Source of the DNA: Congeria kusceri
Taxonomy: Eukaryota; Mollusca; Bivalvia; Myida; Dreissenidae
Assembly: GCA_027627225.1 (NCBI GenBank)
Contig: JAPFQT010000166.1
Coordinates: 372,001-436,000 of the forward strand
Direction: 5' to 3'
Length of the DNA stretch: 64,000 nt
This document shows positions 1 to 64,000 of the stretch, piece by piece (within the stretch, counting starts at the first letter, position 1; each line of letters opens with the position of its first letter). The notes under the pieces were generated by a model that ran no database searches, was not told the DNA's origin, and saw nothing but the letters and a program-made list of their open reading frames with translations. The translations under genes and the position numbers were made by a program.

Positions 1-1431
1 ATACTTAAGCTACTTAGTTTTTGTTGGTAAGACATAAAATGTTGAACGATTTCGTTGTCAGAGCATGACCCGTTTTAATGTGTTTGCTATGTCAAACCAT
101 AACATAAACAACAACTTCATACTAAACTGAACACATATTCAATAAACAGTAATTTTCAAAATGTTATTTCATTTTACAATCAATAATTACAAATATTGGT
201 CATCTAATACTATATAAGAATTCATTTGAAATATATGAAACTCCTGACGCATTAGCAGGAGAAAAACCCTTATTAATATGATATGGTTCTTTATGTAGGA
301 GTGAAATCCTTATGAATATTTCTTATGGTTCGTAATGTAAGGAAAGTGACCGATTGCCAGTACGACACAGACAATAACGCATAACACAAAACACGCACAA
401 ATTATAGAATAAATGATCATAACTTTGGCCGCCACCTTCAAACGGTAATTCCAAGCATTCATATTTAGATGCATACATTTATTTAAATAACGAAATTATA
501 TCAAATACAAACAATAATCCTACATAACGTATGTAGCATGCAGATGTTAAAACTTAATTACTGATGTGAAGACTTAATATTTCACTATTATACTTTCTGC
601 ATTGTATTATCTAACCCGTTCACATCGGAAAAATTATTCATGATCAAAATATATATTGATTAAGTTGTTGGAACTATTTTGATTTTGGTAGGTTGTAATT
701 CTTATCAGTCTTGCCACAGTAATGTCTACCACGCTGTTTAGTAAGTTTATATAACATGTGCGCATGTGTCATATGATACCACTGGGTTGCAATTCAAAGT
801 CATTAAGATGCGACATCCAACATAGTAAGGAGTGTCCATGACGTTACTCGTAAACACGATCTATATAATTAACATCTGGTCGTAGTTACAGTTTCTCGGA
901 TAAAATACAGTCCGTTTCAATGTCATTAACAAACCCTTTACAGAGAATGCATTCCTTTTAACCCGTTAAGCAAATAATGGTCAATCGGGCAATGAATATT
1001 ATTTAGTAGTTTATATTAAAAAAACGAAGATAAATGACAACATTGTTATAGTCGATCTACACAATTTCGTGTTCAATTGACTATACATAAACGTTTGTGT
1101 TGATAACATATTTTTTTAAATAACACATTATCTATGTAGTAAATGCAAATAAAATAAAGAATCACCTTTGGTGATGTAATTCCTGGTTCCAATCTGAAAG
1201 AAACTTGTAAATTGGTAAAACAATGCATATAAAGAGGGCACACACGAATTTCGAATAACCTATTATATTGTTATCATTCAGTTTAAATAAACTTCAGAAT
1301 TTGCTGTCATATATTATACACATAGAACTCTTATACACTAGTCTTATCATTTAGATTTTGTATGTATCATGAAGGTGATACGTCGATGTAAATGTAGTTT
1401 ACAATTAAAACATAATTCTGGTCAATTAATG
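1..1431. other. gene-poor AT-rich stretch
   Basis: No coding region, RNA gene or clear repeat is visible. The sequence is strongly AT-rich with stops in all frames. I searched it for upstream exons of the myosin-like fragment that follows and recognised none. Confidence 0.5.
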
Positions 1432-1638
1432 GTCGAGGAGCGCGTCCCGATCTCTTTCATCCGCAAGATTCAACAGAAACTGAAGGAAAGGTAGAGCACT
1501 GACACCTCGCTGCTGATGGACCTTAAGTTCTCCTACTCAGTTACCTTCCCTTTCAACCCTTCCAATATCGCCCTGGAGACCATAGAGGTGCCACAGCAGC
1601 TCTCTTTAGTAAAACTCGTGGTTAGGAGTTACGTGTAG
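1432..1638 (+). pseudogene. relic of the last coding exon of a class V myosin (DIL-domain C-terminus)
   Basis: In the frame starting at base 1432 the translation reads VEERVPISFIRKIQ, then after a TAG at 1492 continues [17 protein letters not shown] and ALETIEVP, ending at TAG 1636-1638. This order matches the extreme C-terminus of animal myosin V (the dilute/DIL cargo-binding tail): an FIR-IQ helix, an LLMD turn, a VTFPFNPS strand and a final LETI-IP helix. Myosin V moves vesicles along actin and this tail binds cargo adaptors. The in-frame stop lies in the variable loop between the helix and LLMD, no good 3' splice site precedes the segment, and I see no other myosin exon nearby, so I read it as a decayed or duplicated exon. 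The segment is visibly more GC-rich than its surroundings. Homology is confident; pseudogene status is inference, since an assembly error could create the stop. Confidence 0.62.
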
Positions 1639-1850
1639 TCCGACACAGCAGCTCTCTATAGCAAAACTCGTGGTTAGGTTTTAGGTGTAGTCTGACACAG
1701 CAGCTCTCAATAGCAAAACTCGTGGTTAGGTGTTAGGTGAAGTCCAACCCAGCAGTTCTCTATAGCAAAACTCGTGGTCAGGTGTTGGGTGTAGTCCGAC
1801 ACAGCAGCTCTCTATAGCAAAACTCGTTGAAAGGAGTCAGGTGTAGACCG
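1594..1850. repeat. 52-bp minisatellite, about 5 copies
   Basis: The motif CAGCAGCTCTCTATAGCAAA begins at 1594, 1646, 1698, 1750 and 1802, giving a constant 52-bp period with about 10% divergence. The first unit lies over the last codons and stop codon of the myosin-like exon, so the array seems to have been seeded from the end of that exon. Confidence 0.85.
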
Positions 1851-4687
1851 ATATAATATTGACCTAAAATGTCAAAAAATTGCAATGATTCTACAAAATA
1901 TTACACTTAATTGCAGTCTGTCAAATATATATTGTCCAGTAATTTTATATTTTGTTTGATTTAGAGTGTTTTCGTTGTTGAAAAGTGTCACTTAGTTATT
2001 AGACCAAAAAATACACTTTCATTGCAATAAAACACTTTTGCAATGTTTGGAGAATAAAAAGTGAGGTTTCGTCCGTTTTAATTGTTGAAAATGGTAATAA
2101 AGTTGAAATGATTCTGCAAATAGATTCTTACACCATTGAGGTCAGTCAGATTAAAATGTTGTTAATTCCTTTTTTACCAAACGTTTACAATCTTCTCTTA
2201 TAGCAATACACTATCTTTCAGAAATGTATAGTTTATTTGAATATTTCCTATATGTTTAGGTTTATTGTTTGTTGCCAATTATATCAATTCTACAATCATA
2301 ATACCTTTATTGCAGTTAGTCTAATTAAATATTTCAATAGACAGTTAATAATCAAAACCATAGCAGTTGTGTAGTTATTTAGGCACATAGTATAGTGTGT
2401 ATATATGTATAAATTGTAGAACAGTAAAAATCAAGTGTTTCATATTCCCTAGGTGAAAATAATCCATATGTTTGAACTACTTATATATTGTAGATAATGT
2501 AACTGGTGTAGTTCTTTCCAAGATAGCTTCATCATTTATCTGTATACTACATACTATCATTCCAGTGTAAAACTAGCATTGATATACATGTTTTCGCAGT
2601 GTGATATGTTTCCAACCATTAACTACAAGGGCGTATTGACGGTAGATTGGCAATGATATTTGCAGAAATAAAAATCATTTAAAGAGTATAAATATTGAAG
2701 CATTTGAAGCATTATTTAATATGATGCCATTGTTTCTATAAATAGGTAGCAAATGTACATGTGTTTATTATTTAAACAATGGTCATCAACGACACTTTCG
2801 CGGTCACGCGAAAATTTGTAGTATTAGTAAAATCAATATGAATGAAATGTACATGATGTACCATCACGCACATATGCACCATTGATAATCGTTGCATAGC
2901 GCTGGAATGTTTTCATTAAAGAAAGCAATTTTGTAGGCGTGATTTTGAATTCTACTGGAACTGTGCCAAGACAAAATTCATTTTTGTCTTCGTACATGTG
3001 TATATTCCTATTTTTAACGATTCCATCCATAGATTGTTAGTAATCGAAAAATATATGAAATTTTATTTTTAAATATGTATATGAATTTTCGAAATACTGT
3101 CAATATGCCCTTTAATTCATCAGTAGTAATTATACATACCATATAACCGTATACATCTTAAAACAATAGCCAGTTCTAGCGTTCAAGGCCTCAACACGAT
3201 TTTGGTATAAAAATATCTTATTCAAATAACTAGCATTGTTATTGTTTGTCAATGAAGTATAATGACTTTTGTTTGAAAATGTAATATCATTATCAATTTA
3301 ATATTATTAAAAATAGTAATCAAACATTGTTCACTGACTCCGTCATAATGTCAGGGTATGCTATCAGTAAAGGAAGAAATACACATTAAAAGTAAAATTT
3401 CACATCGGCCATAACAGTTTGAAGTAGAAAGATTCTGTCTCCAAGATTGTCTTCGCTACATTCCTGTAAGTAGCGCATGTACTTGCATTTAAAATATTAA
3501 CACAGTCACCACATTGTATGCAGCTATTCCCTTTGTGTACGCCATATGTACGTGAACTATTCATTATTTATCGGGAGGAATTGTCATGAACTGGATTTCT
3601 TTTCTTTTTCTGTGTTAAATATTGAATATAAGGTATAAAATAATACACAAAGTGAATATTGTAAATAAAATATCAATAAAGAGTGTTAGTTAGACTATTG
3701 TATAACAAACAGTCGGCAAACAAGTGATTACTATTTGTTATGACTTATGATGAACTTAAAAGACGGTTGTTTTATTGGTCAAAATACTATATTATATATT
3801 ATATTATAGTTGGTTCTGGGCCTATATTCACAAAGCTCCTAAGGAAATTCTTAACTTAAGTTATACTTTAGTCGAAAATTTCAAATACCATTTTCTATGT
3901 AAAAATCATTATTTATTTTTTAAATATGGTACCATTAGAAGCATTTTTTGATTCTTAACCAGAATAAAACAGTTTAACAGAAAAGAAAATTTAAAAGAAA
4001 TGTCCACAGACGTAAGGAATTTTATATTTTTAAGAAATTTACTGAAGTTTTCCCCATGGAGCTATATGGATACGTCCCTGAGTTTGATCCCTACTGGGTG
4101 AGCGTTTGAAGGGATCTTTCTCACAAGACACCAAGTACTGGTTCTTCCCCGGCAACGGACTCAAAAATGTTTCCATTAGCATATGGCTTTCCACACAGTC
4201 AAGCTTCAAAAAGGTTTAAATTAAAATGCTATTTTATAATAATCATATAAGTGTTTTTAATATATGCATTTACAGATTTTGCAAAAAGAAGAAACATATT
4301 TATGTGCTCATTTCATTCAAATACTGTCACAGACGAGGGCTGCTTACTAGTCTAACATCAAAGCTCATGTTGAATGAATGATTTTGTGTCTGTTGATGTT
4401 TATTGTTGTTGCCTGTAATAATCTTCTATATGCCTTGAATTCATTGCCCTCATAAAATGTGTTGATATTCTTGAATGAAGTTCCCAACTGCACAAAAAGT
4501 CACATGTACATGTATATGAAAATGAGTATTGATCTATTAATGTTTTACCATCACTTTCTCATAGTATTCTTTTAAGTATATTACTTAGAAATATGTGAGT
4601 TAATAAAAATCTTGATGCAAACATAAATCATTCCAGCATTTTGAGTTGTTACGGAAAATATTTGCCAAAAGATACTGATATACTGAG
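1851..4687. other. gene-poor AT-rich stretch
   Basis: I see no recognisable gene. A 65-codon open frame on the minus strand at 2833-3030 has an ATG and reasonable codon use but resembles nothing I know; I do not call it a gene. At about 3815 the sequence CTGGGCCTATATTCACAAAG resembles one end of a PIF/Harbinger-type terminal repeat, but no partner end was found. Confidence 0.4.
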
Positions 4688-5042
4688 TTTAAAGCCACAG
4701 TCCAGAAATATGTTAATAAAATAAAACTTTTCAGAAATCTGCTTCTAATGGACATCTTACCGATCAAAATACAAAAAACCGCTTAAAATCGATGAAATAA
4801 TGACCTTTTGGTAACTTTTTATCGTAAAGTTTCTGTAAGCGATAGCTGGTGATGCCTCTAGAGTAAATCAGCATGTACATTATTGTCTACTCCGTTCGTA
4901 ACAAGCATTTCAAACATAGACAGTATAAAATGGCTTTCTTAAAAAAGAAACAGTTTTTAGTGGAATAAATACCACTAACGTTCATTAGAACTAATGCCAA
5001 TTTAATATGTATTGAATTATATTATATGGACTGCGGCTTTAA
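4688..5042. mobile_element. MITE-like element with ~16-bp terminal inverted repeats
   Basis: TTAAAGCCACAGTCCA near 4689-4704 is matched in inverse orientation by TGGACTGCGGCTTTAA at 5027-5042, one mismatch in 16. The roughly 350 bp between are non-coding, as in a miniature inverted-repeat element. The right end directly abuts the 54-bp minisatellite. I could not settle the target-site duplication. Confidence 0.6.
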
Positions 5043-6040
5043 TGTAATGTAGTAACATGTTATACATGACGTTATACGGGATTAAATCTGATGTAATGAC
5101 TTGTAGTAACATGTTATACATGACGTTATACGGGATTAAATATGATGTAATGACTTGTAGTAACATGATATACATGACGTTATACGGATTAAATCGGATG
5201 TAATGACATGTAGTAACATGTTATACATGACGTTATACGGGATTAAATCTGATGTAATGACATGTAGTAACATGTTATACATGACGTTATACGGGATTAA
5301 ATCTGATGTAATGACATGTAGTAACATGATATACATGACGTTATACGGGATTAAATCTGATGTAATGACTTGTAGTAACATGATATACATGACGTTATAC
5401 GGATTAAATCTGATGTAATGACTTGTAGTAACATGTTATACATGACGTTATACGGGATTAAATCTGATGTAATGACATGTCGTAACATGATATACATGAC
5501 GTTATACGGGATTAAATCTGATGTAATGACATGTAGTAACATGTTATACATGACGCTATACGGAAATAAATCTGATGTAATGACATGTAAGAACATGATA
5601 TACATGACGTTATACGGGATTAAATCTGATGTAATGACTTGTAGTGACATGTTAAACATGACGTTATACGGGATTAAACCTGATGTAATGACATGTCGTA
5701 ACATGATATACATGACGTTATACGGGATTAAATCTGATGTAATGACATGTCGTAACATGATATACCTGGCGTTATACGGGATTAAATCTGATGTAATGAC
5801 TTGTAGTAACATGATATACATGACGTTATACCGGATTAAATCTGATGTAATGACGTGTCGTGACATAATATACATGACGTTATACGGGATTAAATCTGAT
5901 GTGATGACATGTAGTAACATGATATACATGACGTTATACGGGATTAAATCTGATGTAATGACATGTCGTAACATGTTATACATGACGTTATACGGGATTA
6001 AATCTGATCTAATGACTTGTAATAACATGATGTGATGCAT
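5042..6040. repeat. 54-bp minisatellite, about 18 copies
   Basis: The unit contains TGATGTAATGACATGTAGTA and ACATGACGTTATACGGGATT and recurs every 54 bp. Because 54 is divisible by 3 and the unit lacks stops in some frames, long repetitive open frames appear on both strands (205 codons on plus, 229 on minus). They are by-products of the array. After about 6030 it passes into a decayed stretch with two copies of GATGTGATGCATGCAATGAT (about 6028 and 6088) that runs to about 6200. Confidence 0.9.
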
Positions 6041-6204
6041 GCAATGATAAACAGATAAAAAATGTAATACAATGTAATATTATACATGATGTGATGCATG
6101 CAATGATACAGAGATAAAAATGTAATAGTGTAATGTTATTCCTGATGCTATAATGTATCATACTTAATGTTATACATGATATGTGGTGTGTTATACATGA
6201 TATG

Positions 6205-6414
6205 TGGTGCGTCGTGAGAAAACCGGTCTTAATGCTAATCCAGGATGGAACTTTCCGCCTTTATGGTATTTTCTGTTTCAAGAAAGTCTCTTCTAAACAT
6301 AAATCAGTGTAAGCGGAAAGTGCCGTCCTGGATTAGCCTGTGCGGACTGCACAGGCTTATTCGGGACGACACTTTACACACATGCATCAAGTCCGGTTTT
6401 ACCACGACGCACCA
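6205..6414. mobile_element. 210-bp MITE with ~31-bp terminal inverted repeats
   Basis: The left end TGGTGCGTCGTGAGAAAACC at 6205 and the reverse complement of the right end (TGGTGCGTCGTGGTAAAACC, ending at 6414) match over about 31 bp with four differences. The inside contains the GC-rich segment CCTGTGCGGACTGCACAGGC, a short palindrome characteristic of a repeat I associate with bivalve genomes (from memory, not searched). It is non-coding. Confidence 0.7.
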
Positions 6415-7641
6415 CATATATATTAGATGATGGTACACTATTTATGTTGTGGAAGATGTTAAAACACATGATGTAATACTTGGTTAGACTTTAGTGTTAA
6501 ACATATTCATTATGCATTTAGTTTGTAATGATTTGCGGACGTGTGTCTCCGGTCGTGTTTGATTGGTTAATGAATGGTCAATAGAAGGTCAATGAAAGGT
6601 AAGAGTGTGTCATTCATGATCAATATTCTTGCTGGTTCCCATCTTCTGAGAATTTCAATGTTCATTTTGGTTCGCATCATTCTTGTGATATTTCATCTTT
6701 TCTTGTATGTTGTATTTAACTCTGCACAATAACTTTCCTATTGAAATTGTGATACAAGTTTGAAATATGAAAGTAATCAAAACCCTTTTTGTGTCTCATT
6801 TTTTGATTGTAAAACCTAGTGTTGCAATTTGTGACTATAAATATCACTTTGTTTTAAGAATCATCCTGTGTGTAAAGTGGTATTTATGATAAAAAATAGA
6901 AGTCTGTGTGTGTATAAAACATTTTCAAGAACAAAAATCATTCCATTTCCAATAAAGGATTATATTCAGATGCTGATTTATGACAGTATTACCAGCTACA
7001 TTCCATGTCATAAGAATGTGAAAACTAAAAATATTGTTATATGCACAAAATTGGTAAACAAAATTCCGAAAATCTTAATGTAAAGTTATATTTTAAGTGA
7101 ACATTCAAGATGAAGCTTTGCTGGAAATTTGGTTAAATTGGAAACATACATTTCACTTTTGAATACAATATTGTTTTGCAAAGTGTATTATAAATGAAAC
7201 AATTTAAGACTTGAGTAACTTTATAATTTTTATTATGCTTCAATGAACTTAGTTAATTTTGTCTAAAGATCTTTATGAATATGTGTAGTTTCATATGTAT
7301 TGGTAATAAGATTCCCAACTTGAAATGAAACATTGCCAGTTTGCAGTATTACATGTATTTCATTGTTAACATGTAGATGAAAGTTTTATTATGTGGTAGA
7401 TTTAGTATTTTTCATGGCTAAAATTAAATTGCGATATGACATTTATTTTATGATGTCACAGCAACTTTGCAGCAGGATTTTCCACAGTTGTCTAAAATGG
7501 ATTAATTTTATTATATTGTGAATGTTAAAATTGCGAAGTGATTTTTAAACACAGATGACTGTGGAAGTCAATTTGTGCCATTGAACACAAGGTAAACTAA
7601 ACAAATGTTTCTCATCATTGTGACCACTGTTTGCATCCTAA
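6415..7641. other. gene-poor AT-rich stretch
   Basis: Only short random-looking open frames are present, the longest 71 codons at 6868-7083. I see no motif, repeat or RNA gene. Confidence 0.5.
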
Positions 7642-8107
7642 TTTATGCCATGTGTACGCTTGAGTAGACCATTCTAATGTATGCAATGTGTACGCTTGAG
7701 TAGACCACTCTAATGTATGCCATGTGTATGCTTGAGTAGACCATTCTAATGTATGCTATGTGTACGCTTGAGTAGAACACTCTAATGTATGCTATGTGTA
7801 CGCTTGAGTAGACCATTCTAATGTATGCCATGTGTACGCTTGAGTAGACCGTTCTAATGTATGCTATGTGTACGCTTGAGTAGACCACTCTAATATATGC
7901 CATGTGTACGTTTGAGTAGACCACTCTAATGTATGCCATGTGTACGCTTGAGTAGACCATTCTAATGTATGCCATGTGTACGCTTGAGTAGACCATTCTA
8001 ATGTATGCCATGTGTACGATTGAGTAGACCATTCTAATTTATGCTATGTGTACGCTTGAGTAGACCATTCTAATTTATGCTATGTGTACGCTTGAGTAGA
8101 CCATTAT
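7642..8107. repeat. 36-bp minisatellite, about 13 copies
   Basis: The unit GTACGCTTGAGTAGACCATT plus CTAATGTATGCCATGT repeats every 36 bp with light point divergence. The 129-codon open frame on the minus strand here is a reading of the array, not a gene. Confidence 0.9.
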
Positions 8108-8254
8108 AATCTTTGATATGGCCAACTTAGTATTACGATGGTCTGTCTGCTTCTTTAACACACGTTAGATAGGCCCGTGTAATCCGTGTAAGGTGGCGAA
8201 TTATTATGTTATTGTTTGTAGGAGCTTACTGCATAGTAGACTGTACATGTTATG

Positions 8255-8975
8255 GACTTAAATCTACATGAATATTATTAGGAATAAATCTACATGAATA
8301 GTATTAGAAATAAATCTACATGAATAGTATTAGAAATAAATCTACATCGATATTAATAGAAATAAATCTACATGAATATTCATTGGAATAAATCTACATG
8401 ATATTAGGATAAAACTCCATGAATATTAGGAATAAATCTACATGAATATTAATAGTAATAAACTCTACATGACTATTAGGAATAAAACAACATGAATATT
8501 AAGAATAAATCAACATGAATATTAGGAATAAATCAAGATGGATATTAGGCATTAAACTACATGAATATTAGGAATAAATATACATGAATCTTATTGGAAA
8601 TAAATCTACATGGGTATTAGAAATTAAACTACATAAATATTTGGAATAAATCTACATAAGTATGATTAGAAATAAATCTACATAAATATTAGGAATAAAT
8701 CTACATAAATATTAGGAATAAAACTACTTGAAAATTAGGAATAAATCTGCATAAATATTAATAGGAATAAATCACATGAATATTAGGAATAAATCTACAT
8801 GAATATTAGGAATACAACTGCATGAATATTAGGAATAAACACTACAAGAATATTTATGGAAATAAATCTATATGAATATTAGGAATTAAACTACATGAAT
8901 ATAATGAATAAATCTTCATAAATATTATTATAAAAAATCTATATGAATATTAGGAACAAAGCTGCATGGATACTA
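8255..8975. repeat. degenerate AT-rich tandem array, unit ~21-30 bp
   Basis: The core AGGAATAAATCTACATGAATATT recurs more than 25 times with variable spacing from frequent small indels. The loose period distinguishes it from the crisp arrays nearby and suggests an older array. Confidence 0.8.
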
Positions 8976-9600
8976 TGAATGAGTTAATGGTCTTTCACTG
9001 TTGAAGGAAATAACATTTTTAAGAGCCGTATTTTGTAGTAGTCTTAACATCTTATTCTGTTTAAATTTATGTTGCGAATGACTTACTCAAGTTACATGTT
9101 ATATTTTAAATAAGGTGTATGTTATGGTTAAACGTGCATGTTGTGTTTAAACGTGCTACTGATGAATTGTACATATTACATCAGTTGTTATATTGCAATG
9201 AACTTTCATATGCATTTATCAATTGTAAAGGAGAATGTTATGAAAATGAGCGTCGTTGTGTTTTTATTTATTAATATTATTGTACATAACATCATTTGCT
9301 AAGCCGATGTTTTTATTTGATTTATTATACTAGATTTTGTTTGAAATAAATTATGAAGAAAAGATGTGCTTATCGTTATGCATTTTACTGAATTTTTGAA
9401 TCTATTCGAGACAAGAGATCACTTTATCTTAGAACGAGCGAGAAAAGACGCGATCGCCGTCAGTTTGTGATTTATTAGCGCACATTTAACGGGACCTGTT
9501 CACAGATTGATGAATTGATAATTTCCAAAGTTTTTGTCACAGATTCCAAACATAAAAGAAGGCTGTACATACAGGAGCAATATGGCACCATTGACGTATA
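8976..9600. other. gene-poor stretch
   Basis: No gene, RNA or clear repeat is seen. AT-rich intergenic sequence. Confidence 0.45.
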
Positions 9601-9682
9601 CATAATTATTTAAAACAAGTGTTGGCACTATAATGACACTTATGCTCCCAAATGCTCCTTTGTCAAAAACGAACACAGAATA

Positions 9683-10215
9683 ATGGGGATTACTTTCGCT
9701 GGTGGAGAAGTTGATAGTAAGTTTCTAGGTTTTCATTAAATACTTTTTATAATATTCAAGCTAGTGGACTTGATGAAAAACTTACCAAAATGATTTAAGT
9801 TCAATAATGGCATAAATCTATCAAAGCACATCATAGAGTTAAGGGGTTGCTATCCCTGGTGGCGACGTTGATAGTAAAGAACTATTTTTAAGTTTCAATT
9901 TAATACCTTTGATACTGTTCAAGGTATTAGACTTTATGGAAATTAACCAAAATTATTAAGTAAAATAAGGGCATAAACATGCCAAAACACAAATGAGAGT
10001 TATAGGGGTTCCTTTCCATGGTGGAGACATTGATAGTAACAAGTTTAAAAGGGACATTAATCTGTCAACAACAAACACAGTTATGAGGGTTGCTTTCTCT
10101 GGATGAGACGTTGATAGTAAAGAAATATCTTAAGTTTCAAGTGAAAGCTTTAGATAGCATTCAAAATATTGGACTGTATAGCAAAAACACGTTAAACACC
10201 GGACGGACATACGGA
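9683..10215. repeat. degenerate ~160-bp tandem repeat, 3-4 copies
   Basis: A block carrying TGGTGGAGACGTTGATAGTA followed by an AAGTTTCAA/TTCAA..ATTGGACT segment recurs starting near 9683, 9840, 10000 and 10083 (the third is shortened). The last copy ends in a GGACGGACATACGGAAGGACGG tract. This resembles diverged long-unit repeats common in bivalve intergenic DNA. The 90-codon open frame at 10090-10362 lies across it and is not a gene. Confidence 0.65.
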
Positions 10216-10390
10216 AGGACGGTTGGATTTAATAATCATGTTTCATTGAGGAGTAATCATCAGTTGAAATGCACAAATGTATTAAGCGTTTGTAACGAAC
10301 GAATATTTTGGAGTGCTTCTGATGTTTTCTTCAAAATTGTGAAAACACGTGAATCACTTTAAGCCTACACAGACATGTCTATACACTGTA

Positions 10391-10560
10391 AACAAGATTG
10401 GCTGAGTGGTTACACGCTACAGACTTTTGATCCGGAAGTCGTAGGTTCGATCCCCAGTGGCGGCACAATGTTTTTCAAGGCTTGTCTCGTTATAATACTT
10501 GTGTTCTTTAGTTTAGATACTTTAGTTTTTCCAATTGATAATTTTAATGTCATTTTTTAA
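10391..10560 (+). mobile_element. tRNA-derived SINE (tRNA-like head with short tail)
   Basis: The head has a near-perfect RNA polymerase III A box (TTGGCTGAGTGGTTAC, about 10398) and B box (GGTTCGATCCC, about 10444), spaced as in a tRNA. The anticodon arm does not pair properly and the acceptor stem cannot form, so it is not a functional tRNA. A T-rich unrelated tail follows to about 10560, as in a SINE. The exact 3' boundary is uncertain. Confidence 0.55.
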
Positions 10561-11589
10561 AATCGGTTTACACGCCTCTTTAAGCACATGCAGTTTACTG
10601 AGCAATTTCTGCGACTTACCAAGGTCCATATACACCAAGCACCTCAAGAAAGCCTCCATTCGTATTAAAGTGAAAATATTCACTGTCAACATTTTTTGAA
10701 ACACGAATAAGTACAATAGGCGGAGGACGAGTTTAAAAATTGAGCTATGTTATAGGAGATTAAAGTGAGATTGAGCGTTGACATTTTGCCACATTCTCAA
10801 AATTTGCAGACCGCACCAAAATTCATTTCTCGTCATAAAGAATGTTTATGTAAATCCTCATGCTTTGCTCATTTTTCCGAATTTTTTTTTGAGCGATTGT
10901 CGATGGTTAAGTTTTTTGGTAAAGTTTTTTGTCCGAGTCCATTTCTCAAAAACAATCAAAGATTTCCATTTGAAACTTTCAATACTTTTTATAGTTGTTT
11001 ACTATCAAACGACTAATCCATTACAAAAAGGTAGCCCTGTGATTTGTATTTCCAGATTTATTTGTCCATGGTTTGACTTACATCTTAGAATATTTTTTTG
11101 AATTCTTTTGGTAAATATATAAATGTCTCAATAACTTTCAAATACATTAAATTGAAACTCAAGACACTTGTTCATGGTGCTGACCCCATTTAGCAGACAA
11201 TAGGAGGTATCTTTTTTAAAGGAATTTGTTGGAGTCATTACCCTTTTTTACAAATTACAATTTTCGCTTTAGGCCAATTTTGCAATACCGACATGAGGAA
11301 TTGACTTGAACCTCAAAGTACTTGATCACAGTGATGAACTTATTATGTACATAAGAGCAGGTCACTTTATTAATGATTTTGTTTGTGTAATTGCCCTTTG
11401 TTTCAACTTCGAAATTTTGTGGTCAAATTTAACAAAATCTTTTGGAAGAATTGACTTGGTATCCAAAATGCTTGACCACAGTTATGAACACATTCTGTAG
11501 ATAAGATGAGGTAACATTTTTTTCAAATGAGAATTTTCGCTTTAGGTCAAATGTATCAGTAACTATAAAAGGTAAGAAACATGTGTATA
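10561..11589. other. gene-poor stretch with diverged repeats
   Basis: Repeated phrases (TTGACTTG.A.CCAAA..CTTGACCACAG near 11310 and 11460; TTTTCGCTTTAGG.CAA near 11265 and 11535) suggest an old long-unit repeat. No gene is recognised. Confidence 0.4.
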
Positions 11590-13055
11590 TCAATTCTTTA
11601 TTTATGATATGTACATACAGTGTAATGAAAGTGCAATCACACTAATCTGAACATGATCGTCAGATGCTAATTCATGCAATACTAATATACACAACGTGCT
11701 GAGTTGTGTTATTGCTAATGAAACCTTGAATACAAAAGTCAACCGATATAGTTTTAGAGAACTAAACTCTTGACAAAAAGTATTTGATTTGACACGCATT
11801 TCGACTTTTAACTCGCGCATATTTGAAAAATATTTCGTTCTTGATCATGAAATTTTCTGTGCCAACTCTTTATGGCCTCTGAAATCCATATGTACCGGTA
11901 ACATGAAGTATTTAGATAATTAAACAACTACATTCACCAACCAAGGTTTATATACCCATTGTCTTTATTATATCGATTGCGGTGATCATGGGCACATTCG
12001 CTGACAAGAAGCCGGTACTACCGCGTGTTTTATGGACTTGCTTAAAACTACAAGCCCGGGACCTTTTATATTTAGCATGTAGCATTATCTTATACATGTA
12101 GTCCTTTGCCAAAATATTAAAATGCCAAAATCTAGACGACGCCCTGTGGCTTAATATATTGACATGTGTTTTAAGTGGAAACAAACTTTAAAAATATGCT
12201 TGTCTGAAATATCAAAGTCTATGTTCTTATTATTAGGTCTGTAGCGTTGCCTTGAGGTCTGTTACCATAGTTTTTAATATGAAGCCCTTGGGCTAAAAAT
12301 GACCCAATCTAGGGACTTAATTCTTGTATTGACTTATGTAGGAAAAAACTTCGAATTCCTTATTGTCTTAAACGAAAGGAATACAGCTTGGTATGAAGCA
12401 TCACCTTATTGCCTTCTTACCAATATACGGGGCTCAATATTTTGTACACAGACATTCATATGAACGACCCGAAATTTTTCGAATCATTGCCTTATATACA
12501 TATAGCAAAATTGTAGAAAATCCTGTATCTTGGCTAAAATTGGTCCGCGCCGGGCCTGACATTTTTTAATAGACCTTCAATATGTAAAAAACTTAAAAAA
12601 CATTATTGTCAAAAACTACTAGAAAAGACCTAAGCCCTTTATATTTTGTATAAAGCTCTTTCTGAGCGTCCTGTTTAAATTTTTTTAATTGATGCTACTG
12701 GTCTAACAAGTAGCACTGTGGCCAGTAGAGTTTCTGATCCTAATAAGCATCGTGTTTATTTCACGAAACAAATTGTTTTGCAAACTTGGTTAAGTTTGAT
12801 TATGTGATTCAATGCGCTTGAATTGAATAGGTTACATATATACTTATAATATTAAATTCTTCAAATAATGCATTTGTAGAGCTACTTTTTCTTGTTGTTG
12901 AATAATGAAACAACCCTAAAATGCGAAAATCGGCAACATGTACCAAAATGCTTCTATCAATAAATACATGTATAATATACAAGATGTAAAAACAAGTACA
13001 GTGTATTGTGTTTCCATTGGATTGTTTATGCGAACTATATTTACATAATTTGTCA

Positions 13056-15603
13056 TTACTGCAACACTCGATCAAATATCTGTAACAAATTATTAACGCC
13101 ATTCCCTTCCATGTGCAGTCGCTGATTGATCTCCATTGCTACATCATTTACACGTCTCTGTATTTCCTGCAGAATAAAATCCGTCTGCACGTTATCATTC
13201 ATGCATTGGGCGTGTCTCTTTAAGAACTCTAGATACAGCATCTCCAACTCTGTTCTCATCCTGCTGTACCACAGTAGTGGCTCTGGGTACGCGATAATGG
13301 CCTGTCGTATCTTCTGCAATCTCCGTATTATCCTCGGACCTTCATACATTATGTCTGTGATAGTTGCTAACCAGGTACGCTGCAGCTCATCCTGCAGTCC
13401 ACAGGCTGCCATTAGATTTCTCTCCGGTATCATATAGTATGGCAGCTGTTTAGTAGATATTGCAGTTCTTAGTTCTTTCAGCCCTTCGTGTAGCCAGTGA
13501 AACAAACTTCTCTCATGAAACAAAGTTTGAGGGTTGTTCTCCGCTAGCCATAATACTATGTTTTTCAGCGTGAATGATGTTACCTCTTTATGTCGAGGAA
13601 TCAGGATATCTTTAACTATCATTTTCAAAATAATGTGTAGTTTGGTCTGAGTATCATTAAGATTTTTAATTAGTTCGGTTTCCCCTGTATTGAAACAAAT
13701 TCTCCACTCCACGTGCTTATATTCACTGCCTTTAAAACCAACAGGAGACACAAATGCCCCCATGGATACGACTTTCTGAACGATATCCGGTGGTGGCCAA
13801 TGACGAGGTCTTTCAGCCCATCTCTGCAGGATGCTGGGGCAGTGACAGCGTAGTGCAAACACGTTGTCTTTATGAATAACGCTGCTTAATGAAGACGGTA
13901 TTGACGGTCCAGCTCGTTCACGAAGCACCTCATTTGCTGATAATGGAAATAAATTTGAAAGTTCACTAACAAGTAAATCACTGTTTAGGAGAGCGCCTCC
14001 ACTTCCATCATCACAGAGGGCACTATGCAGGAGTTTCGAAATACGTGCACTCTTGAGCATAAGTCTACAGTGTCCTGGATAACTTACCCGCGAATTTAAC
14101 ACAAACACCGTGGTTTCCCCTGTAAGATTGCTACTGGCAATGCCATCTTGCAGGCAGATGACACCTTCTAGTACATGCATACTGTCAATATCACTTTCGA
14201 AACAGCACGTCAGGCCCTCTGCCTTACTCCCGGTGACAATAGTTGTTAGCCCGCCATGATACCGTGCAGTGTCCAGTCTACCTATTTCCTTGTATGAGTC
14301 AGTTCGTTTCTTTCTGATCACCGGACCATAACCCATCAACGTCAAGAATCTACATGTCTCTTCAGATGCCTTTTCACACTGAACCTGAAATGTATTTAAT
14401 TCACTCAATTTATTTTTTTCAAATGAATGTTGTAATAATGGTTTTTATAAAATGAAACTAATATGAACATAATACATTATATTCCGGTTATCAATTAATA
14501 ACTATTTCTTCAGCAATATGATATCATCAGCACAATAGCATAGTGTACGCTATTCAATACTTAGTACTAGATGTACATACATTTAGATTCATATATAACA
14601 TATAAAGTACATTTACAGTTATCTATATATCAATAATTAAAAGGCTGGAAATTTAAAAAGACTAATGTCGAGAAAATAAAATTAAAGCAAGTAAATTTTG
14701 AATGTTTTAAATGGAATGAAAACTTGTGAATGATGTTGGATGTTTGTTATGTCATTGCTTTACAAAATAAATCAAATCATAATTACATAAAATACTTTCG
14801 ATCTATTAATATTAGCTTGTATTTGACCTGATTGAACAACGAGATTCAGACCACTGTAAAGACCACGCTTATGAGATCACGTAGCCCTTAACTTGCGCAA
14901 TTAAAAAATGTCGTTCCCAGTTAATTTTTGCTGCTTCTTATTATAGAAAATACAGGAATTTTAACCAAAAATTAAATGCAAAAGGTAACATGTGCATACA
15001 TGTACATAATTCTATTACGCGAAAAACCTGATGCAGCGTATTGGGTCAGACGATTTTAGTGCTTCGTAGCCTACACAGTCAAATAGTAGGTCATACGATT
15101 TTCCCTACTACAACTTAAAATTAACAAGAATTACACTGAAGTATTGTGTTCTAAAAATGTTAAAAAGAAGCATTGATTACAGGTAATAACACTTTCAGCA
15201 ACAAGCTAAAATAGTCGATGGAGCGCATTAATTTATTTGCCCTATTACTGTGGCATTCAAGTAAAAAGGCTAGTTTCTCAAAATTGAAATAAAATGTAAT
15301 ATATTTTTTCAGGAAATTTAATTGTTATCAACCACAAGTGAAACATATTGTAGAACAAGTGACATGCAAATTGTTAAAAAATAAAAGGGTAAGAAAAAAG
15401 GTGACCTATTCGTGGTTTCGATTTAGTGATTCCTTGCCTGCATAGTAATACACGGAGTTCCCGTGGTACATGTGCTGCGAATTGCCCTTCCAATACCATC
15501 AGTTACTGTTCTAAAATTGGTGCTTCTAATCCAGCCAAAACTACAACAACAACAACTAATACTACCGCTATTACTCTTTCCACCCCCCCACACACCCCCA
15601 CCC

Positions 15604-15637
<34 letters not shown>

Positions 15638-15706
15638 ACTTACTGAAGAATCAGGACTGTACAGTACAGAATCGGACCCAACAAGTCTGAACCCTCCTTC
15701 CGCCAT
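13056..15706 (-). CDS. Mab-21 domain / cGAS-like nucleotidyltransferase-fold protein, copy 1 (two exons)
   Basis: Exon 1 is 15706-15644 (ATG, 21 codons, donor TTCA/GTAAGT) and exon 2 is 14384-13056 (acceptor ACATTTCAG/GTT), joined in phase 0 to give 463 aa. The open frame could be extended upstream of 14384 to an ATG, but the acceptor is conserved in the paralogue, so the spliced start is preferred. The nucleotidyltransferase signature GSKAEGL followed by SDID lies at about residues 75-95 (G-S and the first two acidic metal ligands). The C-terminal Mab-21 helical part shows EWRICF near 245, FTLKNIVLWLAENNP near 300 and YYMIPERNLM near 350. The length suits the family. In animals these proteins sense nucleic acid and make cyclic dinucleotides, or have lost activity; bivalves have many. 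The third catalytic Asp is not obvious, so activity is unproven. The intron carries a CT/ACC microsatellite beside the donor. Confidence 0.85.
15536..15640. repeat. CAA/ACC/ACT microsatellite inside the Mab-21 copy 1 intron
   Basis: A simple-sequence tract of CAA, CCCCA and then pure ACT triplets begins a few bases downstream (in gene orientation) of the exon 1 donor. Three apparent open frames of 67-95 codons overlap it and are artefacts. The paralogue lacks the tract, so it arose after the duplication. Confidence 0.8.
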
Positions 15707-16769
15707 TATATAGCTGAAAGTAGATATCTATTAGTAAAACAACGTGTGTATAACAGCATGTTGTGTCATATAGAAAAAGTATGCATTTTGATAAATAATA
15801 TTACTTTAACTACCACATAAATATTGTAAAGATGCAAAAATTCCTTTCATAATACAATGTATTGTATTTTGAAAACTAATTTAAATCAAAACAATTATAA
15901 TGGAAAGGCTGTTAAAATTAGCATGCATTATGTTATATATGTAATAGAGAATCGTTAACCGCTGAAAACGAAGTTTAACATATTGATATACACGTGATGT
16001 TGATGTTTTTATCTTAAAACCACGTTGAACAAATGAATATAACGCTAAATATTGCTTATAAAACACCCAGATGCATAGCGTTTTATAGAATAACCACCGA
16101 ATTTGTAATTTAGTACACTCTAGAATATCAGGCTAAATAGCGCATATAAAAACACACAGCTTAATAGCGCGCACCATATTAAATAGCGCTCATTATAGCA
16201 ACATGTTTTATAGCGCACATCTAATCTAATAATCGACATAATACCAGGCTATATAGCGCACATTCGAACTGCTGGCTATATGGACTATGTATAGAGCACA
16301 TTAATGGCGTGTCAGAAACAAACGCAATGTACGGCACTTTCCAATATTATTTCTTAACATCTTTAAGTACTTAATTTCATACAAAATAAACATATTTATT
16401 GGTAAGGATGAGCAGTATTTTGCACTTAACATTCTAAAGAAGATTTAATAGTAAATTAAGAATTAATTACTGGTTAAGCCTCTGTCACGCATTCCTTTTT
16501 TTCCTGCCGTTCTTGAGCCGACAGAATGCTGATTCAATTATGTAAAAAGTCAGGACAATATTCTGAGATCCGGGGCTCGAAATTCAATGTTTGATGCAAA
16601 GATCGAATATGGTCATGACAGCATCTCGACAGAGTCCTGAATTTCTCGAATGCGATCTGACAAAGTCCCGACAGCCTCCCGGCAGTCACGACTTTTTTCA
16701 ATTATTAGTATCGTAGCGATGTCCGGACGCTCTCAAGAGCCATACTCGGGAAGCATTATTGGTGGTCGA

Positions 16770-17401
16770 TCATGATGATGAAGGAATAAAAAAAAATATA
16801 TGCATATATCCAGTGGCCGTCATTACAATGTATCCGCTGAATTACATCGCAATAACTCGACAACTTAAACAAATTGTTCACACCGGCATAATAAGAACAA
16901 TAGTAATTGCAATTAGAACAATATGTACATTTCCATACAGGACATTTACCACAACAACAACATACCAATTGTGGATTGGCCTCTCACGACAACACCTGAC
17001 ACTCTACCCTGAACTGTAGGCTTTCCCCTGTGCTTGGCTACTGCAATATTAATGCATATGTGCACATAAATATTAACGACAGTGATAATTGTTACGACTG
17101 TTAGTAATATAAAATTATGCTGCCATCACAAAATACCAGAGTCTGAGAAAACTACATATTTTCTCCAATTAATACAATATTCGACAAAGGCACCGTTCAA
17201 TGACCAACAAGACTAAGATCCCAATAATACATTTACATAATTTAAATACAACATACCTTCATAAAACTGATATAAATTACTAAATAGACTGCCACTAAAA
17301 TGGCTGAATCTGTTCCCGCAAATCGTGATGAATGTTCTGCTTGATCGACTCAATTATCGATAGGTTACACTAAACTATAAAAAATTGAAACGGTTAAACA
17401 T
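16770..17401 (-). repeat. 3' LTR of the Ty3/gypsy element (632 bp)
   Basis: Bases 16770-17107 match 27290-27619, and 17108-17401 match 37942-38216, so the two right-hand pieces together equal this LTR. On the element strand it begins ATGTTTAACCG and ends CATCATCATGA. The polypurine tract lies directly inside it. Confidence 0.85.
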
Positions 17402-17412
17402 TTCCCCCCTGT
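17402..17412 (-). other. polypurine tract
   Basis: On the minus strand the sequence ACAGGGGGGAA immediately precedes the 3' LTR. Such a purine run primes plus-strand DNA synthesis in LTR retrotransposons, and its position helps fix the LTR boundary. Confidence 0.7.
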
Positions 17413-17899
17413 GAAAATGACGTCCCGTCATAGTCATAACATTTGTATAGCCATTCATGAGTTCAGTCGATTGTCCACATTTTAAAATCATTATATGTAC
17501 TATAGCACTAGAAATTAACATGTACTAAATATTTACAACAGAATATAAGATAAAACTTGCAAACCACATAAATGCAGCAATAATTTGACTATTCATATAT
17601 CTGCACTAATGCAGCTTCCTTTCTGTGAAAGAAAAACATACATTTAACAATTCATATCTGAATTAAGTTCACGATTCTTCTCTTCCCCTCTAAATGAATT
17701 GTGTGCTCTAAAATAGGTTACATATATATGTACAGATTATAATAAAATTTTACTTCATAATAGCATCTACTACATTTCTAGCAATGTCACAGTCCATATT
17801 GTTTAAAATTCCAGAAGCTTGAAATCTGCTATCAATAGGTCCGTTCACGACACTAAACATGTGAAAATCATCATATCTTGTTGGTTGTTTCCTTGGTCG

Positions 17900-18830
17900 T
17901 TCTGATTTTCTTGTAGGTTGCACTGGTCATTTCCTTCTTTTCTTTCTTGTTGTATCATTCACATCTTGTTCTTGCACTGTAGTGTCTTGAGTGATTTCAT
18001 GTTCAGATTATCTCTGTCAGTATTCTCTACTTCTACTGTTGGTTCCATGGTTTCATTATCGGTTTCAGTGTTGGATTCATTTTCTTCATTTCGCAGCTGA
18101 ATTACATCTGTATTCCTCTCGGCTTCTTGTTCTCCAGAGAGTAGACTATTCCCAACTGTGATTTCCTCATTAACTGTTCTCGTTCGCACATCACTATCAT
18201 GTCTGGGCGATGTGTATGCTACATCACTAGACTCTGTGACTCGTTCTCTGTTCCCTTTTACCATGAGTTTGTGGGCGTCCCCACTTACACTTGTTCTCGG
18301 AACATGTATATAACCCACACTATCTTCATCAGAACTGTTGCTTTGTGACGGTTCACTCTGTGCAACATCTAACAACTTACTTTTGGATGCATCCTTCTCA
18401 TAAACAGCAGTTTTTTCTGCACTGGGTCAATCACTTCTTGTTGACTTGCCTCGTCGTGATTTCCCTGAGTTTGCACTGGAAACAAATGATTCCTATGCAA
18501 AGTTTTAACTCTACCACTTTCCACACCTGTAAGCCTGAATACAGGAATATTTTCTGTTGGTTGTTCTGTTGTCACATACAGTTCTTCTTCATATTTGTCT
18601 GCGAGCTTGTGCTTTCCTTCAAGTCATAACTCTGCTTCTGCTTTTCTCTGGTTTTAGAAATATGCTTTTCTACAATATCTCTTGTCTTAATGATTCTATT
18701 TTTCAAATCATCAATATACTATTGAGTTGTCTTGTTGATTGATGTTTCTTGGGTTCTTTCAAATACAGTATCAATTGGTAATTTTGGCTTCCGTCCAAAC
18801 ATCAATTCGAAAGGTGAAAACTTCGTTGAT
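17900..18830 (-). pseudogene. C-terminal part of Ty3/gypsy pol (integrase tail and acidic extension), broken
   Basis: Downstream of the integrase core the frame encodes PFELMFGRKPKLP near 18790 (typical of the integrase C-terminal region), a coiled basic stretch interrupted by a stop near 18720, then open pieces at 18575-18369 (with NIPVFRLTGVESGRVKTLHR, a tail segment that aligns with the post-core region of gypsy integrases) and 18375-17959 (an acidic, Ser/Thr/Glu-rich tail without recognisable domains). A short deletion near 18830 and frame changes near 18580 and 18372 separate the pieces. The acidic tail could be a pol extension or a separate late ORF; I cannot tell. Confidence 0.65.
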
Positions 18831-19713
18831 TCATGTGGAGTTTATGTATTTTTTCCAGTTGTCTTTCTGTTCATTTTCCAAAGTACCTAATATATTTAAT
18901 AGTGTTCTGTTGAATCTTTCTGGACCGGCATTGCCTTGGGGATGGTAAATGGATGTATGTGTCTTCTTCATGTTGGTGATGTTTACATAATTATTTGATG
19001 ATTTCGGATTCAAAATTTGCTCCCTGATCTGAATGCAATCTAGTTGGAATACCGTAATGGATAATAAAATTGTTGAGAAATGCTTCTGCAGTAGTCTTTG
19101 CAGTATGATTTCTAGTAGGAATAGCAAGTGCAAATTTGGTGAAGTGATCTGTAATCACTAGAATGCTGTTGTATCCTCCTTTTGATGATTCCAATGAGAG
19201 ATAGTCAAAACAAATGAGCTCTAGTGGATATGTTGTATGCACATTAACTAGGGGTGCTCTGGTGTTAGTAGCAGTTTTCCGTCGTAAACATCTGTTGCAC
19301 TGTGACACGTATTTCTCTATCTCCGTTGTCATTCTAGGCCAAAATAATCTTTGCCGTACAAGTTTCAAAGTTCTTTCTTTACCAGGATGTCCTACATCAG
19401 TATGAAGACCTTTCAACACATCTGCCTTATACACTTCAGGTATCACTAACTGTTCAATGTGTTCACCTTGGTCTTCAATTTCTCTGAACAACACACCTCT
19501 CTTGATCTTCAAACTTGCAAAGTTCTTTTTCATGTTCAGATCTAGCTTCCTGTATATGTGTTGTGGGAGTTTCTTATCGATGACTGCTCTTATCCACTGG
19601 TCAACTGTAGGATCAGATCGTTGGGCTTTTCGAATTTCACGCAGTTCCATTTGAGCCAATGGTTGTCCAAAGTTATCAGCTATATCTACTACATTTAAAG
19701 ATAAACAAGGCAT
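18831..19713 (-). pseudogene. Ty3/gypsy integrase, broken
   Basis: Two open frames, 19713-18991 and 19133-18831, overlap out of phase. The first holds the zinc-binding HHCC domain (HTDVGHPGK followed about 30 residues later by CNRC) and the first two catalytic aspartates (ICFDYLSLE and LHSDQGANFES). The second carries SIYHPQGNAGPERFNRTL with the catalytic glutamate. A small indel near 18990 separates the second Asp from the Glu. The enzyme would insert element cDNA into host DNA; this copy cannot do so as it stands. Confidence 0.85.
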
Positions 19714-19799
19714 GTTTCAAAATAATAATAACTGCACTGAAGAGAATTGCAAATAGCTTTGACAACATTATTATCACGTTGTAAACAATCACTAGACTA

Positions 19800-21196
19800 T
19801 ACATCTTTTGCTTGTCGGTATCTGCTTAATGCGTCAGCATCTGTGTTGTTAACACCTCGCCTGTAAAAATATCAAAGTTATATTCTCCCAACGCAGCAGC
19901 CCATCTTTGACCGGTGGCATCTAGTTTTGCTGAAAATAAAACATACGTCAAGGGATTATTGTCTGTGTACACTGTAAAATGATTATGTGATAAATATTCA
20001 GAAAATTTCTCTGTAATGGCCCACTTTAATGCTAGAAATTCTAATTTGAATGCAGAATAGTTCTTTTCCGACTTTGAGAGTGCTCTGCTGGCATAAGCTA
20101 TGACTCTTTTCCGATTGTCAGCTTGTTGTTGGTACAGTACTGCTCCCAGACCTTGTGTTGACGCATCTGTGTGCAATTCAAACGGTTTCTGAAAATCAGG
20201 ATAAGCCAAAATAGGTGATGTGGTTAATATGACTTTTAATTTATCAAAAATTTCTTGGTTTTCTTTTGTCCATGTCCAGTCTTTAGCATCTTTCTTCTGT
20301 TGAGCTTTCTTACCTGTAGGATGTGGGATCAAATCTGAAAGAGGTTTAGTGAGTTTACTGCAATCTTTGATTAATCTCCGGTAGCACTTAGCGAATGCTA
20401 AGAAATAATGTAAATAGTTAGGGTTTTGTGATGTTGGCCAATTTCTTATCTTGTCAATTTTCTCAGGATCTGTCTCTACCCCTTCGTTGCTCACAATGTG
20501 ACCTAAGAAATTAACACGTTGTTTGAAAAAATGACACTTTTCAGGACTAAGTTTCAAGTTACATTCCTGCAATTTAGATAAAACTAATGCTAACCGCTCT
20601 AAATGCTCAGACACCGTGTTGCTGAAAATTATCAAATCATCAAGAAAAATAACACATATTTTCATATTAAAGTCACCCAAACATTCTTGCATTAACCTTT
20701 GATAAGTGGCTGGACTGTTAAACAAACCGAAAGGCATCTTGTTAAATTCAAAGAATCCGAGTAGTCCTACAGTAAATCCAGTGCGTTCTTTATGTTCCTC
20801 TTGTATTTCAACTTGATGGTACCATGCCTTCAGGTCTACAGTTGTAAAGTACTTCGCTCCCTGCAAACAATCAAATATTTCTTCAGTTCTTGGAAGAGCA
20901 AATGAATCCTTTAAGGTTCTGTCGTTCAGCATTCTGTAGTCAACACAAAGTCTAAGTTTTCCGTTCTTCTTTCGCACTATGACAATGATGGATGAAAATG
21001 GAGATTTAGATGGTCGTATAATGTTACATGCTAACAGTTGTTCTATATGCTGTCTAACTTCGTTGATCACTCCAGGCGGTATTCTTCGGTGTTTCTGCTT
21101 AAATGGTCTTTCATAATGTAAATCAATTCGGTGTTTGATGGTTGTGCAGTTTCCAATATCAGTGTCACTTGTAGAGAATATATTGCGGTGTTTCAT
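19800..21196 (-). pseudogene. Ty3/gypsy reverse transcriptase and RNase H, nearly intact segment
   Basis: A 456-codon open segment holds the reverse transcriptase blocks in order: VRKKNGKLRLCVDYRMLN, FTTVDLKAWYHQVEI, FEFNKMPFGLFNSPATYQRL, IFLDDLIIFS (the active-site DD pair) and FLGHIVS. RNase H follows, with ELHTDASTQGLGAVLYQ, the EFLALKWAI glutamate and the VYTDNNPLTYVL aspartate. The frame is lost near 19855 by a one-base change; a shifted frame continues to about 19800 with the usual post-RNase-H NTDADALSR motif. Another break near 21200 separates it from the upstream linker. Confidence 0.92.
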
Positions 21197-21199
21197 TAG

Positions 21200-21712
21200 A
21201 AGGTCAGTTAATGAACAATTGTCGTTGTTCAGGTTCTAGGATGTTTTCTTCATCAATGCTGAGTTCTTTGAATATTTTCTGCCGTTTTCTGTTTTTGTCT
21301 TCTTCTTCTAATCTGTCAAGCACTTCTTCTGCTACTTCTACTGGTTTTGTAGTTCGCACAAGATAGCTTTTGGTGCCAGACATACAGTGTTGGTTGACAA
21401 ATTGGTCAAGGTAACAATTATGTTCTCCTTTCCAGACATCATTAATGCTGGACTCACTTCAACAGTACTAGGCAATTTACTTGCAGTACACAATCAAAAA
21501 TAAACATGGTTGACTTTCCGTTCGTGGTATGACCTCTACTGTCAACTCCACTTCAATGCAGCCTAAATATGGTAATAACTGTCCGTCAGCGCACTCTACA
21601 TGGAGAATTTCTTGCAAAGGTTGTAATGGAATGTCTTTAAAGTGTTCTTCGTAGAAGGAGTTGGCGATAACACTTACACAGCTTCCTGTGTCCAACAGTG
21701 CTTGCGTTTCTT
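21200..21712 (-). pseudogene. Ty3/gypsy aspartic protease and linker, broken
   Basis: The frame just downstream of the 80-bp array reads INGKETQALLDTGSCVSV: the D-T-G catalytic triad of a retropepsin with typical hydrophobic context. It stays open to 21477, then continues only in shifted frames through a linker rich in Glu/Lys (EEVLDRLEEEDKNRKRQ) toward the reverse transcriptase. At least two small frame changes occur between 21480 and 21200. The reading frame of the protease is offset from gag by exactly what the array adds. Confidence 0.75.
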
Positions 21713-24271
21713 TGCCGTTAATATAGATGCTGGCTTCGTTAGATTCTCCTACTAATTTGGGATCTGTAATTGTAGTGCCCGCATTCGATCCTTGTCGTTA
21801 ATATAGATGTTGGCATCATTAGATTCTCCTACTAATTTGGAAACTGTTATTGTAGTGCCCGCATTCGATCCTTGCCGTTAATATAGATGTTGGCTTCGTT
21901 AGATTCTCCTACTAATTTGGAATCTGTAATTGTAGTGCCCGCATTCGATCCTTGCCGTTCATATAGATGTTGGCTTCGTTAGATTCTCCTACTAATTTGG
22001 AATCTGTAATTGTAGTGCCCGCATTCGATCCTTGCCGTTAATATAGATGTTGGCTTCGTTAGATTCTCCTACTAATTTGGAATCTGTTATTGTAGAGCCC
22101 GCATTCGATCCTTGCCGTTAATATAGATGTTGGCTTCGTTAGATTCTCCTACTAATTTGGAATCTGTTATGGTAGTGCCCGCATTCGATCCTTGCCGTTA
22201 ATATAGATGTTGGCTTCGTTAGATTCTCCTACTAATTTTGGATCTGTTATGGCAGTGCCCGCATGCGATCCTTGCCGTTAATATAGATGTTGGCTTTGTT
22301 AGATTCTCCTACTAATTTGGAATCTGTTTTTGTACTGCCCGCATTCGATCCTGGCCGTTAATATAGATGTTGGCTTCGTTAGCTTCTCCTACTATTTTGG
22401 GATCTGTAATTGTAGTGCCCGCATTCGATCCTTGCCGTCAATATAGATGTTGGCTTCGTTAGATTCTCCTATTAATTTGGGATCTGTAATTGTAGTGCCC
22501 GCATTCGATCCTTGCCGTTAATATAGATGTTGGCTTCGTTAGATTCTCCTAATAATTTGGAATCTGTTATTGTAGTGCCCGCATTCGATCCTTGCCGTTA
22601 ATATAGATGTTGGATTCGTTAGATTCTCCTACTAATTTGGAATCTGTTATTGTAGTGCCCGCATTCGATCCTTGCGGTTGATATAGATGTTGGCTTCGTT
22701 AGATTCTCCTACTAATTTGGAATCTGTTATTGTAGTGCCCGCATTCGATCCCTGCCGTTAATATAGGTGTTGGCTTCGTTAGATTCTCCTACTAATTTGG
22801 AATCAGTTATTGTAGTGCCCGCATTCGATCCTTGCCGTTAATATAGATGTTGGCTTCGTTAGATTCTCCTACTAATTTGGAATCTGTTATTGTAGTGCCC
22901 GCAGTCGATCCTTGCCGTTAATAAAGATGTTGGCTTCGTTAGATTCTCATACTAATTTGGAATCAGTTACTGTAGTGCCCGCATTCGATCCTTGCCGTTA
23001 ATATAGATGTTGGCTTCGTTATAATCTCCTACTAATTTGGGATCTGTTATTGTAGTGTCAGCATGCGATCCTTGCCGTTAATATAGATGTTGGCTTCGTT
23101 AGATACTCCTACTTAATTTGGAGCTGTTATTGTAGTGCCCGCATTCGATCCTTGCCGTTAATATAGATGTTGGCTTCGTTAGATTCTCCTACTGATTTGG
23201 GATCTGTTATTGTAGTGCCCGCATTCGATCCTTACCGTTAATATAGATGTTGGCTTCGTTAGATTCTCCTGCTAATTTGGAATCTGTAATTGTAGTGCCC
23301 GCATTCGATCCTTGCCGTTAATATAGATGTTGGCTTCGTTAGATTCTCCTACTAATTTGGAATCTGTTATTGTAGTGCCCGCATTCGATCCTTGTCGTTA
23401 ATATAGATGTTGGCTTGGTTAGATTCTCCTACTAATTTGGAATCTGTAATTGTAGTGCCCGCATTCGATCCTTGCCGTTATTATAGATGTTGGCTTCGTT
23501 AGATTCTCCTACTAATTTGGAATCTGTTATTGTAGTGCCCGCATTCGATCCTTGCCATTAATATAGATGTTGGCTTCGTTAGATTCTCCTACTAATTTGG
23601 AATCTGTAATTGTAGTGCCCCCATTCGATCCTTGCCGTTAATATAGATGTTGGCTTCGTTAAATTCTCCTACTAATTTGGAATCTGTAATTGTAGTGCCC
23701 GCATTCGATCCTTGCCGTTAATATAGATGTTGGCTTCGTTAGATTCTCCTACTAATTTGGAATCTGTCATTGTCGTGCCCGCAGTCGATCCTTGCCGTTA
23801 ATATAGATGTTGGCTTGGTTAGATTCTCCTACTAATTTGGAATCTGTCATTGTAGTGCCCGCAGTCGATCCTTGCCGTTAATATAGATGTTAGCTTCGTT
23901 AGATTCTCATACTAATTTGGGATCTGTTATTGTAGTGCCCGCATTCGATCCTTGCCGTTAATATAGATGTTGGCTTCGTTAGATTCTCCTACTAATTTGG
24001 AATCTGTTATTGTAGTGCCCGCATTCGATCCTTGCCGTTAATATAGATGTTGGCTTCGTTAGATTCTCCTACTAATTTGGGATCTGTTATTGTAGTGCCC
24101 GCATTCGATCCTTGCCGTTAATATAGATGTTGGCTTCGTTAGATTCTCCTACTAATTTGGAATCTGTTATTGTAGTGCCCGCATTCGATCCTTGCCGTTA
24201 ATATAGATGTTGGCTTCGTTAGATTCTCCTACTAATTTGGGATCTGTTATTGTAGTGCCCGCATTCGATCC
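21713..24271. repeat. 80-bp tandem array, 32 copies, inside gag-pol
   Basis: The motif CATTCGATCCTTGCCGTTAA (and close variants) occurs every 80 bp from 21781 to 24261 with no net length change: 32 occurrences, 31 exact intervals. On the element strand each unit encodes, in one frame, the linker between the gag zinc knuckle and the protease, ending INGK. Because 80 is not a multiple of 3, successive units rotate through three frames. The 2480 extra bases shift the frame by two, which is the observed offset between gag and protease. Units differ by scattered substitutions only. Confidence 0.95.
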
Positions 24272-24310
24272 CTCAATAAGAGCATTTACACTTTTAAATT
24301 TCTGTTTCCA

Positions 24311-25431
24311 TTCTGCAAGTCATTCGGGCCGACTTGCAAAGTGTCCCCGGCCACCACATGTGTGACATGCACCTCGGAAGGTGTTACTGCCTAGTGATCT
24401 TCTAGGTTTGTAGCTGCCTCTTTCTCCTCTATGTTGTGGTGGTTGTTGGAATCTCCCTCTTCTAAAGTTTCTGCCAACATAATAGGTTGGGTTAGTGTTC
24501 CCCTTCTGCAATTCCTCAATCTTCCTGTTCAATTCGTTTACCATCTCTCTCAATTCGTTGATCTCTGACTTCTCTTCCTTTTCAGTCTTCTGAGCAACAT
24601 TGCATGGCTTCTTCTTATCTGTTGTTTGGAGCTCTTTCTCCAATCTTCGTAACTCTATCTTGAACCTGTCGTAGTCATCTATTGCGTCGTACTTGTACTG
24701 AGCTATATCCTTCAGCTCAAGTTTCAATCCTTGAAAAAGCACTTGTTTCAAGAGCTGATCATCTCCTCTTTTGATTGCTTTCAGTTCTTCTGCTCTGGCG
24801 TACAAATCTTCCAGCCTTGATGCATAAGTTGTAACTTCTTCAGATCCTTGGGTACAGGAGTAAAATTTTCTCATGACCGACTCCTGCGATTCTATGCTAC
24901 CGTAAGTACCTTCTAGCTTCTTCTTAACTTCTTGGATGGTTATACTAGGTCCTAATCTCCGCACGATATCGCTGGCTGTGCCTCGCACTGACCTTCTCAC
25001 TCCCAGCGTAACTTGCTTTTCCGTGAATGTTCCCTCTGTCAACAGTGTGTCTATTTCATACTTAAAGGCATCCCACGAAACTTCACCTTTATTATCTTCC
25101 CCCGAGAATGTAGAAAACTTTGGGAAATGGTATGTTCCTGTCTCTGGAGTAGCAGGAGTTCTCAGTAATGAATACTCATACCTTGATCTTTCGATTGGCT
25201 GTGTCTTGATGGTTTTCTATCCTCGCCCATCTTCTGGCCAAGACTTCTCAGAAATAGACCCAAGTCTTCCTCACTTTCTGTCTGAGGATCCATGTTCAAA
25301 GCATGAAGCGCCTCTAGTAGCTTCTTTTCCTTTTCTGACAACGTTTGTTCTCGTTCAGACCCACCGCTTACTAATTCACTCTTAGATGAGTCATCTTCTT
25401 CCTTTGACCTTGCATAATCCCTACTATCCAT
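24311..25431 (-). pseudogene. Ty3/gypsy gag, frame-broken
   Basis: It starts at the ATG at 25431 (MDSRDYARSKEEDD, acidic N-terminus) and runs in that frame to about 25175, where a single-base shift moves the coding signal to another frame. That frame continues (YEYSLLRTPATPETGTYHFP) into the capsid-like alpha-helical region (VRRSVRGTASDIVRRLG, a layout resembling gag and the domesticated PNMA proteins), a coiled coil (KEEKSEINELREMVNELNRK) and a basic nucleocapsid with one zinc knuckle. The knuckle shows C-x2-C-x4-H, but the expected fourth cysteine is Pro, followed by TGA at 24320-24322, after which the frame stays open into the 80-bp array. Confidence 0.8.
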
Positions 25432-26544
25432 TATAATTAAGAAACTAATTAATAAACAGACTGAAATGTAAAACAGATTCTACATAATACACACAAAATA
25501 AATTATGGAAATCCTCTGCAAATCTGAAAATGTGCAAATAAATGTTAATGTTTTAATAAAAATTTACATTGCTGCAACAAGTATAAAACATCAAACTACT
25601 CACTGCAAAATAATACAGTTATAAATCAATTAATCAATCTGCCTTTCCTGAAATTTTAAAACAGGCATGTCAAGGTCAAACTTTCAATGTCAATACTTTT
25701 ACCGTCAAGGTCAATATCCCAGTATATCAAGCATGTGTAGCATTCAGCAAGATTTCAAATTAAACCACCGCTATATAGCTGTGTGATATGAATGCTGGTC
25801 ACTACCTCCAGACAAACAACACATCTGAAATAAAACTAGTTGGCCTCTGAAAAGTACTGTTATAACAAAAAATAATATGATATACTATGTACTGTTTTCA
25901 AAATGATGGCAACATTATGAAAAGTAAAGATGCTTCAGCTAAATATAATTATAGACTTGTTAGAATTAAGAACCTCCACCTAGGTTTATTTATTTATATG
26001 CTATGGTATAATGCAATAGTGACACTTTCCCAAATTTTCCTTTTCACTTTCCTAGACTATTTAGAAAATTGCAGTTCTAAATGAAACAGATAACAAAATA
26101 TAGCAAAATATTTACAAAATACTGTACCCAAATGGTTGTTTACAACCTGATAAAGAAATTCAACTGCCATTGACTAAATAAATGGCCTTCCACTATTGGT
26201 ACTTACAAAAACAAGTTAAACAGCTGTCTGGATCAATCAATAGGCCACTAGACTGCAATTTAATTGTCACATGGTCCACTGTCAGTTCGAGGGTCCTTGA
26301 CGATGTACACACTGCAACTCCAAGCTGCCCCCTCAATACAAATCAGCAGTGCAAAAACACTTTTCAGTTGTTAAACAATAGAAACAAAAGTTTATACACT
26401 TTGGGCGCCATTTGTAAATTGTGTGCTGTAGTGATAGATGAATAGTAAATTATCTACACAACACAATGGGTTCGATTATATGTCTGTTTAATAGTTACCC
26501 TCCATGTTCACGTCAATCAGTTGACAACATGATAGTATTTAATA
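25432..26544 (-). other. 5' leader of the retrotransposon
   Basis: This non-coding stretch lies between gag and the 44-bp array. No open frame of note and no clear primer-binding site are seen. It is AT-rich and otherwise featureless. Confidence 0.5.
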
Positions 26545-27205
26545 CTAATATGAGTATATATCTGTCAAGGTCGCAGACACTGATATCACTTGCATGAGTA
26601 TATATCTGTCAAGGTCGCAGACACTGATATCACGTCTATGAGTATATATCTGTCAAGGTCGCAGACATTGATATCACGTGCATGAGTATATATCTGTCAA
26701 GGTCGCAGACACTGATATCACGTGTATGAGTATATATCTGTCCAGGTCGCAGACATTGATATCATGTGTATGGGTATATATCTGTCAAGGTCGCAGACAC
26801 TGATATCACGTGTATGAGTATATATCTGTCAAGGTCGCAGACACTGATATCACGTGTATGAGTATATATCTGTCAAGGTCGCAGACACTGATATCACGTG
26901 TATGAGTAAATATATGTCTAGGTCGCAGACACTGATATCACGTGTATGAGTATACATCTGTCAAGGTCGCAGACACTGATATCACGCGTATGAGTATACA
27001 TCTGTCAAGGTCGCAGACACTGATATCACGCGTATGAGTATACATCTGTCAAGGTCGCAAACACTGATATCACGCGTATGAGTATATATCTGTCAAGGTC
27101 GGAGACACTGATATCACGTGTATGAGTATATATCTGTCGAGGTCGCAGACACTGATATCACGTGTATGAGTATATATCTGTCAAGTTTGCAGACACTGAT
27201 ATCAC
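26545..27205. repeat. 44-bp minisatellite, about 15 copies, in the retrotransposon leader
   Basis: The unit GTATATATCTGTCAAGGTCG plus CAGACACTGATATCACGTGTATGA recurs every 44 bp with few substitutions. It lies between the 5' LTR and gag of the Ty3/gypsy element, so it would be in the transcript leader. Confidence 0.9.
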
Positions 27206-27289
27206 ATGCTGAAGCCCTGCAATTATAAATTACGGATTCTCAACAGTAATAGACCAAATATACAATCACAATAATATTGAAATATATAA

Positions 27290-27619
27290 TCATGATGATG
27301 AAGGAATAAATATACGCTAATATCTAGTGGCCGTCTATACAATGTTTCCGCTGAATTACATCACAATAACTCGACAACTTAAACAAATTGTTCACACCGG
27401 CATAATAAGAACAATAGTAATTGCAATTAGAACAATATGTACATTTCCATACAGGACATTTACCACAACAACAACATACCAATTGTGGATTGGCCTCTCA
27501 CGACAACACCTGACACTGGACCCTGAGCTGTTCCCCTGTGCTGGGCTACTGCAATATTAATGCATATGTGCACATAAATATTAAAGACGGTGATAATTGT
27601 TACGACCGTTAATAATATA
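27290..27619 (-). repeat. 5' LTR, part A (downstream, U5-side half)
   Basis: It matches 16770-17107 of the 3' LTR at roughly 90% identity and stops at TAATATA (27613-27619). The missing half appears 10.3 kb to the right, starting with the same seven bases. Confidence 0.85.
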
Positions 27620-28003
27620 ATAGCATACACAGGCCATTTTTGAAACTTAAGAAAAACTATAATTATTATATATCATTGGAAAGGTTCAATTCATTATATA
27701 GAGATAATTATAGCCCTTTGCTTACTGCGATATTAAGCTATTATTCACATAAAATGCCGCATTATTGAAAAAAAGATCCTTTGCAACACTCTTCAGTAAA
27801 CCATTCATAGAATTTGTTTTTTTAAAAACTCCAGCATTTTATTTTGTAAGAAAAACACGTGTCCAGCATTTGAAAAAAATATGTTAAAACGATTTCCTCT
27901 AAGTGGCTGTAATGGCAAACCTAAAAGCTGGTTAGATTAAAAAAAAAAAAACAGAAATAAAAGTCAAAAAAGCTGAATGGCAACCATTTTTCAAATCGCC
28001 TCT

Positions 28004-29244
28004 TCATGCGAATGCCTTGCAGGCTGTGTGTACCAGTCGATTTGTTCCGGACTGTCCGGATTTTGTAAAAGAAGGATTATCCATAGGAATGTTACCTTCA
28101 AAATGTTCTTTCTCCGATTCATATATCGCCTGCTGTGAAACATCAGCCATGTGCACTAGTGTATGGAGGCCACAGTAAAAATTATTCATTTGACAGTCAA
28201 CAGTCAGACTAATCGCTTGTTTAGACTCTTCAATCGTGCTTTTATAATTTTTAACTACATCTGGCAATAAACTGGCCCTATATTCAGAATTTCTTCAAGC
28301 ATTGAATAAAATTTTGTTTCTGTGGACGCTCTGTCACTCATGGTATTTTTTATATTACAAAGAATTTGTTTTGCTGGACTTTCCGTATTTTCGCCCTTAC
28401 TTGCTAAGTCAATGTCATTTAAAATATCTTTAAATGTGTCGAATGTATAAGATGCTGATTTGGTCGCCATATCATGTAAACCTAAAAGCAAGTAGTTTCC
28501 GTCACTTTCAGACAATTGCCGTCGGACTATCACAGACCTTTCCACTGACCAATTGTTAATTGTGCTTACAGACGGCAGTTTAATGGGACTTTTGTTTCAA
28601 AGTTTTAAAACAGCTTTAATTACCGGACTCACATTTTCACAAGACACATGACAATCTGAAGTCTGTAAACACATTCATGAAGCTCTGGCATATAACAGTT
28701 TTTTCATCAAATAAGGCCATATCTTCAATGTTCTGCAAAGAAGCATTTTGAATATTGAGATCATCAATTATAACTTAAAGGTTCTTGATCTCTTCATTTC
28801 TTTGCAGTATTTCATTTTTTAGGTCACATATTTTTTAATTAAGTTCCTGAATTTCTAATTCATGTTCTGTAACCATATCAATGTCAGCGTCAAATTTCTA
28901 AAATTTTCTCGTCAACATGCTTCTCTGTTAGCAGTGCGTTTTGAAGCTTTTCGCTGCGATTCAGTTTTATTAATATATTTACCAAAACTTTCATTTAAAC
29001 TATCTTTTTCAGCCAAGGTTTAATCGAATTCGTCTCCTTTCAATTTTATTTCATTTTTCGTTTGATGCAGCTCAGATGCCAGAGTTTCAGACACAGACAT
29101 ATAAGCCTCAGCTCTAATACGCAAATCATCATTTGTAGAAAATGGATCAGTTCGATTACTTTGACTGACATTTTCATTTTGTTTCTCAATCTGAAACCTT
29201 TCATTCATAAAGCGATCCAAATTTACTTTCCCCTTTACACTCAT
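28004..29244 (-). pseudogene. relic of an unnamed transposon-type protein (NNFYCGLH family)
   Basis: Three minus-strand open pieces (29244-29020, 28545-28255, 28267-28004) read as one decayed gene. The N-terminus starts MSVKGKVNLDRF and predicts a coiled coil. After a stop-rich stretch come LPSVSTINNWSVERSV, then LLGLHDMATKS and TFDTFKDILNDID, then MSDRASTETKF, and in the next frame MNNFYCGLHTLVHMAD. I recall this motif order in uncharacterised multi-copy metazoan proteins that look like transposases, but cannot name the superfamily. About 30-40 codons that normally hold the T-D-E-T-type acidic motif seem deleted between ERSVIVRRQLSE and SDGNYLLLGL. It is inactive. Confidence 0.5.
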
Positions 29245-29567
29245 TTTACTTATTTAAATTCTGAAATGTTTGCTATGTACGTGTAACAATACCCAGTACT
29301 GATTTATATTTCATATTCTGTCCATATTTTTCAATGATATATTTTGTTGTTCTGTCAATGCCACGGCACTTGATATACTCAACAACACTTCAATTTTTCA
29401 GAATTTCTGAATCCATTGTGATCGATCTGAAAATAAATAAAAGACTGATACTTACATGATGTTAAGAACTTGCACTAATATCCAGCATGACCCGAGGGCA
29501 GCTACAAAAATAAATAAATAAAAAAACTGAAAGGAATGAAAATAAAACAAATCATAATATATGTTGT
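29245..29567. other. non-coding stretch
   Basis: AT-rich, no feature seen, between the relic gene start and the 801-bp TIR element. Confidence 0.4.
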
Positions 29568-30368
29568 CAGGCCTTTTTCTGACCTTTTTGGGATAAAGTA
29601 CCTTGGTTAATTTGGGAATTTATCGACGTAAACTTTTCAAAATCGGGAAAAATTTGTATTGCTTAATCGTTAGAATAATGAAGAAATTTACATAAGAATT
29701 TTACAGCACTAATAATTTTAATTTAACTCTAAATTGTGATATATACCTAAGCAAGCTATGCAAACAAGAGTTTGAAATCATATGCATGTCTCATATACTA
29801 AAAGCATTGTATATTTATAATAAAAAAAAACAAATCTGACCAACTTCACCAAAATAAAATTTTGGGATCTACTGTCTACATGATTTAACTTTTAATGATG
29901 TGTTAATAAACATCTTTTTGTGCCTCCACTACGTAGATCGCGAAAATATGGGATAACTTGAAAATAAATCTTTACCTCCTTTTATTTAAATCCTTCCATT
30001 AACTGACACATCTACTTTACTTTTGTAAATAACAAAACATTTGCCCATAATTCAGGTTAAATTTCATCATGATAGAGAACAAACAAATCGTTTTTCTTTG
30101 TGTTATCCATTTTATTACACAGCTATTAGAGTGTTCTTCCCTTGTAAACAATGTCAATGATAAAACTAGAGGATATCAAAATGTAAAGCCAATGTGAAAA
30201 GATCGGCTGTGAAGTATTGAAAAATCGTATTTTCACTTTCATTTTCAAAAAAAATACAGGTTTTTTACAATTGTGAATTTTGGGGTCAGAATTGGGAAAA
30301 ATTATGCATATTTGGCATTGGGAACGGGTCCTACTATCGGACCCGTGAGAGCAGTAGAAAAAGGCCTG
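29568..30368. mobile_element. 801-bp non-autonomous DNA transposon, CAGGCC termini, 5-bp TSD
   Basis: CAGGCCTTTTTCT at 29568-29580 is repeated in perfect inverse orientation at 30356-30368, and both ends are flanked by GTTGT (29563-29567 and 30369-30373). Subterminal GGGAAAAATT-type motifs also mirror one another. No transposase is encoded inside, so it would need one in trans. A 67-codon open frame over its right end is not a gene. The superfamily is not assigned. Confidence 0.78.
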
Positions 30369-31703
30369 GTTGTTCATAATTATATCAACAATTCCTATTC
30401 CAAACAAAGTATTTTTTTAATAATTTGCATCAAAATAAATATACATTTTATGAAAATAAAACAATTAACAATTTGAATTAGTATATTTAATTTGAATTAA
30501 ATTGGCTAGTTACTTTAGTTTTTGTCAATGTTTTTTAGTTTTAGTTTTTGTCAATGATACGGCAAAACCACAATGCTTCAGAAAATTAAAATAAAACAAT
30601 ATTAATAGTTAAACTTTGACATTCAATTTTCAAGAAAGTATTCAAACTAAAATTTGAACTAACTAATGATACTTTTCAAGGTTAACAATACATAAATGTA
30701 GCTCTCTCTGGACCATTTGAAAATTAAAATGAAATTACTAATAAGTCTACATATATTGAACTACCACAACTTCCAAGTACGTAGATATTTCCTTAAATGA
30801 ATTACAGATATAGTCACTAATCAGGCATTAAACGAATGATACATACTGTGAAATTAATTCTACAACATACATTAAACGTACAATATACACCCAAACTATG
30901 ATATTTGTTGAAATCGTTTTTGTTTACATGAAACCGAAAGCGAAAAATTGAAATTCTGACGACTCCCGGTATCACCTGGAAATTCCCTTAGTCTTAGCTT
31001 ACAAAATACATTTGCGTGGGAAATGCGCGTCCTAGATTTGAAATGACCTTGACAAAATCGTATAGGAATGTTGCTTGTTATTGTTTACAATTAGGATTTT
31101 TCGCGCATGCGCACTGACTGGTTGGCAACAGCGCTGGTTACAGATACAGAAAACATGCACACATACATGTGTTTGCTCGATAAATCGATCGAAATTTCCG
31201 AAATACATATTTAAACACAACACATAAAATAAAATAAAAAAAACAGTCACATACCGTATTTAAACAATACACATAAAATTTAAAAAAAACAACAATCACA
31301 TACCGACTTAAGTATATAATAAACAAAATTAATATATCAAATAGGCAGGTTAAACAAAAAGTTTCAATGCTTTGAACTAAGCCATAACTTCTCAGTTAAA
31401 TTTACTTTAGACACGAATAAAAGAACTTTTATTTTTAAAAATGATAATGTTTTTTACGAATCCTGATAATTTGTACCAAAACAGTAATGCTATGAATGCA
31501 CTGTGTATGCTAATGTGTGTTATTTTTTATGTAATAAAGTTGCAGGAGATGCATTGTAACGTACAACAAATGTACTGATCAGTCATGTAATATCAACCTG
31601 AAAAGAAACCTGTAGCGTAATACTCGTTAAAAGACAATATTTAAATATGATTTATATTTTTTTAGCACATTGGAATACACAATTTGATGAACTCATTACT
31701 TAT
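30369..31703. other. gene-poor AT-rich stretch
   Basis: Only short open frames (93 codons or fewer) without motifs. A phrase TTACTTTAGTTTTTGTCAATG is partly repeated near 30515 and 30545. No gene is recognised. Confidence 0.4.
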
Positions 31704-32334
31704 CAGGGATCCCTCTCTGGTTTGGGGGAAGAGTGACTGTACCCTCAGGCGGGGGAATTTTAGCGTCTTTTTACACAGAAAGCGAAATTTTGACTTAGCA
31801 AACGAGTCAACAATAAAAACTATTAAATATAGTTTTTAAATCACTTTATTTAGTCTAAGTCTTTACCTGACAACTTTATTCATGAAAATTATCAATAAAT
31901 TGAATATTATATTAACTAGTCAAATTTTAACCATCTACGGTCTACCACTTGAAAATTATCAGGTGGAGCAGTGCAACAGATAATTTTTCTTGCAATTTAA
32001 CAGATTTTCACTTCTGATTTTTAAATCGTTTTTTAACTTCCAATGTGTAACCTTAATTAATTTTGTTAAACTACTTTTACTAATTCTAATACAGTAATAA
32101 ACTGTGTTTTCGACTGAAAGACACTGTATTTGTGCCTTTTTGTTTCACCTGTTTTTAAAACTTTTAAGCAGAAGCCATTTTCCCAAAACAGAAATTACGG
32201 TTCCCGGCAAACAAGTTAGCAGTTAACTGTATATAAATGAAGTTTTATTATGAAAGCACAAATAATCGGGAACCAGACAAGTCAAAACAGTCATTTAACA
32301 TGACAATGTGATGTTCTTCGGATTTTATCGTTAA

Positions 32335-32811
32335 GGTTACAGTATACTAAATATTTCAGGTGTGCAATGCTATACTCTCTAAATAAATCAACACCATTTA
32401 TTTGAAGACACAATTTTCTGTATAGTCACTTGCCATGACTTTATTTTTGAATATTTCTTTGTACATGTGGTAGGAAAAACATTGTTGTGTACTAAAAATT
32501 CACTGTTTCGCTTGAAGGTTGGAGACTACATGACGAGACTTTGACAGTTGGCAGTATACCTTCAACTGGAGAGTAGCCGGTAAAAAGATGGCCGTAAAAC
32601 AGTGAACTTTGATTCGCGTCGAGTTCTTTCTTACATATCACATGACCTATCTTTTTTATTGTCTAAATCAATTCGGCTCGGAATGCTCTTTAAGAAAAGG
32701 TATGGTTATGAGGGTCTCTACGCGCAAAATGTTGAGTTTATTTTTTGTTGAATTTATTGCTTTTACATTGAATTTTGTTAAGGAAATCTTTTAGTATATT
32801 GTGACCTAAAC
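32335..32811. repeat. 477-bp direct repeat, left copy
   Basis: It is identical to 36131-36606 except for two positions (ACATGTGG versus ACGTGTGG, and one extra T in GAATTTTG). It begins GGTTACAGTATAC and ends TATTGTGACCTAAAC, so its own ends are short imperfect inverses (GGTTAC/GTGACC). It contains AAGATGGCCGTAAA, close to a YY1-type initiator site, about 220 bp before the end, and lies directly upstream of the nuclease gene, so it may serve as that gene's promoter. Confidence 0.92.
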
Positions 32812-32853
32812 TGACTTTGGGTTAAAATAAAATATCGTCTGCAAGTGCAAAAT

Positions 32854-33394
32854 ATGGATGAGAAAGCAGATTTTTGGTCATTTCTGAGCAAAAGAGTAGA
32901 AAATAAGTGCATTAAATGCATCAATTCAGATTGTTTGATCTGGAATGGTTGTATTTCAAATAGTTCCTTACCCTATTATGGCCGAATGAGGGCTAAATTG
33001 CCTTCGGACATAAAATCAGAGACATACTTGGTTCACCGTGTAGCGTTAATGTGCTACATGAAGTCAGAATTGAACGCCAGGGACTCTGTGAGCCACTTAT
33101 GCAACAATAGCTTGTGTGTTAAGCCTGAACATTTAAACATAGAGCCCCATTCCACCAACATGGAACGGCGGACATGTTTACAGTTCGGACAGTGCAGCGG
33201 GCATGGAACTGAGCCAGCCTGCATATTTGGTAAAAACATGAATACAACAAGCTTTATCACTTCCTTTTATTCATAGAAATACACTTAAAATACATAAATG
33301 CATGTTTTTTTCATTTTATATCTATTTCTATTGGGTATTTTTGCCTTTTTCAGGTAGAGGAACGCCTGATGCTGACGCGAGGGCCACTTGTTAG
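32854..33394 (+). CDS. His-Cys-box (I-PpoI-type, beta-beta-alpha-metal) endonuclease, two exons
   Basis: Exon 1 is 32854-33229 and exon 2 is 33354-33394 (intron GTAAAAAC...TTTTTCAG, phase 1), giving 138 aa. The core shows VHRVALMCY near residues 55-65, then SHLCNNSLCVKPEHLNIEP, STNMERRTC, CSGHGTEPAC and RGTPDADARATC. This is the zinc-binding loop layout of His-Cys-box homing endonucleases such as I-PpoI: a Cys/His cluster, the catalytic general-base His in SHLC and the metal-binding Asn in STN. These enzymes cut double-stranded DNA. The first exon also has an earlier C-x2-C pair (CIKC). It begins 42 bp after the left 477-bp repeat and ends 57 bp from the tail of the convergent transposase-like gene, suggesting one functional unit. 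All motif residues are present. It is shorter than I-PpoI (163 aa). Confidence 0.75.
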
Positions 33395-33451
33395 AGGTCT
33401 CTTATGCCAAAACAGGTAATAATAACAATTTATTATCAGGTACACAATCAA

Positions 33452-35412
33452 CTAAGCATATTTATGATACTTAAGGTGTGGAAGACTGTCATAATCAGGT
33501 TTGGGGTCACTCATGCCCTTGCCGTAGTGTAATTCCTCATGCAGTTTGTATCGATAATTCCGCGTCCTGGCACGTAAAGCTCGTGCTTTGTTGGTAGCGG
33601 ATGTTTGCTTTCGGTTAAGGTCGTTGCGGTCCTCATATGCTATCTGCTTAATAATCTTTGACCCCTGGGTAAGGTTAGCATTTAGTTCAGTGGTTTTTGC
33701 AATTACAGAGTCAGCATAGCCATTGTTTAATTTGTGAACCTGCCCGTGAATTCGACCTACACAGTTGCGTGAGAAAGTCACAGTTTTAGGATTGACAGCT
33801 TGGTACGACCTGTTTACTGCTTCACTTTTTTGGGTTGTGGTTAAAAGTTTGGTAGCGTCAAGAGCAGCTGGACCTAAAACCATTTCAATGCATTTTTTAA
33901 GGACTTGTTGGTCACTGTCAACCATTTTAACCTTGACATTGTCTGGCATGAAATTCTTAGCTTGCCTATTTGTACCAGCACAGACATAACTGTACTTTGC
34001 ACAATGAGTACCGCAGTAACCACTGAAGCATAGAACAATGGTTGCGATTACATCAACCATGACCTTCTTTAGAACCTTGATGTCACCCTGGTGTTTATTG
34101 TGGGCAGCTTTAAGCTCAGCCATACACCTAGCTTTGACCGAGAGAGCGAACCGACTCCTGATATTAGACTTGGAATGACCCTTGAGCATGCCCTTTGAGA
34201 AAGGCGCTTTGTTGAGCTCGCGCTTCAGCGAGTTGCCTAGGTGCCTCAGATCCTTAAGATGACCCACATTGTGACCGTGAGAGTTACGAACACCTTGGAA
34301 TGCCCTACTGTCCCCATCACAAGTGAAATTTGCTATTTTGATGTCCTTAGAGATCTGGTCACCTAACAACCTATTCCATTTGCCTTCATCACCTATTGGT
34401 TCCCTCTCTGAAACATTTGCAGAACAATGCCCCCTATGATTGGGGCACTGAACAGGTTTACCCTTATTCCTAAGCATTGATGCAGTCCTGCATAGTTTAT
34501 TTGCTACTTGTACCCCTACAATTTGCTTGTTTCTGGTATTGTTTTCACACATAGTGCTTATGGCAATAGTTCCGGCTTGAAAGGGTGTCGCGTCAGAGTT
34601 AACAATTGGATTGTTGTAGCAAGTGTCCCCTTCAACATTTACCTTAGAGGGATCTTTTTGACCAATTTTGGCATTTTCAGCAACTAAGTTTTCTCTAATC
34701 TGGTACATGCTTCTCTCATTTAGGGATTTAAGGGCAGTATTGACCTTATTTGCTTGTTTTTGCATAGCAAGTGGAGAGGGAGCAATGATATTGGTTGTGT
34801 TGAGAATTCTGCGGGAACCTGTGTTCCCAATAGAAGTACTTGCAACACCTATTTGGAAGCCTACATTGATCTGAGCTGCCTTTCTGCCCCTGGTACTTGA
34901 TGGAACCTCATTGTAAAGCTTATAATGCTTGCCTACATATCTGCATCTTGTACATTTTAACCTTTCCTCCCAGCCTAAGCCCCACTTTATGGAAGCACTG
35001 CCGTCAATTACCAAGTCGCCCCTACATTTATCACTTCTTAACCTATGCTTTCTATTTTCAGAGGACATCATAGACTGGAGTAGGGCGGGGACATAGACCT
35101 TGTTCGTAAGTAAGTCGGGATGGACTTTTGATGGAGCAGGAACCCGTAACAGGTCTACATAGCGAATCTTGTTCGCTCTCGGACGCACTAGGGCTTAGCT
35201 GGGGTTTGAGAGCCGTCTACATCCCGAAAAGTAAGAACCTTGTCATTGTAAGCTACCCGTGCTTCAAAGGATGACCTTTCTAACCTTACATAGGTTGTGT
35301 TGGAATTTGACCTTCTTTCATAATTATGTTTTTTTCCCTTCACCGGACTAGTCCCACCTCGTTTAAAACCAACATTGAGCAACTTTTTCTTTTGCTTGGT
35401 TATGAACCCCAT
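33452..35412 (-). pseudogene. Mutator-like transposase-type protein, about 650 codons with one frame break
   Basis: The frame opens at the ATG at 35412 (MGFITKQKKKLLNVGFKR, basic) and runs to TAG at 35188-35190. The frame one base over then continues without interruption to 33452 (578 codons), so a single indel near 35195 splits one gene. Visible motifs: LKCTRC, GFQIGV..., APSPLAMQKQANKVN, NVEGDTCYNN (candidate first Asp), CPNHRGHCSANVSEREPIGDE, NFTCDGDSRAFQG (candidate second Asp), VGHLKDLRHLGNSLKREL and a Cys-rich CFSGYCGTHC. The order resembles the Mutator-like transposase domain (GDG, later DGDS, then a K...H helix), so I infer a DDE/D-type recombinase, but I cannot place it firmly. It is convergent with the His-Cys nuclease. 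If the break is a sequencing error the gene is intact. Confidence 0.6.
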
Positions 35413-36130
35413 TTTGACCAGATTGCCACCTTAAAAAAAGTCAAAGTACTTATTTTGTGCCCAAAATATGCAATTTTGTATTCCCTTAAACCTCTAAATG
35501 TGAGCAGGCAATGCAAATTGACCACCTGCTGCAGTTTAAAGGCACTCATGACATTATATACTAGAATATATAATTGGTGGCCTGTAATTAAAGAGGCTGC
35601 GACAAACAAGGTGCTTTAAAGACTTTACACTTTATTGGTTTGAAACAAGCAATTACTGGAAGCTGATTGATTTCTACACTTCAAAGTATCTTTGATCTCC
35701 CATTTTGACTAATTTGTTAATTGTCTTGGATGAAAGTGGAATTTTTTTTCTATTAAATTTACATTTTTGGGGTGATTTTTTTTTAAAAATACACAAAAAA
35801 TACATTATCAAAATGGCTTAGAGTAAAAATATCTAACAAAGTCATTCTCTCCTCACCCCACATAAGCCCCCCATACATGTTTGTTTGGTTTGTTTGGGTA
35901 ATTTGTCACAAATATTGCAAATATCAGCTTTAATTGTTAGAGGGACATTTAAGCTTCAAGACGCTTGAAATCACCGGCTTCCGACCAAAATCACCTGTGT
36001 TTGAAAATATGAAATAAAATGGCCAAATGGACAGATATACAAGCCAAACTTAAAATATTGGTGCAATATGCATGGGAAGATAATTATATGCAAGAAAAAC
36101 TAATTTTAATGAGAACAAATTTCTCTTATA
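35413..36130. other. spacer between the transposase-like gene and the right 477-bp repeat
   Basis: AT-rich. A possible small coding exon starts with ATG at 36019 (MAKWTDIQAKLKILVQYAWE) and reaches the edge of the right repeat, where TATAG/GTTAC could be read as a splice site. I do not recognise it. Confidence 0.35.
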
Positions 36131-36606
36131 GGTTACAGTATACTAAATATTTCAGGTGTGCAATGCTATACTCTCTAAATAAATCAACACCATTTATTTG
36201 AAGACACAATTTTCTGTATAGTCACTTGCCATGACTTTATTTTTGAATATTTCTTTGTACGTGTGGTAGGAAAAACATTGTTGTGTACTAAAAATTCACT
36301 GTTTCGCTTGAAGGTTGGAGACTACATGACGAGACTTTGACAGTTGGCAGTATACCTTCAACTGGAGAGTAGCCGGTAAAAAGATGGCCGTAAAACAGTG
36401 AACTTTGATTCGCGTCGAGTTCTTTCTTACATATCACATGACCTATCTTTTTTATTGTCTAAATCAATTCGGCTCGGAATGCTCTTTAAGAAAAGGTATG
36501 GTTATGAGGGTCTCTACGCGCAAAATGTTGAGTTTATTTTTTGTTGAATTTATTGCTTTTACATTGAATTTGTTAAGGAAATCTTTTAGTATATTGTGAC
36601 CTAAAC
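36131..36606. repeat. 477-bp direct repeat, right copy
   Basis: Same orientation as 32335-32811, two differences in total. Together they enclose 3.3 kb with the nuclease and transposase-like genes. The short bases CGTT lie just outside both outer edges (32329-32332 and 36607-36610) and could be a 4-bp target duplication. Confidence 0.92.
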
Positions 36607-36791
36607 CGTTTGTTATGGTGCTTAAGTAAATCTGATCCCCGAAAATTACTCCCATAAACAACACGAAAACAAATTCGATGGCAGTTCATTTAGGGGAAAT
36701 TTTGGCCTGAAATGCGGGAAAAATATATACTTTTTAATTGGGGGGAATGATGCCAAATTTCGGCATCAAAAAACAGAGATCGAGACCCCTG

Positions 36792-37934
36792 ACAATACAT
36801 TATAAAAGAGCAAGAATTCAGTATTTTCGGTCGTTTATATTATCCATGAAAATGACTGCTAAATACTATGGAAGTATAAAACATTTGGTTAAATGACCAG
36901 ACTGCCACCTGTGGTTTTAGGGCACTTAGAATCAAACTTGACACCATGTTGCTAGTTAGTAACTGTCTGGGCAGTATCTGGTCACAATGAGATAATGGGT
37001 TTGTGCTCGAACAAAGGGGCAGTTAAACGCCGGATTAAATACCTAATACGTAAAGCCTATTTGGCATGATCCATTATAGTTGCTTTACATCTTTATTTGC
37101 TTTAGTGCCCTGTATTCTGGAATAAGTTAACATAAATGGATATTTTATTTTGAATTTTATTTTGTCACGAACAACAACTTTGTCTTGTATGAGTGTTGCA
37201 TACATGGATATTGGGCACAATGAATTTATTTCTTTTAATTGCATCATTAGTAAACAATAATTATAAAAAGAAACGATTCATACTGTAATGCAATATATCT
37301 TATCATAGCATTATTATGTGCCAACATGTTTTAAAACATTTAATTATTGTGAAAATTAACTAATGTTTTTTCAACACTCTCTATATATGCCAATGTTATG
37401 CCCACAACCTTTTGACAACCAGCGGGCGGAGTCAAAACATAACAGGGGCGCGTGATGTCACTCGTCAACGTTCCTATAGAAAAATCATCAATTTGTTAAA
37501 AAATCAAGTAAATATTGACGAGGGAGGTGGGGTTCGTCAAAAAATACCTATTTTTCCACCACCAGATAACAATTTCATGCAATTAGTACTGGAAAAATGT
37601 GGTTAAACATATGAAGACATTACAAATATGTCACCGGAAATCACGATTAAACACGATATCGCGAGAGTCATGGTTATTGGCAACCCATGTATATTGACAA
37701 AATGCCTTCCAAAAAGACGGAAGCTTATTGCGTAATACGATTTCTGAAACATATTTTAGCTTCATTACCAAAATATACATGAAATTATGAATGAAAACAT
37801 TCTTTTATTAACAACAGAATATAGAGAAAGTAATATTTACTCACCTTGTTGTGTTGAAACAGGCGTTTATTCCAATGTAATATTTACAATACGGTAGAAG
37901 ACAAAAACAAAATGGCGTCTTTGATTGTGGTTGC
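36792..37934. pseudogene. possible decayed ORF in the tail of the composite insertion
   Basis: A plus-strand frame opens near 37412 (MTTSGRSQNITGARDVTR), reads PIFPPPDNNFMQLVLEKC, meets one TAA at about 37604, and stays open to about 37737 (YEDITNMSPEITIKHDIARV). Base composition is less AT-rich here than around it, which suggests old coding sequence. I do not recognise the family. The remainder of the interval, 36792-37400 and 37740-37934, holds nothing I can identify. Confidence 0.25.
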
Positions 37935-38216
37935 TAATATACAATTATGTTGCCATCACAAAATACCAGAGTCTGAGAAAACTACATATTTTCTCCAATT
38001 AATACAATATTCGACAAAGGCACCGTTCAATGGCGAACTAGACTAAAATCCCAATAATACATTTACATGATTTAAATACAACATACCTTCGTAAAACTGA
38101 TATAAATTACTAAATAGACTGTCACTAAAATGGCTGAAATCGTGATGAATGCTCTGCTTGATCGACTAAATTATCGATAGGTTACACTCAACTATAAAAT
38201 GTTCAACCGGTTACAT
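37935..38216 (-). repeat. 5' LTR, part B (upstream, U3-side half)
   Basis: It matches 17105-17401 of the 3' LTR. On the element strand it begins ATGTAACCGG, consistent with the ATGT start of the 3' LTR. GTCGA follows outside at 38217-38221. Confidence 0.85.
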
Positions 38217-38291
38217 GTCGATGAATGACAACCGCTCACAAACACGCACAACACACACGATATATAGACCGGACGTGATATATAGAGAATA

Positions 38292-38389
38292 ACAGGTTAC
38301 TGTCTGGTCTTGTGTAATATATCAGGTGAGGCTTAGAATAATATAACAGCGAGGCTTCATATATTACACAAGACCAGGCAGTAACCTGC
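38292..38389. mobile_element. 98-bp foldback (hairpin) element
   Basis: ACAGGTTACTGTCTGGTCTT at 38292 pairs with AAGACCAGGCAGTAACCTGC ending at 38389; the stem extends about 31 bp per arm through TGTGTAATATAT with two mismatches, leaving a loop of about 35 bp. Non-coding and of MITE type. Confidence 0.65.
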
Positions 38390-38399
38390 TTTTCTAATT

Positions 38400-39380
38400 A
38401 GCATACCACGGATTTCTAAAAAAAATACAACAAACGAGCTAAAGAAATATATTTAAAATATAAGAACAGCGCTGATTTTGATGAGCCGGCATTTACACGT
38501 TGACTTGCCATGTAGTTATGGATTTCTAAACGTTGATTGGATAATACCTAATTAACATTTCGTAATGATCAATGAACTGTTGTCACTACGAATACATAGA
38601 TAACGCACCCGTAAATTCAATTAATACTTAAATCTAATTATGTGGTCCCCGTTGTTTATCCTTTTATTGTATTGAGTATTAAAAAAATCTGCAAAATATG
38701 CGAACAAGTGTACAATTTTGTTATTATCTGTCAAGACTCTTCTCATCTCTGAAGAGTTAAGTCACCTCCAATAATGTACGCAGTAACTAAACCAATACCG
38801 ATATCGTCGTTTAACCTGATCGTTTTAAACGGTGTCGCAATTAGTCCATGATATGATCGGCAGTGGCGTAGCTTGGGTATAAAGATGTATATGATCAGGA
38901 AGCACATTTGAATTTTAATAACAGTATTTTTTTTTTATCTATGCATGGTCTCAAACAACGAATTTAGGTTGAAACCAGATATTAGAAAGTAAAATTACAT
39001 AACCCTGCTTTTTGTTCATTACATGTGTGACATATTGATGCAATCATTACGCAGTGAAGTTTCAACATAACCGACAAAGATTCCCCCTCACCCCCTACCC
39101 TTCCCTTGCGTCATTTTTTTATATTGTTTATCTTTGTAAAAAATATATAGGCGGATGACTATAGTGCCGTAAGAAAGCTGCCCTACTGTATTCCGATAAC
39201 TGGATAAAATTGACCCATTCTTCAGCATATTGATCTTACATTTCCAAATTATAAAGTATTGATGATCGACCTTTGCTTCAGTAATTATACAGCTCTTTAT
39301 AATAGGTCAATATAACTTGAGGAAACCAACTTTTCACATTTATGAGTTAAATACGCTAATGTAGTGAAATCGGAAAGCAC
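38400..39380. other. gene-poor stretch
   Basis: No gene or structured repeat recognised. Ordinary AT-rich intergenic sequence. Confidence 0.4.
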
Positions 39381-39384
39381 AAAC

Positions 39385-40920
39385 GAGGTTCCGATAATAG
39401 TTCTTGCTACGATTTCGTCGGTGGGAGATGTTGTTTCCGAGATCTTGACTATCACTGTAGCGATTTTAATAAAAGATTGTGTTCATCATGCATAATTGAT
39501 GTTCATAACATGGTTGATTTGTTGAGATACGAAATTGCATACATTGACGCTTCAAACCGAAAAAGCGGAGAAACTATTTATGACCAACATGCCATGGCTT
39601 ACTAGTTGTTCTACCTGGACCACACTTGTAACTGCTGTGCAAAATGTGTAGTGGAAGATCATCGACACTGCGATCCAAAGCGTATGCTCCCTTTGGACGA
39701 ATGATATACACTGTGCTTAGAAGAACTAAAGACCGATGCCACCACGTTGCGTGAACAATATGACAAACGACTGGAAGTAGTAAACGAACCGTCCAAAACT
39801 ATTCCTGTTCAGATTGACTCAATGAAAGACAGTGACCTAAAACTGTTTGATGAACTGCGAGTTCGTGAGACAGCTAATCTTAAAGGCGTAGAAAAGGAGT
39901 TGACAGAGGAAACTCATCCCAAAACGAAATTTTGTAATGACATTAAAAGCGATATCGATATAGCATCACAGATTTGGAGAGGAAAATGGAAAACAACGCC
40001 AGCAAACAAAATGTGATACTGGCCAACAATTTACAGTCATACAAGAATAAAATAGGTGAGCACAAAAGTTTGAATTTTGAGGATAAAATTTCAATGAAAT
40101 TCGATGATTCTGTTGAGAAACTGCTTTACTCTAGAAACATTGGAGAGTTACATACTGACAAAAGGTATCCGCACAAGAAAATAAAGTGGCAAAAATACTG
40201 AAAAACTTGTTTTGAGACAAAATAATTATGACGACCTAACACAGCGCTATTGCAAATTGGAATTCGTCAATGACATGCAAATAGCTGCAATCGATTCCAT
40301 GAATCGAAATATTGTAATCTTCTCTACCAAACTGACAATACAAGGCACATTCAAGTTCTGGAATATGATACCTTTCAGTATGGCTGTTATGTCTAAAAAT
40401 ACGATTGCTGTAACAAGTGAAATGGACAAAATTGAAATACTGAGTTTTAGAACAGATAATACAATTACGTCTAAACGATCGATGAATGTTGTGTCGCAAT
40501 ATACCTCCGCGACGAACATAAATGAGGAAGTTATGTGTTGTACCGCGAAGATAAGAGATTGATCCGAATGCTTTCACCGAGTGGGGAAGAAAAGGACTTC
40601 GTTCCAAGACTTCCTGAACGGGTTTATAAGCCAGGCGAAAACGACATTGTGTTTTTACAAAGCAAACACATATTAGTGATAACGGAAAATTACAATAACG
40701 TGGTCACCTTATGGGACATCAAAGGCAAACATCCTCCCGTCAGGATTTCACATGAAGAGCTGAAATTGCCTCGAGGCATTAGTATCGGGACCAACGACTG
40801 AATGAATGTGTGCAGTGAGAAGACTGGATCCATCGTGCAGATAAGTGCCGACGGGACAAATAATATCGAGAAGTGCACATATATAGCACTAAGTAAACTA
40901 AAACGTAATGCAACTTATGC
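39385..40920 (+). pseudogene. TRIM-like (B-box, coiled coil, beta-propeller-like) pseudogene
   Basis: A chain of plus-strand fragments in shifting frames reads as one gene without introns. A Cys/His-rich part (YHCSDFNKRLCSSCI near 39445) is followed by a B-box type zinc finger (DHTCNCCAKCVVEDHRHC near 39620), a coiled coil (TLREQYDKRLEVVNEP, then KGVEKELTEET; about 39750-40010), then beta-strand-rich repeats (GTFKFWNMIPFSMAVMSKN near 40350; LVITENYNNVVTLWDIKG near 40680; VQISADGTNN near 40840) like the C-terminal propeller of bivalve TRIM56/TRIM71-like proteins. Stops or frame changes occur near 39602, 39703, 40015, 40200, 40560 and 40800. TRIM proteins are E3 ubiquitin ligases, often in immunity; the RING is not visible. 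The lack of introns fits a retrocopy, but many bivalve TRIMs are naturally single-exon. Confidence 0.65.
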
Positions 40921-40929
40921 AAGTGTTCG

Positions 40930-41530
40930 TTCAGGAACGCATTTTGCATTTTTCAAAATTTTCTGATGTGATATCCACAAATGATACTCTGTTTATTATA
41001 TTGCTAAATATTCAACGCTTTAATTTTGCTTTTGCTTAAGTTCTTGGTAGTAGTTGTGTTTATATGTATGAAAAAGTCATTATCATTCAAGAAGAAACAT
41101 AGTAAACTTCAGTGGACCACATAATTAATATCGTTATATCCGAAAATAAGTACATCCGTAATTAGACTCCAATAACATGGAAAAACACTTATATTTTCAT
41201 ACACAAGTGGCATAGCAGATCTATTGACTCAGGAAGTGACCACGAGAAAGGAAACCGTCGATAGATAAGAAATATCAAAGACGATATAGTCATCACAGGA
41301 ACGCTGATAGAAATAAAATAAAATACGCAGTTGTATTACGTTGTTAATTATATGGTTATTTGAAACTTCTTTGATATTTTTTATAAAGGACTTTTCGAAG
41401 AAATTTGCTGTTTGCAAGTTCATGTGTAAAGTAAGTTCAGTATCTCTTATATGATCCACATGTATACAATTATTTTTAACAAAATTTCGGTTATTAGAAA
41501 TGGGAATGTCGTTTTTTGGGTGGGCGGGTT
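40930..41530. other. gene-poor stretch
   Basis: Nothing recognised between the TRIM relic and the long-unit repeats. Confidence 0.4.
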
Positions 41531-41534
41531 GGTG

Positions 41535-42480
41535 ACGTCAACATTTTGTTTGCGCTTTATAACTCGAGAACGAATTAAGTTATTGTAATGATACATCATA
41601 TATAGATACACTATAGCGAGACCTCGCTTGGTATTGCATATAGGTTGGTGGGGTGAATGTCAAGGTCACCGTTACTAAAAATAAAAAAATGTTTCCGCTC
41701 AATAAATTGATAACACATTGAGAAATTGTAATGAAACTTCATACATAGATTATATGTATTATATTGAGACCTCGCTTGAGATTGCGTATGGGGTGTATGG
41801 GGTCAACGTCAAGGTCACTATTGCTATAAATAGAAAAATGGTTTTCGCTGAATAACTTGAGAACACATTGAGATATTGTAATGAAACTTCATATGTAGAT
41901 ACCTTATAACTAGACCTCGCTTGCGATCGCATTTGGAATGGGTAGGGTCAACGTCAATGTCACCATTACTTAAAGTAGAAAAACGGTTTCCACTCATTAC
42001 ATTTTGAATGAATGTAGGTATTTTATTGAAACTTCATGTAGATACCTTATATTGAGACCTCGCTGGGAATTGCATATGGGGTGGTGGGGTCAAGGTCAAG
42101 GTCACAATTGCTAAAAATAAAACAAACGGTTTACGATTTTCAGCTCAAGAACGAATTGAGATATAGTAATGTTACTTGAAATGTAGATACCTTATATTGA
42201 AACCTCACTTGGGATTGCATATGGGATAGGTAGGTGTCAAGGTTACTGTTATTTATAGAAAAAGGTGGCGGCCCAATAACGCAAGAATTATTTGAGCTAT
42301 TGTAATACAACTTCATATAGAGATACATTATAGCAAGCCTTTGCATGGGGTTGCATATTGTTTTGGTGGGGTCAAGATCAAGAGACGCCGCTTGGTATTA
42401 ATTAGGGGATGGATGAGGTCAATGTAACCAGTACTTGCATTCTGCTTAATAACTCAGTAGTGGATGGAGCTATTGTTATT
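41535..42480. repeat. degenerate ~145-bp tandem repeat, about 6 copies
   Basis: GAGACCTCGCTTGGGATTGC-like blocks recur near 41620, 41766, 41906, 42052, 42197 and 42330, each followed by a GGTGGGGTCAAGGTCAAGGTC segment, AAAAATAGAAAAACGGTTT, a CTCAATAACT.GAGAACA segment and TTGTAATGAAACTTCATA. Spacing is 133-148 bp. This resembles a dispersed repeat I associate with bivalve intergenic DNA. It is non-coding. Confidence 0.75.
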
Positions 42481-44832
42481 CCGGTAAAACATTTTTACTT
42501 ACATAAACAAACTTCTGTTCAGGGTCAGTTCTCTGCAATGTCCTAATTAACAACTAAAAAACCAATTTCTTAACTTAAGTTGTACTTAAGTGTGAATCCT
42601 AGCCTTAGCTTTATGACCTTCACCTTGCATCCAGAACTTTGTTTATTATTGTGCTGACTTTTATGCATTTTGTTCGAAAATTTTATTTTTCGTGGACTTT
42701 TCACGTTTCATTTTGTTTTTGCGTTTGCGATTGTAAATACTTGATATTAATGTTATTGCTCAGATTTGCTATATGTACTGCTGTGTTTTATAAAATTAGA
42801 TGACAATTAATTTAAATGTTTTGTAGTTCTTTTGGCTAGTGCTACTAATTAGTAAAATATAATAGCTTTCTATGAATTCATTTGTTAAAGTAAATGTATT
42901 TGTATATGCCTATATATTTTAAGTTTAGTTCAAATATTGTGTACCGCATTAAAGCTTATTTTAAATATTGTTTATCAAGTATTTGATTGAAAATGCAATG
43001 TTGTACAAAATCGAATAAGTTATGTTCAAAGGTGAAAGTGACAAACAATCTTAACGATACACTGTTTTAATGTTTAATGGACTCACTATAACATATTAAA
43101 ACCTAAGCATCAATGATCCAATGCTTTTCAAATATTGTCAATTGTCATTTGGAACGACGCGTGATTGAGACACTAGATATGCGATTAGAATCCTCATGCT
43201 TTAATCTGATTCTACATTTACATTAATATTCACAAACATAAATACCACTAAAGTTGTATACAGGTATTAATGAATCGATATTTTAATATTAGAACAAATT
43301 ATTGAATAGCAGAAGATCGATCGATGTTCGTGTATGAAAAATAGGTAAGGTTATGTATGGAGAGGTATTTAGGCAAAACTTACATTGGTGTTTCAACATG
43401 CTTGCTGATATGGTCATTGTGTTAGCTGGCGCAGATTTTGTGTTTGATGACACTTTCATTTTGCTTGATGACGATGTCATATATCCAGCTGACAATGCCA
43501 TCATGCATATTGATATATACTGATTGATCGCTGTTAGTGGCGTACTTATATTATGGGCAAACCAATGACACCATGATGTGTGAACTATTTATATCAATGT
43601 GAATAACACGCGGTTGAACCATTTAAAACTGAAGACGAATTTAATTTGCAAGCAAACATTAAGCAATAAGCAATATAGAACAGCCTAAATACGACGTAAA
43701 CGAAACGAAACGATAGATAACGGTACTTTACGAAAAATATGTTTAACATAGGTTTGTATATGTCATTTATACCTTTCTCACTGAAACTTAAATTCGTCAA
43801 AACAATTTGGCTTTATTTATAAAACACATTTATTTAACATTTGACCACGATTAGATAATGGTTAAGTAAGTTCTCCACTGTCTTTTGATTCTTTATATAT
43901 AATTATAATTTAAATAAGTAAAATAATAAGTGAGCAATTGTAAAGGGATACGTGCGATCAGGCCAAAACAAATGATTGTTGGTTTCCGCTTACGTCTCCA
44001 AAAAGTATATGCGGAGGTAAAAGGTAATATATATTTTTTAACGTGTTTTTCTTCGCGGCAGATTCTCCACACAGTTTAGGTATATATGACTGCATGTAAA
44101 ATGTTTTAATTGCCTTCAATCAAAGAAACTTTACCGTACGGTATGTAATTTACCAAGAGCGTCTTTTTCACGCAGACTTCGAAAAGTTTGCTAGTTACCG
44201 AAAAGCTGCATATTAGCGGAAACTGTTCTTTTTACAACATTGTGTTATGATCGATAGGCAAAAACATACACTTTTACAGTTCGGATGAGCGGAAACCAAC
44301 AACATTATTATATATATATACGCCTCACACAACGTTTGATCTCAACCATCTCAACGTTTAGGTTTAAGAAATATGTTATTGTTTATTGGACTTTTCGCGC
44401 CATTTCTCCAGACGAGTTCGTTAACCCAATAATCCACTTGAGCATAACAACCAATCGATAGCTAATGACAAAATATACATGTGTGTTAAATTTCATTTGA
44501 AACAATTGAATATGTTTAGAGATATTATAAAATGAAGAGTGGCGGTTTAGCAATTTGTCCAAGCATATTTTATTTTAGTCCAAATTCACCAGAAAGTAAA
44601 ATTGTGAAATATTTATTTCAGTCCTGGCCGGTTCGCCAGGAAGTTTCCCAACGATGATCCTGAAGGAGCAAGCTGTGGAAAACTAATATGACTGGAAAGT
44701 ATTGCCATTATACACGTTGTACATTATATAATTGTGATATAATTGTGATATAATTGTGATACAAATTTTGCTAGTATTGTGTTTGGAACCTCTTTGATGG
44801 TTGATCAAACTTGAACCATTATGTCGTTTGTT
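42481..44832. other. gene-poor AT-rich stretch
   Basis: Several short open frames (71 codons or fewer) without motifs. I recognise no gene or repeat beyond a short TA run near 44310. Confidence 0.4.
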
Positions 44833-45037
44833 TGTGAATCTGAGCTCGTAAATCAGTTGCAATGGCCTGTCTTTGTGAATCTGAGCTCGTAAATCTGTTG
44901 CAATGGCCTGTCTTTGTGAATCTGAGCTCGTAAATCTGCTGCAATGGCCTGTCTTTGTGAATCTGAGCTCGTAAATCTGTTGCAATGGCCTGTCTTTATT
45001 AATCTGAGCTCGTAAATCTGTTGCAATGGCCTGTCTT
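44833..45037. repeat. 41-bp minisatellite, 5 copies
   Basis: GTGAATCTGAGCTCGTAAAT followed by CTGTTGCAATGGCCTGTCTTT repeats every 41 bp with very few changes. Confidence 0.9.
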
Positions 45038-47215
45038 CACCTGCAGGTATATGTATAATGTGGGCTTTTTCTTGGAAACTTCAATAATATAACTCGGAGA
45101 CGCAGGAGAACCGTAGAATCTTTTCAAATCGGTGGTGTGTTAGACATTAAATACGTACTTTTGTTACTTGTACATATTTAAAAAAATTCTTCACAGCATT
45201 AGTATTACTATAACTGACTAAAATATTATAAAATAATATATCATGCCCTTGATCTAAAACATAGTGTAATCATTGTTAATTATTATTGTTTTGTTTACAT
45301 ACTAAAATATAACAAATATCCAGATATGGTTATAGTTCTGTCCTGCATGTAATTCGGAAAATATTTCAGAACCTGTTCATGCAGTGTATGTATTCATATT
45401 GGAATCATAGCCTGAAGTTCTTTTTTTCTCATAAATCCGGCTTCCAATTGCAGAAACGATTTGCCAGATATTATTAACAATGCGTAGGCCGAATACGGAA
45501 TGACCAGATGCTAACGTTACTGGGCATACAGAAAAGAAATTCTGAAAACACAATGAATTATTGTGACTGTGTCGTTTGGTATACTTGAATGAAATGGTCC
45601 ATTTATTGCCCAAAGGGCCAATCAGCATATGTGCACAGAAGGCTGATCAGTGGACGAAATATGGTTTTCCTAATGATTATTCTTGTATTGCAGTGTTTTT
45701 TTTTAAATAAAAGAAAATAATAGTTTATACACAAAGTCATAAGACTTTGACTTTGTCTTAACTGCTAGGACATCAATATATGCGATAATTAATCAATACA
45801 GCCACTGAAGTTCATATTCAGTTTGTTCAAAACGACAGCTTAATTCATCCTTGGCCATATTTAAAACTCTCCCTATGAAACAAAATCTGTCCTTTAAATA
45901 TGAACTTGAGGGGTTTCCTGATGGTTCATGTCTTCATAGGTACATGTAGTAATAATCGTTTTAGTTTAATATTAAAAAACTATTTTATTTATACTAATTA
46001 TAACTATTAAACATATACAAAGTAGCTTTGTAATCCGGCCTTTTTATATCTCGTATTACGGCTTCTAACAGAGATGCACGTCGATGATCTGGGATTTGTA
46101 CGTAATGATGCTAGGTCTTAAAATCTTGTCTACAATAAGGGATTTAGCTGATAATTGTATTAACTTCATTTCATCGTGCCTCAGAAAAATACAATTCTGT
46201 TTCTCTGGTAAACATTAAACCATTGAGCAATTAAATTGTAATTCGATTGAATTAATATTCTCATTTATTACTATTTAATTTGAATTTCAATGCTATGAGG
46301 TTAAAGTTAATTTACAAGAGCGTATTTTGTGATTAATTATGGGCTAAATGTGAGGTTCGGCATGCTTTAAACCGATTTGAACCCATAATGCTCTGCATTG
46401 ACCGTTCCAAGAAGGTGACCCTCGTTTTAATCAATTTTATGTTTTGTGTTGTATTGTGTGTATTGTCCCGTATTGTATAGGCAATTGGTCACTTGTCTCA
46501 AATAAAGGAACAGCGAATGGTGATAAAGGTTTCTCTCCTGATGATGTCTCTGGAGTTTCATTATTCCTATATTCGATAGGCAACCAAATTGATAACTGCA
46601 AAAGTCAGTACATTACATCACACATACACTTTATTTACATTTGTTATAACGAAATTTATTTAGCACGTGAATTATATTTATGCTTTACAATGAACATGTA
46701 CTAAATTATTTTCCAACATGAAAAGATAAACACTAGTTATTAATTTAAAGGGACACTACACATCATAAAACACGATAACATTAATGTTATGTAATGGAAT
46801 AACTGTAAAATAATTACCACCAGAGTTAAAAGTATTTTGTGCATATATAATAATGTCACAATAATATATACGGTACATTGATATGTAGAGATATTTTTAT
46901 ATAGTGACCAAAACTCAAATTTACCGTATAAAAAACGTTAAAAACCCGACTCGATTATTCGAAACATTATACGTATCATGGTTGAATATAGTTGTACAAA
47001 GTGTTCGAAGTATACTTTAGTATATATGTGTTTACAATGTTTATAAGTATAATTTGTAAAATCTAGACTTTGTATACTAAGACAACTGCACGATATTTAT
47101 CTGTACTGGTTAATTATTCTGCATGCACGACCGTTCGCAATTTAATACTTTTAAATGGTAGTATTCATTTAAATTCAAAAGAAATTTCCAAACAATGCAA
47201 AGTTACTTTGATTTT
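45038..47215. other. gene-poor stretch with a short shared repeat
   Basis: No gene is seen. Bases 46497-46573 (AATAAAGGAACAGCGAATGG ... GGAGTTTCATTATTCCTATA) recur at 60447-60520 with few differences. Confidence 0.45.
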
Positions 47216-47250
47216 ATGTGACTGTTCAATCCTATAAGTTCGGCAATTTT

Positions 47251-47436
47251 CTCCGACAAGTCATTATTCCAATTACGGAAAACGAACCACCGCCACCTGC
47301 TGTCGTGATTCGCTTTGCAATTTTGTATCTCGCATTCCGCTTACTGCTTATGGCCTGTGGCCTGTTGATACTGCCAACTTGCATGTGGTTGGGTATTGCG
47401 TTCTCGGTGTTACGGAACAAACAAAAAACCTATTGG
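47251..47436 (+). CDS. possible orphan exon of a membrane protein (unrecognised)
   Basis: A 73-codon open stretch with balanced base use reads FGNFLRQVIIPITENEPPPP, then two hydrophobic runs (FAILYLAFRLLLMACGLLIL and MWLGIAFSVL) that could span a membrane, then NKQKTY. A plausible acceptor (TCCTATAAG at 47241) and donor (TATTG/GTGAGA at 47436) flank it. I know no matching family, and no neighbouring exon was found, so it may be a chance frame or a decayed gene piece. Confidence 0.25.
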
Positions 47437-47525
47437 TGAGAAGAGAAGCATGTTAGAATTTATAAGGAAGAAAGATAGCACTATAATTATAATTATATTA
47501 CATGTAATTATGATGGGTCATAATA

Positions 47526-47645
47526 AACACACCAACAAGCATGTTGGAACAGTCATCAAGCATGGTGGAACAATCAGCAAGCATGTTGGAACAGTCAACA
47601 TGAATGTTGGAACAGTCAGCAAGCAGGCTGAAACACCCATCAGGC
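47526..47645. repeat. 21-bp minisatellite, about 6 copies
   Basis: AGCATGTTGGAACAGTCAGCA-type units repeat with several substitutions. It overlaps an 89-codon chance frame. Confidence 0.75.
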
Positions 47646-49377
47646 ATGATGTAATGGTTGCATAAATACTCCTCCCTACTTATACATTCGAAAAAATGGA
47701 AATGCCGTCGATATGCTCCTTTTAAACGGGTTGTAGTAACAACTCAGATCATTAAATGTCAGTACATAAACATATTCTTTTAACGTCTTTAGTTTATAAC
47801 ATTCCTACAGTCTTTATTTTGGTACATAATTTAGCGAACCTGCGAACGAGTGTTCTTTTATCATTCCTACTGGTAATGTCGTTGATCGATTTCTTAAACA
47901 AAACACCTTTATCATGAGAAAATAATAAAAAATATGTAAATCGTGCTGACTGTTTACCAAAAATTTACTCCATCGGACCATTTCGCCGGTCACCACCGAA
48001 CGTCTTCTTAAAACCTCTTAATGAGGTGGTCCTCTGAGTCTCCTAACCGTGGCCTTCCTGAATGTGCTGTTGATATGTTTCGAATTTAGCAATACAAGTC
48101 TTAAATTGTTCAGAATTCTTACTAATATTGTATTCAAATGATTTTAGTTCATTTTTGAGAATCATTATGATAATACTCTGTTTTTTTTTCTTTCACGTAT
48201 TGTAATATTTTGCTGAAAGTAAATTTACCACCACATATCATAGATAGAGTGTACATTTACCCCCTTACATTCTGGAAAGAGTGTACATTTACTACACAAT
48301 TTTCAAGAGTTAGCTTACATTTACCGACATTATTAAAGATTATCTGGAGTACTGCCTATGTATATCGTATACCTAGACAGGCAGTCACTGGAGCCTGGAA
48401 CCTCAATTGCTCGAAGTGGTTGGAGACCGCTCGTCCTAACATTATTGAATATTCGAATTAAGCATTTCGAAACATTTTTGATGTACTTTAGTTGCATACA
48501 TTCAACATAACATTGTAATTTATAATGATCCTGGAATAAAATAATCCCACAGTCTTCAGATGTATAAATATACATTCAAAAGGCTATTCATGATACAACC
48601 ATTTTATTGCAACACCAGTAAGCTTATTTGCTGACATTTCGTTTCTTCGTTAAAGTGTTATTTTCTGCCATTTCGCACCTTTACAATATGTATCCCAACA
48701 CATAAGACCAAAAACGGTTTGTGGACAGGTTGTATCAGTTACTGAATATTTAGGCCCTTTCTAACGCAAAATCCTGTATCCGCGCTGGAAGTTTACATTG
48801 TTGGTAAAGGAAATTAATGTAATTTGTGCAAGTGTGTTAATAAGAAAACTAGAAATGCTAATTATGGTGTTACATAAACCTATAGTCATATCAAGTGCAC
48901 CAGTAAATAACATAATGTTAGTGTTATCTAAGAACTATATAAGTAGCAATGTACATGCGATACAGAACTGTTGTGCTGTATTATATATTTTAATGAGTAT
49001 ATTTCATTTCTTAGCTCGACATTTCAAAGAATGTGCGCTTTTCAACAAGCCCCGGAGTCGGCATCCACGCCTGAACTTGGTTAAAGTTTTGATATAGCAG
49101 GCCTAGTATTGTCAAATGAAACCTTGACATGTGTTTGGCGATTCAGATATTTGAAGTAAATGCCTCCTTTGTATGTTGAAGTGTGTTTATAACGAGAAAC
49201 TGGTTAAGGTCTTTTTAACCATCCAGAGTATATTATGTTAACGCTATCACCAACGAGTAAATATGATATCTGATTGGTGCAAAGCAGATTTGTAGTGAGC
49301 AGGTGAACCTTAAAGCAACTTTCTCAGCTGACATAAACGCATTATAATAAAAATGTATAATATTTTCTGAGAAAGAA
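47646..49377. other. gene-poor stretch
   Basis: No gene recognised. AGAGTGTACATTTAC occurs twice near 48245 and 48277 in a short imperfect repeat. AT-rich otherwise. Confidence 0.4.
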
Positions 49378-49580
49378 TAAGTCCTGGGCCCGTATTCACC
49401 AACAATTCTTTATCAATTCTTAGACTTAAGAAGAAAGAATATTCTTTATTCTCAAGAAAAAATTCTCAAGTCTAATTCACGAAATCATATTCTCAAAGAA
49501 AATTCTTAAGAATAAAGAATTTTCTTCAGAATTCTTAGAATGCTGTGGGGCAAGCTAAGAACATTCTTAAAGATTCTAAG

Positions 49581-52500
49581 ATGGCTGTTCGTGCAATGCA
49601 CTATGCTAATTTGCTATTTGAAAATGTTGAAAATGTACCACGAAAAAGATTGTTTGATCGCGAAAATCCGCTGGACGGTTTGTCAGATATGGAGATATAT
49701 AGAAGATACAGATTTTTTCCGGCAACTATTCTGACCTTATTGAATTTGATCACCGAATCCTTGGATTTCGGAACGCTTAGGAATTCTCCTCTCGTTCCGA
49801 TTCAGCAGCTATGTGTATTCCTTCGTGCCATGGCCACTGGATCCTTTCAGCTTGTCATAGGAGACACTATTAGGGTCAGCCAATCATCCGTTTCACGATG
49901 CTGCCGGCGAGTTGGAAGAGCGATTGCTCGACTAGCTCGCCGATATATAGAGTTTCCAGGCAGAGAAGAGTGTAAAACTCTCAAATCCAAATTTCAGTCC
50001 ATTGCCGGTGAATGATTCCTTTTTTCGCGTTTTCTAATGACCTTGAGAAAATGATTCAAGGGAAAGAAGTCATTTACTTACAAATTTTTGGGGGCGTTGT
50101 CGTCACTGTTTCATAAACAACTTCTTCAGTCAGGACCATCAATGATTTCATTTCATATGGGAGTAACAAATGATATATATTGTTTTGTATTCATTAATGT
50201 TTACTACTGTATTTATGTAATTTAATGTATGGTACATTCTTCATTAGACCAAAGTTAATTTGCATAAAAGGTGTAGCTTATATTAATGAATGGTCTATGT
50301 CACCCGGTTTTATTCAAAATCGGACATTGATTAGTTCATTTCATTACTAATTCAAATATACTGTAATAGTATAGATCCTGATTCTACACTGTCAATGACA
50401 TTATGATAATTAGACTGATTTTGATCATTACAGAACCTATCAAAATGAGAAGAACATTACGTACTTTATTAAATGTCTGTCCCTCTTGGGGATATTCCAG
50501 TCAGTGTAGTGATCAACTAATAATAACTTCATCTGTCTTTTTTGTTTCACTCAGCTCACTTATCTATCTGTGGTATATTGTACTGTTTCCTCCGCATCTG
50601 TATATTGATTTGTTTTCTAATGCCCAGCCTCCTATCTCCTATACCCTATGGCAGAATTTCATTAAATCAATTTACTGAAATGTTAAGGGAATGGGTACCT
50701 TGTCCAGAATGTATGAGTCAGTCATGCCAGCTCAATGTTATGTATATAGAGTAAATAAAACAACGTAAATGTTCAAATTGACATAATTGGGATAATGGAA
50801 ATGTTAACAGGTAACATCAGTGTTAATTAAACAATTATATATGCCCACCATGGTCTGCAGTATCATGCAATATTTAAAGGAGTGTTATCAATGATGTAAC
50901 CAGTTTGATATTCTCAAATTTATTATGTGTAAAACATGTCCAGAAAATCTGTTGAATATGTAATGTAATAATAATAATTGCATGTGTGAAATGCATGTGC
51001 TGAAAATACGTGATAAATTGACAAACAAATTTCAACAGCATGAAAATGTAACATTGCATATGAATATGTAATTCACAAATATACGAATAGCACTATTCAC
51101 ATTCATTATAATGTTAGCACTGACATATGTATACATATGTATATTGTAAATTTATTCATAATTGTTTATTCAGGATTTTCAAATGTTATCGGACTCATCG
51201 ATGGAACTCATGTTCGAATTCAAAGGCCGAAGGACCATGAAGCAGATTTCATAAATAGGAAGGGCTACCATTCTTTGAATGTCCAAGTATGTTGCGTTTT
51301 TTTTATCATCATTACCTGATTCCAAATATGTTCAGTATTAATCATTTTACATTTTCACTGACATTCATGTCAAAATTTACAAATATTGTATTGTTCAATA
51401 AATATTTGAATAACAATATACAAGATTGTCACAATTTAAGGTATTATACATCAGATATGTCAGTTTACATACATTGTTTTCTCATAAGTACAACACCATG
51501 TATACAAGCAGTAACCACAAATAATAATGATAGTAAGCTTATTTGAAGATTTATATGAGCATCAGACTATTTTTTTTATATATGTATATGTGCTTTAATG
51601 GCCACATACATAGCCTGATCTATGAAGATATAAAGTGTGAATGCATTTCCATGCACATATTCAGATACAACAAGAAATACAATATGTAGAAAAGGCATTT
51701 AGATTGTTATAATAAAAACTACCTATTTTAGCACATAAATTATATACACATTTGCATAGTCAGTCTTGCTTTATAAGCATGCTTGCTTATATCTCACTAT
51801 TATATCAGTACATGTTAAAAAAATAAATAAAACACTTATTGGTATTTTAATATTAGATGGTATGTGACCACAACAAAAAAGTGCGGAGTTTAACAGCTAA
51901 ATGGCCAGGCAGTACACATGACTCTAGAATATGGAGGGAGTGTCATCTACGTAACCAGTTTGAACAAGGTAACTATAACATACACAGCATGTCAAAATGT
52001 ATAACCAAACATGTATGTACAAATTGTGTCATAAAAATAAATGTAATAAATAATACAAGAATATATATGTAAGTAGGGGTGTGTTATAAATAATTAAAGT
52101 AATACAATTAAGTCCTACATCATACTTTATAACTGACAAAAGCAAAGCAATATTCTGCCACTTATTCTAAGGGGGCATAATAAACAATTTATTGGTTTAA
52201 ATTTTATTCTAATTTATTTATACATTAACACATTTTACGAATAAAAATTTTAATTTCTGAACAGGAGCGCATAATGGGTTCATTTTGGGCGACTCTGGAT
52301 ATCCGTGCACACCCTATATGATGACTCCTTTCCGCACCCCTGAATCACAAAGTCAAGAGAGGTACAATTTGTCTCTGTGTAGAACACGAGTGCTTGTTGA
52401 GCAGACGTTTGGAATCATCAAACGAAGATTCGCAATTCTTCATTATGGAATAAGAACGGACTTGGCCACAGCTGTTACATACATTACTGCTTGTGTAGTC

Positions 52501-52656
52501 ATGCACAATTTTGGAATTGAACAAGGTGATATACTTGAAGAGGACTATGTTGCTGATGTTGATGATGAACATGTTGTTGATGATAATGTTGACATTAATG
52601 CTAACCATGTTGGCAACATTGTAAGACAACAGTTAGTTAACAGATTTTTCAGTTGA
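49581..52656 (+). CDS. PIF/Harbinger (HARBI1-like) transposase, four exons
   Basis: Exons 49581-50007, 51174-51286, 51857-51968 and 52265-52656 join with GT-AG introns in compatible phases (1, 0, 1) to give 347 aa, the usual length. It begins [20 protein letters not shown]. Exon 1 carries the N-terminal helical DNA-binding part with a helix-turn-helix ([19 protein letters not shown], about residues 110-130). The DDE catalytic residues are in order: [15 protein letters not shown] (exon 2), [12 protein letters not shown] (exon 3) and [16 protein letters not shown] (exon 4). The tail is acidic. The enzyme cuts and reinserts the element at TWA sites together with its Myb-like partner. An ATG at 49545 is in frame but the 49581 start has better family agreement. 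No frame break is present. Confidence 0.92.
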
Positions 52657-53061
52657 ATAAATAAAGAAAAGAAGAACATCCATTTACTTAGATAGTACCA
52701 TTTAAAATTAAAAGCCTAAATTAAAAAATGAAGCAGAACTTAGAATGTTAAAAGTTCCAAATAATTGAAAAAATGTGAAGGGAAATAATTATAGCTAGTA
52801 TGACAGAATATAACAAGCGTAAGAATATATACGTGATAAAAATGTGTATTTCATATATACACTTCATAATCATTACATATTGTTTGAGTTTCAATACAAT
52901 TGTTTGCAAAATGTATATATAGTTTGCTCAACATATGGACAAACAGACATTTTGATGACTTTATGCTACCCTACCGATGGGATAATTTGAGGGTGCTGCT
53001 CAATGAACATGAACTTCAAACGCAGATGAGCTAACATGAAGAATAAGATAACGTTTATGAT

Positions 53062-55094
53062 CTAATTATTGTTTGGAACTTTTAACATTCTAAGGTCTGC
53101 TTCAAGTTGTTGGGCCTGCAATCTTGCCACCTTCAATAATCATAAACATTATGCATCACTATAATGCACCATGTTCATGCAAATAAAACCACAAGATGTT
53201 ACTCCAATGTTATAGATCGTCATATCATTTGTTGAATTTAAAAGGGATTTGTTCATAGATGTTCGTATTTTTGAAACATGTCATTAAAATGAATTTTCTT
53301 ACTAAACTGTTAGACTGTTTAACAAAGAAAAACTGATCATGCATTTCAACACGGATGGTAAACATTTTCAATAACAGATATATACCCGGCATGTTAATAT
53401 AAATAATATTTTCTTCAGTAGCACATAGTTTTGATCCATAATTTCACAGCCTTTATAAGTGACGAATCGATGGATCAAAATTTAAAAACATTGTTTTAAT
53501 CACAAAACAATTCTCATTCACCATGATGTCCTTATACAAGAGCATGATATATTTTCATTACTTACCTGTGGGAAACTTGCCCAAGTCAATCACATTCTGG
53601 ATGGCATACATGGAGGCACTCTCTGGCGCTAAAAGTATAACAGTATACAGATTATTTAAATACATATAACAGTTTATAAGTCACAATCAATTATTAATTT
53701 CAATATGTACAGAAAACAATAACAACAAGCAAACCAATGTGAATTATGATATATATTAAGAAAATACTTTTTTAAGGCATGGTAAAAAGAATATATTTCA
53801 TGCCGTTTATGAACTAGGAATATTTATGTGGAACAATACCTTCATGAATGTGTACACAAATAAGCCAATTATAAAGTAAGCATGAAGGATCATCCCTTCT
53901 ATTGGAATTAATGAACTTAAAGCATCGAAAAATGAAATTATAAGGATTTATCAACTATACCAACCATCTGTGTCTATGGCATTGGGGACCCCTGCCAGAG
54001 AGGCAGAGTCCCCAAAAAGTTCAAGCAGGATTTGCTCTGGTCCTGTGAAATCCTTCACACGGGGCCCCCCACCAGTTCCCGGCCTCCTCAGCTCATCATT
54101 CTTACTGCGCGCTATAGTTATATACAAAGGAAACATTGTAATTAAACATTCTAAAATAATCATTAGGAGCAACAGTTACAACATTGGCAATTAATGTTCA
54201 TAAATATGATGCTATTTTAAAACAGTTTGATGTATCTTAACTTGCAAATAATGTAAATTGAGGACACTGAGCCAGTGAAAATTGCAGTGGGATGATTAAT
54301 ATAAAAATGTTGACAATTTCATAACATTACGCTAAATTAAAATTATTATTAATCATTATTATTATAGAACACTCAACAATATTAATTGTAAAACATAGGC
54401 CAAATGTTAATAAACAAGTAAACAAAAAAGTCCATTAAAATTTTGAGTAACATATAACATAGAAGCATGTTGTAGCAAGTAACTATGATATATCATTTTT
54501 TATAACATGTGAAGTAAATTTTATTTACATATGATTTTTGTACCATAAACTCTAGCAAGTTCAAAAAAACCTAACAAAGTAGTTAAGGTAATATATTTAA
54601 CTTACTCTTGTCTTTCATGTTATAGTATTTCTTTTTCACCTCTGGGCCAGTGCGTCTGTAGCTGGAAAATTGGCTGAAATAAATGAATTACATATGGACA
54701 TTTTTGTGTGTGATATAGTTATGAGTAAAAAAACAAACAATTTATTTTTGTGTTTCAATGAACATACTATTCAACATTCTGTATATTTTGTAATACACTA
54801 ACCACCACTGATAGTATAAGCAGATATATAACAAACTATGAATTATGCTAACAATTTACCAATAATTTTAACATTACAAACACAAATGTACACCAACCTG
54901 TTCAGCACATTCGCAATCGCGTCCCAGCCTCTACGCCGGATTTCGCCGATTTTTATAGCTCCACAACCGGTCATTGGGCCGAACAGGACATCATGATGCT
55001 TTATAATTTCATTAGCAATAACAGTTTCTTCCTGTTCGGCCCAACGATTTCTGTTTACCGTCTGAGACTGAGTGTCGGACTTGATGTCAGCCAT
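53062..55094 (-). CDS. Harbinger partner protein with Myb/SANT-like DNA-binding domain, five exons (last uncertain)
   Basis: Exon 1 (55094-54898) begins MADIKSDTQSQTVNRNRWAE and contains the first helices of a Myb/SANT-like domain (RWAEQEETVIANEI, RRGWDAIANVLN). Exon 2 (54673-54606) supplies the third helix (SSYRRTGPEVKKKYYNMKDK). Exon 3 (54111-53965) has a Gly/Pro linker (RRPGTGGGPRVKDFTGPEQI). Exon 4 (53628-53566) reads ASMYAIQNVIDLGKFPT. All sites are GT-AG and phases agree. A last exon after 53131 can be read in two frames, one ending at 53102 and the other giving a leucine-rich end (VARLQAQQLEADLRMLKVP) to 53062; I cannot choose. In related elements this protein carries the transposase into the nucleus and binds subterminal motifs. 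Confidence 0.8.
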
Positions 55095-55339
55095 CTTGTT
55101 TGTTGTGACAGCAGACGCGAAAACGGTTCCGAGTTTTCGATGCGTTGCCGTAAATGCCGGGTACCAATGTCGCTTACATCATTAACAAATAATTCTTTAT
55201 AAAGAACGCTAAAAATAGCGTTGGTGAATATAACTAAAGAATCGATCGAAGAACGTTCTTAGAAAAGAACAATTTAAAGAATATTCTTTATTCTTAAGTC
55301 TTAAGTAAAGAATTGTTGGTGAATACGGCCCCCGATAAT

Positions 55340-56324
55340 GCACATAACTAAAAGCTATGTTGTTGTTTTTCAAAATTAATATGCATGAAAAATGATTGAT
55401 GTACACTAAAAATTATTATTGATACTACATAAGATATTCACTTGAAACTTGGAATCTACGAGTACGTTTTACTCCAACATCATGTGCAACAAATTTTAAA
55501 TAGTAATGTCCCTTTTTTAATTAGATTGTCTGGTTAAAGTTTCGTTTGAAAAGCCTTTTAACTTCAAAGCTTCAAAGAATAATCACTTGAAACTTGGCAT
55601 ATAACATTGTCATAAACTTCAGCATCGGGTAAAAATATACCCATAACTGAGTTTTGTATTTTGACAGGTTTATCCCTATTTTTAACTTAAAATTTCAATA
55701 TAACATTTTAGATTCAAAGGTCTTGCGACTTTTGAACTACAAAAGACATTCAATTTAAATTTGAAATATAACACATTATTCAAATTCAACAAAGGGCGTT
55801 TCACTGTTTTATATTTTTACTCTATTACACTTAAAAAGCTACCAATTTGAATTGACATTCCTATGTCGATCCCACGATTGGTCATTGTGGTCTCGTTTTT
55901 GATTATTAAAAAAAGTATATGTTGCCTGACAATTGTATTTTTTCTACCTGAATAGCATATTATAAGCAATTCTTGTCCTACCAATAGCTTCTTTAAGACG
56001 TTTATCAAAACATTTCCTCTAAGTCATACGTCGCTGCAAAACTTTGTTTTGTAATTCGTTCCCATTTAAATGATTACATTTAATGGTCACAATGCGAGTC
56101 TATTGTTTATTTCCATTTTTTCCAGTGGCTACATTTATAACGATATAGTTTTGTAACTGGAAACTTGTGTTCCTAAAAAGTTGGAATTCCAAATATAGTG
56201 CCGTTAATTGTTGTTAGCCGCTATATAAATGTCACTTTGTTGTTTGCGTCAACGCAGCCCAGTCGACATATTTATACATATACATTTGTGGGTTCTTCCG
56301 TCCAAGATACATGTAACAACTACT
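55340..56324. other. gene-poor stretch
   Basis: AT-rich with diverged long-unit repeat phrases (CACTTGAAACTTGG near 55440 and 55583). No gene. Confidence 0.4.
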
Positions 56325-56950
56325 GAAAGGATTGAATATCAATTCTTTATATAGCATCTGTACATAAAGTGTAATAAAACTGCAATAATATCAATCCAAA
56401 CAGGATCATACGATGGTAATTCATGCAATAAAAACACATAAACGAACTGATAGTTGGTGTGACTGCTAATAAGACATTGAAATAAAAGTAATACCGATAT
56501 AGTTTTATAATTTTATTATATTATTCAATGCGTTCGATTTGGTCAGGTACATATATTATTAAATTCTACAAATAATGTGTTTGTAGAGCTAATTTCCCCT
56601 GTTGTTGAATAATGAAAGAACACAACTACGCCGTAATCGGCAACTTTTACTTAAATGCTACTATCAATAAATACATTTATTACATCCCTTACTATAAATA
56701 GTAACACATTTACGTTGATTTTTACCGGATACGGTATTCAAAGCGCCGGGCATACACATTTAGTGCGCCAAATACGGGGTTTTCTACTTCCGGTGCGCCG
56801 AAATACTGGTATTTTGGCATACGATCGATTTCTCGTGCTGTCGTTAACGGCGATTGCAGTTAGCGACGTAAAATGACAGCTGCAGAGCGCATGTTAAAAA
56901 GAATCTTGATGTAACATATAAATAAAGAGAACAAGAACAAACTCCAAACC

Positions 56951-56984
56951 ACAACGCGTTTCGACTTCAAAAGTCTTCATCTGG
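56951..56984 (-). ncRNA. hammerhead-ribozyme-like core, Penelope-like-element type
   Basis: On the minus strand CAGATGA is followed by the perfect 5-bp hairpin GACTT-TTG-AAGTC and then GAAACGCG. That is the order of a hammerhead catalytic core: CUGAUGA, stem II, GAAA, stem III. One core base differs (CAGATGA for CTGATGA). Such cores sit in the terminal repeats of Penelope-like retroelements. Stems I and III cannot be settled by eye, so activity is doubtful. Confidence 0.45.
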
Positions 56985-57187
56985 TATGAATGTAAACAAA
57001 ATACATTTAAAACGTCATCATGACGTCACATTAAGTAACGTCATTTTTGGCTCACTTTGCACATAGAAATAACTCATAAAACATTCATTGAATAGAAGTT
57101 GCATGATAAATTGCATGAAATTATGCAGTGGATATATTCCTTGTCAATTGAAAATAAATATTTGCGTCAAAGGAATGTAATAAAAAT

Positions 57188-57327
57188 GTTACAACACGGC
57201 TATGGTGTGCCATGTGTCCGTATTGGAACTCCTTCTGAGGCATTGGAACTCGGGCTAAAGCCCTCGGGCCATTACTGCCGAGGGTATGCCAATACGGGCC
57301 CATTGCGCACCATAGTCGTGTTGTAAC
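57188..57327. mobile_element. 140-bp foldback MITE
   Basis: GTTACAACACGGCTATGGTG at 57188 pairs with CACCATAGTCGTGTTGTAAC ending at 57327. The pairing continues with gaps (CCGTATTGG/CCAATACGG, CCCTCGG/CCGAGGG) almost to the centre, so the whole element is a near-complete hairpin. Non-coding. Confidence 0.75.
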
Positions 57328-57419
57328 CTATACGTGTAGTATACAAGATGTAAAAACAAGTACAGTACATTGTTTTTCAATTGGATTGTTTATGCGTATT
57401 TTATTTACATGAATTGTCG

Positions 57420-60080
57420 TTACTGCAACACTCTAATTAATACATGTTTCAAATTATTAACGCCACTCCCTTCCACGTGCAGTCGCTGATTGATCTCCAT
57501 TGCTACATCATTCATACGTCTGCGTATTTCCTGCATAATACTATCCGTTACATCCGTCTCCACGTTCTCATCCATGCAGTGGGTTATTCTCTTCTCGCAC
57601 TCCAGATGCAGCAACTCCAGCTCCATTCGCATCTTGCTGTACCACAGTAGTGGCTCCGGGTACGAGATAACGGCCTGTCGTATTTTCTGTAATCTCCGTA
57701 TTATCCTCGGACCTTCATTCATAATGTCCTTGATGGTTTCTACCCACGTACGCTGCTGTTCACCCTCCACTCCACTGGCTGCCATCAAATTTCTCTCCGG
57801 TATCATATAGCATGGCAGCTGTCTCGTAGATATAGCAGTTCTAAGTTCTTTCAATCCTTCGTGCAGCCAGTGAAACAAATTTTTCTCTTGAAAAAATGTT
57901 TGAGGGTTGTTTTCCGCTAGCCATAATACTATGTTTTTCAGCGTGTATGAGGTAACCTCTTTATTATTAGGAATCAAGACTTCTTTAACTATAATTTTTA
58001 AGAGAACATATAGTTTGGTCTGAGTATCATTAGGATTTTTAATGAGTTCGGTTTCCCCAGTGTTGAAACAAATTATCCACTCCACGTGCTTATATTCACT
58101 TTCTTTAAAACCAACAGGAGACACAAATGCCCCCATGGATACGACTTTCTGAACGATATCCGGCGGTGACCAATGAAGAGTTCTGTCAGCCCATCTCTGC
58201 AGGATGCTGGGGCAGTGACAATGTAGTGCAAAAACTTTTTCCATATGAATATGGCTGCTTATTGAAAATTGTATTGACGGTCCATCTCGTTCACGACGCA
58301 CCTCATCTGCTGATAATGTTAATAAATTTGAAAATTCACTAACAAATAAATCACTGCTTAGGAGAGCGCCTCCACTTCCATCATCGCAGAGGGCATTATG
58401 CAGGAGTTTCGAAATACGTCCACCTTTGCTCTTGAGCATAAGTCTACAGTGTCCTGGATAACTTACCCGCAAATTTAACACAAATACCGTGGTTTCCCCT
58501 GGAAGATTGCTACTGCCAATGCCATCTTGCAGGCAGATGACACCTTCTATTACATGCATATAGTCCGTATCATTTTCACATAAGCACGTCAGGCCCTCTG
58601 CCTTACTCCCGGTGCCAATAGTTGTTACCAAACCACGATTCAGTAAAGTCGCCAAGCTACCTAATTCCCTGTATGAGTCAGTTTGTTTCTTTTTGATCAC
58701 CGGACCATAACCCATCAACGTCAAGATTCTACATGTCTCTTCAGATGCCTTTTCACACAGAATCTGAAATGTATTTCATGTGACTCAATCAGTTATTTGC
58801 ATAATGCACATTGCAATGATTTTTAATTCAAAATATAAACAAAACGTTCCGGTAATCAATAATTAACTATTTCTAAAATAATATATGAAAATAAACATCA
58901 CAATAGCATATAGTACGCACTATCATAGTTGTTACTAAAGGTACATACGTTTATAACTGTGATGTATATACACATTAAGTGCATTTTCATTTATTCATAC
59001 ATCAATAATCAAAGCGCCGATAGTGTAGAAAGGATTTTTGTCGACAAAAGAAAAAGCAAGAGAATCATAATTTTTTTAAGAAAGAAAACGTTTGAATGTG
59101 TTGAAAGTCAGTTGTGTTGTTCGTTACGAAGATAACTTTAAGTCATACTTAAATATACTACTTTCGATAGATTAGTGTTGGCTAGTATTCGACCTCATTG
59201 TAAATAGATGCAGGCCACTGTAAATGTCAGCTTGTTTTGTCACGTAGTCCTAATCTTATGTACTTCAATATATTGTTGCTCGCAGGTAAGTGATGTTGCA
59301 TCTTATTAAATATTATGTTTACGGCAATCACATTATAACTGAAAATGCTTAAGTTGCTAGTAGCGAACAGGTTTTAGTTAATAAGTGTTTCTCTTTTGGT
59401 GATGTCTCATAGTGTTTCATTATTCATATATTTTAACAAATTATTAAATGAAAAAGGAAACATATGCATGGATGTACAGAAATAAATACTTAAAACACCT
59501 GATGCAGCGTTTTGGTTCCGACGATCTTAGTGCTTCGTAGCCTACAGAGTCAACATGTATGTCATCAATTTATATATATATATTCCCTACTGCAGTTTAT
59601 AATTGACCTTCAAACACATTGTAGTGATGTGTTGCCAAATGTAAAAAAAACGTATTGATCACAGACAACAGTACTTTCCGCAATATGCCATAACAGGCCG
59701 ATGGAGCGCATTAATTTAGTGGCCTTTATCTCGGACATTCATGTTAAAATGTTGGTATCATACAAGTAGCAAAATCATGAGCGTGACTAAAGCTGGAACC
59801 CGAAGGTTTTAATAAACTAATTTGAATTTTCAGGAACTGTACTTGTAATAAATCATAAACGTTAAACTCATTATAATACACGTGACTTGCAACATGTTAA
59901 ATAATGTTAAATACTTAAAGGATAACACAGGCAAGTTATTTTGCTGTTGGGAAGAAGACACCCTTTGTGGTTTCGAGTTAGTACTACGCACACATCCCGC
60001 CTTACTGAAGATTCATGACTGTACAGCCTGTTTTGCATATCAGAATCGGACCCAGCACGCCAGAACCCTCCTTCCGCCAT
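57420..60080 (-). CDS. Mab-21 domain / cGAS-like nucleotidyltransferase-fold protein, copy 2 (two exons)
   Basis: Exon 1 is 60080-60006 (ATG, 25 codons, MAEGGFWRAGSDSDMQNRLY, donor TTCA/GTAAGG) and exon 2 is 58763-57420 (acceptor ACATTTCAG/ATT), phase 0, total 472 aa. It is the close paralogue of the gene at 13056-15706, with the same intron position. The nucleotidyltransferase signature is GSKAEGLTCL followed by ENDTDYM, keeping both acidic positions of the D-x-D pair. The C-terminal Mab-21 part has EWIICFNTGETELI, YTLKNIVLWLAENNP and CYMIPERNLM. The usual WR of the EWR motif is WI here, a change from copy 1. The third catalytic Asp is again not clear. No stops or frame breaks. The family makes cyclic nucleotides on sensing foreign nucleic acid, or has lost activity. 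Confidence 0.85.
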
Positions 60081-60752
60081 TATATTGCTGAAAGTAAAAA
60101 TTTAACATCAGAAAAACGACGTGTGTATAACAGCATGTTGCGTCATATAGAAACAGTATGTATTTTTAGCAGAAATGTTATTATTTTGATGTAGCCACCA
60201 CACAGATATTGAAATTTAAGATAGCAAAAAATCACTTACATAACACGAGAACTGGTATTTGAAAACTAATTTAAGCCAACATAGTACGTAATAACAGAGA
60301 GGTTGTTAAAAGTATCATATACACATGTTATACATTTAATAGATAATAGTTAACTTCGGGTAACAAAGCTTAACTATTTATACTCATATTAAATAGTATA
60401 CATGCTCTAATCTTAAGACCTCTTCGAACAAAATACTATAATACCCAAATAAAGGACCAGCGGATGGTAATAAGGGTTTCTCTCCTGATGATGTCTCTGG
60501 AGTTTCATTATTCCTATATATAATGCTAAATAATACATATTAAAAAACCGGGATCAATAGTGCATACTAGAATAACAGCCTATATAACAAATACTAGAAC
60601 ATCAGGAAAATAACCGCACACCATATTAAAAAGACTTGTTGACACGTTTTTGTATATTTAGAATGCACTTTTTAAACATTTTTACTGCACAAAGTAAAGC
60701 ATCTGGAATAACAAAACAAAAATATATTAAGAAAAAGAGATGTAGATTCAAA

Positions 60753-60822
60753 CATTTCCCTTCGCTGGGACTCGAACCTGCGACCGTCGGGACTGGCGCC
60801 TTAACCGCTCGGCCATACGGAC
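60753..60822 (-). other. tRNA-like sequence (pseudo-tRNA or SINE head)
   Basis: On the minus strand there is a good A box (TGGCCGAGCGGTTAAGG) and B box (GGTTCGAGTCCC). The anticodon stem and the acceptor stem do not pair (5' TCCGTAT against 3' GCGAAGGGA), so this is not a functional tRNA. It lies in the block present only in duplication copy 2, consistent with a SINE insertion upstream of that Mab-21 gene. Confidence 0.5.
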
Positions 60823-61260
60823 TGACGGATGTAATGGTGAATTATTAAACTATGTAAGTAATATAGATTATTCCAAAATAACAGGCAAAAGCTTTATACT
60901 TATACTTTATATTTTAAATGATAATTTTTCATATACGACATCAAATTGATAAAATATGTATTGCTCATTAGTATTATTTAGCTTGTATAAATATAGCGCA
61001 TTTTTCTTTTATAGATCTATGACAACTATTTTAACAATGTCAATGTCCCTTTGAATAACACATTAGAACATCAGGCTAATAAGTGCAAATTAGAACAGCT
61101 GGCTTTATAGGGCAAATTAAAAAGCATGCTCCACACGAATGTGTATAAGGCACATCAGAATATAGCGCTATAAAGAGCACATTAGAATATCACGCTATAT
61201 ACGGCACATTAGAATAATATTTCTTAACACCATTAGTACTTAATTTCATATGTTTTAAAC

Positions 61261-63112
61261 ATATTTACACTTAATAAATTGCAGTAGTTTGCTCTTAAAA
61301 TACGATTATAAAATGCTTAAAGAGTTAATAAAGATGTAATGACCTGCTGCTCTTTCTAATAATTATCCTAGTTGGCTGTAGCGACTGACAGTACAAGGAA
61401 GAACACGTTCCCCGAGCTGATTAAGCCGAAAACGATTCACATTCATTGCGCTGCACTATAAGAGTTTGAATATAACCTACATTTGGAGCCAATAAACTGA
61501 CTGGATTGCTTTCATTTAGTGAAACACTTAGTCATTGTTCTTAACGGATGTTCTTTCTGAGTTTTGATTGGCTGATTGAATACTCGCCCACTTAGAATAT
61601 GTAGTACCATATATGGATATTTACTACGCTCGTGTTTCAATAATGCACAAGCTCCTCCTCTTCTTTCCTTTCTAAACCAATATGATTTCGATTAATATGT
61701 TTTAACAATTACTTCAACGACATTTCAACGAAGACAACGCTACTATTAAGTTAAGACCTACATGTATATCCTTTGGTTGTGCTTTTAAAGCGACTAGTCA
61801 AACTTCTATCCTGTACAAAAATACCCGTCCTGCACATAAACGTTATCAAGGAATGCATTTGAATTTTTCGCTATGAGTTTCAACGCCGATATTAAATCAA
61901 TTAAATAATAATAATAGTTATATGATTGATGCGAGCGTTAAAAGTGTTTCAGAATGAGTGTATCAATATATTCCACAGCTATATAACATTTTGTAAACGT
62001 GATGTAACGAACACTGCTTTGTTAGATACTTCTCGATACTTCGAAAGCGTGTGTATACCGTTAAAATAAGTTTCTTGTAGATATTGCAGCACGCTCAATC
62101 ATCATAATAAAATTACATTATTAGTAAAATGAATCAAGATGCAAATGGGTAAATTATATTATTTTTGTCATAATGGTAGCACTAATAACTCATACAATTA
62201 AACCACGTTTGTTCATTACTACTACAACTTCAACTTCAACTACTACTACTAAAACTATTGCTGCTACTACTACTACTACTACTACTACTGCTGTTATTGG
62301 GACACTGTTTTTTAATTGGCAATTTTGGATCACTTCAGTTGTGAATGCGCATTTCGATATTCCATACATCCGTATTTCGTGGGCAGCTGTGCATCATAAA
62401 TTACTCCATGGGGCAATGATCTATATCCACTGTGATTTGCTTGTTTTATAGGGATCAATATACACACCCATAACTCAATTAAACATAGGAATAATTGTTC
62501 TGTATCTCAGTTTATGACTCTAAATATTGTGAAACGTTTAGAGCAATTATTGTTCTGCTTCTAAAGATTGGGAAAGTTTTTTAATTGCCCCAACATATAG
62601 AGTAATTACGGTATGGACGGAATAGTGATCAAACAATATCAGGGGTGTTGTAATCCTATCCCCGACTTGTTCGACACGAGCAATTTTATTGACGGACAAG
62701 TAATATTTTTCTCGTAATTTGTCCGCGGGCTATCGGTGTGCACATTGTTTATTGTGCAGATAATACGATAGTGCACAGTTTATTACTATACATTGTAGCT
62801 GCATTGCACATTAGATAAAAATGTGAGTAAAATGCTTGTGATGATTGCAACCAAAATGCACGTGAAAGCAAATTGTTGAAGGCAAAGTGGAGTTTATATG
62901 CTTATATCTGCCTATATGACACATTGAATTAGTAACAGTGTGAGAAAAAACCCTTCTGAGTCATCTAGCAAAACACTTTAACGAGACCAGGGTTTTTCAT
63001 AACAAAGAATTTCAACACTTATTTTACACATCTTCAAGTAGTTATGCTGTTTTTAAGCAACGGATAGTACAATAGTCATACTATACAACAGTTTACCGAA
63101 CATGTTTTTAGC
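61261..63112. other. gene-poor stretch
   Basis: No gene recognised. A simple ACT/CAA triplet tract lies at about 62215-62290 and produces an artefactual 92-codon frame. Confidence 0.45.
62215..62290. repeat. ACT/CAA microsatellite
   Basis: A run of CTACTACTACTAC with interspersed ACAACTTCAACTTCAAC. Confidence 0.8.
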
Positions 63113-63263
63113 GTTGTACGAGGGTTGTCCGGAAAGTTCTTAGACTGGTGTTGTACGAGGGTTGTCCGGAAAGTTCTTAGACTGGTGTTGTACGAGGGTT
63201 GTCCGGAAAGTTCTTAGACTGGTGTTGTACGAGGGTTGTCCGGAACGTTCTTAGACTGGTGTT
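63113..63263. repeat. 37-bp tandem array, 4 copies, mariner-terminus-like
   Basis: Units start at 63113, 63150, 63187 and 63224: GTTGTACGAGGGTTGTCCGG then AAAGTTCTTAGACTGGT. Only one base differs among the four (AACG for AAAG in the last). The motif ACGAGGGTTGTCCGGAAAGT is like the conserved end of mariner-family inverted repeats. Confidence 0.9.
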
Positions 63264-64000
63264 GTAAAATCAAATGTAACATTCTTAAAACAAATTGTAT
63301 TGGTATACTTGCATAAATAGTTATTTCTAGCAATATTGTCTATTTTTGTTATATTTTTATGGTGGCATAATTTTGCATAAGATAACAAGACACTTTTGAT
63401 ACGAAATTGAGTACTTTTTCAAGACAGTTCTCAAACTTTCATAAAAATATAGGCGTTTTAATGAAAACCTTTTGTTGCCCACTTCACTTACGGTCACGGT
63501 ATTAAACGGAAAAGTCACGGTATTGCCTTGTTCTGCATGAGATCTAAAGATCGTATTATTCTTCGCTAAAGGCTAAATATTTAATTGAAAGTTTGTAAAT
63601 TATCCTGAAAACAAGAAAAACTATCTTGCAGGAACTTTTCATTAAATCTTATTTAAGTAATAACAATTCGCGAAAACAATCCGATTATCTTATGCAGTAG
63701 TGCCACTGCCAGTTGGCACTTATTTGAGTTTTTCTCTTGATAACCAGGTGATATTCGCAATAAAACATAACCATGTTTCGCGAAAGTTTTGTCAAGTTCA
63801 TGCACATTTTTTAAAATAATTTTCGTCAACATTCGTTAAACGTTCGTGAACATTATCTGGTTATCATATTCACATGCAACCATATATTTTAACGCTAAAT
63901 AGTTTCAACGTACATAGTCCTTGTAAAACAACCAAAAAATATGGAACACTTCAAATCGTTCTCAATAGTTTTACTTGTAAATCAATCTTCAGACACTTCT
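63264..64000. other. gene-poor stretch
   Basis: AT-rich; no gene, RNA or clear repeat seen up to the window end. Confidence 0.45.

Follow-up and report, generated by a model that had tools for sequence, protein, structure and literature searches.

A 64,000-nucleotide stretch of the Congeria kusceri genome (the window; contig JAPFQT010000166.1, positions 372,001 to 436,000) contains genes for an I-PpoI-type nuclease and a transposase. The two face each other between two nearly identical direct repeats, which raises the question of whether these parts form one mobile unit and, if so, of what kind. A first-pass annotation, made by eye, had proposed a two-nuclease mobile unit of new architecture. 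We conclude that the unit is almost certainly a member of a KolobokP family. Such elements are composite-like Kolobok DNA transposons in which two long terminal direct repeats (LTDRs) enclose an internal region (INT), in the order LTDR-INT-LTDR. The architecture is thus not new: KolobokP was described by Kojima & Bao in 2022, with 228 families in 7 phyla (PMC9587614, cited throughout from the portions available to us). What the by-eye reading of raw sequence did recover is a real and unusual transposon type.

Pairwise comparison of the direct repeats (32334–32811 and 36130–36606) gave one mismatch and one 1-base gap, in agreement with the two differences counted originally. Each repeat bears its own inverted ends, GGTTACAGTATACTAAA and TTTAGTATATTGTGACC, which match over 15 of 17 bp and had been overlooked in the first-pass annotation. 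Since the inverted ends, with termini GG...CC, mark the borders, the element is taken to span 32335–36601 (4,267 bp), with a left LTDR of 472 bp (32335–32806, plus strand) and a right LTDR of 471 bp (36131–36601, plus strand). The last five bases common to both repeats, TAAAC, lie outside the element proper. Reading of the junctions places the INT at 32807–36130 (plus strand), with TAAAC at its start and TATA at its end.

The target of the insertion is TTAA. The window reads ATCG, TTAA (32331–32334, plus strand), element, TAAA (36602–36605, plus strand) and CCG, whereas all five paralogous sites that were fetched, of 40 listed, contain a single TTAA followed by CCG. The right-hand copy may owe its one difference from TTAA to a base change or to conversion to the TAAAC that follows the left LTDR within the element. 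At another locus (L012) the element lies in a 99-bp tandem repeat with TTCA on both flanks, and five uninterrupted units of that repeat read CTCGCTTTCATTCTTG, with TTCA present once. Further target duplications are TAAA (L011), TTAT (L013) and TCAA (L017 and L018, which lie on two contigs and are judged from their sequence to be a single array). Empty sites, for which the first-pass annotation had proposed a search, were therefore found for both insertions, and together with the 4-bp duplications and the recurrence of the units they bear out its view of one mobile unit carrying a nuclease and a DDE-type transposase.

The nuclease reading frame starts at 32854 and matches PF05551 in the Pfam scan (E = 1.3e-10; score 42 bits, cut-off 27). 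A putative GT-AG intron at 33230–33353 would separate exon 1 of a His-Me finger nuclease (32854–33229, plus strand) from a predicted exon 2 that includes the stop codon (33354–33394, plus strand), giving a product of 138 aa. This splice is plausible from its sequence, but the two relatives found continue into a similar tail where the window gene has the predicted intron; of the spliced I-PpoI-type gene first described, the family thus stands and the splicing is a prediction. Residues S97, H98, H110, E114 and N119, which are named for I-PpoI (PMC9587614), were matched by eye and with equal spacing to S80, H81, H93, E97 and N102 of the window protein, all five of which are invariant in the three nuclease sequences aligned. 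The window nuclease shares these S-H, H, E and N positions with I-PpoI and other His-Cys-box homing endonucleases; I-PpoI-type enzymes sit in group I introns, whereas this one sits in a DNA transposon. Its closest named relative (P0002) is from Dreissena polymorpha, with 75% identity over 91%. A profile search of the PDB returned I-PpoI chains in the correct register at E values of 1–1.5, ranked under three unrelated chains (0.37–0.91), and a single-sequence PDB search returned one unrelated chain only. The NCBIfam scan of the nuclease gave one weak match, under the cut-off, and an AlphaFold2 model built from three sequences had a mean pLDDT of 32.7, too low for use.

I-PpoI cuts within its site at TTAA^GG. 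A nuclease target of the same geometry at the element's left junction, formed by TTAA and the element's initial GG, was considered and is not supported, with scores at background: the junction matches the half-site at 8 of 10 positions, a score reached at 45 places in the 64-kb window (junction included) and exceeded at three that score 9, and it matches the full site (CTCTCTTAAGGTAGC; PMC6294500) at 8 of 15 positions, against 16 places in the window with 11 of 15.

The transposase is encoded on the minus strand. Its main reading frame (578 aa, 35188–33455, or 33452–35188 with the stop codon) matches PF20700 (E = 1.2e-42; 146.6 bits), and reading of the open frames places the N-terminal 74 codons at 35191–35412 in a different frame. 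The frame break, at codons 74/75, is common to the window insertion and its duplicates L009 and L010; among 15 other copies that span the full gene, the 652-codon frame is open in ten and contains one stop in five. The gene of about 650 codons reported originally is therefore real, and it is frameshifted once in the window copy. An alignment of 35 of the 99 transposase matches (A1) shows as conserved (invariant or at least 90%) D262, C307/C322/H325/C329, D365/D367, D387..H390, C461/C470/C477 and E530. Because these residues are those expected of a Kolobok-type DDD/E enzyme, the name Mutator, under which the protein was first reported, is a Pfam label and not a classification. Mutator/MuDR elements duplicate about 8–11 bp of target, and the duplication here is 4 bp. 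The closest named relative (P0003) is again from D. polymorpha, with 89% identity over the whole query; the NCBIfam scan gave no match to the transposase, and no viral relatives were confirmed in IMG/VR.

The two genes are convergent in the window, as first annotated, and the distance of 57 bp from the end of the nuclease gene to the transposase stop depends on the predicted splice. The pairing recurs elsewhere in the genome. When 150 nuclease and 114 PF20700 matches were compared at a limit of 2.5 kb, at least 12 of the 27 full-profile PF20700 matches listed had a nuclease match within that distance, and all 12 pairs were convergent, which upholds the expectation of convergent co-occurrence; seven of them lie in one array. 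The remaining 15 full-profile matches had no nuclease nearby among the matches listed, and neither did any of the other 87 PF20700 matches listed (0/87 within 2.5 kb). Positions that near to one of the listed nuclease matches make up about 0.05% of the genome. One divergent copy (L039) consists of a repeat and a frameshifted nuclease gene, with no transposase match in the roughly 5 kb beyond.

With the whole element as query, at least 50 matches were obtained in the 1.55-Gb genome, and the loci examined include LTDR-INT-LTDR units, LTDR-INT-INT units and mixed arrays. Among 40 spacings in 12 arrays picked from the nuclease search and classed by spacing length alone, 27 measured 3,790–3,810 bp (LTDR-INT), 11 measured 3,315–3,325 bp (INT) and two measured about 2,920 bp. 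The family and its relatives are abundant, since all 150 nuclease matches scored, of 4,113 candidates, lie above the family cut-off. Left and right repeats of the same element differ by 0–3 changes in eight pairs (one of which spans two contigs, presumed to be a single array), and left repeats of different copies differ by 1–4 mismatches and at most one gap. Recent activity of the window's family is plausible on these figures. As identity within elements hardly exceeds identity between elements, it cannot date the window insertion, so that the recent mobility first read from the repeats is plausible for the family but cannot be read from them for this copy. The window insertion occurs three times in the assembly, each time between matching flanks, and its transposase frame is broken.

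Repeats without an INT are seen in older relatives only, at 69–76% identity. Of the LTDRs with no INT within 1.5 kb on each side, L038 (TATA) and L040 (TCAA) have matching duplications, those of L036 (TTTA/TAAA) and L037 (TAAT/TTAT) are imperfect, and L041 is partial. No solo repeat of the window's young family appeared among the 13 matches obtained with the repeat as query. Recombination between LTDRs would be an alternative source of solo repeats.

The arrays of the window's own family contain INT-INT joins in addition to complete units. At INT-LTDR junctions the INT ends in TATA in 14 of 14 cases, and TAAA follows the LTDR in the five LTDR-INT junctions examined. Strict pattern matching collected 24 INT-INT joins, of which 15 read TATA (13 of them in one array on contig C1), four TAAA, three TATAAA, one TATATAAA and one TATAAAA; these figures count junctions and not events, because arrays copy them. 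By their sequence, the joins match the remnant expected if one LTDR had been removed, and the side from which bases were lost can often be read because the two flanks of the INT differ (TAAA and TATA). Either 4-bp copy may be missing, three joins have lost 2 bp, and in one (TATATAAA) both flanks are kept without loss. According to the published description, joins almost always lack 3 or 4 bp (PMC9587614), whereas here one join shows no loss and three show losses of 2 bp; the side-resolved footprints, including these joins, are slightly new.

These observations bear on how else the locus might be explained. The suggestion that two copies of an unrelated repeat enclose the two genes by chance, which the first-pass annotation had set as its refutation, draws on the broken transposase frame of the window copy and on nothing else. 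The same gene order and orientation recur across the genome, and whole units stand at different targets with matching 4-bp duplications and empty sites; this recurrence at independent insertion sites refutes a chance nest, to which we assign practically no probability. Nor is a defective or unusual LTR-type retroelement, with the direct repeats as its LTRs, other than extremely improbable. The long direct repeats do have an LTR-like look, as do the solo repeats and the arrays, but the 17-bp inverted ends are GG...CC and not the TG..CA that is the rule for LTRs (PMC9587614), and the repeats appear to leave arrays singly, with footprints. Pfam scans of both genes and of nine other element-overlapping ORFs of at least 60 aa found no reverse transcriptase family, and the original statement that the repeats are not ordinary LTRs is accordingly sustained.

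The INT itself could instead be the basic element, forming a satellite or circle into which an independent 472-bp MITE had moved. Arrays of INT length do exist, such as C14, in which seven nuclease matches recur at a constant spacing of 3,318 bp, each accompanied by a transposase match without stops in an open frame of 663 aa. In metagenomes, 45 of the 62 full-length transposase relatives on contigs shorter than 20 kb sit on contigs of 3.0–4.2 kb (a comparison made with an exponential-length null, which is crude). Set against this, all 11 left edges examined begin with an LTDR (edges chosen by LTDR match, of which three represent one insertion and two another), the 4-bp duplications stand at the outer LTDR ends, and the typical monomer is published as LTDR-INT-LTDR (PMC9587614). 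Circular DNA was considered as a source of the 3.0–4.2 kb contigs and is unnecessary, because direct-repeat elements should collapse to that size in assembly, which would yield such contigs without circles. We consider an INT-based unit very unlikely.

For the preferred reading, a KolobokP element, no feature that would break membership appeared in comparison with the portions of the published description available to us (PMC9587614). KolobokP is common in bivalves, with hosts that include D. polymorpha and D. rostriformis, and its LTDRs of about 450 or about 660 bp have their own inverted ends of 11–18 bp with RR...YY termini; its insertions are flanked by target duplications of 3–5 bp, about 4 bp and TTAA-like (PMC9587614). 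The window element has LTDRs of about 472 bp, of the shorter class, with 15/17-bp inverted ends, termini GG...CC that fit the 5'-RR / YY-3' rule, and 4-bp duplications. The KolobokP transposase is described with a DDD/E triad, C/DxxH after the second D, CCHC after the first D and a second zinc finger before the E (PMC9587614), and each of these could be assigned by eye in the window protein. Also described are a convergent His-Me nuclease, solo LTDRs, (LTDR-INT)n and LTDR-(INT)n arrays, and repeat excision (PMC9587614). Here the convergent nuclease is present with its PF05551 match above the cut-off, and the plan, the multimers and the INT-INT footprints are likewise shared. The length of 4,267 bp falls inside the range of the autonomous oyster families, 4,022–4,748 bp (PMC9587614). 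From these shared features we therefore place the element in the published lineage, an assignment made by comparing its architecture and by-eye transposase signature with the published description; its family may be one of the 228 or lie outside them.

The order of events and the catalytic roles would be as follows. The transposase would act on the inverted ends borne by each repeat of about 472 bp. If the outer ends were used, the whole LTDR-INT-LTDR would move and a 4-bp TTAA-like target would be duplicated; if the two ends of a single repeat were used, that repeat would leave alone, and the sequences on its two sides would be rejoined and keep a small footprint. Arrays would arise as LTDR-INT units are multiplied by recombination between repeats, and where repeats are lost within an array, INT-INT joins would result. 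By cutting element DNA, the nuclease most likely stimulates recombination between repeats; both LTDR excision and nuclease-induced unequal crossover have already been proposed for KolobokP (PMC9587614). We add, tentatively and as a rather doubtful extension, that LTDR excision might proceed by cleavage of both strands exactly where the repeat ends, which the footprints would fit, and not through an IS3-like copy-out circle, and that repeat loss might then yield immobile coding satellites that lack LTDRs but continue to make both enzymes for other copies. With such a cut, both 4-bp flanks would sometimes be kept (TATATAAA) and would otherwise be trimmed by 2 or 4 bp. The C14 array is a candidate for such a satellite, the absence of LTDRs being suggested by its period.

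This genome is well suited to the study of KolobokP, since it combines young copies and long arrays with empty sites and side-resolved footprints. Bacterial IS-flanked composite transposons likewise have two mobile end modules around a cargo, with movement either of a single module or of the entire unit; in these the transposase lies in the end modules, whereas in the window element it lies in the middle (PMC9587614).

The window's KolobokP copy is harboured by another dispersed repeat. When the two flanks of the copy (window ~32185–32334 and 36605–36754) were joined and used as a query, at least 40 paralogues with identities of 94–98% were found among the best 40 of 832 candidates. One and the same KolobokP insertion is present at three places in the C. 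kusceri genome, namely at 404 kb and 47 kb of contig C166 and at 84.4 Mb of contig C3 (the window copy, at 404 kb, and loci L009 and L010). The flanks of these three insertions are 99.2–99.9% identical across the 2.4–3.2 kb compared, and the threefold presence reflects either a recent duplication or unmerged haplotypes.

Two loci on contig C17, L026 (~4239–8008 within the locus) and L027 (~3499–7268 within the locus), contain one flanking direct repeat followed by the internal region, with the right direct repeat missing. The end of the internal region is ~7 bp shorter and is identical at both C17 places, and this structure may have arisen by excision of the right repeat followed by duplication. 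On contig C570 (39536–45546), matches to the nuclease lie ~2,920 bp apart, perhaps representing a shorter relative in array form.

Among transposase relatives of at least 600 aa located on contigs shorter than 20 kb, 45 of 62 are found on contigs of 3.0–4.2 kb. Collapse of direct-repeat elements or arrays during assembly would be expected to give such lengths. The PF20700 domain is found in a protein of Mytilus edulis annotated as ORC2 (P0048), whose gene model may have been fused to a copy of a transposon.

The window additionally contains an inverted repeat at 38286–38395 (37-bp arms, 92% complementarity, 36-bp spacer), which could be a hairpin or a small fold-back element. Tandem arrays occupy window positions 5078–6186 (54-bp unit), 7530–8192 (36-bp unit), 21629–24252 and beyond (80-bp unit), and 26417–27332 (44-bp unit).
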